A model generated the notes under the pieces. The model saw nothing but the letters and a program-made list of their open reading frames with translations. It had not been told where the DNA came from and did no database searches. From assembly GCA_910890315.1 (NCBI GenBank), contig CAJVGD010000014.1, positions 868,001 to 932,000 of the forward strand: a stretch of DNA of 64,000 bases. The letters are read 5' to 3'. Every line of letters begins with the position of its first letter. Position 1 is the stretch's first letter. The stretch comes from Serendipita indica DSM 11827. Its lineage: Eukaryota; Basidiomycota; Agaricomycetes; Sebacinales; Serendipitaceae. The translations under genes were made by a program, and so were the position numbers. Shown piece by piece: positions 1-64,000 of this stretch.

Positions 1-1715
1 GACCGCAATGGCATAGCAGGATAGAAAGTCGATGTTGGGGAACAGCGTACGTTTCTTGTGGATTTAGGGACGATATAACTCTCTTGATGCACACATACCG
101 GAGGCATTGGAAGAACGGGGTGATCAAAGGCGCCAACGACTCTGGGACCTTTTGCTCTAGACTTGAGATTGGTCGCGCCATTCGTATCTCCATTAGATGC
201 AGAGGTGGAACCATTGAGTGGTTCCATGTCTGCTGGAGAATTGATGGCCATCGAACTGCCTATGGAGCCAGCCCCAATCGCTGGTTGGGAGGTGCTCGAG
301 TAGAGTCCAGGATAAAAACTATGGGCCGATGAGCTTCAATATACTGCATAAAATTGCGCTTACCCTCTCATCAGTCGTTGATACAGCATAGGTGCACGCC
401 TCTTCAATCCGAGTCGGCCAGGGAGTACGCGCTCCGTTGTCGAAACGCCGGATCTGATACACTCATCCATAACTTGCCATATACGCATGAGCTAAGTATG
501 CATGAGTATTGTTGATGGAGAGGAACTCTATAGCACCTTTGCATTGATTTGATCGTCGGAAAGATAATGGCGTTCGTTGTCATAAACCAATTGTGCGATG
601 GTCATCTTGGAAGGGTTGAGCGCATCTAGCTAATGAATTCGATTTACCTACGTTATACTTTTTCGTCATAGCAAGCAAAGAGTCGCCCGAGCTAAACAGA
701 TATGGCGGTTGAGTCGCTGTGCCCTTGTATTCGTCTGTCCCCTCCTCGGTCTCGTGGAGTTGAGAGCGACGAGCCGGATCCACCTTGGATTTGTCAACGC
801 CCATGTAATACAAGTTCTCATCCACTGAAAATATTAAGCGCCTTCCTCGGACAGTATCACGATCCACCTTTCGTCTTCTCATTGACTACGAAACCGCCTC
901 CAACGCTGTTATCTGATTAATATGAATTTCAGAGATGGGCCGACATTCGTACCTATAATATTCGTTTGTCGCCAGCAAATCGCCATTCTCGTCGAAGACG
1001 GCGAAACGCATTCCGTTTGGATGCGTGGGCAAGGCTTCAAGGACCCAGACCATGTCCCTATCCATGTCATAGTGTATCCGGTGTTTCCCTGCGAGATTCA
1101 GGATCTTTTGATCACGAATAAAGGTGTATCTCGAGTCGACGGTGGCGGTTTCGATTGTTTCTGGATCCGAGCCTGCCGAGAGTTGTCACGAGAAGCCTTA
1201 TAGCAGGCCAATGCTAGATTTACCTTCGAGTCCGAGAAGAACCGCTTGAGGTGTCATGTGTCCTGAACTGTGATGAACTCTCATAGCCCAAGAAATGGGA
1301 ATGGACGCTCACCCTTTCCTGTGGCGGCTAGAGATCCATAAAGCGTGATTTTGATGCTATGAACTTTCTCGAGGAGGCCATATTGCTTGAGGTCGTGCAC
1401 GAATATCCTCCCTGCGCGCATAGGACCAACAGTATGAGAGCTGCTTGGACCGACTCCGATAGAAAACAAGTCAAATGCAGAGATAACAGCGTGAATAGGT
1501 CGCTTGTCGACTTCCTGCTCCACGGCGGGTTTGTGGACCGGTTCTCCCTCCAACGTATTCTCAGATATCCCAGAAGCAATATAGCGAACTTGATTTCCTC
1601 CTCTGACGGCCATCCTCGCTGCTGACCTGGCGAGGGTGTTGACTGTCCAATGAAACACCCCTCGTTTCGACATGTTCCCGCGCCGGACCATGTAGGAGAG
1701 TGTGCTCAAAACCAT
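1..1715 (-). CDS. L-serine dehydratase (L-serine ammonia-lyase), iron-sulfur type, partial
   Basis: Single-chain Fe-S L-serine ammonia-lyase, which deaminates L-serine to pyruvate and ammonia. The start is ATG at 1715, with in-frame alternatives at 1691 and 1673. The first 50 residues are rich in Arg, Ser and Ala and nearly free of acidic residues, so a mitochondrial presequence is possible (inference). The family signature [18 protein letters not shown] lies near residue 81. After an intron (1263-1312) the frame resumes as [14 protein letters not shown], and later exons give [12 protein letters not shown] and [19 protein letters not shown] Ser/Asn/Gly-rich stretch of about 60 residues (roughly 330-110) follows, before [10 protein letters not shown] at the left edge. 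The C-terminal part, including most expected cluster cysteines, is outside the window. The family call is secure; the exact start is not. Confidence 0.9.
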
Positions 1716-1968
1716 TTTGGTCTGAACAGTATTTATGCAGATTTATTGAGGAATATGATACCCGTGGTTGTGGTCAGACTATACAGGAGGAAGCCTTTGC
1801 CTGCTGTATGCCAGACGTGGAATACACGCGCTATCGCATAAGTATTAGGGAGAAACAGCGCCCAAAAATAGACAAGAAATGCGCAATATTCGCTCTAAAT
1901 TGTGACTCAAGTTCGAGGGTATCTCGAGACAGACCGACAAGATACCCTTGTTCGGTCAAGAAAGATAA

Positions 1969-3895
1969 TCACTCGCTCATCTCCTCGTTATAGAACGCGA
2001 GGAGCTCCTTTTGAGCAGCGGTATGAGAGTGCCTTGCCATCCCCGACCGGGTGGCGGCAAATTCGAGGGGGAAAGTATTCAAAGAAGAGCCAGCGCGAAG
2101 TCCGTTTAACACAGGAGCGGAGTGTGCACTGATTCTCATACTCTCCCGCCCAAACTCAAACCTGTCCGGGTAGTAGCGACACGCCACAAGGACGACTTCG
2201 ACCCGCACTTCCAGTTTTGCTGGTAGCAAATTCCTCCACATCATACCAGACGGTGGCGGTTGTATGGGAGTAAGGTCCGAGGGTGTCGGAGTATGAATTG
2301 ATGTATCGGACACAAGCTCGTATAGCGAGCCAGTCAACATGCATTTCCGCCCATCCCTCTCGATGAGTCGAATACGCAACAGAACTGCGCTGTTGTCCGA
2401 GTCATTACGTGAGGGAAAGAGACCAGCCACGGCCCCGTGGTTCCCTATTACTCCCCGACTGAATCTCAGCACTACCATTTCCTCAATATAAATGAGTTCA
2501 GCACCCCACCAGAGTGCTGAGAAGAGTTGGAGAGAAGAGCTGTCCGTATCGTGGTCGTTTATCTCTGCTGGATGGGCCAATCCCCAGCAAAGTGCCAGAT
2601 GAGCGGCAGTCTGTGAGGCCAGTGCATAGAATCCACTGGCCTGAAGAAATTGGTCCGAGGGTGGTTCGCCGCGACTATGATCTGGGTACTGTGTGCGGCT
2701 GTATGCAATATTATGTCGAAAATGGTACAGACTCTGTGCTGTGCGCAGATCCATTGGGGGACGCACGGTGCGAAGGACTTCAATGAGTGATTCCGGAGCA
2801 CTAGAAAGTCTGTATGGTATAACCATCTCCGGGGGTAGCACAAAAGTGTCGGTGATAGCAAGTAATTTGACGTGATACAGCCGTCGCTCGGTGACCACAT
2901 TTCCACGAATCTCCTTCTGAACACGGTTGTCTTCAATCAACCCAGGCCACTGATCGATGACAGCGCCTGGGATCGTGCCGCGTAGAGGGGGATCTACCGC
3001 ACACCAAACCAGTTCTCCGATCCGAAACGTTCGACTGGGTTTATGGAGCTGCTCCCGAGTCGGGAACATCCTCACGGGCTCCGAAGGTCTCTTTTGAATA
3101 GAGAGCAATCGCCGGGTCTGCCTGTCTTCATCTGGTGAATCGTCCTTTGAGAAGTCTGACGCGCTGGAGGTATTTGTCGGAATCACGGTTTGGGAAGAAA
3201 GGCCCGTCCCCAGTGTGCTTGAAGAACTCATTTCAATGAAGGATATCTTCTTGAGTGATGGGCCACCAATCTTTTTCAGCTCAGGCTGGCTGTCAATGGA
3301 ACGGGCAATCTCTGGAGACCTGGGTCGTTTCAGAGGTGATTGAGAAGACCCAGCCTTCAGGGCACTAGGTTTGGGTGTCCTGGGAGACGACTTTGGAAGG
3401 AGTTCTTCGTAGTTCGTTGGGGGTTTTCCAGCGAAGAAGAGCCACACTGCGTGAGCTTGAAATTCCGCTGCGGATCTGTACTTCCTGTTGCCACCTGAAT
3501 TACGTTAGAAACGTCACTATTCGCCATAAACGCGACGTACCATAGAGGTAGTGGTCACTTCTTGTAGAATCTTCACGGACGGTGGAAAACACTGCGTAGC
3601 CATTAGGCCATCCATTCATTTGGTATTTTTGCGGCTCTGTAAGGGAAACAAGTCAGAATCGATCCAGTAGTCGAACGAGCACATACGTTGGTAGCCAAGT
3701 ATGGTCGCAATAACCTTGCCAAGCTAAGAATGATTAGATTCAAACACTCTGCACGCTGATTTGAATGACCTTTTGGAGCCATAACTGCGACGTTGCGTCG
3801 TTGTCGCAGCGAACGAAGCCTGAATTGTTTGATGGCCATGCAGCAGGGTTCCCGTCACTGAAATTCGGCCAATCAATGGGCTTGTAGTCAGACAT
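1969..3895 (-). CDS. clr2: Clr2-like transcription-silencing protein (cryptic loci regulator 2)
   Basis: In fission yeast Clr2 is a subunit of the SHREC complex that silences heterochromatin. Here the start MSDYKPIDWPNFSDG (ATG 3895) and the following short exons give LGKVIATILGYQ, then GWPNGYAVFSTV with SDHYLYG, then RKYRSAAEFQAHAVWL. This order of motifs (WP/FPxGYxLF, YLYG, RSxxEFxxHxxWL) is typical of the Clr2 N-terminal domain. A large last exon (3447-1969) holds a Ser/Pro-rich linker and a C-terminal domain containing RIGELVWCAVDPPLRGTIPG and YHVKLLAITDTFVLPPEMVI, which looks like the second Clr2 domain. The protein is about 570 residues. It is divergent from Mpe1, with only 100 bp between start codons. 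The family call rests on remembered motif patterns, so it is probable rather than certain. Confidence 0.72.
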
Positions 3896-3995
3896 TAACG
3901 AGTGTACGGGGACGGCTGACACACGCTGGATGCTCGAAAGCTCCAAGTCAGCTTAGACCAAGGATATTTGGACCTGACCTCCACTGTTGCTTTCA
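3896..3995. promoter_or_regulatory. Short divergent promoter between clr2-like and MPE1
   Basis: Only 100 bp separate the two opposing start codons, so both 5' untranslated regions and any core promoter elements must sit in this interval or inside the genes. No clear TATA box is visible. Confidence 0.5.
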
Positions 3996-5983
3996 ATGAG
4001 CTCGGCAGTTTACTATAAATTCAAATCGCAAAAGACCGAATCTCGGATACCAATTGATGGAACAGGCATTTCTGTCTTTGATTTAAAGCGGGAGATTATC
4101 CTTGCGAATGGATTCGAAAAGGTGCTCGACATAGACCTCCAGGTGTTCGAACAAGGTACAGAAAATGGTGAGGAGCTGAATTGGATGTTTAATATTACGC
4201 AAGGGCTCATGGTTTGCAGAATATCCGGACGATTACATAGTACCTCGATCCTCCTCGGTAATTGTTAAGCGCATACCACTTATTCGAGGTGCAAGATCAA
4301 GATTTGGACGTTATTTGGCGAGTACAGGCCCTCGCTCTCAGCCAACACCCGCCGCGTCTGCCGCCCTTACTCAAAACAACCGTGTACCTGCCCCAGTGCA
4401 GCTTTGGTCAAGAGGCACAGGAGCAATCAGTAAAAGGTTTGACGGAAAAGATGAGATGAAACCTCCTGCTACAGTCAGTATTCTATCCATCATGAAATAT
4501 AAGCTCCATTTGCCGCCGGAACTGCGCTCGTTGAGACCTACCCTTCTGCATGCTGCTAACGCCCTTGCAGACGCCAAATTCATCTGCAACCCCCATGGCT
4601 GCTCCAGACATCCAGGCCGACGAGCAAGATGCAATCAATCAAATGATGATGGCCAGCGAGGCTCAATGGCAAGAAACGGAACAGATGATGGCACAGTACG
4701 TGTATAATGAGTTTCTTCTTGATCTCTGGCTTAGAGGAGACAGGCAACAACGCGTATTCTCAGGCCCACGGAGGGGTGGCGGTCCTGGAGGGGGAGGTCC
4801 TGGGATGCGTAGGCCATTCCAAGAACAGCGAGAACTCCCACCAGGATACATTTGCTACCGGTGTGGACTGGGAGGTTAGTCAAGATTCGCTCGCACACCG
4901 ACCCTTGTTCACACGGCCGTAGGTCACTGGATTCAGAATTGTCCCACCAATGATGATCCAAACTTTGACAAGAAGCGCATCAGAAGGACGACCGGTATTC
5001 CTCGTAGCATGTTGGAAGCCGTTGAAAAGCCCATTGAAGGGGGTGGTCCTCTTGCTTCGGGTGTCATGGTCACACCGGACGGTGGATATGTGATTGCTCG
5101 GCCAGACATGTAAGTCTATCGAGTGCAGATGTTCTTCTACTGACTGTTGGCAGCGCCTCGTGGGAGAAGCAGCGGTCAAAGTCCAAGGTGTTAACCGAGG
5201 AAGATATACGAGAGCGAATCCCGCGCGGACATCCACTTCAATGTCCCATTTGCATCAAGCTTGTGCAAAGGGCCGTCAAAACGCCATGCTGTAATACAAC
5301 CTATTGCGAAGAATGCTTACATTCTCACCTTTCCGACAACGACTTCACCTGCCCAAATTGCCACTCAAAGATTGCGTCCCTTGCTTCAGTCAAACCAGAC
5401 GCCGATGCTCGAAAGAAGGCGGATGACTATATCGACAACGCTTTCGAGGAGCATCGTCAACAAGAGGTCAAGTCCGCCAACATAGTACCAAAGGCAAGTA
5501 TGGAGTGGCAATTTGTGGCTCTGACTGACAAAGTTCAAGGACGACCTTGAGAATGCCCAGGGTACTCAAAATCCATTCGACGGCATTGCACCGGATCCGA
5601 ATGTATTGCAACAAGAAATCACCGAGCTTCAAGCTCAACTTGCTCAGCTGCAACGAATGATGAGCGAGAGTAACATTTCAGAGCAGAGCCGCATCAAGCT
5701 GCAAATGGAATTCGTCAAACTCAGCCAAATCATCGCGACGAAGCAAGAGATGCTCAAGGTGGCTCAACAGATTATAAGCGCCACTGTCGCTGCCGTCGCT
5801 GCGGAGACGGGAGTACGTACCGGGAATGAGTGGCGTCAGAACAACTTTCAAATGCAGCAGCCTGCTGGCGCGGACTCTGCTTATCAGCGTCTTCCAGTGA
5901 ACCCTCGACGACGAGCTAACAAACGACCTGCCGATTGGGAGCTCGATGGAAGGGATGGGAAGCAACCTCGATTCTGGGAATAG
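3996..5983 (+). CDS. MPE1: Mpe1/RBBP6-like cleavage and polyadenylation factor subunit
   Basis: Subunit of the pre-mRNA 3'-end cleavage/polyadenylation factor, with a RING finger. Domains in order: DWNN ubiquitin-like domain (SAVYYKFKSQKTESRIPIDG at the start, continuing after an intron at 4156-4219 as YPDDYIVPRSSSVIVKRIP); a CCHC zinc knuckle (CYRCGLGGHWIQNC) split by the intron near 4875; the family linker PNFDKKRIRRTTGIPRSM; a RING-type finger (CPICIKLVQRAVKTPCC ... CEECL ... CPNC) at 5236-5365; and a Gln-rich, partly coiled-coil tail ending at 5983. The ATG at 3996 was chosen because the DWNN domain begins there. It is convergent with the next gene, with 50 bp between stop codons. All three diagnostic domains are present, so the identification is firm. 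Confidence 0.93.
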
Positions 5984-6033
5984 ACAGCTCTACTTGTGTA
6001 TTGTTATTAAATAGCTGAATAAGAATCTCGTCA

Positions 6034-7306
6034 CTATCGCTTCGTTGCTACATACTTCTCCAATTGCTTGACCTCCCTGTTGATCTTTGTTTCCTCGGAA
6101 GGTTTCTTCTTCTCCTTTTTTTTCTCCTTTCTTGCCTTCCGTTTCTCCTCCCGTTCAGCAGCTTCGTCCATTGCCAGGATCTCCTTGATAGATGGAACTG
6201 CACTGGAAGCCAGACCCTGGAGACGTGTGATTTTGAGTGGCTCATCCTCCATCTCTACATCACTTGGTGGACGCTGTTCCTCGGGTGGAGTATCGGTCCT
6301 TTTTGGGATGATTGGAGCGGAATTAGACGGTGTTTCTGCCTCCCCAAACCAGTTGCCTCGCTTCTCCGTTGACGTGCCAGCTACTGGGGAGTCCCCCTTT
6401 GATCCATTTGCTGGTAAGCTCTCTTCATCCGAATCCTCCTCTGAACCCAGCCCTTCATACTCTCCGGCGTCAGCAAAGATGTTAAAGTCTTCGCCGAATT
6501 CTGGAGTCGGTGTCCTAGGTCGAGGTTTGGGCTTTGGGACCTCCTGAGGCACACTTTGTTCCTGCTGTTGTTCAACAAGCCGAACTGGAGCTCCGGCAGC
6601 ATCGACTTTGCGCTTCTTCTTCTTCGTTGCTTCCTGTGTATTTGGATCCTTTTGCTTCCGTTTTTTCCCTTTGGTTTCATCAGGGGCTCCAATTGGTCTG
6701 AATTTGCCCATTTGCTTTGCTACTTCCAGATTCTTATCAACATTTTTATTTTCCGTGGCCCTAGACTTCTTTAGAGACTGTATAATTTCGTCTCTTGTAC
6801 GTTTCTTGGGAGCCGAGGCTTCTTGAAATGCCTTTTCCAATGCATCGTCGTCGATGATATCCTGGTTTTCATTCATTTTCATTCTCTGCTGTGCCAGAAG
6901 GGCAAAGTCGAGACCTAAATGTGGTCAACACTACTTGGATATCAGGCGCATCGTCCGCACCTTTGGACGGAGCAGGCTGAACGTCACTAGGTTCATCATC
7001 TTGATCCAGTCTTTGCGGAGCCTATACAACTGTTGGTACTTTACACAGAAAGACGACTTATGCCTACAGTGCTCGGCTTTTCTGACGCTTGGGTGTCATT
7101 AGTCGCCTTGTGCTTTCGTGGTTTGAATATAGAGGCAGCGGAGGGCTCAGGTTCTCTGGTCTTTCGCTTCGTGTAACTCGGTGTAACAGTCAAGGGCGCT
7201 GGCGCTGTTGTTTTGGCTGATGCCAACAAGGCTCTGAAAGCGTCCTAGATCCAAGTATAAGTTCTGGGCTTTCTTTGTTAGATCTATCGGGTCTCACTTG
7301 ATCCAT
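6034..7306 (-). CDS. RED/IK-like spliceosomal protein
   Basis: RED (IK) proteins join the spliceosome together with Smu1. The first exon is only 9 nt (ATG GAT CAA, 7306-7298), followed by a 53-nt GT-AG intron (7297-7245); the joined start reads MDQDAFRALLASAK. Later exons contain GLDFALLAQQRMK, a hallmark-like RED N-terminal segment, after a short acidic stretch. The last exon (6882-6034) is highly charged: several KKKRK-type basic clusters suitable as nuclear signals, an acidic Ser-rich stretch (GSEEDSDEE), PSIKEILAMDEA, and a lysine-rich coiled coil ending in LEKYVATKR. The protein is shorter than animal RED and the usual tyrosine/arginine-rich N-terminal block is weak, so this is a probable call. 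It is divergent from the DAK gene with 56 bp between start codons. Confidence 0.68.
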
Positions 7307-7362
7307 TGCGAGCGGTGGCAGGGGCCAAAGGTTCGAGACCCACGACTAGAACCCCAACCACA
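7307..7362. promoter_or_regulatory. 56-bp divergent promoter between RED-like gene and DAK
   Basis: The start codons of the two opposing genes are 56 bp apart. The interval is GC-rich, without a visible TATA box. Given the 9-nt first coding exon of the RED-like gene, regulatory sequence may extend into its first intron (inference). Confidence 0.5.
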
Positions 7363-9580
7363 ATGTCAACAATTTCGAAACATTTTCTCAACGATCCAAG
7401 CACGCTGGTTCAGGACTCTCTTAGAAGTCTGGAACTCATCAACCCAACTATCGCTGTTGACATCAAGCAGAAAGGCGAGCAGCATCAGAGTTGGATTTGC
7501 GGCTAGGCATCAACCTATCCCTGTCCAGTTGCCTATATAAAAGATCAACCCCAGGACTGTGTCTCTCTCATTTGCGGAGGAGGGAGTGGTCATGAACCGG
7601 CACATTGCCTCTTCGTTGGCTCAGGCATGCTTTCAGGTCAGCATTTCGAAGCCTTTGTGCGCAAACTTGACTTCAAGCATCTTCTAGCCGCTGTGTGTGG
7701 CAACATATTTGCTTCGCCGAATCCGTCACAGGTTCTTCGAGGCCTTGAACTTGTCCAAAACCCCAATGGGTTCGCATTGTGCATTAGCGCGTTCTCGAGC
7801 TAAATTCTTCATCACAGGACAGTGATCATTGTCAAGTATGTACACCGCTCTTATACCACGATCTGTCTAACGCCTCATATCAGAAACTATACAGGCGATA
7901 TTCTCAACTTTGGTTTGGCAAAAGAAAAATATTCCGCAAAGTTTCCAGACCAGGCTTCGAAGTTGCGCTTCGTCGTTGTAGCCGACGACGTCGCTGTCGG
8001 AAGGACACAGGGTGCTATTGTTGGGCGGCGTGGACTGGCTGGAACGGTCCTTGTTTACAAGATTGCTGGTGCCCTCGCAAAGAGAGGGGGATCCCTGGAT
8101 GACGTCGAGAGCCTGGCCAAATGCGTCGCAGCTCAAGTAGGAACTATCGGCGTCGGGCTCGGCCATTGTTCAGTGAGCAAGTACGGGGATTGAGTCCTTC
8201 AATTTTATGTCGAAACAGGTTCCCGGGAGTACAAGGGATGACACTCTAAAGGAGGACGAATATGAAGTGGGAATGGGTTTGTAACCCATACTCTTCACGA
8301 GCCAGGTAGTAACCCCCAGCTAGGTATTCATAACGAACCTGGATACTTGAGAAGCTCGCCCGTTCCCTCGCTGAACAAGCTCGTTGTTGACATGGTCAAT
8401 CTGCTCACGGATACGACTGATAGCGAACGATCTTTCCTCAAATTTCGCCTTGACACCCAAGATCGTGTCATATTATTGGTAAACAATCTTGGAGGAACCA
8501 GCGAGCTCGAACTCGGCGCAGTTGCTGCCGCTGCCGTTTTAGAGCTTGAAAGACGAAAGATGGTCATTGAAAGAGTCTTAGTGGGGACCTTTATGGTAAG
8601 AACTCTTAATTTATTTTATGTCTCACCGACTCTTTGCAGACTTCTCTCAATATGCCCGGATTTTCTCTCTCTTTGCTACTCTTGCCCAGGGAGGAAGATA
8701 AACACACGGTATCAGCAGAGAAGATACTGCAATATCTTGATGACGAGACTGAAGCCACTGCTTGGAAAGCTGCAATCAAGGTCAAACATCCTGGTCAAAG
8801 AGGCCGGTCGACAACTGGTGATACTGTGGCTCAAGCCAGTAGAATCGATCGGTGTATGGAGGCGCCAGACAAATCTGCATTTGTGGCGCTCGTAGAACGA
8901 GTTTGCATGTCTCTGAAAGCAGCCGAGCCTGAGATAACGAAAATGGATGAGAAGGCTGGAGATGGTGATTGCGGGTACACGCTCAAGAACGGTGCTGAAG
9001 CTATCATCAAATCGATTCACGAAGGACGCATTAATGGAGATAATGTCATTGAAGACGCTCGTGCCATCGCAGAAGCAGTTGAGATGGCCATGGATGGAAC
9101 GAGTGGCGCACTTTACTCGTGAGTCGTTGAACCTTTTGTGAGTGTACGCTCAGGCAGCCTCTAGCATATTCTTCTCCGCCCTAACCCAGGCACTTTATGA
9201 CCAGGCGACTCCAAATACAGCCGCTGTTAGCCGCGAAATGATCTCCAAAGCGCTGAATTTTGCGCTTACTCGACTTTATACTTACACCAGAGCTCGACCC
9301 CCCAGTCGAACGCTCGTGGACCCATTGGACGCATTCATCAAAGCCATCACCAGTGGAAAATCGTGGAAACATGCGACGAATGAAGCTGCCCGCGCCGCTG
9401 AAAACACCAAGAACTTGCCAGCCAAGGCAGGTCGAGCAGCCTACGTTGACCAAAGCAATCTGGATGTTTGCGATCCAGGTACGTCTCAAATTTTCCAAGT
9501 AATCCCATCTCACACGAATTGTAGGGGCTTGGGGTGTAAAGGTCATCCTCGAGGCGGCTTGCGCAGGCCTGGAAGAATGA
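7363..9580 (+). CDS. DAK1: Dihydroxyacetone kinase (ATP-dependent, DAK1-DAK2 fusion)
   Basis: Phosphorylates dihydroxyacetone (and usually glyceraldehyde) with ATP in glycerol metabolism and formaldehyde/DHA detoxification. From ATG 7363 the protein begins MSTISKHFLNDPSTLVQDSL. DAK1 (kinase) motifs: CVSLICGGGSGHEPAH, AAVCGNIFASPNPSQV, NYTGDILNFGLAKE, and GMGIHNEPG, whose His forms the substrate hemiaminal in the family. The DAK2/DhaL ATP-binding domain follows, with MDEKAGDGDCGYT (metal-binding Asp residues) and DGTSGALYS. The last short exon reads GAWGVKVILEAACAGLEE, stop at 9578-9580. The first intron (7475-7528) is best explained with a GC donor; the reading frame across it gives KQKVAYIKDQPQDC. 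It is convergent with the next gene, stop codons 55 bp apart. Complete and apparently functional. Confidence 0.93.
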
Positions 9581-9635
9581 AGTAGTATAAAGAAGCGGTG
9601 TACCATAAGGAAATAAATATGCTGACACAGATGCA

Positions 9636-10503
9636 CTATCTCGTCGAGGATTCTGCTGAGGATTGTGATTCTCGGAACTTCGCCCAACCCTCTTCCGCTG
9701 CCACGGCAATGCGCTGCTTGACGCTTCCAAAAGAGTCTAAAGCTGGGCGGACATCCAAGGAGAAGACCGGAGTGCCGTCGGGTTCGTCTGGTAAAGAGTA
9801 ATAATCGATGACATAGCGAACTTCTTCGCCAGTCTTGCTGCGGCGTACGACCCAGTCATGGCGATCGAAAGGAGGCTCAGAACTAGACAAGATCAGCACA
9901 TTTCGAGTTGGAGCTACAAGAAGCTGACCTGAATCTTGAGGGGAAAAGACGACCAGCAAACATAAAGAGTCGAGCCTTTGGAGAAAACTGACCAGGCTTG
10001 CCTTGGAATCGGGCTAGCTGCAGGCCGTCCGCACTAATCAGCGTAAGGGGGGGCAATTATTATCTGTGTATGATCACTTACCCGTCAATGCGCTTCTCCC
10101 ACTTGACGACTTCCCCCCAAGCTTTTTCATTGAGAAAGTTGTGTATATCAACCATAGTGTCGACATGCTCCTCCGGAGTTTCCCATCCTTTGCGAACAAG
10201 TGCGTTGTAGAATTGCTGAGGCGAAGGATAGTCCCAGGTCGTCTGCGCATCACGCGGAATCGTCGATGAGACACGCTCGGTGGATAATGACGCCTCTTGA
10301 TTCATAGAAATAGGATGTTGTTGCAGATTTGGCATTTGGTTCCGTGGATTGACACCATCATGCTGAACTGGACACTGGGCTGGAGCAGGCTCAGTTTTCT
10401 TCATGGCCGAATGATCCACAGGACAGCGGGCAGGTTCCTTGGCTTGCTGCGAAGCAACTGGTGCAGCAGGAGCTGAAGCTAATGTCGAAGTTGTTTGGCC
10501 CAT
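9636..10503 (-). CDS. CYC3: Holocytochrome-c synthase (cytochrome c heme lyase)
   Basis: Attaches heme to apocytochrome c in the mitochondrial intermembrane space. The N-terminal region has two Cys-Pro heme-regulatory motifs (CPVDH and CPVQH) typical of the family. The core follows: [37 protein letters not shown], then after an intron [15 protein letters not shown], and [20 protein letters not shown] with [11 protein letters not shown] prefer ATG 10503 (MGQTTST): the in-frame ATG at 10572 would overlap the start of Rpb7 on the other strand. Length, about 270 residues, is normal. The first intron contains a run of eight Cs near 10043. High confidence. Confidence 0.93.
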
Positions 10504-10561
10504 GGATATGGTCGGGTTCAAGATTCGTGTCGCGGACGCTACAAAGTTTTTGGAACCAACC
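10504..10561. promoter_or_regulatory. 58-bp divergent promoter between CYC3 and RPB7
   Basis: Opposing start codons are 58 bp apart (if CYC3 starts at 10503). No TATA-like sequence is evident. An alternative upstream CYC3 start at 10572 would make the two coding regions overlap. Confidence 0.45.
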
Positions 10562-11314
10562 ATGTTTTTCATCGTGCGTCAAAGCGCAAAAAAGACGCGT
10601 CAAAGACTTATCAGAGGCTTAGAAAGAGCTTACACATACGATTCTCATGCATCCATCGTACTTTGGACCGAGAATGCTTGAGATAATAGAGGCAAAGCTA
10701 CATTCGGACGTCCAAGGAACGTGCACTGGTCAATATGGGTTCATTATTGCTGTTTTGGAGATTATAGACGTTGGTCCTGGCATCGTACTGCCCGGAAACG
10801 GCCAAGCAGAGTTCAAAACACGCTACAAAGCGATCGTGTTCAAGCCTTTCAAAGGCGAGGTACTCGATGGAGTCGTCACAAATGTACTTCGTGTATGTCA
10901 ACGCTTTATTCGGGTAGGCGAGGCCACTTTACACATAGAATAGGCTGGATTCTTCGTGGAAGTGGGTCCTCTACGATGCTTTGTGTCACAACAGGTGTGC
11001 ATGATTTTCAGATGTCTACATGACCATTGACAACCCAAAAAGTTGGTTCATCCGGATATGCGGTTTGACGCAAACGCGGCTGTACCATCGTTTTCATCTC
11101 AAGATCAGGCACGTATTCTTTTCATTTTCATTTCGTTTCTTCATACTGGTTCAGGTGATAGAAAAAGACACCAAGGTCCGGCTAAAAGTAGTTGGGACCC
11201 GAGTCGACCAAACGGAAATCGTAAGAAGATTGATCTTTCCTTGTATGCTCACCAAAATTCCCTCAGTTTGCTATTGCTACGATAAAAGAAGACCACCTCG
11301 GCGTCATTGACTGA
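10562..11314 (+). CDS. RPB7: RNA polymerase II subunit Rpb7
   Basis: Stalk subunit of RNA polymerase II, pairing with Rpb4 and contacting nascent RNA. Exon 1 is 12 nt (10562-10573, MFFI), followed by a 49-nt intron (10574-10622); exon 2 reads KELTHTILMHPSYFGPRM, matching the invariant family N-terminus. Later parts: GTCTGQYGFIIAVLEI, YKAIVFKPFKGEVLDG, GFFVEVGPLRCFVS, HPDMRFDA and, in the S1/OB-fold end, KDTKVRLKVVGTRVDQTEI, then FAIATIKEDHLGVID to the stop at 11312-11314. It fits the usual length of about 170 residues. It is tandem with the BRAP2 gene, only 142 bp downstream, and divergent from CYC3. Confidence 0.95.
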
Positions 11315-11456
11315 CCACACGCCAGTGGTTGTATCAAGAGTTTACTGTTGTATATTATTTTGGGACAACCTGCCATTACTCATCTTGCACTTGCGAATCA
11401 TTACCGGATTTAGAGCCCCCATATCTCACACATTCGCCTTTGGACCCTCCCACTTC

Positions 11457-13341
11457 ATGCATGTCTATGCCTTGAGTCTTAGAGTAACAAGACCAGCCAA
11501 GAGACACCTCCCTCTGTCTATATTCGATAAATTAGAACACGAGCCATCCTTAAACACTCGCGAGTTCAAAGCGCCGTCAGCAGCGCTCGGTAAGACTGCC
11601 AAAGATCACCGCTTTGGCCCCATTCGAGTTGACTGGGTGGACTTTGAGAATAAGGAAATGGAAAATGGCGCCGATTTGGGCAAGGGTGAGTACACTCTCT
11701 GAACGAGACTGCATTCTGACGCCCTTTCAGGCCCTGCCACCGCTTCATTTACCGCGACGAGCGAGACCAAGTCTGGAGGAACGTTGATATCCGAAGGAAT
11801 TGTTCATCTGTATCGCACGGATCCCAGTGCAAGCGTCGTGGATGACTACATAGAGGACGATACTGTCCTTGCTGTTCTCGCAATTCCCGCATGGATGACC
11901 ATATCGGATTTCCTGACGTTTATTTCTCCGGCGATTGACGGATTTATGCATCTACGGATTGTTCGGTATGCCTCTCGCGCCGCCGTGAACTATGATTGAT
12001 CTGCTTTCCAGAGACGCTATGCCGTCTAGGGCTATCGCACTAATCAAGTTCAGGACGTCGCAATATGCGAACGACTTTCGAGAAGAGTTCAACGGCAAGT
12101 TTTTCAATTCGATGGAGGTATGCAACACTCCGCTTGTTACCACTCAACGCTGACGTGCATTGTAGCCAGAGACTTGTCATGTAGTCAAGGTTTCCTCTAT
12201 CAAGATAGAAACACCAGATCTAGTCACTGGTCAATTCCCTCCAATACCGGGAAGTGCGACGGAGTTACCCACCTGCCCTGTCTGCTTGGAGAGGATGGAC
12301 ACTGCCGTCACTGGACTGGTGACGGTTCCGTGCTCACATACATTTCATTGTCAATGTCTGAGCAAGTGGGAGAATTCCCGTTGTCCAATATGTCGATACT
12401 CTCAAACGGCTATTCTCTCTGGATCACAGCCTTCCAATCGCGGACGAGCCGCTTCCTCTGCCAATGCCAATCTATTAACGTCGTGCATGGAATGCTCGGC
12501 GACAAGCAACCTGTGGATATGCCTCATATGCGGCAATGTTGGTTGTGGACGCTATGGTCGTGCACATGCGCATGCCCATTATCAAGTTACGACGCACTTG
12601 TATGCATTGGAGCTCGAAACTCAAAGGGTTTGGGACTATGCAGGGGATGCATATGTGCATCGTCTCATCCAAAATCGTGCAGATGGAAAGCTCGTTGAAC
12701 TCCCTTCGGCCTCTATCACGTCTGGAAGTAGCGGCCTCGACACATCACGAGGGCTAGGACCGGGCCCTGCAGACACAATGGCTGCAGAAAAGGTCGAGGC
12801 GATTGGCATCGAGTACTCATATCTCCTGACGTCGCAACTCGACTCACAGCGAGCATACTACGAGGAGCAACTCGAGTCAATGCGTACGCAACTTGCGAGT
12901 GCATATAACAAGATTGATCTCCGGTCCCAAGAAATGGAGGTTGTCGACAAACAGCGGCAACTTGCAGAGAAGAAGCTGCGGGATGAAATGGAGAAGCGAG
13001 AAGCCGAAGCAGCAAAGGAGCGAATGAAGATAGAGAAAAAGGCGGAAAAGGCTCTCGAATTGGCGCGCAAGTTTGAAAAGGAGCTTCGCGAGGAGAAGAT
13101 GGTCAACGAGGGCTTGCTGCAAAATCTGGCTGCGGTCAAGTCGAAGAGCGAGGCTTTTGAAAAGGAAAAAGCCGAGTTTCTCGGTCGTATCACGGAGCTG
13201 GAGGATCAGATGCGGGATCTAATGTTCTACCTGGAGACGCGGGACAAGGCGGACCAGGACGGTGGCGAACTTGCTGGAGGCAGCGTAGAACTCGTGACAC
13301 AGCCAAAGGCGTCGAGTATGAAGAAGAAGAAGAGAAAGTAG
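11457..13341 (+). CDS. ETP1: BRAP2/Etp1-like RING and UBP zinc-finger protein
   Basis: Homologue of animal BRAP2 and yeast Etp1, a ubiquitin-binding RING protein. Order: N-terminal RNA-recognition-like BRAP2 domain (DDTVLAVLAIPAWMTISDFL ... ALIKFRTSQYANDF), then a RING-H2 (CPVCLERMD ... VPCSHTFHCQCLSKW ... CPICRY) near 12270-12400, then a UBP-type zinc finger (CMEC ... WICLICGNVGCGRYGRAHA ... H), and a long coiled coil rich in Glu/Lys ending in a basic KKKKRK tail. The start ATG 11457 gives MHVYALSLRV, typical of the family. Introns interrupt the BRAP2 domain; the exon from about 12286 to the stop is continuous. About 560 residues, complete. Confidence 0.9.
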
Positions 13342-13534
13342 CCAGCACTGCTGTTTCTCCTGAGTGAATGAGATATGGACCGTCGAGAGTGATCCTGTAA
13401 AGATTAACTATGCATATAAGATTATATTTATTGCCAATAGTGCATTCTACGCCCAGAGTCTGCCGCAAAGACGCACAGGTGGCCCCTTCACACTCTTTCT
13501 TCCCGACCACGTCGCCGCTTGCTCGACAGCAATC

Positions 13535-16500
13535 ATGGTCTGTCTGGGCCCTTGAAGGGAATCCACGAGCTCACTGTTTCTGATATTCTAGGCTGACACG
13601 ACAAAACCCATCGCCTTCTGCGAGCATCTCCAACTCTCCGCTCTCGGTGTACAGCCAGCGTCGATTGGCTTCCAGGCGAGTATTTTACCTGCTTTCTGTT
13701 CCTTTGCGTCTACTAATATTATACGTCATAGACCCTCACCCTTGAGTCTGACCACTTTATATGTGTACGCGAAAAGGTTGGGGAGCAAAACCAGGTCGTT
13801 ATCGTCGACCTCGCCGATGCCAACAATGTTATTCGAAGACCCATTACCGCGGACTCTGCTATAATGCATCCCAAGGAGAAGATCATTGCCCTCAAAGGTA
13901 GGCGCGGTGCATCTTGAACGCGACGTAAGCTCACGCATCGTCCAGCTCAGAGGCAGCTCCAAATATTCAACATCGAGACCAAGACAAAGGTCAAATCTCA
14001 CGTAAACGCTGAGGACGTGATCTTCTGGAAGTGGATTTCCAACACCACCATTGGCCTCGTCACAGAGACTGCGGTCTACCACTGGACCATCTCGGACACC
14101 ACTTCCGCGCCTCAAAAGGTTTTTGATCGCCATGCTTCCCTCGCTGGAGCCCAAATCATCAACTACCGCGCTACCACTGACGAAAAGTGGCTCGTGCTCG
14201 TCGGTATCGCGGGCAACACCACAAACCCGGCCGCATTCAAAATCAAGGGATCTATTCAGCTCTTCTCTCGTGAAAGAAACGTCAGTCAGGCCATCGAGGG
14301 ACATGCTGCGGCGTTTGCAGAGGTCACTTTGGACGGTGCCCCTGCACCTACGAGTCTGTTCACGTTCTCTGTGCGAACCGCGGCTGGCGCCAAGGTTGGT
14401 TTATTTGTGCGACATATAGTCGAGTAGTGCTGATGCATCGTTTACAGCTTCACATTGTTGAAATCGATCATAATCCTGCAAACCCAGTCTTCACCAAAAA
14501 GGCCGTCGACGTCTTTTTCCCTCCCGAGGCCGTCAACGATTTTCCAGTTGCTATGCAAGTCTCGAAAACGCACGGAATCGTCTATTTGGTCACAAAGTAC
14601 GGTTTCATCCACTTGTACGACGTCGAGTCTGGTGCCTGCGTCTACATGAACCGTATCTCTGGTGAAACCATCTTTGTAACCGCAGAACATGAGGCTACTG
14701 GCGGCATCATTGGTGTCAACAAGAAGGGTCAGGTGTTGAGTGTCAGCGTCGACGAGCAAACCGTTGTCCCGTACATTCTCTCAGTCCTGAACAACACTGA
14801 GCTTGCCTTCAAGATGGCCAGCCGTGCCAACCTTCCTGGTGCTGATGATCTCTACATCCAGAGATATCAACAGTTGCTTGCCAGCGGTCAGTATGGAGAA
14901 GCTGCCAAGGTTGCTGCGTCGTCTCCTCGGGTATGTAGGAAGCTTTCGTGTTCTATTATGTCTCATTGCATCTACAGGGGATCCTTCGTACAGTTGCAAC
15001 CATCGAACAGTTCAAGCAAGCTCCAGCTGTCCCTGGAGGTCTTTCGCCAATCCTCCAGTACTTTGGCATTCTGTTGGAGAAGGGCGGCTTGAACAAGCAC
15101 GAATCTCTCGAACTCGCCAGACCCGTGCTTCAGCAAGGCCGTAAACAGCTCCTCGAGAAGTGGCTTAAGGAGAACAAGGTTTGTCTCATGACTTCTGTTA
15201 CAATATTTTTGCTGACCTCTCGCAGTTGGAGTGCAGTGAAGAGCTCGGAGATATCGTCCGCATGCACGATATGACTCTTGCTCTCAGCGTGTATCTCCGT
15301 GCCAATGTTCCAGGCAAGGTCGTCGCCTGCTTCGCCGAAACTGGTCAGACCGACAAGATTCTTCTTTATGCCAAGAAGGTTGGGTACCATCCTGATTATG
15401 CTGTCATCCTGCAGCATGTTATGCGATCCAATCCGGACAAGGGTGCAGAGTTTGCAACCCAGTTGGTCAACGACGAGTCCGGACCTCTTGTTGACATTGA
15501 GCGAGTTGTGGATATTTTCATGTCCCAGAACCTCGTTCCTGCGGCGACATCGTTCCTCCTCGATGCTCTCAAGGATAACAAGCCCGAACAAGGTCATCTC
15601 CAGACCCGATTACTCGAGATGAACTTGATGAACGCCCCTCAAGTTGCAGATGCCATCCTCGGAAATGAAATGTTCACTTACTTTGACCGCCCGAGGATCG
15701 CCAATCTTTGCGAGAAAGCAAATCTTTTGCAAAGGGTAGGTCAAACCAAGCTACTTACTCTTCTTTTACTTATTATTCCATAGGCATTGGAGCTCTATGA
15801 TGATCTCGCCGACATCAAGCGTGTCATCGTTCACACTCAGCTCCTCAACGCCGACTGGCTGGTCAACTTTTTCAGCAAGCTTACCGTCGAAAACTCGATG
15901 GCTTGCTTGCATGAAATGCTCCGCGTCAACAAGCAACAGAACCTCGCTGTTGTCGTTCAAATCGCCACTAAATACTCCGATGTCCTTGGCGCGCCGCAAC
16001 TCATTGAAATGTTCGAGTCCTTCAAGAGCTCCGACGGTCTGTACTACTTCCTTGGCCAAATTGTCAACGTGTCGCAGGATCCAGAGGTGCACTTCAAGTA
16101 TATCCAAGCCGCTACTCGTACCGGCATGATTCGCGAAGTTGAGCGTATCTGTCGCGAAAGTGACTATTACAACCCGGAGAAGGTCAAGAACTTCCTCAAG
16201 GAGGCCAATCTCTCGGACCAACTTCCCCTTATCATCGTCTGCGATCGTTTCGACTTTGTTCACGATTTGGTCCTTTACCTCTACCAAAAAGGACTCACGT
16301 CGGCCATTGAAGTCTATGTTCAGCGGGTCAACTCTGCGCGCGCACCACAGGTCATTGGCGGTTTGTTGGACGTCGACTGCGATGAACAAACGATTAAGAA
16401 TCTTCTCATGTCCATCACTGGTGTCTTCCGTGTCGAGGAGCTTGTTGAACAGGTTGAAGCCCGCAACCGTCTCAAGTTGATTCTGCCATGGTTGGAGGCC

Positions 16501-19415
16501 AAGATTCATGGAGGTAGCCAGGATCCTGCCTTGTACAACGCCATGGCAAAGATCTTCATTGAGAGCAACAATAATCCTGAGAAGTTCCTCAAGGAGAACA
16601 ACGTATGTCGTCTTTACAATATCGAATCAATGCTGACAGTGCTGGTAGCTGTACGAGCCACTTGTTGTCGGCAAATACTGCGAGAAGCGCGACCCCTACT
16701 TGGCCTATATTGCCTATGCCAAAGGCTTGTGCGACGACGAGTTGATTTCTATTACCAATGACAATTCGATGTACAAGCAACAAGCACGATACCTCGTCAA
16801 GAGACGTAGAGAGGACCTTTGGGCTCAAGTTCTCGTTCCTGAGAACGTCCATCGTCGTCAGCTGATCGACCAAGTAGTGTCGACCGCCGTTCCCGAGAGC
16901 ACGGATGCGGATGATGTGGCCGTCACCGTAAAGGCGTTCCGTGCGGCCGACCTTCCGATCGAGTTGATTGAGCTTCTCGAGAAGATTATTCTGGAGCCTT
17001 CTCCTTTCAGCGAGAACAAGAATCTCCAAAACTTGCTTTTCCTCACCGCGATTCTGTCCGACCGTGGAAAGGTTATCGGCTATATCCAGAAGCTCAATGC
17101 GTACGACTACGCCGAGATTGCCAAAATTGCTACCGAGCACGGTCTGTATGAGGAAGCGTTTTCCATCTACAAGAAGTACAACCAAGACGCTCTCGCCATC
17201 GACATCCTTGTCGACAAGATTGTCAGCATCGACCGTGGACTCGAATATGCGAACAAGTTGGGCAAGCCAGAAGTTTGGAGCCGATTGGCGAAGGCACAAC
17301 TTGATGGTCTTCGAGTCAAAGACGCCATTGGTACGTGTGCAAGAAGACTGACATGTGCACTGACCTCCCGGCCATTGTAGACTCCTATATAAAGGCACAA
17401 GACCCATCGAATTATGCAGAGGTCATTGAGATTGCCAGTCGGGCAGGCAAGCACGAAGACCTCGTCCGATACTTGCAAATGGCACGCAAGACGCTTCGCG
17501 AGCCAAAAGTCGACACGGAGCTCGCATACGCCTATGCAAAGACAGATCGTCTCCACGATATGGAAGACTTCTTGTCGATGACAAATGTTGCGGACATTCT
17601 GGAAGTTGGAGAAAAATGCTTCAACGACCAGCTTTACCAGGCAGCACGACTATTGTTCAGCAGTATCTCCAACTGGGCACGCCTGGCAACCACACTCATC
17701 TATCTCGGTGAGAATCAGGCTGCCGTAGAGAGTGCGAGGAAAGCAGGAAATACCCAGTATGTAGACCTTTCCTGGTTTGTTATCATTCTCATCTGTTTCA
17801 TAGGGTTTGGAAACAGGTTCACGGAGCTTGTTTGGAGAAGGAAGAGTTCAGCCTTGCGAGAATTTGTGGTCTCAACATCATCGTCCATGCGGAAGAGCTT
17901 GGGAAGATCCTCAAAGACTACGAATGGAAGGGCTACTTCTCTGAAGCTATCAGTCTCTTGGAAGCTGGTTTGAGCCTGGAACGCGCTCATGTGAGTATAT
18001 CAGCCAACAAAAGCGCCTTGCTCACTCCATGTAGATGGGTATCTTCACCGAACTTTCTATCCTCTACAGCAAATACCGACCGGAGAAGTGTTCGTGATAA
18101 CTTTACTTTATCGGTTTATACTCACTTTGCATCAGTGATGGAGCATTTGAAGCTTTTCGTGTCCCGTATCAATATTCCAAAGGTGATCAAGGCTACAGAG
18201 CAAGCTCATCTCTGGTCGGAGCTTGTTTTCTTGTACGTCAAGTACGACGAGTTTGACAATGCGGCTCTTGCCATGATGGAGCGTTCGCCAGACGCCTGGG
18301 AGCATAATCAGTTCAAGGAAATCATTGTCAAGGTTTCGAACGTTGAAATGTTAGTTCTCAACCCTCCATTCGACCACACCTCTGACGTTCATTCAGCTAC
18401 TACAAGGCCCTCTCGTTCTACATGCAGGAGCAACCAACTTTGCTCACTGACCTCCTCACCGTCCTTGTCCCACGAATTGACCATGCCCGCGTAATCAAGT
18501 ACTTCCAACGAAACGACAATATCCCTTTGATCCGACCATACCTTATTGCTGTCCAACACGTAAGTGTCGAGAGCACTCTGTACGCCAAGTCTAATGTTAG
18601 CATTAGCTCAATCTCTCTGCCATTAACGAAGCCTATAATTCCCTCTTGATCGAGGAAGAGGACTATATGACGCTGCGCGACTCTATTGATGGATTCGACA
18701 ATTTTGATGCCATGAAGCTTGCGAAGCAGCTTGAGGGCCATGAACTACTCGAGTTCAGGAGACTGGCCGCCCATCTCTACAAGGTTTGTGTAGCACCAGC
18801 CAGTTGCACCCGGAAACTAATATTATTCAAACAGAAAAACTCTCGATGGGAAGAGTCGATCACACTGTCGAAGCAAGACCAACTCTTCAGGGATGCGATT
18901 GTCACGGCTGCTGCATCCGGTTCCACCGAAGTTGCCGAAGACCTACTAAACTACTTCGTTCATATCGGTAACAAGGAGTGCTTTGCCAGCATGCTCTACG
19001 TTTGCTTCGATCTCTTGCGACCAGATGTCATCGCCGAGCTGTCGTGGCAACACGGCTTGAATGATTTCTACACGCCGTACAATATCCAGGTTCAACGCTC
19101 AACGGCTGACAAGGTTCGTTGGTCGCTTGAAACGAGTGCCAATTCTAACATATACTTTAGCTCAAGTCACTGGAGTCGCAACTAAAGGATCTCATGACAA
19201 AGGCTATCAAGAAGGAGGAGAGCGAGGATGCCCCCGTTATCAATCCAGGATTAATGACACGACCAATGATCACAGCTGGCCCTGGGTATGTATCTCTCTA
19301 GAGTACACTCTCTCCGCGGTTGACCAACTACAATAGGATGATGGGCGGTGCGCCATCGATGTATGTCAACGGCAACGGTGTCCCGCCTCAGTTCACTGGC
19401 TACGGCGGTTACTAG
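13535..19415 (+). CDS. CHC1: Clathrin heavy chain
   Basis: Forms the triskelion leg of clathrin coats in endocytosis and Golgi sorting. Exon 1 is the ATG alone (13535-13537); a 54-nt intron follows, and exon 2 (13592-13675) gives [18 protein letters not shown]. The second intron (13676-13731, 56 nt) starts with GC, not GT. The beta-propeller domain is recognisable ([60 protein letters not shown]), followed by the linker, the clathrin heavy-chain repeats through about 18900, and the trimerisation region ([19 protein letters not shown]). The C-terminus has an ITAGPGM box and a Gly-rich end, [10 protein letters not shown], stop at 19413-19415. About 1,680 residues in more than 15 exons. No sign of damage. 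Confidence 0.97.
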
Positions 19416-19538
19416 ATCTGGAATGGGATTCGCAGGCTCGACCACTTTCCACTCCTCTGGTGTATCTAATCTACGATCGTCGCCGGTGTATTCCCGTTGT
19501 TTACATCTCTTTATTCATGATACTTTTTTCGCCAGTCA

Positions 19539-21245
19539 TTATAAGATTGTTGGTGTCAGTTCTAGCACCGAGAGCGGACCCTTTTCGCCATATTCTGCCT
19601 TGGAAACAAAGTTGCGCCCAGACGACTCGCCAAATGTCATCTTCGAATGTTGTAAGAGGACGATGATGAGCAAGACAACGTACAAACCTTTGCAACAATA
19701 CCGCATCCTAGGAATGCCGAGTAATAGTCGCCTTTGTCCCTGAATTCCGCAAAGTATTCTGGAACCTTGATGGCTTGAGCGTGATCTGGCTGGGTAGACG
19801 GTGTCCGTGTTTCGCTTTGTATACGATCTGCGCACAGGAATGTTGATAGTCGCGATTGAAGAGCCACCCCAAGACCTGAGAGCTATATGAGTACTGAAAC
19901 CTAGCGCTCATTTGGTCGCTTACCTTGAATATTAGCCAGCTGTCCCGTAATCAAGAGTCCGAAGTACGCTGACGAGCGTTGGGAAAGTGGCATTGCTTTG
20001 ACGATGGTATGGACAGCGGTGGGCAACGGGAGTAAAAAGTCGAGATCTTTTGGCGGTGGGATGGGTTGAGATTGGCCATCCATATCGATTAGAGTCTGTA
20101 TAGGGATGCTAACGCTGTTGAGGAGCATCGGTTCGAAGAGCGGTTCGCAGAACCGATGCCGCTCTTTGCCTACGACAATCGACCCAAAGTCGCCAAATTG
20201 AACACTGACTAGATCCATCGCTGCCATTTCCTTTTCCCTCTCCTTGTCCGCTTTGTTCTGAGCCGTCTTCTTCTTGGTGTTTGCTGCTTCGATGACCGTC
20301 CGTTCCTTGCCCGAGACGAGCAAGGCTGCAATGTCCAGATTCCCATCATCCTCTTTCTCGGGCTCACCTTCCATTGGGATTTTGATATGCCCAGACTGCC
20401 AAAGGAATCGGGCGAAACTCAAGAGGCGTTTGTCGAGCTCGACTCCTTGTACAGGTCGGTCGGGTGGTGACAGTGCGCCGATCACAGAGGTATTGGAGCG
20501 CAAGAGATGCGCCAAGTATCGTTCACAATCACGAATCCCAATGGGCACTGAGAAGCTCGAGCCGTGATTCAGCTGCGACTCGAAGCAGGTGATGAGGTCC
20601 GTCTCGTCTTGTCCAATTTCGATGACAACTCCGGTGATCGCATTCGCGGCATACAAGCTCGCTAATGGTCGCTCAATGTACGTGAACCCAGCGACATTGA
20701 ACCGCTCGAAGAACATTCGGCAGAGGAGCATGTGGGTCATCCTCGATAACTTTGCGGGGAGCGAAAGCAGTACTGGACATTCGTTGAGTTGTCGGCGGAT
20801 TTTCAGGCGAGTAAAGAGAATGTATTTCCTGGTGATGGTCAGCGCGGTTGCATCGAACTAAGAGTGATGGGCGTGCCATAGTGCTTCCGCTTGGGCCCAA
20901 TTGCCAATCTTTCCCTCTGAAAATGGCCAAAATACATCTATTTGTTCTCCATTGGCCAACGCGTCGTCCAAAACGGAGCCAACGAGATAATCAGAGACGC
21001 GAGCTTCGGGGGCTTGGTTGCGAAGGCCATTCGAGGTCGAACCGACGTTCATAGCATTCTTACGGAGTCCTACACGAGCCGACATTTCCTATTCGTAACG
21101 CGTGAGCGAGGATAACGTTAAGTGGACGACCCCGTGAGCGACGTACGACAGAAGGGACATGTAAAAGTTCTCCAAGACCTAATCCAGCGCGAACGACGCG
21201 TCGGCCAGTCTCGATGAGGACGACTCGGGACTCATGAAATGCCAT
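19539..21245 (-). CDS. ARP9: Actin-related protein Arp9-like (SWI/SNF-RSC subunit)
   Basis: Actin-fold protein of chromatin remodelling complexes. The start at 21245 reads MAFHESRVVLIETGRRVVRA, the actin-type first strand. After an intron come NGEQIDVFWPFSEGKIGNWA, ECPVLLSLPAKLS-type text and ERPLASLYAANAITGVVIEI. The insertion block DGNLDIAALLVSGKERTVIE with a Lys/Glu-rich run, then QFGDFGSIVVGKERHRFCEP, matches the Arp9 pattern (a 'SGR/K ... VGKxRF' region) better than actin or Arp4-8. C-terminal exons give VPEYFAEFRDKGDYYSAFLG and a last exon SKAEYGEKGPLSVLELTPTI. The ATP pocket is degenerate, as expected. Convergent with CHC1, stop codons 123 bp apart. Confidence 0.78.
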
Positions 21246-21356
21246 TAGTCGACGCGGCGCAATCCAAAGTGGGAATGGCCACCTAGGCAAACAGACAGCA
21301 CGCTTAGACGCAATAAAACGAGAGTATATAATGAGAAAAATAACGACAATAACACC

Positions 21357-22426
21357 CTATAGCTCCTCCTTGGAATGGTTAGCCCCTTCCAAGAGCTCGT
21401 TTACAAACTTGGAGAGTGGCTCGTATTTTAGTACGCCTTATGCGAATCAGCGCATGGAACGAGAGCAAATTTATGTACGTGCCTTCGTAGACCTGAGGCT
21501 CTGACGCTCCTGGTGCCCAGTAGAGGATTTTCGACTTATCGGTAACCTCGACGGAGACGTTGAGAGAGGCTGTGAGTCCAGGAATCTTGTCCTTTGCTCT
21601 CGACATGCTGAACGCTGCCTTGTCCTTGAAGGTATTGCTCAAGACTCTCCAGAGAAGAGGCAGCTTTGTCTGGCTGTTCAAGAGAAGAAGACGAGGCTTC
21701 GAGTCGGACTAGAGGCCTTTTAGCCGCCGCTCTATTTCAAAGACGAAATACGTACCTTCTTGACCCATTTTGTGAGCTCAGACTCTTTGCCGACCGACTC
21801 GACCTTGTTCGGAACCTCAGAGCTCGCCCATTCCGCGATTGGCTTTGCCTTGCGATCTCCGGGATAGTCGTGTGCAACTCCTTTGCCACCACGGGGGAAT
21901 CCCTGGGTAATTGGTAAGTCATCAGGTAAGACCATAGAACAAGCCACACACTTTGATAGTAGGGTATCCTTTTACTCCCTGTTCGAATAAGCAACGTCAG
22001 TGACTATCCATAAACGCCGGGGGCTTGCGTACTTGTTCTCCGCAAAGCTGTCGGTTCTTCGCATCGTCACAATCGACAGCGTAAAAGGGGATGAGAGGAG
22101 TGAGCGATTTTGCGGCCTTTGAGTATTCCGGGGACATGTTCTTGCAGTGCTATAGGCTCGACTTAGCATGCCACGCAAGCAACGGGGTTTTGTCGAGCGA
22201 TGCTTACTCCACACCAGGGGGCTACAAAGGCGACCAATGCTGTCCTCTAGAGCGGTACAATTAGCAATGGGATACTCAGGTTCCACCCCCGGACGCGTAC
22301 TTCTTCCTTCATCACTTTCTTGAATCCCTTTTCGTCGAGCATTGTGACTCCAGAGTCTTTGCTGAACAGACCAGCAGATACGAGCACTGGGGAGACCAAC
22401 AAGAGGAACAAGAGCGAGAGGCGCAT
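21357..22426 (-). CDS. ER protein disulfide isomerase-like protein with C-terminal KEEL
   Basis: Thioredoxin-fold oxidoreductase of the endoplasmic reticulum. ATG 22426 begins a signal peptide (MRLSLLFLLLVSPVLVSAGL). After a short intron comes the active site in TALVAFVAPWCGHCKNMSPE, split by an intron after the Gly; then AVDCDDAKNRQLCGEQ, GVKGYPTIKVFPRGGKG and YPGDRKAKPIAEWA. The C-terminal half looks like a second, redox-inactive thioredoxin fold. The last exon ends HSKEEL: KEEL is a KDEL-type retention signal known from PDIA4-type proteins. With one CxxC site and about 290 residues it resembles yeast Mpd1 more than Pdi1. Divergent from ABP1 with 79 bp between start codons. Confidence 0.85.
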
Positions 22427-22505
22427 CGTCGGCGAGAGTCAAGACGTGGCGGGTAGGAAGTAAAGGTACCACTCACTTTGGCTCCTTACCTTATTATCGG
22501 CCGCG
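22427..22505. promoter_or_regulatory. 79-bp divergent promoter between PDI-like gene and ABP1
   Basis: The interval between opposing start codons is 79 bp, with an AT-rich patch (ttattatc) near 22492 just upstream of the ABP1 start. No other element is identifiable by eye. Confidence 0.45.
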
Positions 22506-24620
22506 ATGAGTCTGGGACTGGCAGACAAGGAGATTGCAAAACAATATCAGCAAATTGTATCAGGAGGATCAACAGAATGGATGGTCTTGTCCTACGACAA
22601 GGGCTCGAACGATCTCAAAGTTCAGGCGACAGGAGACGGTGGACTGGAGGAGATGTTTGAAGAGTTCATGGAATCAAGGTAATACACGACTTTCTGCTCT
22701 AACATGCTCCCCCGCTCGTGCTAGACGTTGCCCAAGCTGACTGCGGCCGCACAGGATGCAGTATGGCTTCATCCGCGTCAAGGATCCCAACGTACGTGGA
22801 CTTGTAGGGTTGCTTGAGAAAATATTAAACGTAGAGTGTAGACACAACTCCCCAAATACGTCCAAGTAGGTACTCTCAGAATGATGCCACCCAAGCTCGC
22901 TCACTGCCGATCCTGTAGATCAATTGGTGCGGAGATGGAGTACCAGAAAACAGAAAAGGTCACTTCTACAGTCACTCGACGGCAATGTCCAAGTACTTGC
23001 AGGGCACTCATGTCGTTATCAACGCTCGCAACGAGGTATGCAGACCGATCACTCGATTCTGCACACTGACAATCGTAGTCCGACCTTGAAATGAGCGTCA
23101 TTATGAAGAAGGTCAACGATGCGTCTGGTAAGCGCTGTCTTGTTTCTGCACCCGTTCTCATAGCCGTAGGATCAAAGTATTCCGTCCAGAACGAAAGGGC
23201 AAGACCTTCGGGGCCTATCACGCCAGTTGGAACAGCCTACACTCCTATAGGACAACCGGATATACAGGCACTTCGCGCTGGCGGTCGATCTCCTATCACT
23301 CCTCGTTCGGTATGCCCAGTACTCGGTATACATCCAATGTCTAATAAATACAGGGTGGCCCCTCGTCTGCTGCACCGAGTACCGCAACTACGCCCAGCCG
23401 TCCGACTCCGTCCACCTCATTTCCGCCTGCGGCCCCAGCACTTGCACCAAAAGTCGGGCTCAAGGCTAGTACTCCTGCTTGGGATGACGAGCCTGTGAAA
23501 TCTGCTCCAAGCCCGGTCGCACCTCCACCACCCGTCGTTGTGTCACCTCCGCAACCGGCCCCTAAAGCTGCTGCACCAAAGCTACACGTTACTACAGAGA
23601 CAAAACCGGAAGATGATGTGATTGGTCCCGTAGTGAGTAGATTTAGAGTCAAAGATAGGAAAATTGAGCGTATCACAGGGTACCAATTACGTTCCAGTCA
23701 GCCTTCCCAAGCCCAAGAAGCTCGTCAATCCTTTTGCTGCACGAGAACAAGAAGCCGCTGCCGCTGCAGCCTCTTCGAAACCGATACCATCTCCGAGTGG
23801 TGGAAAAAAATTGACATGGTCAGAACGCCAGGCCATGGCCAAAAAGCAAGCGGAAGAGGAAGAGGCGCGAAGCAAGGCGGCCGCAGAAGCCAGCAAGTCG
23901 ATCACGAGTGCAAGTCGTCCATCCTACACTCCTAGTAGCTCTGTCTCAAATGCGGGGAAAGCTGCTGTTGCCGGGTTCGCCGCGACCGGGATCGGAATTG
24001 GGTTGGCTGGGGCCGCCATCGCTGCGTCGACTACGAAAAGCGAACCGGAACCTGAGCCAGAGGCCTTTATCCCTCCCCCTCCTCCACCCCCTCCACCGCC
24101 ACCGATGCCAGTTATGCCAGTCGTGAAAGAGACTCCCAAGGTTGTCGCTCCGCCTGAACCAGAACCGGAACCCGAGGTGGATGAGGTAGACTATCCTTCT
24201 CAAATCATTCAGCAATCGGATATCCCTGGTAATGAAACGAGCGCAAACGGCAAAGTTGCCATTGTCTTATACGATTACGAGGTGTGTGTGTGTGCTTTTG
24301 AATCTCAGCAAAGCTGACCGAAGGTAGGCTGCAGAGGATGGAGAGATGCATTTAATTGAGGGAGAGTACATTGAGCAAATCGAGGAACTTGATGAAGGTG
24401 TGTTTCATCCTCGTTGTTTACGACTATCTGAGCTTTCGCATAGGATGGTGGAAGGGTGTCGCCGTTACGGACAAGAATAGAGCCGGCCTGTTCCCTGGTA
24501 TGTCATTTGTCCTCATCGGCAGTATCATCTGATTGTACTGTAGCAAACTATGTCGAGGTCGTCGATAGCACCGCCGTTCCTCATCAGGCCAAACACCAGG
24601 AGCCAGAGCCAGAGCCAGAA

Positions 24621-24651
<31 letters not shown>

Positions 24652-24997
24652 CAGAAGCCTTTATCCCTCCACCACCACCACCGCCACCTCCACCGCCGCC
24701 AATGCCGACAGCGGCACCTGTAAAGGTTTCGGTGCCAGAGCCTGTTGCCCCAGAGCCAGCTGCCGATGAAGGATCGGTCGCCGTTGCGATTTACGAGTTC
24801 GTGTTTTCCCTCTGTACAAGTGTACTGATTGCTTACATTTGTCTAGTTACGATGCTGCAGAGGAAAACGAGATTTCCTTCAAAGAGGGCGATAGAATCAC
24901 GAATATTACGGCTCCCTCTGATGATTGGTGGGAGGGTACAGCACCAGACGGTCGTAGTGGACTTTTCCCAGCAAATTATGTCGAATTGCAAGAGTAA
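22506..24997 (+). CDS. ABP1: Abp1/drebrin-like actin-binding protein with two SH3 domains
   Basis: Cortical actin-patch protein linking F-actin to endocytosis. The N-terminal ADF-H domain starts MSLGLADKEIAKQYQQIVSG, continues through YGFIRVKDPN and ends around SDLEMSVIMKKVNDASG. The middle is Ser/Pro/Ala-rich with a short charged helix (WSERQAMAKKQAEEEEARSK). Two SH3 domains follow: the first VAIVLYDYEAAEDGEMHLIE ... WWKGVAV ... GLFPANYVEV, the second VAVAIYEYDAAEENEISFKE ... WWEGTAPDGRSGLFPANYVE, stop at 24995-24997. Each SH3 is preceded by the same kind of linker, an EP-dipeptide run leading into AFIPPPPPP, so linker plus SH3 looks duplicated. Yeast Abp1 has a single SH3. The neighbours do not suggest a shared function. 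Confidence 0.92.
24598..24656 (+). repeat. GAGCCA hexanucleotide repeat encoding Glu-Pro
   Basis: About nine near-perfect copies of gagcca, in frame inside ABP1, encode an (EP)n run before the second poly-proline linker. A shorter, less regular version of the same unit precedes the first SH3 near 24045-24062 and 24160-24175. Confidence 0.85.
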
Positions 24998-25233
24998 TTG
25001 TGCGCATCAAATGCAAGGACTTTTCGTGTCAGGGCTAAGGCGTTTCCGTTAAATGCTCGTGCACATATGTAAGATGGGTACTAATTGATCAGACTGAGGG
25101 CATGAAGAGGAATTAGGAGTTACATGAGTGAGATTATCTATGTACAATGTGAACCGCAAGCATAAAGTCAGACATTGCAGGCAGATAAACAATCAGCAGG
25201 CGTTGCCAAGAGCGGAGTGTCTTTATAGAAAAA

Positions 25234-26898
25234 TCATGGTTCAGAAGGTCCTATATGGCGAAGGACACCGGTTCCAAGTCCAAATGGAGTAAGCACCGTA
25301 TCCAGCAGTGCCAACAGATACATTCTTTTGCTTCCGGTGGTTTCTCGTGACCTTACAGTCGCGGTACGGTTCGGAGCAAGTTGGGATGAGGTCATATTTG
25401 ACCGAGATTGGGCTGGTGGCGTTGGCTGATCTTGGAAACCATGTCGATTACGTGGTCTATATGGATAATTGTTTTGATTCTGGCCAGAACCGGTGGCAGG
25501 GGAGGAGAAGACTCCATGAGTCCCATGATAGCCATTGGGTTGAGCGGCATAGGAGTGTTCATAAGAAAGAATATCGTATCTAGCCGGCGGATAAGCTGCT
25601 GTTGTGTGGGGATTATGCTGGGGTCCCTCAGGGTGGGATACTTGATTCTGGTCCCACTGACGAGACAGGTTCGATCCACCTGGACAAATATTAGAAAGAT
25701 GAAAGATTCAAGCGCCCTTATACATACGCCTGAGGTGGTCTTCCTGCAACCACTTCTGTGCCACTGCCTTGTGCGCAGTATCGCGGAGATCCTCGATATA
25801 ATAAAGCACGGTGGTGTATGTTGCATCGTTTTTCCCGTTGAATTTGACCAAATTGATGTGATCCCCTGGTAGACCCACATTTCTTGCTCTATTATCCCCT
25901 TGAATAACCGCAGAGTAGCGAGGTACAATCTATATGGGTGTATTAGCGGATGATAAATAGAGTAGAAGGACCTTACGTGGATCCGTTTTCGCCCTATCAG
26001 TGTTTCATATTCCTCGTAAAAGTAAACGGTCTCGACTTGCAAGCTTACGGGGTTGTAATCGCTCTGAATTTCATCGAGATAGTTTGAGTTTAGTGCGAGA
26101 TGCCTGAGTACCTTGTTGGTGGTTTGTGTACATAGCGATAAAATTCTCGTCATAATCTTGAGGAGGGTAACACCGTCCGCGCCGCAATGCGGAGTTCCGA
26201 AAAAGAGTACGCCATGTGTGGATACAATAATGTCCCGGAGGTTATGTGGGTCATTACGATGGTCTTGTAAGTGGCAGATGATGAGCGCCTTCTGAGGTTC
26301 AGGCAAAACCCGGTGGGCAGTTCCATGACTCACCCGCTTCAGAACAATCCCACCAAGACTATGGGCAACAAAAATAAGAGGCCGCTGGAATTGGTAAGAG
26401 TAGACGCCGACGTAGCGAGGAGAAGGCTTACTCGAGGAGCAGCGTGTCGTATACGGACCAACGCTTTTGCAAAGGTTTCACTGTGGCGGTATATTGTTTG
26501 TGTCGACACGCATGTACTGTCGTGTGTGTTTGCGTCGTAGCCATAGACTAATATACGCGCGTTGGGAACATCCGACGGTAGTAAATCCCTTAGCCATAAT
26601 ATCTGGCTCTCGTCCTTTTCGTGAGTCCATGAGCGCTCCCTGTGGCCGTCCAAGCCATGAATCGCGACGATGCTATCGGGGTTGGGTAAATCAAGGCGCC
26701 CAATTGATTTTGGAAGATGTTGTACTCGACTAACGCGTCATCCGGGCAAGCTAACTCGAGAAAATCCAGAGATTCTCGCCTAAGCTCAAAGTTCTGGCAA
26801 ACAAAGGTGTGAGCCAATGTCTGCAATGAATTCCACAAAGAGCTTACTTCATTGGAAGGTGCAGACCAGCAAGGACACAGGCAGGAGAAACAACCCAT
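25234..26898 (-). CDS. SERAC1-like alpha/beta hydrolase with possible lipid anchor
   Basis: Lipase-like alpha/beta hydrolase of the SERAC1/DUF676 type. ATG 26898 gives MGCFSCLCPC, with Gly2 and four Cys in the first ten residues, as in N-myristoylated and palmitoylated proteins (inference). The fold follows as SIVAIHGLDGHRERSWTH, WLRDLLPSDVPNARILVYGY, then after an intron the nucleophile elbow IFVAHSLGGIVLKR (AHSLGG), and GVLFFGTPHCGAD. Downstream the family text is clear: PRYSAVIQGDNRARNVGLPG and HINLVKFNGKNDATY, with a splice near 25975. The tail (about 140 residues, Asn/Gln/Tyr-rich) is low complexity and ends at 25234. In fungi such hydrolases often sit in front of NLR-type modules; none is seen here. 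The substrate is unknown. Confidence 0.75.
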
Positions 26899-27188
26899 AT
26901 CAATAGAATATGGTGGTCAGGGGTCAAGGAGTAAGCTGCGCGCTTTGTTGGCTCTCCTCTGCCGGCAATTACGACTTGCGGCCACCATGCCAGTAATCAT
27001 TGACTAATCAAGGAGCACTTCAAATTGCCAAACCGACGTTGAGGATGAACAATGGCGGTAATGGATGGACATGGTCAGGACGAAGAAGCTCTGGCGGCCA
27101 TGGCCGATAACCCCCGATTCATCTGAGATTCTTGCCACGCCTGAATAAGGCATCTTGTCCCCTCCCAGCTTCCCATGGTCACAGAATT

Positions 27189-30100
27189 ATGAGCATCGAA
27201 CAGCAGAATGAGGCAATATACTTTCATGAGTGTGTCTATCTCAAGCTGATCCTTCATCTCTTACTCTTGCGTGCCAGGTTTACCTCTCTTTGTCTCAGAT
27301 TGGGCCGAGTGGCAAGCTCAAAAGGGAGCACATATCCGGTCCATATATTCGATCAATGGGTCTCAAGCATCAAGCGGACAGGGAGACTCTCCTCCGACAT
27401 CGGCTACACAGTGATACGGTTACTGTTCCCAGATCACGACGAGACTCGACGATATGGCATGCAGGAAGCGCGCCTTTGCAAACTCCTTGTCAACCTCCTC
27501 GATGAGAAAGGCATATGCGTGATAGATGTGGCCTCAATTGCTTCATGGGCAAGCGCCCATAGTTGGACTGGGCGAGCTGGAAGTCTTGGTGAGGAAATAA
27601 GGAGAGTATTAAGCGCTGCTTCAAAGGTCGGTCAATCTCCCTCACTCGTCGTTGGATGCTAATGAGTGGCAAGACACGGGTATACGGGGGTCGCGGACGG
27701 ACGATTGTCGAGGTCGATTCTCTGCTCGACGAACTGGCCTTACATTGCAAGTACAGTCAGCTGGGACCCCAAGAGGAGGGCCCGCGTTCACAGTCGGAGA
27801 TTCTCCGAGACCTCTATCAACTCGCGACTCCAGACGAGGCAGCCATTGTGACCCAACTCATTCTCCGTGACCTGCGCCCAATTGTGGAACCTTTAGGGAC
27901 CATTCATACGACAATTAACCTCTCTGCAAAGTCCCACGAAATAAGACGATTGTCCCTCGTACAGGCGTTGAAGGTCTTGGATCCTCGCTTGCTTGAGCTT
28001 CATCGTGTGCACTCGACACTCGGACAGGCGTTTGCTGCGTTAGAGAGCAATGGGTTGAATAGGTTTATTCCCACTGTTGGCGTGCCGGTGCAGGTCTGTG
28101 GATAGCCTTCCTTGGTCTGCTTTTCTGACGGCCCAAAGATTCCCAAATGCTATAAAGGCCGTTCGTGTGCAGATGCTCTCAATCAATTGCAGTCCGCTAC
28201 TCGTGTCTATTGTGAGACAAAATATGATGGAGAGAGGTACACCAAGTTGAAAGGCTGACCCGGTCGGTCTAACCTCTTTCCAGGATGCAAATTCATATAG
28301 ACCTATCTCTTCCAAGTGTGCAACAGATCATTATCTTTAGTAAAAGTGACCGCAATTCCACAATGGATCGTTATGCAACTCTTGGTCGGTTCCTACCTCT
28401 CTATGCATAGATCCTTCCTCAGTGTTTGACCACAGAAATCATACGAGCTAGCCTGAGCATATCTCAGCGGGGCTGCAAGCAACCTTATTTGCAGCAAAGG
28501 CTTTCAAGTGAAGCAGAGGGTCGCAGCTTCAACCAAACTCTCATCCTCGAAGCTGAGATGGTGGCGTTCTCAGAGCGTACAAGTTGCATCGACGGTGAGT
28601 CTACAATGCGAGTTCGTAGTAAGCCTGATGTGGAGCTAGAGTTTTGGCGAATACGTGACTTGATCGCCGAAACGGCAAAAAGCGTCAGACGAAAACCAAA
28701 GTCTCGAGTTCTAAACGCTCACAAGGTCGAGAATCATGGGAGTCCTGACGATGGCGATAAGACTGTAGGCGTCGCTGGTTCCATTTCACCTCTGTGTGGC
28801 CATTCTCTTGAATCAAACGGGACAGATGAAGGGAAACGACACTTTATGCTCATCTTCTTCGATGTGCTCTTTATGGATGGTCAAAGTCTTCTCCAAGACA
28901 CGTACGACACGAGACGGGAGACCCTTGAGGGGTTGATCACTGAGATTGAGGGATTTGTGGGTTGAACAAGTAGTGCCACGATAGCTGCGCTGACAGATTT
29001 TAGTCAAAAATTGCATCAAGAACGGCGATATCCATGCAAAAGGGGACCCGTGTCGCACGTTAGAATCCATCCTCAGTACCAGTGCCTCCAAATTCGAAGG
29101 TAAGCGCCAACAGTTTGTACGACCGATACTCTCATTCTTAGTACAGAAGGCCTCGTCTTGAAAGCCGATGTCTCCACGTACAACTCTCGTGTGCTGCCGT
29201 GGGTCAAGGTGAATATCTGGTTTGTCGGCTACAGAGTGCTCACGGCGTTTGGCAGCTCAAACGCGACTATATCGCGGGTCTTGGAGACTGCATTGACATG
29301 GCTGTCATCGGGGCTTCTTGGGAGAAGGAGCGTGCAAGGGAGCTTCGAGGTATGATAATGAGACTCGAGAAGATATTCAGTTGACATCCATAGTTGGAAC
29401 GGATACTTTTACTACATTCTACGTTGCGGCTTTGACCGATCAAGGAGTGAGAGTCGCTTATCCGCATAAGTATCAATTGATCACCAGCAGAAACCAGGGA
29501 AGCCACATCTCGAATGTCTGTTCACGGCGTCTTATGGCCTCTCCAAAGAGCAATTAGAGGCACTCAATTTTGAGATCAAGCTGAATACACCAGTTCCATA
29601 CAATGTACGCCATTTACTTGTTTTCAGACCTCGGAGACTCAATATTCAATAGCTACGTGACAAAGTCGCCTACACTTTCCAGCTTTGCCCGGGATTGAAC
29701 CCGCCCTCTGTAATCTTTCAAAAGCCGATGCTCTTTGAGCTCTTTGGTGCCGGATATGACAAGCCTAAAGGCAGCAAGGTATGCCTAATGTATTGTTACG
29801 GACTTAGCTTAATGTCTACAGTACTATGCCTTGCGATGGCCAAGAGCGACCAAGTATTTCTCAACCGAGGAGCGTCCATGGACTGAATGTACGTTGAATC
29901 TGAACAATATTGTCCTGCTTCTGACCTGCTATAGGTGAGACGCTCCAAAGTTATACCAAAAAGGCCTACGCTGCTGTTGGAAGGGATTCCAGCGACAAGA
30001 TTGCCAAAGCTCAGGTCGCGAAAATGTGGCAGGTCCCTCCTGAGGTTTCTCCGGAAGCGAGGGGAGTGAAGAAGCGAACGACCATTGAACAAGACATGCG

Positions 30101-30890
30101 CGGACGCCTCCGAGGAAAGAAACAGTTAGCGGCCAACGGGTCAATTCCAGGACCTCATCGTTCCAGCAGAGTTGCCTGTTCTCGTTCAGGAATACGAAGA
30201 AGCTTGCCGCATCTGGACCAACATCCGGATCCGCTCCAGCTCCTCGAACCAGGTGGTTATCCTTCTGATAGCAGCCAATCTCCGCGGAAACGACGAAAGG
30301 TTGCAGCAAGGAGCAATAGAAGTGACGAAGTGGGATATCTGGCTCCTTCCCAGCCTGATTCAGAGCCGGAAGCCCACCTTCAAGCCGCAGAGATGGAAGA
30401 CGCTGAAGAAGTCGATTGGTACTCCACAGTTGCGATGGATTCGCAAGCAACGTCAGTAGTGCCAACATCTTCGCCCAACCTTTCGCCTGCAGCTCCCTGG
30501 CCTTACCTTGAACTCATCCTCATCGACGCATTCATCTTCTTCGACTGGCCAATTTATCCTCGTCCTGTTCGACTCCCAGGCGAGCCTTCCAGAAAGCTAG
30601 GATTGGATCCCTCGAGAGTGGTCAGTACATTAGAAGCCCTCTTGGTAGCTATCAATGGAGCTACACGGTTAGCACAGATGAGGAAGCCCATCAAGCGAGG
30701 CATCATCTTCACAGAGAATACTTGTGCACCCGCATTGATATCCAGACTGGAAAGTTACCGTGAGCAGCTGGGTAACATTCGTGAATCTCCAGAAATTTTG
30801 GTAATCCCTATGCCTTATTTTGATATGTATCGATCCAGAGTCTCAGCCGGCCTGCTAATCGTAGATGTACTTTGGAGATCTCATCAATAG
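27189..30890 (+). CDS. Fungal ATP-dependent DNA ligase without obvious BRCT domains
   Basis: Nick-sealing ligase of a fungal family related to LIG4. N-terminal DNA-binding region: FTSLCLRLGRVAS after a 50-nt intron, HIFDQWV, IGYTVIRLLFPDHDETRRYG, and TIVEVDSLLDELALHCKYS. The adenylation domain has motif I CETKYDGERMQIHID (Lys nucleophile, split by an intron near 28232), FSKSDRNSTMDRY, motif III LILEAEMVAFSE, the IIIa-like HFMLIFFDVLFMDGQSLL, motif IV EGLVLKADVSTYNS and motif V-like KRDYIAGLGD. An OB-fold part and FELFGAGYDKPKGSK with YYALRWPRATKYF follow, matching this fungal group. The last 250 residues are Ser/Pro-rich and only partly resolved; I do not see the tandem BRCTs of true Lig4. 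The start at 27189 is tentative. Confidence 0.75.
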
Positions 30891-30977
30891 GATTCCTAGT
30901 TCTTGCATTATAATGAAGTAAATGACAATAATTTACGAGTATATCTTGATGAAGTCGTCAGGTGCAAGCGATCATTC

Positions 30978-31519
30978 TCAAAAATTTTTGACGTACCACG
31001 ATGGTTGCGGGATTTGAATATCGTTTATTCGCAGTCGAGTATACGTTTGCTTGTGCTTTATCGTCTTCTTGTATCCTTTGCGTCTTTTGAATTTGACAAT
31101 TTTCTCCAGCTTGCCTTTTGTATGCTCAACGACCGTGGCAGTGACTGAGACAACCTTTTCAGGAAGATAGGGGCTTCCTCTAACTGTAAATTCTCTTGAA
31201 CCGAGTTCTTCAATGGCATTGAGTTGCAACACATCGCCAACGCCAACGTCTTTTAGTCTTGGGACAGTGACGAGGTCCCGGGGAGTGAGAATAAGACGAC
31301 GACCGACGAGAGTGGCTACTACATAGTGTGATGGCTGCGAGCGGAGGAGTTGTTGGGCTTCTGCAAGGGATTTTGCAAGCGTTGGTGTGTAGGAAGTTAC
31401 TGCGGTCGCAAAAGACCGTGTTAGTGGTCTTGTATTTGACAAAGTGGCCCCTATTATGATTAGTTGGATATGTGAAATTGGTCCAGACGGCGCTTACTGA
31501 GGGCGAGGAGAGCTGCCAT
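30978..31519 (-). CDS. MRPL49: Mitochondrial large ribosomal subunit protein bL21m
   Basis: bL21-family protein of the mitochondrial large ribosomal subunit. Exon 1 (ATG 31519) encodes MAALLAL; the intron ends before GGGCCACTTTG, giving RATLSNTRPLTRSFATA, a plausible import presequence. The L21 core follows: HYVVATLVGRRLILTPRDLV, VGDVLQLNAIEELGSREFTV, then TATVVEHTKGKLEKIVKFKR and KGYKKTIKHKQTYTRLRI, the signature end of L21. It is divergent from ATP1, another mitochondrial gene, 545 bp away, and convergent with the DNA ligase (87 bp). Confidence 0.93.
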
Positions 31520-32064
31520 GGCGAGGTCGAATCCAAGTTGCGACTGGGTTTCTTCGGAGGATTCAGATAAGGTATACATGCAAGTATGATAACATTTATT
31601 CAGAGTGTCTATTGACTGGAGAGATGCGGAGAGACCAAATTCACGTGTGCCAATTGTCGAAATCCCCCCCAGGCTGTTGCCCGTCCTAAAGTCAGAGGGG
31701 GACCAAAATTGCATTCTTATCGAGTTAGAGACAATACTTGAATAGTGTATCCGAGATAAGGACCTTGCTAGGGATCACAGTGTTTCAAAGCACGTTTCTC
31801 CTTTGACCATCTGGTGAGGCGGTAGGGAAGCCATCAATCATCATGTGAGTAGTAATAATGTTATTCTGCTACGAATTCCGTTGTTACGATAACTCCAGTA
31901 GCCACCGCACCGCATCGTTGTTTACGACTCGGTGGTTGCATCTCATTACAGGATATATCTTTCTTACAAACCCGTTCTTTATTTTCTTTGTATTATCCGC
32001 GTGCGTGTCGAATGCCTGAACCCGCGTACAAACTTGAGCGACCAACCTTTTCTCAACCACGAGC
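31520..32064. promoter_or_regulatory. Divergent intergenic region between bL21m and ATP1
   Basis: This 545-bp region separates the start codons of two nuclear genes for mitochondrial proteins. It must hold both promoters and 5' leaders. It contains a run of seven Cs near 31665 and pyrimidine-rich stretches near 31960-32000 upstream of ATP1. No convincing open reading frame or known motif is visible. Confidence 0.5.
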
Positions 32065-34206
32065 ATGCATTCCGTAGTCTTGCGCAGAGCGACTGCGTTC
32101 GCTGCAAGACCTTCTCTGGTTTGTCCCCTATAAATGTTTTATCCAGCTATTTCGGCCGCTCATCAATTCTCCTGCGCGAACAGAACCTCGCCCGCTCCTA
32201 TGCTACGGCCAAGCCCGGTACGGAGCCTTTTCTCTAGTTTCAAATGGCTCTCAAGGCCTCATAATATCTTTCTAGCTGCATCGGAGGTCTCCTCCATTCT
32301 CGAGTCGAGGATTGCTGGCACCTCTCTCGGCGGTGACGTTCAAGAGACTGGTCGTGTCTTGAGTACGTTTTAAACGATACTCCAAGTCTTTTCGAGTTTG
32401 TTGACGCATTTTTCAGCCATCGGTGACGGTATTGCCCGTGTCTACGGTATGTTCAACGTTTCGACGTTAAGGTCGGGTAGCTGACGAACGGCCCGCCGGC
32501 ACCTCAAGGTCTTCGCAATGTACAAGGTATGCACACTTTTCTTATCATGAAAATTTACTGACATTTTTGTGCGTCTAGCTGGTGAGCCTTGCGGCCTAAA
32601 CGGTGCCGCCTCGGTCACTGACCCCAAATTTTAGAGGAGATGGTGGAATTCTCATCTGGCGTTCGCGGCATGTGCCTCAACTTGGAAGCTGACAATGTCG
32701 GTGTTTCCGTCTTCGGTAGCGATCGTCTCATCAAGGAAGGAGACACTGTCAAGCGAACTGGCCAAATCGTCGACGTTCCCGTCGGAACAGCTCTCCTTGG
32801 TCGTGTCGTCGATGCTCTCGGAAACCCAATCGATGGAAAAGGTCCAATCGAAGCTTCTGAGCGTCGCCGAGCCTCCGTCAAGGCTCCTGGTATCTTGCCC
32901 CGCCGTTCGGTCAACCAGCCCATGTTGACGGGTCTCAAGCCCATCGACGCCATGGTGCCCATTGGTCGTGGACAGCGTGAGCTGATCATTGGTGACCGTC
33001 AGACTGGCAAGACCGCCGTCGCCATTGACACCATCCTCAACCAAAGGAGGTGGAATGACGGCCAGGATGAGAGCAAGAAGCTGTACTGCGTTTACGTCGC
33101 CGTCGGACAAAAGCGTTCCACCGTCGCCCAGCTCGTCCAGACTCTCGAGGAGAACGATGCCATGAAGTACAGTATCATCGTCGCCGCCACCGCCTCGGAG
33201 GCCGCCCCTCTTCAGTACCTCGCTCCCTTCTCTGGTACTGCCATGGCCGAATACTTCCGTGATAACGGCAAGCACGCTTTGATCATCTTCGACGACTTGT
33301 CCAAGCAGGCCGTCGCATACCGTCAAATGTCGCTCCTTCTCCGTCGTCCTCCAGGTCGTGAGGCTTATCCTGGTGATGTCTTCTACCTCCACTCCCGTCT
33401 GTTGGAGCGTGCGGCCAAGATGAACGACAAGTTTGGTGGAGGATCGCTCACGGCTCTTCCCATCATTGAGACCCAGGGTGGTGATGTGTCTGCCTATATG
33501 TACGTTTGCCTGCACCTTGTCCTGACCTTACACTGACGACTTTCCAAGCCCAACCAACGTCATTTCCATCACCGATGGTCAGGTCTTCTTGGAGTCCGAA
33601 TTGTTCTTCCGTGGTGTCCGCCCAGCCATTAACGTCGGTCTCTCGGTCTCTCGTGTCGGTTCTGCTGCCCAGACGTAGGTCGACTTTATTCGTCGTGGAA
33701 CTAAGCTCACCATTTCATATAGCAAGATCATGAAGAAGTTTGCCGGTTCGCTCAAGCTGTACCTTGCTCAGTACCGTGAAGTCGCCGCTTTCGCCCAGTT
33801 CGGTTCCGATCTCGATGCCTCGACCCGTTTCTTGCTTTCGCGTGGTGCCCGTCTCACCGAGCTCTTGAGTACGTCTTGTTTTACAAGTAACTATTCTGCT
33901 CTGACGCTTGTACAGAGCAAGGCCAGTATGAGCCATTGCCGACTGAGATTCAGGTACCCATCATCTTCGCTGGTGTCAACGGTCTCGTATGTACTTTCTC
34001 TGCACTTTCTTCACGCGCTTATGATTTGCTAGCTCGACCCCATCCCAGTTGACAAGATCACCAAGTGGGAGCAGGAATTCCGCAACCACCTTACCAGCAC
34101 ACAAGGTGCCCTCCTCCAGAAGATCTCGGAGGGTGTCATCAACCCTGAACTCGAAGCAGAGATTAAGAAGGTTGTCACTGACCACGTCAGCGCCTTTGCT
34201 TCGTAG
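32065..34206 (+). CDS. ATP1: ATP synthase F1 subunit alpha, mitochondrial
   Basis: Non-catalytic nucleotide-binding subunit of mitochondrial F1-ATPase. ATG 32065 begins a presequence, [18 protein letters not shown], followed after introns by arginine-rich text and SYATAKP. The mature protein has [32 protein letters not shown], then a large exon with [20 protein letters not shown], Walker [15 protein letters not shown], and [17 protein letters not shown]. The C-terminal exons give [35 protein letters not shown] and EQGQYEPLP-like text, ending in [10 protein letters not shown] with the stop at 34204-34206. Five to eight short introns cluster in the 5' part. Codon use in the central exon is strongly biased to C-ending codons, as expected for a highly expressed gene. 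Convergent with the ArgJ gene. Confidence 0.97.
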
Positions 34207-34403
34207 AGGTGATTTTGGCAATGGTATTCGACGTCTCTGGCCCTCTGCGCGAGAGGTTGGGTGTTGTTTATCGAAAATTAAGCATGGCTTCGTGTCCCGC
34301 GCCTCTTTCGTGCTGATAGAAGTAGACGGAGGAGTTTCTCTCTCTCTTTTTATAAAATGCCTTTCGAAACCTAACATTGATTTCAAATAAGTGTGAGACA
34401 AAT

Positions 34404-35940
34404 CTAACTTCTATAATCGCCGTTGATGGTCACGTATTCCTATGAAGAGTTTAGCCATAAGACCCCTCTGGAGATGATCACGTACGTGGCTAAAGTCGCA
34501 TGTCCAGTATGAGGCTTGCTCGTTGCCCATGCCGAGGTCGACGCGGATCTCCAAGTCTTCGCGTTGAAGGATTACTTTTGCGCGGTCTTCATCGACTTTT
34601 TCTGGTTCTCCATTCTTCAGCAAGGGCAGAATCTCGCTGCCATCTGTTGGGATAAACGATACCGAGACGGTGTTTGGGGTGATAGGTGCAGAGAGATTGG
34701 TTGAGCCTGTGGCGGCAAGTACACGGCCCCAGCTTGACCACAACATCAGTGCTGCTCGTGTAAGATATCTCTACTCACTTGGCGTCTTCGCCGTAGAGTG
34801 CGGTCTTGACCAGCGCAGACGTCGAGATCTTGGATGCGACTTGATGCGCGTCTTCGTAGGTCAGTGCACCCTATTGGACTTTAGTCCGTGAATTTATGGA
34901 ATATCTTCACATACTCGGACGTTGACTGTCACAAACTTGGTGGCTCCTTCGCCATCCCGTACGACCAACTGGGCGAGCTCAGCCGCAAAGTCTGTGAGTT
35001 CGTCGCGGAACTTGGTATACTCGGGTGATGTCACATCATCAATCTCCTTCATTCCGGATGCACCATTGGCAAAGACGACGACGGTATCGTTTGTGCTCAT
35101 GTCTCCATCGACAGAGATGGAGTTGAACGAACGGTTGACGGCATATGTGAGGGCGTCTTGAAGTGCCTGTGGCGAGACTGCTGCGTCTGTGGCGATCATG
35201 CCGAGCAGGGTTGCATGCAGGCTTCCTGTCCCGGGAGCAGGCGTGGCAGGACCCATGTCCGGATGGATCATCCCGGCACCTTTATCGATACCAGCTATTC
35301 TTACATCTGTATCGCCAATCTTGAATGTCTTGGCCCGGAGTTTGGGAAAGGTATCAGTCGTCATGAAAGCGCGGGCAAGTGCTTCCCACTTTTCTGGTGT
35401 CGAATCGAGACTTTCGGGTGACGTCTCCTTGACGGCAGATATAATCTTGGAGATAGGGAGGTTTTGGCCAATCACGCCCGTCGACATGACCAGCGAGGAG
35501 TGACTTCCCTTGGGAGTTTCATTCGCGGGGACCAGCTTGGATAGCAGGTTATCGGTAGCAGATACCATGTCCCACGCATCCTTGAGCCCCTGCTTTCCGG
35601 TGACTGCATTGGCACAACCAGAGTTGACAATGAGCCCGTTGGCATGGCCAGAAGTCTGCTGAAGGACATCCTGGCAGACAATAACCGGGGCTGCTTGGAA
35701 AGCATTTCGTGTGAAGCAGGCCGCTGCAGAGGTTTTGGGTTCTTTGGAGAGGATAAGGCCAAGGTCAAGGACGCCCTCTTTCTTCTTGACGCCTGCATGC
35801 ACACCGGTGACAACAAAGCCACGAGGAAGGTTTTCGTGTGCTGGCGTAATCGCAAGGTGGGCTTTTGACGGGGTTGCCTTGGCCCACCTTGCCGGACTGG
35901 ACGAAAAGGTTCGAATGGTATTTCCAAATATCCGCTGCAT
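34404..35940 (-). CDS. ARG7: Ornithine acetyltransferase / glutamate N-acetyltransferase (ArgJ), mitochondrial
   Basis: Transfers acetyl from N-acetylornithine to glutamate in the acetylated cycle of arginine synthesis, in the mitochondrial matrix. The presequence starts [20 protein letters not shown] at 35940. Core motifs: [60 protein letters not shown] and the self-cleavage site [12 protein letters not shown], where Thr becomes the N-terminal nucleophile of the beta chain. Then [40 protein letters not shown] across an intron, and GRVLAATG. The last intron ends just before the final exon [11 protein letters not shown], stop at 34404. Complete, with all family landmarks. Confidence 0.95.
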
Positions 35941-36145
35941 GTTGAACAGCAGAAGAGATGATGGAACAGGCTATGAGGACACCGTTTTATAAGTCTGGCT
36001 CACCAGAACTACTATAAGAGCGTCGGCCGAGAATTGGGGAGAGTCAAAGGTTTGTGATAGGCGGTCACACACAACATGACTAGGATTCATGGAGCCACAG
36101 GAATACAAGAAAACGAGTAGCTGACATTCGGTGGGGTAAATCGTC

Positions 36146-37292
36146 TCAACAACTATGTACTCTCTTTGCAGCGCTATCGACTTTGGTCAGATATGCGAGC
36201 CCAGTTCGAACCTCCGCGGGAATAGTTTCACGCCCACGACACTCCTTGCATGCAATCTTGTCAATGTATTCCCGCCACAGCTGGCCGTCGTTGCTGTACC
36301 ATCCCTGTTCGACGACCTTTTTATGATAAACTCCCAAGCGTCCGAATTGAAGTGGGTGAAGCGTATCTTGTCCTCTGGATCAGTTGTCCCTGATGTTTTG
36401 TAGCTGGTGACGAGAGGCTGGAAATATGGCATAGTTCGGACAATCAGATCTTGGACCGAAGCCGGAATTTGTGAGTCTGCGGGAAACGTCCATCGCGGAA
36501 GGGGAAGGTTTGAGGACATGCTGGCTCCAGACACCCCATCATGATCGTAAGATAAGAATGATGGTGCCAGAAATGCAACAATTCGAAGTTTATTGGGAGG
36601 AAATAGGGTTCGAAATGAATTGAGGAATGCCTCGTCCTGAGGGAAACATTCCAGCATTGTCGTGAGTTGATCCCATGGTACCATTCGTATGTATCCGATC
36701 CTAAATATTGTCAATGTCTCTCGCAGGCACGAGTGGGTACGATGGGTACGCACTTGAAAGCTGTGGCCTCGACCCACCAGTCAGGGTTTCGCGACCACTT
36801 CTTGCGTTCGGACTTCTCTTGGAGTTCTCTCTGGCATACATCCAGGCTATTATATTCGGCCCGCTCGGAAACCCATATAGCCAGTCCGTGTGTTCTCAGC
36901 TTCTCCAGGCCATATTGCTCGCACGAAAGCATGGATATTATACACTTGACGATGGTTGGATACCATATCTTTCTCCACTTGAAGAATTCCTCGACCATTG
37001 CCGTCTCACGCTCTTGCTGCACGATGACGTTGGTCAAATTATGTAGCGGTACTGAATAAGCACTGGGTTTAAATTCCGTTTCTTTTGAAATCTTCCGGGA
37101 ACAGACAGCCCTGTGTTTTGACCAGTCATTCCGTTGACAGTCCACGGTACAATATGATGCTGCTCTGCCACGGGAGGTCAGTACTACACCTCCTACACAA
37201 ACACGTTAAACGCACTTGCAGGCTGAGCAGCGCACATATGCACTCTCAATCCGTTTCTTGCAGCTGTCCGCCGTGCAAATATAGGGCTCCAT
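36146..37292 (-). CDS. MYND zinc-finger protein with probable C-terminal frameshift
   Basis: Function not known; the MYND finger usually binds proline-rich partners. ATG 37292 gives MEPYICTADSCKKRIESAYV, then RCSACKAASYCTVDCQRNDW across an intron, then SKHRAVC: a full Cys/His MYND set (CxxxxC, CxxC, YCxxxCQ, HxxxC). The body of about 260 residues contains WWVEATAFKIGYIRMVPWDQ, LRIVAFLAPSFLSYDHDG and FTHFNSDAWEFII. At about 36328, at a run of five As, the frame carrying this text would end in an unrelated tail (to 36187). The neighbouring frame continues sensibly as KKVVEQGWYSNDGQLWREYI and ends at 36146. So a one-base change in the A run, or a sequencing error, is likely. Confidence 0.65.
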
Positions 37293-37595
37293 ATCTTCAA
37301 GCAGGAGCGCAAACGGCTGATGTGCTAGTCTTGGAGATATTTAGTCGATGCTCAGTTCTTCGAAAGTACTTTACCTTCTTTGTTAGGTCGATTCCCTTAA
37401 AAAACCTTCGTCTTGGGCGCAACGGATACGATTCCCAAACTTGTCAGGGTACCGTTCCCACGTTAACGACCGTCCAGGACGTTAATAACGCTGTTTAGGC
37501 AATATTGATACAATCCGGTGTCGTGGCTGGCTCCAACGTGACAAGAACAAAGGTGGTAAGCAGAACTTGACCCTTTCCGCGACGCCCAGTTTTGG
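37293..37595. other. Divergent intergenic region between MYND gene and HFI1
   Basis: A 303-bp region between opposing start codons with no supported gene. It has a few GTTAA/GTTAAC-like words (37460-37500) of unknown meaning. Presumed to contain both promoters. Confidence 0.4.
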
Positions 37596-38706
37596 ATGGC
37601 TCCAGCAGAAGTCAAAGCGGCTCTAGCAGTCGCTCTTGGTAGTAATGCGGGACCTTATTGGAAAACTCTCTCCGACTTTCTCCAAGGCAAAATGTCCCGC
37701 GCAGAGTTTGAGGACCATGTAACGGAGAAGTTGGACACGCCACAGCTGAGTATGTGTGCATATCATCTGGATCAGGCTGGTACTCACATATTTCAGAGCA
37801 ACTTCATAATACCCTGCTTCTGGAGATCATAGGGGCGGCGTGCACTACGGAGCCAGACACCCTGACCACACATTCAATCATTCCCACAAACAAACGGAGA
37901 CGAGTTCATCCTTACCAAGGAAACTCTGATGATGGCGAGACGTTTCACTCACGACGACTCAAGCAATGGATATCCGGACTTCCCAAGGCGGAGCGGCTAG
38001 ACATTCAGAAACAAGGTGCCTATGCCGAAGCACACGTCAAAGAAGAGCGCTTGCTTCTAGAAGAAGTTGGGCAAGATCGCGGGTATGATGTGGAGTCGCG
38101 GGGTAGGTATTGAGGGGTATTGGCGAACAAAAGCTAATAACTACAATAGGTCGCCCTGTGCCAGGATCTTTGGCGCTGTGCACCTTGACACGCGCCTTGC
38201 CGACCCTTCCAGACTTGCACGAGCGAACACGGGCAGTCGCCTCGGAGTATAACTTGGGAATCAATCCCAACACCTCGCGCAGCTTCGCCAGGCTATTCAA
38301 TCAAGCGTTGGAGGACTTTTTGATTAAAGTCATCACAGCGACACTGACAACCATCACTCGGTCAGATTCTCAATACGAATCCATCCAGCCTCCAGCGACC
38401 GTTGAAGCACAATCAAGCTTCCTTTCTGCCAAAAATTCTGGAATCAAAGTGACCATGAGTGTCATGTCTCTTCTCACTACTATTCACATCACTCCATCCA
38501 TTCTCCCTTTCCCCTCGCCCGCCGTTCTCAAGGTAATGATGCGAGAGTTCAAATGGCCCGACGAGCCACAGGAAACTGCAGTCGTGAACAAGGGCCAAAA
38601 AGGTCTTCCCCTGAGTGCAAAGCCACTTTCGGACTACTATCGCCTCTTTCGCGCTGCTCGCTCTGGCGGACCCCTCATTCTTTCGGATTACTGCGCTTTT
38701 CAATAG
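37596..38706 (+). CDS. HFI1: Hfi1/Ada1-like SAGA coactivator subunit (Tad1 family)
   Basis: Structural subunit of the SAGA histone-acetyltransferase complex, carrying a histone-fold-like region. ATG 37596 gives MAPAEVKAALAVALGSNAGP; the SAGA-Tad1 domain continues with YWKTLSDFLQGKMSRAEFED and, after an intron, an HNTLLLEIIGAAC segment. A basic NKRRRV precedes a linker, then GRPVPGSLALCTLTRALPTL and PDLHERTRAVASEYNLGI, with NTSRSFARLFNQALEDFLIK as the helix pair of the fold. It ends CAFQ at 38706. About 330 residues, normal for the family. Tandem with the next gene, start codon 115 bp downstream. Confidence 0.82.
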
Positions 38707-38821
38707 TCCAACTGTATCGTTTCTTGTCGATTCTCTCCTAGCAGTCGTAATGTTGCTGAATCCGATCATTATATTTACCACTTCCACTAACCTTGAACTC
38801 GACCACCTTCAAGTCTAGCCG

Positions 38822-41221
38822 ATGGACAACCCATGGAACAATGCATGGGCAGAGCCAGAAAAGGAGGTTGTTCAAGAAGTCACTCTAGCTCCCAAAAAGG
38901 AGTCCTGGATCACATCTCCCGTGTCTGGTGACCTAGGTGCATCCTGGACAACTGGATGGGGCACCCAAACCGATACCGCAAGTGCATGGAGGTCTACAAA
39001 TACAACCGATGAACCCGTAAAAGCACCATGGGAGACAACAGATGCAGCCAGGGTCGCCTATGTGCTCGGCGAGGAGGAACCAGAAGCATTCGTCGAGGAG
39101 ACCCCACCTCGGGTCGACGAAGCGGAACCTGAGAAAGAACCAGAGCCTGTAGCCGCGCTCAAGGAGATTTTGAACGTCCCATCGCTGACGCCTCCTGACT
39201 TTGGCACTGTAGACCTCCCGCCTGCATCTCCAGAACCAGAGAAAGTCGAATTTGCTGCACCGTTTGCCACCCCAAATGAAGAGGTAGAAGACTCCTGGCG
39301 GTCTTTGGGCAATGCGGCCATTTCTGTCGGCGACGAAGGTGCTTGGGAGGGTGCTTGGAAGCCAGATGCACAGGATTTTGAGCGTGAGGCCACTCCAGAA
39401 CCACATGTAGACGAGTGGGCCCAAGCGATGGAGGAAAAGGTGGTACGGGATGCCATAATCGTGCGTGTGTTGTCAACTGGGATGAAGTAAACGCTGACGG
39501 GATGAAGCTAGCCGTCCGAAGTCATGGATATGATTCTCGGCCGCTTCAACGAGCTATCCCGAGTCTTATGGCCAGATGAAGACCTCGAAGCTCTACGAGA
39601 GGGACCAGCACCAAGAACAGAGTGGCAAGGTGGCCTTGAGAACGTCGATGGTTTGTGAGTATTCTTTGGAATCACTTTTATAGTCCTCACAATCTACAGG
39701 ACGCGTACAATTAACGACTACTTGCCACCCCCTCCCTCGGCTCCGCCTCTTCACTATGCGAACACACAAGTTGCGGCGTCCTTTCAAAATGCCATGAGAA
39801 TGACCAAATCATATGGGATGCTGCAGAAGAGTCCAATTGCCCTCCTGATCAAATCATCAGAGAACTGGGAATCTTCGCGAATACGCGGCACTGCTGGCAA
39901 GCCATTCTCGCTGAGGGAGTGGACAGGAATCCACTCATCGCGGTCTGCCACACCTGCAACGCAGGGGACCAGTACCATTCTATTTGATGCTGGTTCCTCC
40001 CACAGGAGAACTGGCAGTTTGATGGATATGATTGCGCGACCCAGCTTTGACCGTGGACGTTCAGCCACATCATCTCCTGCGCCCAGGGGAAGTATTGAGA
40101 GCATACCCTCCATCATTCCAAATGGCTCTACCACCGTTGCCAGCACCCCGCCAATTGCGTCTCCCACCAAATCAGCTTTTGGAACAGAGGCACCGACCCC
40201 TACCGCCGCCCCTTCGGCCGTCGCAAGATTCTTAAATCGGTTCTCCAGAAAAGCGGACGAAGGACCAAAGCCTCCAGCACAGGTCAACCTGAAGTCGGAG
40301 GAACTGGACTACCTCGACATGATGCCGACCATAAATCAAGGGAGCTTGTCTGCTGATCAACTTGGAAAGGATATCATGGGCTCGTATCCAGGAGCACAGG
40401 CCTTGTCGGTGGGGGGTCTATTGGCAGCTTCGTCTTCGATCACACCGTCTAAGCCCAGTGGGGCGGCGGCAAAGAGCCTGAGCCAACTCACATCCGAAGA
40501 CTTTGATAGTCTCCTGGACGCGCAAATCCAGCAAGTAGAGGATGATGCTCTACGACAGAGCTTGGTGGATACGGCGCTCATGCCTGGGATGCCCTCGGGA
40601 ATGTCGAATAATGGGAGTTATTCCCGAATCAGTGTTCCATTATTCGGTTCTAAAAGTTCCACGGTTGGTGCTCAACCATTGAACGCTGGAAGCAAGCCCT
40701 CCAGTAACTCCTTGTTCGATGAAGATGACTTTGACGCGTTTCTTTCCTCTCCCTCCAAACCGGCAGTATCACAGCCCTCGAAAGCTCCGTCTATTCCCCT
40801 ACAAAGACCGTCAAATTTTACATCGTTACAACCCTCTCAACCTCTTCCTCCTCGCCCCGCCAGCAAATCCACGGCAACAAGCTCGACAAGAAGCTCTGTT
40901 GTGGCTATCATGAGTCAATCGTCACCCTTTGGAAGCAGGCCTGGAACCCCATCCACACCAACAATTGCGCCTCTTCTCCCGCCACCACCGGGCAGTCGCC
41001 CAATGTCAGTCACCGCTCAAAAGCAGCCTATCGATCTACTCGGTGGCTCGATGCAGCAGCAGCCGAGCAAACCCGCCGCCTCTGATTTCGGTGGGTTGCT
41101 CGACTTTTCGACGCCCGCCGTCGCACCAGCTGCAAATCCCAAATCGACTCGACCGGCAGTTCAGTCGTCCACATCTGGAGGGCTTTCTGCCCAAGATCTC
41201 TCTTTCTTCGAGGGGCTATGA
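38822..41221 (+). CDS. Uncharacterised low-complexity protein starting DNPW, with adaptor-like motifs
   Basis: I do not recognise a defined family. The product is about 760 residues in three exons (introns near 39463-39510 and 39656-39700). It begins MDNPWNNAWAEP with several early Trp motifs (NPWNNAW, ESWITSP, SAWRST, APWETT, GAWEGAWKP) in acidic, Pro-rich surroundings. A more structured block follows (DMILGRFNELSRVLWPDED, INDYLPPPPSAPPLHYANTQ, VAASFQNAMRMTKSYGML). The C-terminal half is Ser/Pro-rich with LTSEDFDSLLDAQIQQVEDD, DEDDFDAFLSSP, IDLLGG, GGLLDFSTP and a final LSFFEGL. The acidic-Phe, IDLLGG and LLDF motifs resemble short clathrin/adaptor-binding peptides, and one block is vaguely like aftiphilin; both are inference. 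Confidence 0.75.
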
Positions 41222-41454
41222 ATTCTACTTTATACTTGGCCATCTTCTTTTGCTGTATCTTATGAATCTTTGCATATAAGTGGTATTTTCTTGAGATGAG
41301 CCACTTGAAGGATGTGATCAAGTGATGATAAATATGTACAATGCAAACTGAGCGGATCTCCCTTCGTCCGCATCGCCAGTCGAAAGCAAATTTTGTGCTC
41401 AGGTGCACGGTTAGGCATGTGTGCTGGTCCGCGGTGGAGTTTGTTGTTCTCCGC

Positions 41455-42794
41455 CTAACCGTAGGGCCATTTCTAGTGACGAGAATTAGTGTGGCTGGAG
41501 GGCAAGGGGATCGGAACGCACTGAAGAATTCGTAGCTCATCCAGCAGAGGGCATTACTGGGCATGAACGTCAATACGCGTGGGGTAAGCCCTCGACCGAA
41601 GCCTCTTAGGCCATCCCGCTTCCATATAATCCGCACGGCGTCTCTAATCCCGTTCGCTGCTCTGATTTCCTTGTCCTCTGTTGTTCCTCTCGTCTGTAAT
41701 AATGTCTTTGCGACGTCCAAGGGCGTCGTCACGGCGGCGGCGACGGCACCTGCAAAGCCTCCAGAGATAATGTGCGATAACGGATCATACTTGCGGTGTG
41801 GGTTGATATAGTTCAATGTGCGGTCATACACAGAGAATTGAACTGCGGTGAAGGGTATTGTCATGAGCAGTGTTGTCGGATAGGAGACGTAGAATGCGGT
41901 CAACCCCTCTCGGCGATAAAGAGTCTTTGCGCATGTAATCACCGATCGATATTCCGAGTTGTGAACCTGCATTCGTTGTTTGATGACTGTCAAACGGTTT
42001 GATTCGCATCAGGCTTGGCAAGCGAGGATGACCCACCATCGAAAGGAGTCATGACCGCGTCGCTCGTTATTGCCGCTGCAGCACCAGCCACAGCTGTGAT
42101 TAAAAAATCATACCAGTGCGTGAAAAAGGCGTAGAATGTCAGCGCATAATCGTCCGAGGGTCTAGACTCTTCTGGGCCATCTCACATCGTCGGGACAAAC
42201 GCGAGGTGGGAGAAGAGGGTTATAAAAACACTTGGACTGACCTGTCGAGACCCAGGCGGAACTTCCCTCCCTCTTGCCCATCATATCGTTGACCGCCTCT
42301 AGTGTTCCAAATTGCACGGCATGCGCAGGACCGGCACCGGCGATGACAGAGGCTACTCCTCTCCATAATGTGCGGAGCCCCTCGGTGGACGAGATGCGCG
42401 TTATCGCATTCGACATCCCAGAGTAGATGGCTGCGGGTGATGGGGAAAGGACCTGCATACGCGTCTATTACGGTCGTTATGCCATCAAAATATGCACAAG
42501 GAGATGAAAAAGAAGAGCGAAATACGATTTGAAGGGTGATTGGGAGGGTACCGGAAAGCCATGGTTAGCATTGGACGCTGCTGGCTCGAAAAGCTTGAAG
42601 CTGACGTACTTTGATGCTATCGACAGGGAACATGATCGCATGCTCTGATATTCCAGCCTTGAAGTGGACGTCAACACTGTTGGCAATGGTTTGCCAACGC
42701 GACAGAAGAGTTTACTCACCAATGCACCGGCCAACATGTGCACTCCATGGCCCGCAGTGTCTGGGAGTGCTTCATAGTCAATTTCTGCTGACAT
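41455..42794 (-). CDS. MRS4: Mitoferrin-like mitochondrial iron carrier (Mrs3/Mrs4)
   Basis: Inner-membrane carrier importing ferrous iron for heme and Fe-S synthesis. ATG 42794: MSAEIDYEALPDTAGHGVHM, then AGALAGISEHAIMFPVDSIK (mitoferrin-type first repeat with the PxDxxK motif), TRMQVLSPSPAAIYSGMSNA, GVASVIAGAGPAHAVQFGTL, then an exon with VIKQRMQVHNSEYRSVITCA, VSYPTTLLMTIPFTAVQFSV and GGFAGAVAAAVTTPLDVAKT. Near the end, FMPSNALCWMSYEFF is followed in the unspliced frame by unrelated text running antisense into the upstream gene. A 50-nt GT-AG intron (donor gtgcgt, acceptor cactag, about 41480-41530) gives the sensible end SYEFFKWPYG with a stop at 41455. Confidence 0.9.
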
Positions 42795-43198
42795 TATGGA
42801 CCAATACTGGTAATTTTCAAGTGGGGGAGATGACGAGAATACGCAAAAAGGGTCAGGCCTCGGGACAAAGCACAGAGCCGAACGGTTGAAATGCGTGTAG
42901 AAATGTTGAATCCGGCAGCGAGAATCGCGTGAATATCGATTTCAAGCCTGGCTATCGCCGTCCAAGAGTCTCTATCACGAACGAGAGGTCGAAGGTGTCG
43001 CCAAGTAGCAAACGATTCACCGACAACTCGGAGCACATCAAATCTCATAGACGCACTCGTAAGAATGTTGGAAATAAACTCGATTTGTTGCACCGAAAAA
43101 ATGAACTAAGAAACTCCATCCAAGGAGCGCGCGTACAGCGTAGGTTCCGCTATAATGTAAAGGCACATTAGTCTACTCCTTTGCTTTGGCGGATCTTC
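42795..43198. other. Intergenic region upstream of mitoferrin, downstream of mL44
   Basis: A 404-bp region holding the mitoferrin promoter and the end of the mL44 transcript. Two modest overlapping open frames (42929-43171 on + and 42794-43093 on -) show no recognisable protein and have composition unlike the neighbours, so I do not call them genes. Confidence 0.4.
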
Positions 43199-44827
43199 TC
43201 AAGCCTGCATATCCTCTGCAGTTCTCATCCGTCCTTGTCGCTCGATAACCTCCTCCTTTGCCTCTGGGCGACCCTCTGATTCTCTCTCTGCGACAGCTCG
43301 TTTTCGATCCGCCTCTCGCTGCGCCTTGATCTCTCGGACACGCTCTGCTTGAGGGCTATTGATCGGATAATCGCCCGCGGGTCGCCACCACGGTCGCTTC
43401 AAGTCCTCGACGACGTTGACGTCTTTCTTGTCATTGATACCGAACAAGATTTCGGATTGACCTATTGTCGTCATCCGCTCTTGTGAAGAGGAGCCGAAAG
43501 TCGGGAAGGAGAATGGTTCGTAGGGTGCTTGCGTTATAGCACCTTTGCTAATAGCATCAAAGACAGAGAGCTTTTCCTTTGGTGCAGGAGTAGGAAAGGC
43601 AGTGGTAGGGAGAGAGACCATGTCGGAAGGAACACGGGTCAAATAAAGACGATGGAGTGCGTCTTCGGCAGCCTGTCGAGTGTCAGTGTAACCAAGACAG
43701 GAATCCAATCAATGCTTACCCGAAATTCTGCCATTTTGAGAGAGCTTCCAAACCCCTCTCCAAGCTTGTCCACACCAGAAAATATCCCGACGACATAGAT
43801 TGGTGAATTCGTGCCACGACCGCTCTCTCGTAGTAATCTGAATACCAGAATGAGTACGCTGTCGGTAAAGCTGGGACCGTGGACGCCTTACTTGGATATA
43901 GGCCGCTCCCGACCAAAGCTCTCAACCGTATAACTCAATGCGAGTTTTGGATCTCGAAACTTGATGAGCCCTCGTAGATCTACGAGCCTACTCAAGAAAA
44001 AAGTGTGCGCAAACTTGCGCGCGACAGCAAGAGAACGGTGGTGGTAGATGAGCGCAGTGAGCGCACGCGGAACAGAGGCCAACGCATCTGCATAGGTAAC
44101 GGATTGCCGTGAAGCTGATGATAGCTGGTACAGAACGTCAGAATACCTCTCATGTCAACTTGAAAAGAGACACCGACCTGTCGATGCCATCGAACAAGCG
44201 GAGCAACACCAAGCTCCTGTGCAACATTGACACACGTTTGATGGCCCACATACGCGCTGGTTGCTGCTTTGAGTACGCGGGTCGGGAGATGCGGGTAGCT
44301 CGCGTTCAAATGTTCAGTCGCGAACAAGCCCAGCAGCGTATTGCCCAACGACGCGAGCATTCCGTTTGTCGGAGGTACGGACTCGTCTGGATATACTGTA
44401 GCATGTTGCCGTGCAAACGAATCGTGTGTGCAGGCTTGTCGAATGAGCAACGCCATCTGTTCGTCGTCCACTATGAGCGAGAAAAGAGGTAAAAAGATTT
44501 CATTGAGCTCGAAGTGACTTATATACGTGTGAATTAGGACGTACGGGTCGACTTTGCTTTTGCCTTCGCAGGAGTTGACGAGCCAAAGATGGTCGCTATC
44601 CCCATCCTGTGTGCGAGCGCAATCAACGCGCTGTTTGGAGGTGGTTGAAGTGATTCCCAATGAGCAGCAGCCTCTGGTTTGCGCGCGTCTTCGAGTTCTG
44701 CTGGAGGAAAGACGTGCTTGTCCGACGGCGGCGACAAGGACATTGTCGGGACTGTGAGACGCGTCCTCGACAGCTGTTCATATGCTCTTCGCATACTTGG
44801 CCGCAGTTTGACCTTGCCGCTCGCCAT
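43199..44827 (-). CDS. MRPL3: Mitochondrial large ribosomal subunit protein mL44 (RNase III-like)
   Basis: Structural mitoribosome protein with a catalytically dead RNase III fold and a double-stranded RNA-binding domain. ATG 44827: MASGKVKLRPSMRRAYEQLS, an import-type N-terminus. The RNase III-like part shows SALIALAHRMGI, ACTHDSFARQHATVYPDES, NGMLASLGNTLLGLFATEHL, NASYPHLPTRVLKAATSAYV and VNVAQELGVAPLVRWHRQ. Then ALASVPRALTALIYHHRSLA, VDLRGLIKFRDPKLALSYTV, SPVFVVGIFSGVDKLGEGFG and AEDALHRLYLTRVPS from the RNA-binding end. A charged tail of about 140 residues follows (RPWWRPAGDYPINSPQAERV, then KAQREADRKRAVAERE). About five exons. Confidence 0.88.
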
Positions 44828-45162
44828 GGCTCTCGAGTTTGTAGAGTCGAAATTTTGTAGGGGACGGTACCCACTTTGCTCTCTAGCATGGGATAATATG
44901 GAATATTTCTCATCAAATCATCACGGTTATAAGCATATATAAGGATACAACTTTGGTGGTCATGCCTAGAGACAATTGGTGTTTATAAAGTCGGCGGTGG
45001 GTGAGGTAAATCACGATAGAGAAGAGCGATCATATTTCTGTTAAGCGTATCTGAGACAGCACCTTTGGGAGTGAAGACATTGTCGACAGGGCAGCTTCGA
45101 GCTAGGGAGGGTCAGAGGTAGCTTGGGCGGGGCAGGTGTTGCGAATGTGAAACCAGGAGGAG
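44828..45162. other. Intergenic region upstream of mL44
   Basis: A 335-bp region with the mL44 promoter. An AT-rich TATA-like patch (catatataag) lies near 44935-44945. Nothing else is recognisable. Confidence 0.4.
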
Positions 45163-47319
45163 TCATCTGAGCACCTGGTCTGCACTACCCAGGGAGGTTC
45201 GCAGGAAGTGAGAGGTCGAGATGCCCCAGACTGAACCATCTAGTTTCTTGAGATGCTCTCCGTCGTCGAGCCAAAAACGGAGGGTGAATTCATTGAGGAC
45301 AAACTGCCAACGGGCAGTGGTGTTGGGTGGGAATAACAGGGTGATGATACGAAATTGGAACGTGTTTGATCCATTGTACAGATCCACCAACACTTGCAGT
45401 CGGCTACAGATAGCGTTCCTGAAGTGTTGTGGTAGGCTAGGTGAGTTACCCGATCGATGAGTCGGTATATCCGGATCCGCACTGGTGTATCTGCCATTAC
45501 TTGTCACATTCGCTGAACAGTCGCACGCTCTTGAGCCAAACTGTACGGATTATCTGCTGCAACTGAGATCCTCTCGAGTTCAATCGGATCGCTACTTAGG
45601 TCATCGATCGTGGACGCTCGGATGTTGGCTTCCCGGACGCTACAAATCTTCTCTTTCACAAGAGAGACAGCCTGGCGGTGCATTTTGCAAGCCTGGCAGA
45701 CGCGCAATGCCCTCCTCGAAATGGGTCACATCCTCCTCGTTCCCGAGTGGCATATCCATAGTGACCAAGGTGATGATACCATGCCAGCTACGAGGTTGAT
45801 ACAGATCGGACTCGTTGAGCTCTTCTTTGAGTTCCCACGCAAAGTGTCCTGGGTGGGCCCCACGGTCTTTGAGCTCGGCGTTGAGAACAAAGGGGAGGAA
45901 TGTGTTGACCATGAACATTTCTTGCACATCATCTTGCACATTGCTGTCACTGGTGATCATCGTTATTGGGAGGCGGCATATACCTGAGAGGCGACAGGGG
46001 TCCGGGGTCATGAGGTGGGGTTGTCCGTTGATCAGAGCCAACAGATCAACGTCGTCAATTTTATCGACTTTGAATATCTGCTTGATGGCAAAGGCATAAG
46101 GGCTAGGGCTTTGCCTTAGTCGAAGAGTTTGTTGACATATTGGTCCCGGCGGTCTCGTTGCTCGGACGGCTTGTCTCCTTCAATACGGCGCTGAGGAATG
46201 CGCAGAGCTGCTGCGTCTTGGCTAATGGCAGTTAAGCATGCTCGTAAAATGTGATACAACTTACAAGAATCCTGAAATACATCAGTAAAGCCAAAAGGAG
46301 AAAAGTGCATACATACCCTGTCTAGGCCCAGATTGAACGTTTCACCCGTGATGGAGGATCGATACATCTCTTGGATCTCATGACGTTGGAGTCCGTTGAG
46401 AGCCCAGTTCAGCTGGGGATAAACTTTAATATCGTCGTCTGACCAAAGCGCGTCAGGCTGGAAAGGTCGTGGAATATTCTCTTCGTCTTCCGGTTTGTCG
46501 TCGTCATCTTTTTTGTGTTTGTCGTGGTTTCTTCTACGCGCCAATGAGGATTGCGGTCGATCCTCTTCGTCCTCGGTCAGCTCTTCATCGTTCTTGACCC
46601 TGTCTGCTGGAAGTCGGAAGATGAGTATAATTTGTGTCTGATATTGTATTACCTTCTAGCCTGGACCGTTCCACGGGCCTGCCTCGCAACGTTGGTGGCT
46701 TCCGCTGAGTGCTAGGCGCGAGTGTATCGTTGTTGGAGCTCCGGAAATCCGTATCGCTCACTTTATGGCTGTCCTATGAAACTTTTGAGCTGGATGGGAC
46801 CCTATGGTTGAGCATTTCGCTCTGAACACGCGTATCTTTATCCACCCTCCGTTCGACCAAGCTGATAGGTGCTCTGGAATCTCTGCATCCACTTTCGGAT
46901 GAAAGAGGATGAAAGAGGCTTTCTCTGCTCCGTCTTGATCACAACCTTTTGCAACTTGTCGCCGTCGAGCGACTGGAGGGTTGTGACCAGAGCTCGGATC
47001 CTTCTTGCAGAAACACACGCACATGCCTTGTGGACTGCTGCATTGCCTGTACAAGTGATTTGGACGTCGCTTCGCTTTGAAGCAAACCAGTGGGGTTGCT
47101 TGCGGTGACCGCAACTGTCGGGAGCTCGACTAGGGTGGCGGCTCCGCAGAGCCATGTCGGCGCTTGGCCAATCCGACATATGGCCTTCCTGCAGTCCTTG
47201 GAGAGGCCAGTAGTACGTTTTTTGATAGAATTGAGCACATCCATTGCCAAGAACTCTGGATCACCCTCGCCTGCATCTTGAAGACGTTTGAGGATGGTGG
47301 GAAACGTGTTGGATGCCAT
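45163..47319 (-). CDS. Unrecognised gene or gene pair
   Basis: I do not recognise this protein. Several minus-strand frames in series have coding character and could be exons. Near 47319: MASNTFPTILKRLQDAGEGD, with SIKKRTTGLSKDCRKAICRI. Near 46950: LVTTLQSLDGDKLQKVVIKT and KPLSSSFIRKWMQRF. From 46610 to 46116: a charged, acidic-basic stretch, then YPQLNWALNGLQRHEIQEMY. From 46100: FAIKQIFKVDKIDDVDLLAL and VNTFLPFVLNAELKDRGAHP, then PRSWHGIITLVTMDMPLG. From 45700: REANIRASTIDDLSSDPIEL and VAADNPYSLAQERATVQR. From 45400: NEFTLRFWLDDGEHLKKLDG, stop at 45163. I could not find splice joints for every boundary, so this may be two genes or a decayed one. Confidence 0.35.
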
Positions 47320-48518
47320 AAGAAACTCAAATGGAATAAACCCATTCCATGGACTTTCTTTCATAAGTGAATCTGCAATGTGCTCGAAAATGATTTTTAG
47401 GGGGATTTTAGCCAGAGGTTGAGGAGTTGCATGCTATTGGGGGCATATCACTCACCCAAAGCGTGCTGAAGCCCTGGGTGGCAAAGCTGAAGAACACCGA
47501 CTTTCCAACAATCGCATGCAGGTTCGTCAATGTTCATCAGGCTCCACCCAGGGAGCAGAGGCCGCGGTTGCCCGTCACACTTTGTAAATACGTGTCCGAA
47601 CTCAGCCTTTGTTCCCTCGTGTAACTCCTAGCCCTCGACCCCGCTATCCACCGAGTCTCGCAAAGCCGTGGCCACGTTAGGGTGAAACTATCGAATAGGA
47701 TAGAAAACGCACATTTCAACAGCGCGGTTGATATGAGGTCGGTCAATCCCGATGGCGACAGGTATGAGGATGGGTAAGGACATTTAGCAACACGATATGG
47801 AGAAGGTAGGCCCTCTCTAGTGTCTCCGAAGCTAGCATGATGTCAGCTTTGTGTCAGCTCTGCTGCGTCTGGTTGTAGTGTGACCGTCTCGTAGACCTCT
47901 GTGCTAATCATCCCGCAGAGTTGCCGTCATTGGGATTAATGTAGCTGAAATCTACCTATGGCCCCGAAAGGCACATTGATGTGCCTATAGAGCTCCTCAA
48001 TATGACCACGCCACAGTTCTCTTGGTGCTTCCATCAGCCGTGCAATGTCAATGACCTTGCCAAATCCTCAAAAGTGGGTGAGAAACGAGGATGTATAAGA
48101 GGTCGAACCAAATAATAAATACAGGAGTGCAATAATGAATGGAGAAATTCGGCTTAGGACTCCTCCCGCGGCACTCCACCAAACGCGAGCCAACTTTTCG
48201 GGGATCCGTGCACCTGGGTGCTACGCCATCACGCCGCTTGCAACAGGTGCATGTATCAGTCTGCGGGAAGGCAACAGTCCCCACTTTTCGTTCATAGATC
48301 TCCACTCCTTGTCTCGTTTCCTCATCAATGATCCCCAAATTCTTCCGGTTAATTGAATGCATAGAATATGCCACCTCTGTGTCAATCGGCCATCCACCCT
48401 TAGCGAGTAGGACTCGAATCTGGGAATCATTCATAGGTAGAAACATGATTTCCCGCTCGTTTACGCTTGATTGTTGGTAAGAATAGACTTAGCTAGGTCT
48501 CGTCCGATAAGTACGTGC
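47320..48518. other. Gene-poor stretch
   Basis: About 1.2 kb without a supportable gene. The longest frame is a minus-strand one at 48446-48048 (starting MFLPMNDSQIRVLLAKGGW), whose first half has some coding character but no recognisable domain. I see no repeat, transposon end or RNA gene. Confidence 0.4.
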
Positions 48519-49124
48519 ATGCAGCAGAGCAACAAGCCTCTCCAAATACCAGGAAGCGCAAATATCGAGAAGAATCAAACTATATTGGCAAGATATCCAG
48601 GAAGGACAACTTTAGCAACAATGGTGAAGGACCCTCGAGAGATCACCGAGTCGGCAGACCGCCGTCTCAAGAGTCATCAGCCCTACACTCTGGTCCAGCA
48701 ACAACTACTCCTGCTGCACAATCCACCACCTGCAAATTCTCCAGAGGTCTGCGGTCAAGGAGACGGTACCCAGCGACAAGACTTTCGAAAACGAGCCAGA
48801 GGCGTACAGCAGCCGACACCACTATCAAGACGCTGGCAGTACCAGCGTAGAAGACTGACCTGTCAATGACGAACACATTGCAATAATCTGCAAAGGCTTG
48901 GCACTGCAACGTTGAGGAGGAGTCTCAGAGGCGACCAATCCTCAAGAATCCAGCGCCTTCTCACAGGGGCACTCTCCTTTTTGAATAATTCTCCTTCTCA
49001 GTGTACGTGTGTTTCACTCTAATAATGCACACTTATCTATCCAGATGACGGCCAGCCAGTGATCACGTGGTTCTTGGAGTTTAACAACTGGTTTGAGCAT
49101 CTCAACGTGGTACAACCGCGGTAA
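48519..49124 (+). CDS. Hypothetical small protein, start unresolved
   Basis: Probable hypothetical gene of three or more exons. The frame through 48550-48850 is basic and Ser/Thr-rich (NTRKRKYREESNYIGKISRK, then SRDHRVGRPPSQESSAL). A GT-AG intron of about 47 nt (donor after 48848, acceptor near 48896) joins it to LGTATLRRSLRGDQSSRIQR and LLTGALSFLNNSPS. A second intron (acceptor near 49044) leads to DDGQPVITWFLEFNNWFEHL and a stop at 49122-49124. No ATG lies in the first frame; the ATG at 48519 is in a different frame, so an upstream exon is needed. No family is recognised. Confidence 0.4.
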
Positions 49125-49303
49125 CCTGAGCTGTATTTTGACGAGGAATAGGTCGATCGCGCCGAGAAGGTAATCTACGCATACTCACGGGTCTATCGAA
49201 AAAGTTTCAATTTTATTGATACAATTCGCCACTTTCTCGACGGTTTCCGTCACCAGCCAGAGTCGGACTTGTAAAGATTCCAGATTCATCGGCATTGCCA
49301 TGC

Positions 49304-51453
49304 CTACAGTCGCACAGATTCATCCGAATTGAGGAGCAAGTATGCATAGAACCGCACTCCTCGAATGAGACCACTAGCCTTGACATGTTCGTCCACAGTG
49401 TGAATATTTGCACCTTCAGTGGCAATTAGGTGGTTGTACCGAAAGATGTTAGGAGTCAGATTCCAGTACCGCCGTGTATCGGTATTTCCTAAATATTCAG
49501 TGAGCACTGGGATGGCTATTGGGGTATCCTCCCACCAGTCATCATGGACGGCATGACATAGACAGGATCACTGCTCTCTGTCGTATTACCACCTCGCACT
49601 TCCGTCGCAAGGATAGTGCCAGATAGAAGCTTGTATGCAGCTGCATCTGTTGGAGTAATGGGGGCTGGCTCCAATGCAGTCCCCCATGCATCCGAAAGTT
49701 CAATACTGATCACGTTTCCGCGATCAAGAATAGTCTTGCCGAATGCCTTGAATGTGATGTTATTGAAGATGGCATAGTCCTTCACCAGTGTTGTATAATG
49801 GTCCATAACCGCAGCGACGGAGGAATCTGTCGCAATACGGGTATTGATAATTGCCCAGCTAGAACGTAATTGATTGGGCGCGAAGATGGAGTCAGAATTG
49901 TGGAACACACCTCTGCTCGGGTAATGCATTGGCTTTAACGCCGCCATTGACCATTGTCACTGCCTGAGTGGTCGCGACGGTGCTCTTGATATAATTGTCC
50001 TTGAAAATCATTTCTTCAACGCGGTGCAGATCCCTGTCAGAGTCCATGGAGCGCTTGATTGCCCGTTTGAGCAATTGAGGAATATCTGGTGCATGCGCTC
50101 CGAGACATTTGAGCGACTCGTAGATGGGTTGCTTCCGCGAAAGTCGAGGAGTGATTACGTTATTCTCAAATATGACGATAAGTTGGGATAGTATGCCAAT
50201 ACCCTGCTTTTGCTTGAGCTAGCGTTCGGAGACACCAAAAACTTACAGTGTGATGGTTCGCGGGTGGAATACTTGAATGGCCGCCCGCTGTAGTGACGTC
50301 GACACGCACGTCAAAGTAGCCCTTTTCTCCGATGCCTGGTGCGGCGAAGAGGGCACCATATTGCTGAACCAGTCCGGCGCCTTCATCAACGAGGAATGCA
50401 AAGGAATTTCTTCCATATGTTTCTTCGAGGTATGGTGCAATTTTTCCTGCTCCCTGAGTCCCACTAATCTCCTCATCGAAACCAAATGCGAGGACTACAG
50501 TCCGAGTTGGTTGAAACTTGTGTGAGAGGAGAGTCTCGATAGCGAGCCTAAAGGACCGTTAGGAGAGCCTTGAAGAGGACACGTACTCACAGAATCGAGA
50601 TAAGTCCAAGTTTGTCGTCCGATGAACCACGACCCCATATCCATTCCCCTGAACAGGGAATTGAGACTTGGCAAGAATAACAGGAACTACTTACCATCAA
50701 AGTATCCCGAGAATGGAGGATGCGTCCATTGGTCTATGGTCGCTGGGTTCACCGGGACGACATCTGAGGAACGACGTCAGTGGTTCCCTCGCATGCAGTA
50801 CAAGCAGCACCTTGATGCGCAGCGAGCAGGACAGGTTTCAAATCTGTGTCGCTTCCTGTCCATTCATATACAAGCCCACACGTATTCACTGTTGTCAGTT
50901 TAAGGCTGTCATGTCTACAAACGGTCAACTCCCATAAGGTAACGCAGAAACAAGGCTCACACGAGTGGAAAAGTCTTCTTGAGATACAAATGAAAGCTTG
51001 CAAACTCCTTCCAGGCATTCGGGTCTTTTTCAAGAGGTGGAAGTGTGTCATATGTCTCGGTCCTTTTGGAAGAAAATGAGTCACATGAAGATCTTTGATT
51101 GCAAATTACACTCACGCTATCTGTACAGCGCCACTCAGAGCTGCAACAGCCCGGTCCAAAAATGCATGGCTGTCGAGCACATGGAGCACAGTTTGCGCGA
51201 CTTTAGCATTCGCGACAGGATACAGTGGTTCAGTTTGTGGACATAAATGCTTTGCAGACTCTGGTTCGGAACCGAACCCCAGCCCCGGCATCTCTACGTC
51301 GATGAGGAGCATAAGGGGTATCACAAGGAAACAGAAAACGAACACGACGCGCCAGATGCTGACGTGTCCAGGTCTCGAAACATGACCTGCTTTGCGAACG
51401 GGAGCAAAGATGGATGAGGAGCCGGGCAGTAGAGGCGACTGTTCGTTGGACAT
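49304..51453 (-). CDS. CPS1: Vacuolar Gly-Xaa carboxypeptidase (M20 family, Cps1-like)
   Basis: Zinc metallo-carboxypeptidase of the vacuole, reached as a type II membrane protein. ATG 51453: MSNEQSPLLPGSSSIFAPVR, a cytoplasmic tail with Leu-Leu, then the hydrophobic segment VVFVFCFLVIPLMLLIDV. The luminal M20 domain has NTCGLVYEWTGSDTDLKPVL and LLAAHQ then DVVPV across an intron, a Trp/Gly-Arg-Gly zinc-ligand region, GFDEEISGTQGA (catalytic and ligand Glu), an FLVDEGA-type segment and GYFDVRVDVTTAGGHSS. The C-terminal part gives WAIINTRIATDSSVAAVMDH and WNLTPNIFRYNHLIATEGAN, then IHTVDEHVKASGLI (final His ligand). All expected zinc ligands appear present. I prefer 51453 over an in-frame ATG at 51495. 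Confidence 0.92.
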
Positions 51454-51689
51454 TGAGAGTATGGGTACAAGTAGAAGTGTCCAGTATGAGCCCAAGTCTC
51501 AGTATGAGTAGACGTGGGTCACTCTGCAATAAGAAGGTAGTTGTTGAGGTTCAAGTTGGCTCGGTGGCTGTTCCCTACGGACATATAGACCGCCTCACCC
51601 AAAAAAAAAAGAGAAGGCATGTTTCAAACGACATATGTACAAGACGAAAGCTTGGTATTGTTCAGACTGGGCGCCCATCTTTATCAGCC

Positions 51690-54089
51690 TCACTCAGTCT
51701 TGATCCATTTCTCGAGCTCTGCCTTTCCATCCTCTTGCCAGAGCAAGCCATCCGCACTAACTTCGCGCTTTTCTCGTTGACCCGAGGAGCTTAGCGTACT
51801 CGTTGCGTTTTGGAGGTACTTTTGCTTGACTATGCGTTCCTTCTGCTCTCCCTCCTTTGCTTCAGGGCATCCTTTCCACAACGCACGCTCCAGAATGTGT
51901 CTGGTAACAGCACGAAGAATGATGTAGCCATGTGAAGCGGAGAGAGCAATCAAAATGGCAGGCACGATAGATGTCTCGAGTGTTTCAAGTGGACCCCCAG
52001 AAGACACAGTGTGGTGCTGATGAAAGATGGAATGGAAGAATCCTTTGGACTCCGAGGGCCGGAAGAGGTACACCAGGGCACTGTTAATGAGAGCTGCAAG
52101 CCACGCAATGAAGCTCTAAGGAAACATTAGCACAGAATTGACACAACAATGGCAGCGCACCAAGTTCTCTAGCCACGGACCAATCGTATCAACGCGAGTT
52201 GGGACGGGCCGGCGAGTGTGTGTCGTCATTTTGAATGCGTCTGAACGAAGCTCAAGCCAATCGTTGATGAGAGCCATGGCTGGTGCGAGCGGCCAAATCG
52301 TCGAGTAGAGAGCAACATAACCAAACTAAAGGATCGTCAGAAATATCAAATTGATGTCGAGTATACGTACTTGGGTCACCATCTCGGAATAGTCGACTGC
52401 AATCGTCAGCATAGTCTATCTAAAAAGATTATCGACTGACCGAAAATGGAATATTCAGGTAACGAGGCTTGGTACTTGATATCGCTGATAAACTGTTTTT
52501 CACCGGTCGGGTCGTCCTTCTCAGCTTTTGGAGTTCCCATATGGAGGCCTTTTCCATTCCGAGCGTTGCTAACTCCACGGGTGATGAATGGAAGCACAAC
52601 TTCGATGAATGAGTTGATAATCTGGTTGGTAACAGTGTAGGCGAACATCTGGTTCTGTAGGCGAGAAGCATTAAGCTTGCCTGAGATATGTTCCGCCGTT
52701 TGCGCCGAAGCCGGAGCCAGTTTGGACGCTTTGTCGTGTATTTTTGCGTCCGCCTTGTTATCGTCTGGCTTCGTGCTTTCCGCAAAGATCATCGTATGAA
52801 CCAGAGTCATCAGATACTCGCCGAATGGAACATAGACGAATGCACTGAGGGAGAGACCGAGGTATGCAACAATTGAGGAAAGTGCAAAGGTTTTGATCGT
52901 CAGGCTGGCATCATGTGAGGATTGGTGGGCGTGGTTTTCCCAATCGGCTATAACGGCTGTCAAGACATTGACTCGTGGGAAGCAAGTACACTTACTCAAC
53001 GCAACGGCGAATTTTTGATAGACGGCAAGGAATTGTGGAACCAGAGCTGCAAACAGGATCGTCGGAACCAATGATGCATACTGGTGACCGGGTCCAGTAT
53101 AAAGCTGGGTCACGAATGCTTCGAGGATAAAGATTCCCGTGAGGAGAACGGCAAGCATGACCGCAGCGGTTCCGATGACGGGGAGTGAGGTGAGAACCCT
53201 AAACTCACGCTTCCACCAAGGGAAGCTTTCATCTTCGTCATTCCCCGTAGATTTTACTGGCTTGAATTCGACACGACGCTTCTCGACACGAGCCGCCCCG
53301 CGCGTTCCCCAACGGACGCTGAGCTTGCGCTCGCGAATACGCCACCACTCGACAAACAAGACCGACCAAAGGACGATCAGAATGGAGTAGATTGGGCTAT
53401 ATGGCTTCTCAAACTTCCAAAAGGTGACTCCGATGAGCGCTGGGAAGACGAGGGCCTGGGAGTAGGAGGAGAGAAAGGCATAGTAGAGCGCGACGGATTC
53501 TCCAAACTGATTTTTGACAACGTCAAGTTCGGAGGCTTTCATCGTGAAGCCCAGTTGACGTTTCGTCCAGCTGTCAAGCCATGTATGGTTGAAGGTCCTG
53601 TCATGAAGAGCGAACACGCTCTGGACGCTTGGCCACTTGTCCTTGTTACCGGAGGTAATACCCAGGCCTCCTTGACTAGTCGCAGAGGTCACGTACGTGT
53701 GCACGAGGCGAACGCGGTCTGCTGGACTGAGGGGTGAGGCTGCAAAATCGCGTTCTTCGCCATGATAGGCGTTTGTAAGAAGTCCGTGAAGAAAGTCTGT
53801 GTGTCTACCGAGCACCGTCAGACGAAGTTGCCGTCTTGAAACATCATGACGCTCACCGTTCGGTTTCGATGAGTTCTCTAAGTTTATCCCAGGGACACGA
53901 GACAACGATGAGAATCTCTCGATTTGTGCTGCCTTGCTTTCCGGCAGCTAGGAGACCTGCGTTATGCAGCGTGTTCAGGAGCTCATTATATTCGTTGAGC
54001 GCGCTCTGGGCCTTGTTGCGCTTGTCATCCTTTGACTTTGAGGCCGTTGTGGCCACAAACTGGATCACCAAGTCGGCCTTTTGAGACAT
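51690..54089 (-). CDS. IST2: Anoctamin (TMEM16) family protein, Ist2-like
   Basis: Multi-span membrane protein; fungal members act as lipid scramblases or ER-plasma-membrane tethers (Ist2). ATG 54089: MSQKADLVIQFVATTASKSK, a small ferredoxin-like cytoplasmic domain, then VLGRHTDFLHGLLTNAYHGE. The anoctamin core begins QFGESVALYYAFLSSYSQAL, FPALIGVTFWKFEKPYSPIY and SILIVLWSVLFVEWWRIRER, the hallmark loop; then VNVLTAVIADWENHAH, ALSSIVAYLGLSLSAFVYVP, and after introns YSEMVTQFGYVALYSTIWPL, a conserved scramblase motif region. The C-terminus is a charged helix ending in WIKTE. At about 760 residues it is shorter than yeast Ist2 and lacks its long basic tail. Confidence 0.9.
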
Positions 54090-54260
54090 GGGGAGGTACA
54101 AGAGTGTCCACAACGCCAGCTTCGGACTTTGCTCCAACGAGGTCAGGCCGACGTCACAAACAACCACAAGAATCATGGCCCAAAAATTGAGAGAGAAAAG
54201 ATATATTATTGTCCAGAGATAGAAAGCAAACAGACAGGTATCGATCAAGTACCTAAGACA

Positions 54261-57200
54261 TTACGTTCCCCTATACAGCTGCTGCTGCTGTTGGGAGCGT
54301 GGGGAAGGGTGAGTCGGGTATGGCGTCGCTTGGTTATGCGCGTCTATAGGCCCAGCGGACGCAGGATGGAATGAGCCACCAGGAGACGTCGCTCCGTACA
54401 TTGGTCGATAGCCACCAGGAGGAGATGTCGAGTCTGTACGACTCGGTTCCATGATTTGGGGACCATGTGCACTCCATGGCCCAGTCACTCCAGCTGGCGG
54501 GTGTTGTGCCCATGACGGCGCACCCGAGGTGCCTTGAGATGACGATCCGGGCTGACTACCTGCCGACGATGGCCGTTTACTGTGAAGGTGCTCCTGCGCA
54601 TAGGTTGGAAGCGTGTTCTGCAGTTGAGGGTGTTGCGAAACTGTGCCGACGCCGGCCATGGATATCCGCTTGGACTTGGGAGATGCGCTGAGCTGACCAG
54701 TAGGTGACTTTGGGCTCAGCTGCTGATTAGCGGGATTCATCGGTTGGCTCGACTGGTCAAATGTCGCAGTGTGGATACTCTGCTGACGAACTTGAGGGTT
54801 TTCTGACGCTGGCGACCCAGCCGGAGCTTCCTTCATGCCAGGCACGCTGATGAAATAGACCAGTCCTTGCTTGTCATCTCCACCGGCAGCATAATATTGA
54901 GCCCACGCCTGCGCATTAGGATCGGGATATTGTGCAGTGGGGTCGAATGGATAGGGTGGCGGACCAGAGAAGACCTTGGGTCCCTCTGCGACCGGTTGCG
55001 TCTCTGGCTGTGAAGGCTGGGTTGGTTGAACTTGCTGAACTGGCTGCGTCACTTGTTGTTCGGGCTGAGGAGACATTGTTGTCGGTTGCGGCTGGGCAGC
55101 TGTGGTGGACTGTCCCGCATATTGAGCAGTCACTGCTGCTGCCGCCGGAAGCTGCTGGTTTGGGACATGTGCGTTCAGATCGTAAGCGGGTTGTGACGGC
55201 TGTCCAATAGGTTGAACTCCTGGTTGAGTTTGGGCATAGGCATTCGCACTGGGGTCATATGGCTGTTGAACGGGCTGACCTCCGGATGGTTGAGGTTGTT
55301 GCGGTGGCTGTTGGCCGTATACATTTGGATCATACCCGCCAGGTGCGGGCTGCGGAGCTCCTGGTTGCTGGGTCGCCGTCTGATACGTATTTGGATCATA
55401 ACCCGGCTGCTGTTGTGGTTGTCCTGGTTGAATCTGCGGCTGTTGAATCGGAGCAGCGTAAGCGCTTGGATCGTAGCCTGCAGGTGCCTGTTGCGGGCCG
55501 TATGCATTGGGATCCTGTCCCGGGAACCCTTGCTGAGGAGGATACGCTGCTGGATCCATCTGAGGTGGGTAGAGTTGAGGAGGATAAGTCGCTTGCGTTG
55601 GGTCCTGATATGGTGGTTGCCCAGGGTAGAACCCTGGTTGCCCTGGTGGTTGCGGCGGCGGGAAAGGTCCTGGCCAGTAGCCCGTTGCACGATAATCGAC
55701 GCCTGGAGGACCAGGCCGTCCAGAGGGATGTCGTCGAAAGTCATAGGCTGTGATATGCAGTCAGAATGAGCCGGACCAATGACCTTGGTACCAACCATTG
55801 GGGTTATGTTTCGCAAGGGACTCTTCCATCATCCGGTCAAAGAGTTCCTTTGCGTTGACAAAGTTGTCGTTCATCATTGCGAGTTCAACTTCAAATTGTA
55901 AGCATTGACTCATTCGTGTGGCAATGACATACCCTTCTTCTGATTATATTTCTCGATCAACCGAATCACCTTTGGTCGCACACTCAAGCTAGACCGGTAT
56001 AATTCCTTCATACTAGTTAGTAGTGCCAGATATGAGTGGCAACGGATTACCTGGATATCCTCATCGTCTGCGAGGTTGTCCTTTGTAATGTCAAAGTTCT
56101 TGAGTCGGTTGAGTAGCTTGTCAATATTGGCGGCTTGAGCAAAGACAGCTGCCTCTGCCTCTGCTTCCCGAGCGAGATCCGCGGCGGTTGGTTCTGGCAT
56201 TGGTTCCTATTGATTGTCGGATTCGGCGCAGCAATATGCCAACGGTACGTACTACATAGTTGACGGGGAATATTCCGGTCCTTCCTTTGAGTTGTCCCTT
56301 CCACCAGTCTTTGTGGGTCCGATCAACAACCTTTATCACATCGCCTTTCTCAAATGCCAACTCTCCTGCATCCGCTGGCTCAAAGTGGTGTAGTGCTCGA
56401 ACCCTTGTCGCCGTAGCCAGATCTGGTACGGGAGCCGGAGTGACCGATGCAGCTGGCGCAGCGACGGTGACGGCGGGCTGTGGCGGAGGAGTGGCGACCG
56501 CTGCGGGCGCATATGCCGAATAGGCTGACTGAGACGGCTGGGTGGGTTGAGATGTTTCAACTGGTGTAGCTTGTGTATCGGCGTGTCGCAAGGGAGACTG
56601 ATGAACAACGTCGACTGCCTTTCGGCCTGCAGAAGCCGTATAGCCCCCGGTCGGCTGTTGAGGTTCGGGTTTAGCCTGCGGTCTGGATGAAGGCCCCCCT
56701 GATATAGCCGTAGAGCTCGGGTAGCTCGAGCTTGATCCTCCAGCTGCGGAAGAAGGGGTGTAAACACCCCATTGCCGGCCTCCCTTATCTTGCATAGACA
56801 GTTCCAGCACCTTTTGTAGCTCTTCTTCTTCTCTACGGCGTATCTCCTCGTCAACCTGTGGCGGAGGAGCCTCCATCGCCTGCTCGAATTTGTAATCTAT
56901 TGGATCGTCAGTGCCTGTTGGAATGAGGTAGTCAAGGAGACTTGCTCTTCGACTTGAGGGACTCATAGCACTCGTTCATGATCCCCAATGACGGATCCTT
57001 TTCCCACTCCTGGGCCCAACTCTGGATCATCGACAGCGCCTTCTTCTTGACCTTGTCATGGCCAGTCTAGAGCCAATGATGAGTTCTTGTTTCATATCCT
57101 GGGACAGTAGTTACCCTGTCCGTAACAAGTTTCTCCAACCCTTGTGTAAATGCGCGACTGGCAAGCTCTCGATGGACCTCGATACCACAGTTCTTCGAGA

Positions 57201-57526
57201 GAGCTTCCGCAACTGCCAAGGAGTATAATTGTACGTTTGCATTCCGATGGGTCAAACGCTTGAGCAAGGCGGCTATGACGTTTCGCGCGCTGCAGAGAGC
57301 AAAGGCTGGTGAGCGGGACGACGTGGAGAGTGAGACAAAAGCGAATACCCTTGCTCTCCTTCGTCTGTGACCTTGTCACATAGATTCAGGATGATTTCCC
57401 AGTTCTCAGATGTCTGGTTCTCATCCGTGGCCTTTACTGTGAGGCGGTCAGCGCTCTATCTTGCCGATAGATGGAATCGTGCGTGCCAACAATATCGTCG
57501 TATGGGTTTGTCGCGCCTCTGAACAT
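54261..57526 (-). CDS. HSE1: Hse1/STAM-like ESCRT-0 subunit with long P/Q-rich tail
   Basis: ESCRT-0 subunit sorting ubiquitinated cargo at endosomes. ATG 57526: [13 protein letters not shown], joined to [20 protein letters not shown] (VHS domain), then [13 protein letters not shown]-like text, [20 protein letters not shown] and [24 protein letters not shown] follows ([15 protein letters not shown]), a Ser/Pro linker, an SH3 domain ([20 protein letters not shown] ... [18 protein letters not shown]), and the GAT-like helices ([40 protein letters not shown]). The tail of over 400 residues is rich in Pro, Gln and Tyr with YDPNxY-type repeats, ending LYRGT. Yeast Hse1 is about half this length. 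The first intron needs either a GC donor or a slightly shorter VHS start. Confidence 0.9.
55200..55560 (-). repeat. YDPNxY-type degenerate repeats in HSE1 tail
   Basis: The HSE1 tail carries at least five spaced units of the form [36 protein letters not shown] and YDPSANAYA, separated by Gln/Pro-rich spacers. At the DNA level the unit is visible as ggatcata and related words. Typical of an intrinsically disordered, possibly phase-separating tail (inference). Confidence 0.7.
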
Positions 57527-57613
57527 TGGGAAAGGCGCAAAGGTTGGTGATGGAGTGAGTCCAAGTTGGCCACTCACAGCTTCGGGTTTTAGACCAGACC
57601 ATAGCAATCCCGA
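57527..57613. promoter_or_regulatory. 87-bp divergent promoter between HSE1 and MMS2
   Basis: Opposing start codons are 87 bp apart. No TATA box is evident. Both genes have very short first coding exons, so their first introns may lie close to the transcription starts. Confidence 0.45.
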
Positions 57614-58195
57614 ATGGCAAGGGGTAAGAACTGCGGCTCAAAAGCCGCTATATCTGGCACTGGATGCTCATATCGTTGCAGTTCCTAGAAACTTCAAGCT
57701 GCTCGAGGAGCTTGAGAAGGGCGAGAAAGGCATTGGCGATGGATCGTGCTCATACGGTCTCGAAGACGCCGAAGACGTCCTCATGACACATTGGAACGGC
57801 ACAATAATCGGTCCAGGACACGTATGTCTACTCGCCGCTCTCCTCGATCTTGTGTGCCACACTGACGCCGGCCTCGTGTAGACTGTGCACGAGAACAGGA
57901 TCTACAGTCTGAAGATTGAATGTGGAGATCAATATCCGGATGCTCCTCCAGTCGTCGAGTTCATCTCCCGTGTCAACGTGCCGTTTGTCAACCAGACGAA
58001 CGGCAGGGTTGATCCGACGCGACTTGGTGTTCTGGCAAACTGGAATAGAAATTATAGTCTGGAGACTCTTTTAGTGGAGATTAGAAGGTGGGCTCGTCGG
58101 CATGATTTCAAGCGTCGGTCTGACTTTCCTCTAGAGAACTCGCCTCGGCTCAGAACAGGAAGCTTCCCCAACCGCCAGAGGGCTCTGTGTTCTAG
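57614..58195 (+). CDS. MMS2: Ubiquitin-conjugating enzyme variant Mms2
   Basis: Catalytically inactive UEV that pairs with Ubc13 to build K63-linked ubiquitin chains in DNA-damage tolerance. Exon 1 is 10 nt (57614-57623), followed by a 58-nt intron (57624-57681); joined start [20 protein letters not shown]. Then [28 protein letters not shown], and after an intron [40 protein letters not shown]. As expected for a UEV there is no active-site Cys. The last exon reads [19 protein letters not shown], stop at 58193-58195. About 140 residues. Confidence 0.95.
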
Positions 58196-58493
58196 ATGCC
58201 GAGTACTTTACGACATTGTCTCGTAACGTTAAGAATTGGACCTAAATCTTCTATCATAGACTTGGCCCGGGAAATTGACCTTGCACCAAAGTGAGAAGAG
58301 TACGCCGCCCATATATCGGCCGCGAGGGATATTATAGTATGAAACGCGTGGGCAACGCGTCTCAGGCGTGTTTAACCTGACAATCGATTTGCTGCGCCTG
58401 ACCTCGCCCTTTCAGATCCAGCGGAGCCTGGCTTAAAGCGACACATTTTCGTGGATTTATAAGATTCTAGACCTGACCCTCTCACCGAGTTCC

Positions 58494-59445
58494 ATGTCCG
58501 ACCACGAATCTCTGGTTTTACCACCATCGGTGGAAGATCTCATTGAGATATTCATTCTGCAAGAGCAAGATGCCTTCACCAGTACGCCGAATTCTGTCTA
58601 TGAGCTGAATTTATATTTCGGTTTCAGGCGTTCTGCCCAAAAGCACTCGCCACCTGGTCAGGCGCCTTATTATGAACAGAGCCATAGAGAAAAGCAGGCA
58701 TCCTCTTATATTCCCAGATCAATGCTAATTTTCTGCAGCTCGAGAGCACGACGAGTTCTACGTGGAGGATCAGAATATGGACCTCTTTGACACCGAGCAG
58801 GCTGTGCGGTTCTTTTCATACAGTCCGTGAACCTGAAAAGGTATTCTATTACTCATTATGGACTAGTCTCGTGGTACGATCCCATCTGGACCCGCAACTT
58901 TCTCAGTCTATCCATTCCGCTGTTCGTGGCAGCTGGTATGATGCTTCTTTAATGCTGCACATATGATAACTGAATGTCATCCAGCACAAGCGTTCACGGA
59001 CGCGAAGCTCCTCCAAAGAGTAAAGGACGAATGGACTCAGAACGATAGCGACATCATCCATGATCTGGCCTCTGGAGCCACTGGCTTGCTCGCTACGAGT
59101 CTTTCGCTGAGGGACGTACAGCTCAGAAGCTATGAAGCCAGTAAGCAAGGTCAACGTTGCGAAATGTATGCTAATGGTTGTTGAGGGAACTTTGTGGAAC
59201 AATGGCAAAGTGGACTGGATGGCATCTCAATCGGCAGTGTCTATCCAATTCTTTCAATGCACGGTCCCTTGGGCCCAGCTCCCGCAATCGGCGTTGCATT
59301 GCTCTCTGGTTTTGCGGCCATGAGCTATCTGCTCTACAAGATGATCACAATTTCGAACACGGAGGATAAGATCAAAGCGTTGTTCCAAGAGTTGGCCAAC
59401 GACGAAGATGCGCGCGCGAGTTTCTGGTCTGTTCTTGATGATTGA
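58494..59445 (+). CDS. ISG12-like tandem paralogue A (divergent copy)
   Basis: First of three tandem paralogues. ATG 58494: MSDHESLVLPPSVEDLIEIF, then VLPKSTRHLVRRLIMNRAIE after a 46-nt intron (58582-58627). The next intron (58694-58738) starts with GC and leads to a segment ending LFDTEQAVRFFSY. A shared module follows, SWYDPIWTRNFLSLSIPLFV, then a charged stretch (LLQRVKDEWTQNDSDIIHDL) and a hydrophobic segment, GATGLLATSLSLRD. The core IFI6/27-like stretch is degenerate (FVEQWQSGLDGISIGSVYPI, LSMHGPLGPAPAIGVALLSG), aligning to B by the WQS and GPL positions. The C-terminal tail KIKALFQELANDEDARASFW matches B and C. About 240 residues in six exons. Function unknown; probably membrane-associated. 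Confidence 0.72.
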
Positions 59446-59922
59446 TCCTAGAAGAAGCCATCTGGAAAGTAGAAAGAGAACAATAGATGTTCCTGATCTC
59501 CTTCTTTTTCTGACGCCTAGCCAATCTCAAGCATTGCTTGCTGGCTCTCTCCAACGGCCGCTCACAGCATGTCCCCTTTTCTGCTATTGAGCTCCACCAT
59601 CCTACCAACCATCATCAATACAATCCAGCCACAGAGAATGTCCACGACATAGGATTCACTTCTGTGAGCATATCACGTTGTCAGGCTCTCATTCAAAGCG
59701 CCATCACACGACCATAGTGAATACTGGAGTTGGTATTCCATCGCAATGGTCAGTTGACTCGTATTTCAATTTGCCACAACTGCGGCGCCTGCTTTGGTAT
59801 TGGCCCGATTCTATGCAACTCGAATCTCTCCATGCGTGATAGGGGAGCTTTCAGAGATCCGGAATTCGCCGGTTCAGTATAAAGACAGGAAGCTCAGGAG
59901 GGGTTGGAAACAAGATTCTCAA
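59446..59922. other. Spacer between paralogues A and B
   Basis: A 477-bp spacer between the stop of copy A and the ATG of copy B. No supported gene; presumably the terminator of A and promoter of B. It has no obvious similarity by eye to the next spacer. Confidence 0.4.
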
Positions 59923-61013
59923 ATGGTCTCCATCCAACCAGCTTCCAGCGAAGGGCATGCACCCCAGGGTGAACCTCTTGATCTACAGCCCCCACAAGCA
60001 AATCTCCCCGCAGTCCAGATTGGGTCGCCCCTACAGGTGGCTGCTCCCGCTCAGGAAGAGGACGAAGTAATTGTCAACCTCGTGGAAGACTTTATCCGGC
60101 GTGAAAGTAGCATCATGCAAGGTATTACAACCCAATAGCCTTCATAATCTAGCCTATTCATTTCTAGGTCCTCTCGGTGCTCATCTAAAGCGTTCGCTAG
60201 TCCAGAAGGTGCTCAAGCAGCGAGCTGTTTCTCAATGTATGTCTCTTATTTGCCCATTTTCATTACTCATTTGTTTCAGTTGTCCGCATAGTGCCCTTGG
60301 CAGAACGAACCCGTGTTTCACACAGGATTTTCAACCGCAGCGATGCATTGACCTTCTTCAGCCTTAGTAAGCTCTTACCTGTCCTGATGCCGCTGCTCAT
60401 TATGCTAGCTGCCCGATACGATCGTAACTGGACTATCTCCTTCTTGATTCAGGCGTTCACTCTTATCTCAACAACTGGTAAGATCAAATGGCGCGACAGC
60501 AGAAAGCAAATGCTGACATTTTTACAACCTGAAGCGCAGGCGATCCTGAGAAAGGACAGCATTGATAGATCTATTGATAGCTGGAAAGCGAAGGATACTG
60601 CATTTGGTGCTGCCGCTGGAGCACTCGGTGGGGCTGCTTCCTTGTTGGCAGGAGAAGCGCTTGCATTTGCAGGCTTCACTGTGACCGGTGTGGCATCAGG
60701 TATGCTCTGACCTCTCAGTTGCTGGGAATTAAGCTTCTCTGAACTATGCACAGGTAGTATGGCCGCGCTATGGCAAAGCGCAATTGGTAACGTCGCTGCC
60801 AATAGCCTTTTTGCGACCTGCCAGAGTCTTGGTGCGACAGCTGCACTCAGCGGGCCCCTCGCATGGGGTGCGTGTGGCGGGGCGGTTCTAGGATATGTAA
60901 CGTACAAAGCCGTGACAGCCCCAACATCCGATCAAGTCTTAGAGAAGCTTCTCGACGATGTCTACAATGATGAGAAGAAACGAGAAATGTTCTGGAACAG
61001 GATTAATGTTTGA
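59923..61013 (+). CDS. ISG12-like tandem paralogue B
   Basis: Second paralogue. ATG 59923: MVSIQPASSEGHAPQGEPLD, a Pro/Gln-rich leader, then VIVNLVEDFIRRESSIMQ (compare VEDLIEIFILQEQDAF in A), an intron, and GPLGAHLKRSLVQKVLKQRA. Further exons give VPLAERTRVSHRIF, SDALTFFSL, then the shared module ARYDRNWTISFLIQAFTLIS. After TTGKIKWRDSRKQMLTFLQP comes the glycine/alanine-rich membrane-prone part: AAGALGGAASLLAGEALAFA, GFTVTGVAS, then across an intron MAALWQSAIGNVAANSLFAT and CQSLGATAALSGPLAWGACG. The last two blocks match the ISG12/IFI27 core (animal GFTAAGIAS and GSLVATLQSLGATG). Tail: VLEKLLDDVYNDEKKREMFW, stop at 61013. About 290 residues. Confidence 0.8.
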
Positions 61014-61355
61014 CTCGTTCTCGTTGTTGGATGTACGCACGTGTGGGTCTACATGTTGCTTGATGCTACGTCTTGGTTTTTTACTTTCGGAAGGCTGTAT
61101 TCATTCCGTTACTGTGTCCCGCGATAATCAAGACAATAGCTCAGAGTTATTCAACCATGTCAGGAACAAGCCATTGGAACAGGAATAAATGTTCACTGAG
61201 ATATAAAGCATTATTTATACCGGAACAGATGAAGAACGTCTATCAGAACCTCTGGGTAATAAGGCAAGGCGGGATTCTGGATGCACATGCATTCTGGGAC
61301 TGTAGCGAAGTTTCGAACGGGCCACTCCTTTCAAATGGGTATAATATTCCCATAA
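61014..61355. other. Spacer between paralogues B and C
   Basis: A 342-bp AT-richer spacer between the stop of copy B and the tentative ATG of copy C. No gene seen. Confidence 0.35.
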
Positions 61356-62405
61356 ATGTATATTCATGATGCCCTTATTATCCAGCAACATGAAATTGAA
61401 GGGACATTCGCCTCTGTTGTCGTCAGGTTGAGAGGCTGGGCAAGCCACAGACTTGATCCCAGCGACAATGGGACATCGTTCAGGCGTCACAAAGTTTGTG
61501 AAGCAAGCTCGAGTCCTCTTGAATAGTACGAATGTAACGAACAGAGGGTCAACTACTCATTGTCCCTCCAGCGCCCACCCTTCGACCGCGGATTCGCGAT
61601 AGCCTCGGAGTCACATTACGACAAAGAGGGAATGAAAGGGGTAACTATTGGTATATTCGGCCTATATACGTGTCTTGACGGTAAAGCAGTTGATGGTATC
61701 GTTCCACCCGCGCTCAGAGTGAACCTGAACTGTAATATCTTTGAAACACCTGACGCACAAGAGTTTTTCTACCTCGGTAATAGAGTTATCGAAGATTTTT
61801 CATCGACTCAGTTGATTATATAGCCAGAGAGTGCGATGCGGCTTGGACTCGCGCATTCTTGGATCAGTCAGTACGATTTCTCGCTGAACACAGTAAGTAT
61901 ATGTCTTCAATTCATCGCAACATACTTAATATTCGAAAGCAAAGGTGCTTTTGGGCCAAACGCGCGTCGAAGCCTTGCGTCATGACTGGAGTAGAAAAGA
62001 TACTCTGCGATCTCTAGCAGCGGGTACGGCACCACTTTTGGCGAAATCTACCTTAACTTTAGCCGGGTTCACAGGGGAGGGGGTCGCTGCAGGTATAAAT
62101 TTGTTTCTATCACTTATACCGCTCAATGTCACGTTATAGCGAGTGTAGCTGCTGGATGGCAGAGTATGTTGGGAAACGTTGCGGCGGGAAGTATCTTTTC
62201 AGTTTTGCAGAGTTTCGGAGCCACAGGGCTGCTAGCTATTACAGCGCCGGTGGGTGTGACCGTAGCTGGAGCGGGAGCTCTTGGCTATGGAGCCTGGAGA
62301 TTCTTAAAGATGCCCGTTGGAGAAAAACGGCTCGAGGCGTTTCTAAAGGAAATTTCGGAAGACAAAGACAAGCGTGATAGATTTTGGTCCCAAATTGACG
62401 CCTAG
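61356..62405 (+). CDS. ISG12-like tandem paralogue C
   Basis: Third paralogue. The tentative ATG 61356 gives MYIHDALIIQQHEIEGTFAS; an intron at about 61494-61571 joins RPPFDRGFAIASESHYDKEG. Then IVPPALRVNLNCNIFETPDA and QEFFYL, joined to ARECDAAWTRAFLDQSVRFL, the shared module. After VLLGQTRVEALRHDWSRKD comes the core: LAAGTAPLLAKSTLTLAGFT, GEGVAA, then SVAAGWQSMLGNVAAGSIFS and VLQSFGATGLLAITAPVGVT. GFTGEGVAA and VAAGSIFSVLQSFGATG are the closest matches in the array to the animal ISG12 signature. Tail: KRLEAFLKEISEDKDKRDRF, stop at 62403-62405. The 5' part is the least certain. Confidence 0.78.
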
Positions 62406-62525
62406 TTGTCGACTGTTCGATTTATAAAGTTTGCCAGATCATTTGGTTCCAGGGGCGTGGGTGGCACGCTCCAAGTTGGCCCTTCGACTCACCCTCGAAG
62501 GTACTTGACCACGCTCTTGGGCCGT

Positions 62526-64000
62526 ATGACCCTTGTAAATAATCAGGAAAATGCCTCAAGTCCGATAATGTCCAGTAAACTAAACCATACGACCGGCATC
62601 CCGTTCAGAGCTAGACTCGACCTGCTGCCAGCGTCTGTAGAGGAGCTGCCACTCAATGAAGGAGACATTGTAGAAGTTCTCGATCGAGGGGAGTTTTGGT
62701 GGATAGCCATAGCCAAGGGTAAGCTACTCAATCCCCAGCGCACTCGGCGCCTCGCACGTCTTTCCGATTCCTGACAAATTCGCCCAAAGGCAAGCGAGGT
62801 CTTGTTCTACCTGAAGCACTTGTGCGTTTCCTGTTCATTATGAGCCAGATACCCTTCCTGAACAATGGTCTAGGAGCCAATCTCGGGATCGATAGAGGCG
62901 CCTCAGCTACAAGAAGACGCTATCATAGATGACCGCATCCATGAAGCACTTCCTGAAATCACAATTGAGACATCTCAATCAGACACTGGCGCATCGTCAG
63001 ATTGCGCATCCCTTCCATTATCCCTTCGAACTAGAGTCGACCGACCCACTCTTCCTCGGCTCATTTCCCCCCTATTCGAATCTTCCACTGATAGCCCTTC
63101 TCTCCCCAGCGCATCGTCTAGTAGCACTGTGCGTCCTCATCCTCAACATATGACTTATCGAATTTGACAGTCTCCTCAGAATAACGCATGTTCACCAACT
63201 GGATCGCCAATTTCACCCGACGCTTCTCCATTAACAGATGGCATCAAAGTACTCCCGACACGAGTTCGCGCTTTATCAGACGTAACAGGCACCACGCCCG
63301 GAGAGCTTTCGTTCAAAGCTGGCGACATTATTGACGTCGACGTTCGGACTTCCGCCGAGATATGGCATGGAATACTCGGACAGCAGACGGGCACCTTCCG
63401 TCTCGACGACTCTGTCGTAAGTCTCCACATGCTTCACGTCCCAGCGCCGACTAATTGATATTAGGAACCAATACTTAAAGAGCGGGTTAGGGCACTACTG
63501 GACCACACTGCAGCCTCCTCCGGAGATTTATCGTTCAAAGCCGGTGATATTATCCAGGTCTACGGTCCAAGTACTCAGGGTACATGGTGGTGGCATGGTT
63601 TCATTACCGGAAAGGGGATAGGGATGTTTCCTTTCAACTTTGTTGAGCCCCTGGACGATGAGTTTGATGATTCAGACGAAGTCGACCCCGTCACCGCGTC
63701 TCTCTACAAACCACACACAAAGTTTCGGGTACTGCATGACGTTCCATCTATAGAAGATGGAATGTTGTCACTCAAGCAAGGGGACGTGATTTCCCTCGTT
63801 TCTCGACCATTTCATGATAAGTGGGAGGGGCGCTTGCGGTCTCAGGCAGGGACATTCTTCTTAGATGACAACATTGTACGCGATGCGATAAGGCATGGTT
63901 ATTCTTATCTGACTATCCGACAGGAGCCCATTATTACGAGCCGGGTTTGCGCCATCTACGACTACAAGGCTCAAAATGAGGGAGAGCTGACCTTCGCTCG
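62526..64000 (+). CDS. Multi-SH3 domain protein, partial at right edge
   Basis: Probable scaffold with at least five SH3-like domains, cut by the window end. ATG 62526 (or 62568, MSSKLNHTTG). SH3-1: FRARLDLLPASVEELPLNEG, DIVEVLD ... WW ... RGLVLPEAL. An acidic Ser-rich linker follows. SH3-2: TRVRALSDVTGTTPGELSFK, AGDIIDV ... IWHGILGQQTGTF. SH3-3: ERVRALLDHTAASSGDLSFK, AGDIIQV ... TWWWHGFI ... GMFPFNFVEP, the most canonical. SH3-4: KFRVLHDVPSIEDGMLSLKQ, GDVISLV ... WEGRL. SH3-5 begins SRVCAIYDYKAQNEGELTFA and is truncated. Domains 2 and 3 are the most alike, suggesting recent internal duplication. It starts 120 bp after paralogue C on the same strand. Function unknown. Confidence 0.8.

Follow-up and report, generated by a model that had tools for sequence, protein, structure and literature searches.

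Which proteins are encoded by three consecutive genes of Serendipita indica that a sequence-only reading had assigned to the ISG12 family, and what could an ISG12-type core do in a fungus, that is, in a group for which we know of no interferon system? The genes, here called A, B, and C, are located in the window, by which we mean the whole stretch of 64,000 nucleotides that was analyzed.

Gene models and relationships within the array

The array had been placed at 58494 to 62405, and these limits are correct: the ATG of gene A is at 58494 and the stop codon of gene C ends at 62405. All three genes are on the forward strand and have six exons. Gene A (58494..59445; 240 amino acids) consists of exons 58494-58581, 58628-58693, 58739-58822, 58867-58935, 58985-59140, and 59186-59445, and its second intron is of the GC-AG type. 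Gene B (59923..61013; 282 amino acids) consists of exons 59923-60121, 60168-60236, 60280-60366, 60409-60477, 60535-60699, and 60754-61013, and gene C (61468..62405; 233 amino acids) of exons 61468-61525, 61572-61640, 61690-61776, 61824-61892, 61940-62092, and 62140-62405. The lengths of exons 2 to 5 in A, B, and C are 66/69/69, 84/87/87, 69/69/69, and 156/165/153 bases. All introns are in phase 1, four of the five are located in identical alignment columns, and the intron that interrupts the core has the same column and phase in all three genes. The protein model of B is identical over all 282 residues to the deposited, uncharacterized S. indica protein CCA71663.1, and a predicted protein of 240 amino acids from another source (P0002) matches the model of A save for one residue. 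A deposited relative of C is PIIN_05598 (252 amino acids, 84% identical), which differs from our model in the splicing of the first exons and in a few residues.

The copies are strongly diverged, with identities to B of 35% for C and 27% for A. Local alignments of the full-length proteins nevertheless scored 28.6 to 51.3 standard deviations over 1000 shuffles, none of which was as high, and the same was true of the N-terminal parts and the tails in each pair (0 of 1000). For the cores taken separately, no shuffle was as high for A-C and B-C, and one in 1000 was for A-B (5.8 standard deviations). The spliced models and these pairwise shuffle tests bear out the claim of three neighboring tandem genes on one strand. 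Judging from the sequences, an ISG12-type gene of this root endophyte was triplicated in tandem long ago, which gave rise to A, B, and C.

The ISG12 core is present in B and C and decayed in A

We took the curated cut-off of PF06140 (Ifi-6-16), 29.1 bits, as the criterion for membership in the ISG12 family. In a Pfam search of the spliced proteins, C scored 45.3 bits and B 31.1 bits, and PF06140 is also precomputed for the database proteins of B and C. The core comprises residues 171-241 in B (60621..60887, forward strand) and residues 121-190 in C (62017..62273, forward strand), with coordinates taken from the exon table, and is interrupted by phase-1 introns at 60700-60753 and 62093-62139, respectively. 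The quoted motifs were found as given, GFTVTGVAS..NVAANSLFATCQSLGATA in B and GFTGEGVAA..NVAAGSIFSVLQSFGATG in C.

The core is rich in Gly and Ala, B exceeds the cut-off by only 2 bits, and its exon alone reaches 25.3 bits, which is below the cut-off, as might be expected if Gly/Ala-rich proteins matched PF06140 by chance. However, with a control profile built from 14 proteins, none of them from S. indica, B scored 81.5 and C 84.5 bits, while none of 2000 core shuffles for either protein scored as high (best shuffles 19.6 and 17.7, respectively); this refutes a composition artefact for B and C, which is also argued against by the core intron position shared with small ISG12 genes elsewhere in the genome and which we regard as highly improbable. 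Since both proteins score above the PF06140 cut-off and their profile scores withstood the shuffle control, the profile check proposed in the sequence-only reading came out in its favor, and B and C almost certainly belong to the ISG12 family through homology of their cores. The top PDB match was human IFI27L1 (2loq) both for a profile of A, B, and C (E 0.046) and for the deposited C protein (E 0.0083), in each case weak and over the right stretch.

Gene A had no PF06140 match at E values up to 10, a search in which HMMER filters may hide very weak matches, and scored 1.7 bits with the control profile, a value reached by 64 of 1995 core shuffles. The earlier description of three ISG12-like genes consequently stands for B and C, while A has no recognizable ISG12 core. 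The shuffle alignments and the control profile indicate that A has retained the N-terminal module and the tail described below despite the decay of its core, and A is a true, diverged paralog of B and C whose core has lost the ISG12 signature.

Several other matches were disregarded, including a single PADLOC match at E 0.094 and sub-cut-off Pfam matches to DUF5691 in C (15.9 bits, E 0.0094), and to GPHR_N in A (16.3 bits, E 0.01), together with weaker ones. No NCBIfam match was obtained for the three database proteins.

Additional N- and C-terminal parts

All three proteins contain the pattern FF(S/Y)(L/Y)-x4-D-x2-WT-x2-FL in an N-terminal module that is encoded on the forward strand by exons 3 and 4 (58739..58935 in A, 60280..60477 in B, and 61690..61892 in C). 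Their C-terminal tail, also encoded on the forward strand, is charged and carries FW close to the terminus. With coordinates placed by hand, the tail is located at 59314..59442 in A, at 60879..61010 in B, where it forms two helices in the predicted model (mean pLDDT 91 for residues 261-280), and at 62274..62402 in C, where the model of the deposited form is helical (mean pLDDT 89-93 for 20 residues). Both the module and the tail are missing in all 49 of the other PF06140 proteins compared. The gene models and this comparison confirm that a tandem family with extra parts at both ends had been correctly recognized, and the products of B and C are extended fungal ISG12 proteins of a kind missing from all relatives compared. 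Homolog searches retrieved three proteins among 8000 scored candidates with a profile of the three proteins, and one among 2790 with C alone. Because both searches require shared words of five residues, these counts do not demonstrate or imply that the extended architecture is restricted to S. indica.

A second array and homologs in other organisms

Outside the window, three further ISG12-like genes, D1, D2, and D3, form a second array on the minus strand of contig C40. D1 and D2 are above the PF06140 cut-off (33.5 and 32.4 bits) and D3, which is decayed, is below it (22.0 bits). All three resemble A, B, and C in that their core intron is in phase 1 at the matching residue. However, D1 is a plain hydrophobic ISG12 protein of 90 amino acids, unlike the extended A, B, and C, and D2 carries a long C-terminal extension. 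A scan of D1 and D2 showed that both lack the N-terminal module and the FW tail.

The survey of the core with P0003 yielded 50 proteins among 1829 candidates, B included, and showed that the core occurs in fungi and insects, among many other sources, with varied architectures. The fungal proteins from Massarina eburnea (P0020, 58.1 bits), Tulasnella sp. (P0049, 41.2 bits), and Atractiella rhizophila (P0052, 48.2 bits) are 117-168 amino acids long and, unlike A, B, and C, contain neither the module nor the tail. A tree of the core (54 rows, 82 columns) was not used, with nine of 49 inner branches well supported and a branch length of 10 for gene A; in this tree, the six S. indica rows were not grouped and 3 changes were needed. 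No relative was confirmed among 18 pattern matches in one pattern scan of prokaryote genomes or among 164 in one such scan of viral contigs, and the deposited C protein retrieved none when searched against phage records. Among the literature matches listed, none investigated the function of a PF06140 protein from a fungus, and the one fungal occurrence of the family noted there was a table row for Thielaviopsis with Ferritin_2 plus Ifi-6-16 (PMC10051545).

Hydrophobicity, predicted structure, and targeting

The core had been described as hydrophobic and rich in Gly and Ala, but its hydrophobicity is only borderline. The best 19-residue Kyte-Doolittle mean is 1.49 in the core of B (1.56 in its N-terminal module), 1.73 in C, 1.70 in A, and 2.36 in D1, and whole-protein GRAVY values range from -0.06 to 0.09 in A, B, and C (C -0.03, B 0.09), as compared to 1.41 in D1. 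The AlphaFold models of B and of the deposited form of C are helical, with mean pLDDT values of 58 and 55 that are too weak for a fold comparison, and a structural comparison of these weak models listed no IFI27 relative. The charge of the first 30 residues is +6 in C, -3 in B, and -7 in A, and since the N terminus is basic only in C, the three proteins show no sign of a shared signal for mitochondrial targeting. The 400 bases upstream of A, B, and C contain no shared stress element and no full heat-shock element, although a single half-site precedes A and another precedes C; STRE-like pentamers occur three times before B and not before A or C. None of these occurrences is meaningful.

Possible roles of the array

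The explanation that we favor, with a probability of roughly one half, is a tandem triplication of an ISG12-type gene with membrane-acting cores, a regulatory jacket, and a regulator, A. In B and C, the core rich in Gly and Ala would pack into or insert in an intracellular membrane, an association that we consider probable. By likeness to reports on the animal members, this membrane might be that of the mitochondrion or the ER, and the core would tune its stress or permeability response. The N-terminal module and the tail could jointly act as a jacket with a role in regulation or partner binding, holding the only mildly hydrophobic core in solution or guiding its assembly, although we propose this regulatory part only tentatively. 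Having kept the jacket and lost the core, A could regulate B and C without inserting into the membrane itself. Both the membrane role and a role in cell death are what we infer for these proteins. The conserved exon structure, the presence of small ISG12 genes elsewhere in this genome, and the all-helical predictions were counted for the overall explanation. Counted against it were a hydrophobicity far below that of D1, the lack of a common targeting signal and of a shared upstream stress element, models too weak to show a bundle, and a structural comparison without an IFI27 relative.

An alternative with a lower, still appreciable, probability is that A, B, and C are housekeeping or structural proteins of organelles, the core being a membrane-packing motif of ancient eukaryotic origin that in fungi serves neither immunity nor cell death, and the additional parts a product of lineage drift. 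This would agree with the varied architectures seen in fungi, insects, and other sources, and the four neighbors recognized in a Pfam scan of 10 single-frame open reading frames in the window look like housekeeping genes. However, arrays of three genes at two loci and the large divergence would be unexpected for a constant housekeeping gene.

We find it unlikely that the proteins are membrane-permeabilizing effectors of cell death or incompatibility, in which the N-terminal module restrains the Gly/Ala core until, freed by an upstream signal, the core inserts and the cell is killed, like fungal HeLo-domain proteins. The soluble-looking jacket around a Gly/Ala-rich core would suit such a mechanism, the divergence of the copies and the decay of one core would fit a fast-evolving conflict gene, and fungi are described as using membrane-targeting effectors (PMC12881547). 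However, no defense or incompatibility gene was recognized among the 10 scanned reading frames, which lack NLR, HET, and known death-effector domains, A, B, and C have no Pfam match to a death-effector domain, and neither ISG12 nor IFI27 is named in the main texts of that review and of a survey of NLR effectors (PMC9815663). The likeness to the HeLo and HELL domains is confined to the proposed working as a helical, membrane-seeking effector (PMC12881547), and neither domain has a Pfam match in A, B, or C.

A more far-reaching version of the favored explanation, which we regard as speculative and improbable, is that S. indica has a self-contained regulated ISG12 system, in which the core effectors B and C with their own jacket and the core-dead sibling A, as a brake or scaffold, control the integrity of mitochondrial or ER membranes during stress or non-self encounters. 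If true, ISG12-based membrane control would exist outside interferon biology. The genetics of ISG12 in animals is complicated by interferon regulation and by several paralogs. S. indica, which has both short and extended members along with a natural copy whose core signature is lost, would make the action of the core testable without interferon.

Comparison with the animal ISG12 family

The ISG12 or FAM14 family, which reportedly was the subject of a study by Parker and Porter in 2004, includes human IFI27, IFI6, IFI27L1, and IFI27L2 and is known for immune proteins that interferon induces in humans. The human genes are likewise clustered, a feature that the tandem arrangement of A, B, and C resembles. 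Antiviral effects are described for the family, and reports on IFI6 conflict, such that the biochemistry of the core is unsettled in animals (PMC5850085). IFI27 is described as carrying a sequence for targeting to mitochondria and has been linked to apoptosis and to the permeability of mitochondria (PMC10175689). The description of animal ISG12 as a small hydrophobic protein of about 12 kDa fits D1 of the second array but neither C nor B, and A, B, and C are 233-282 amino acids long as compared to 122 for IFI27 (PMC10175689). What B and C share with the animal proteins is the core itself, GFTxxGVA..S.AA..QS.(I/L)GNVAAxS(I/L)F...QS(F/L)GAT.

Gene models and paralogy of A, B and C

The three consecutive plus-strand genes of the window, A (58494-59445), B (59923-61013) and C (61468-62405), contain six exons each, with introns set by splice consensus and homology. 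The internal exons are close in length in A, B and C (66, 69 and 69 bases for exon 2; 84, 87 and 87 for exon 3; 69 in all three for exon 4; 156, 165 and 153 for exon 5), and all 15 introns are in phase 1. Introns 1, 3, 4 and 5 fall in identical alignment columns across the three genes; for intron 2, B and C agree and A is 10 columns off, beside a gapped stretch.

A profile search with the spliced products of A, B and C retrieved an uncharacterised protein of Serendipita indica DSM 11827, CCA71663.1, with exact identity to the B model over 282 residues. The A model equals P0002, a predicted protein of 240 amino acids, save for one residue, and the match in splicing includes the GC-AG pair of intron 2 in A (58694-58738, plus strand). 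The contigs behind P0002 are short, 1488 bases at most, and are probably assembled transcripts. The nearest deposited protein to C is PIIN_05598 of S. indica (formerly Piriformospora indica), with 252 amino acids and 84% identity. It joins exon 1 elsewhere and reads through putative intron 2; a few residues also differ. The read-through (window 61526-61689) may represent a misprediction or alternative splicing. In the C model, for which the splicing is predicted, exons 2 to 4 are equal in length to those of B.

Local alignments scored against 1000 shuffles placed the full-length pairs 28.6 (A-B), 35.7 (A-C) and 51.3 (B-C) SD above the shuffles, none of which scored as high. The N parts lie 9.4 to 13.6 SD and the tails 11.6 to 15.0 SD above shuffles, and the cores 18.6 (B-C), 13.2 (A-C) and 5.8 SD (A-B), with one of 1000 shuffles as high for A-B. 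Because identity to B is low (35% for C, 27% for A), the duplication is taken to be old.

Membership of the ISG12 family

The sequence-only reading had described three tandem ISG12-like genes and proposed an HMM search of the spliced proteins. This search gave PF06140 (Pfam-A, cut-off 29.1 bits) scores of 45.3 bits for C and 31.1 bits for B, and no match in A in the Pfam-A scan. The array is real and was correctly recognised in that reading; B and C are members, but the core of A lacks the signature. In an exon-by-exon six-frame scan of the whole genome, a single C exon passed the cut-off, at 31.4 bits, and a single B exon fell short of it, at 25.3 bits; the scan overlooks a second array, so its count is at least two.

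Since B only just passes the cut-off and Gly and Ala are abundant in the core, a control was made with a profile of 14 proteins, none from the two S. indica arrays, and with cores shuffled within each protein. B scored 81.5 bits against 19.6 for the best of 2000 shuffles, and C scored 84.5 bits against 17.7, while A scored 1.7 bits and 64 of 1995 shuffles were as high. The top PDB sequence match was human IFI27L1 (2loq), which the A/B/C profile hit at E 0.046 and deposited C at E 0.0083, in an alignment spanning GFT..GVAA..VAAGS...LQS.GA.GL. Together, the PF06140 scores, the shuffle control and the 2loq match place B and C, at the sequence level, in the ISG12 family. A is a paralogue that has lost the ISG12 signature, and is not counted as a member.

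Added N- and C-terminal parts

Profiles of the FF..D..WT..FL module and the C-terminal FW tail matched only the three window proteins and the database versions of these. At the inclusion threshold, neither part was found in D1 or D2 of the second array, nor in any of the 49 other PF06140 proteins surveyed. These are the extra terminal parts noted in the sequence-only reading. In the Pfam-A scan of A, B and C, no family was above cut-off over the module or tail. Genome searches with the three proteins gave nothing beyond the two arrays at E-values up to 10, among the best few candidates scored.

PF06140 in fungi is not itself new: the survey included the named fungi Massarina, Tulasnella and Atractiella, as well as three insect proteins, and B and C were already labelled PF06140 in the protein database searched. 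No description of the extended architecture was found among the literature matches listed. PF06140 is joined to PF00191 (annexin) in three of 50 listed proteins (P0014, P0015 and P0017), and a wasp protein, P0050, combines it with PF00005 (ABC transporter).

AlphaFold2 predicted only helices for B (25 aligned sequences) and deposited C (22), with low mean pLDDT values of 58.3 and 55.1, respectively, and about 39 to 60 in the cores. Confidence is higher for 20 residues in each tail, at about 90, and for a portion of the N module, at about 69 to 78. Structural comparison of these low-confidence models gave weak matches only, to other proteins.

A second array on contig C40

Protein-based searches of the genome turned up a further ISG12-like locus on the minus strand of contig C40 (L003, G000:C40:867501-876500), where three genes were read and spliced at approximately C40:870111-872557. 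D1 is a plain ISG12-like protein of 90 amino acids (PF06140, 33.5 bits), D2 has a long C-terminal extension (244 amino acids in the form scanned, 32.4 bits), and D3 is decayed with undefined ends and below the cut-off (22.0 bits). With the control profile they scored 61.7, 67.7 and 35.6 bits, respectively, and no shuffle was as high. In D1 and D2, a phase-1 core intron splits the Gly preceding the conserved Ser and falls in the alignment column where A, B and C have theirs, and D3 has a phase-1 intron at the matching place. This common position and phase links both arrays, A included, to one ancestral gene. A weak match to the D2 core (E 0.07) at G000:C10:315686-315904 may be a further ISG12-like gene.

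Neighbourhood of the array

The Pfam scan of 10 single-frame window ORFs gave matches in four, and no NLR, HET or known death-effector domain in the 10. Upstream of the array are a gene encoding an E2-like ubiquitin-conjugating domain (UQ_con, 35.8 bits in 57882-58223), an SH3 protein (56124-56975, minus strand) and an anoctamin (TMEM16) family gene (52409-53947, minus strand; PF04547, 228.7 bits). Downstream of C, a long ORF (L004 1465-3669, window 63465 onward) contains SH3 domains by Pfam in its first 178 residues. More SH3-like stretches are visible by eye in this ORF.

Proposed mechanism and comparison with animal ISG12 proteins

B and C may associate with membranes via the core, under the control of the added parts, and A may serve as a partner without a working core. 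The homology steps alone are established in this scheme, and we infer the membrane binding, the regulation and the stress or death effect. An immune or cell-death role is attractive purely by analogy with the family. Animal ISG12 proteins are small and hydrophobic. IFI27 is linked with mitochondria and permeability (PMC10175689), and reports on IFI6 conflict (PMC5850085). Hydrophobicity is much lower in the proteins encoded by A, B and C. Over 19 residues, the mean reaches at best 1.49 in the B core and 1.56 in the N module of B, 1.70 in A and 1.73 in C, compared with 2.36 in D1, and GRAVY is about 0 in A, B and C compared with 1.41 in D1.
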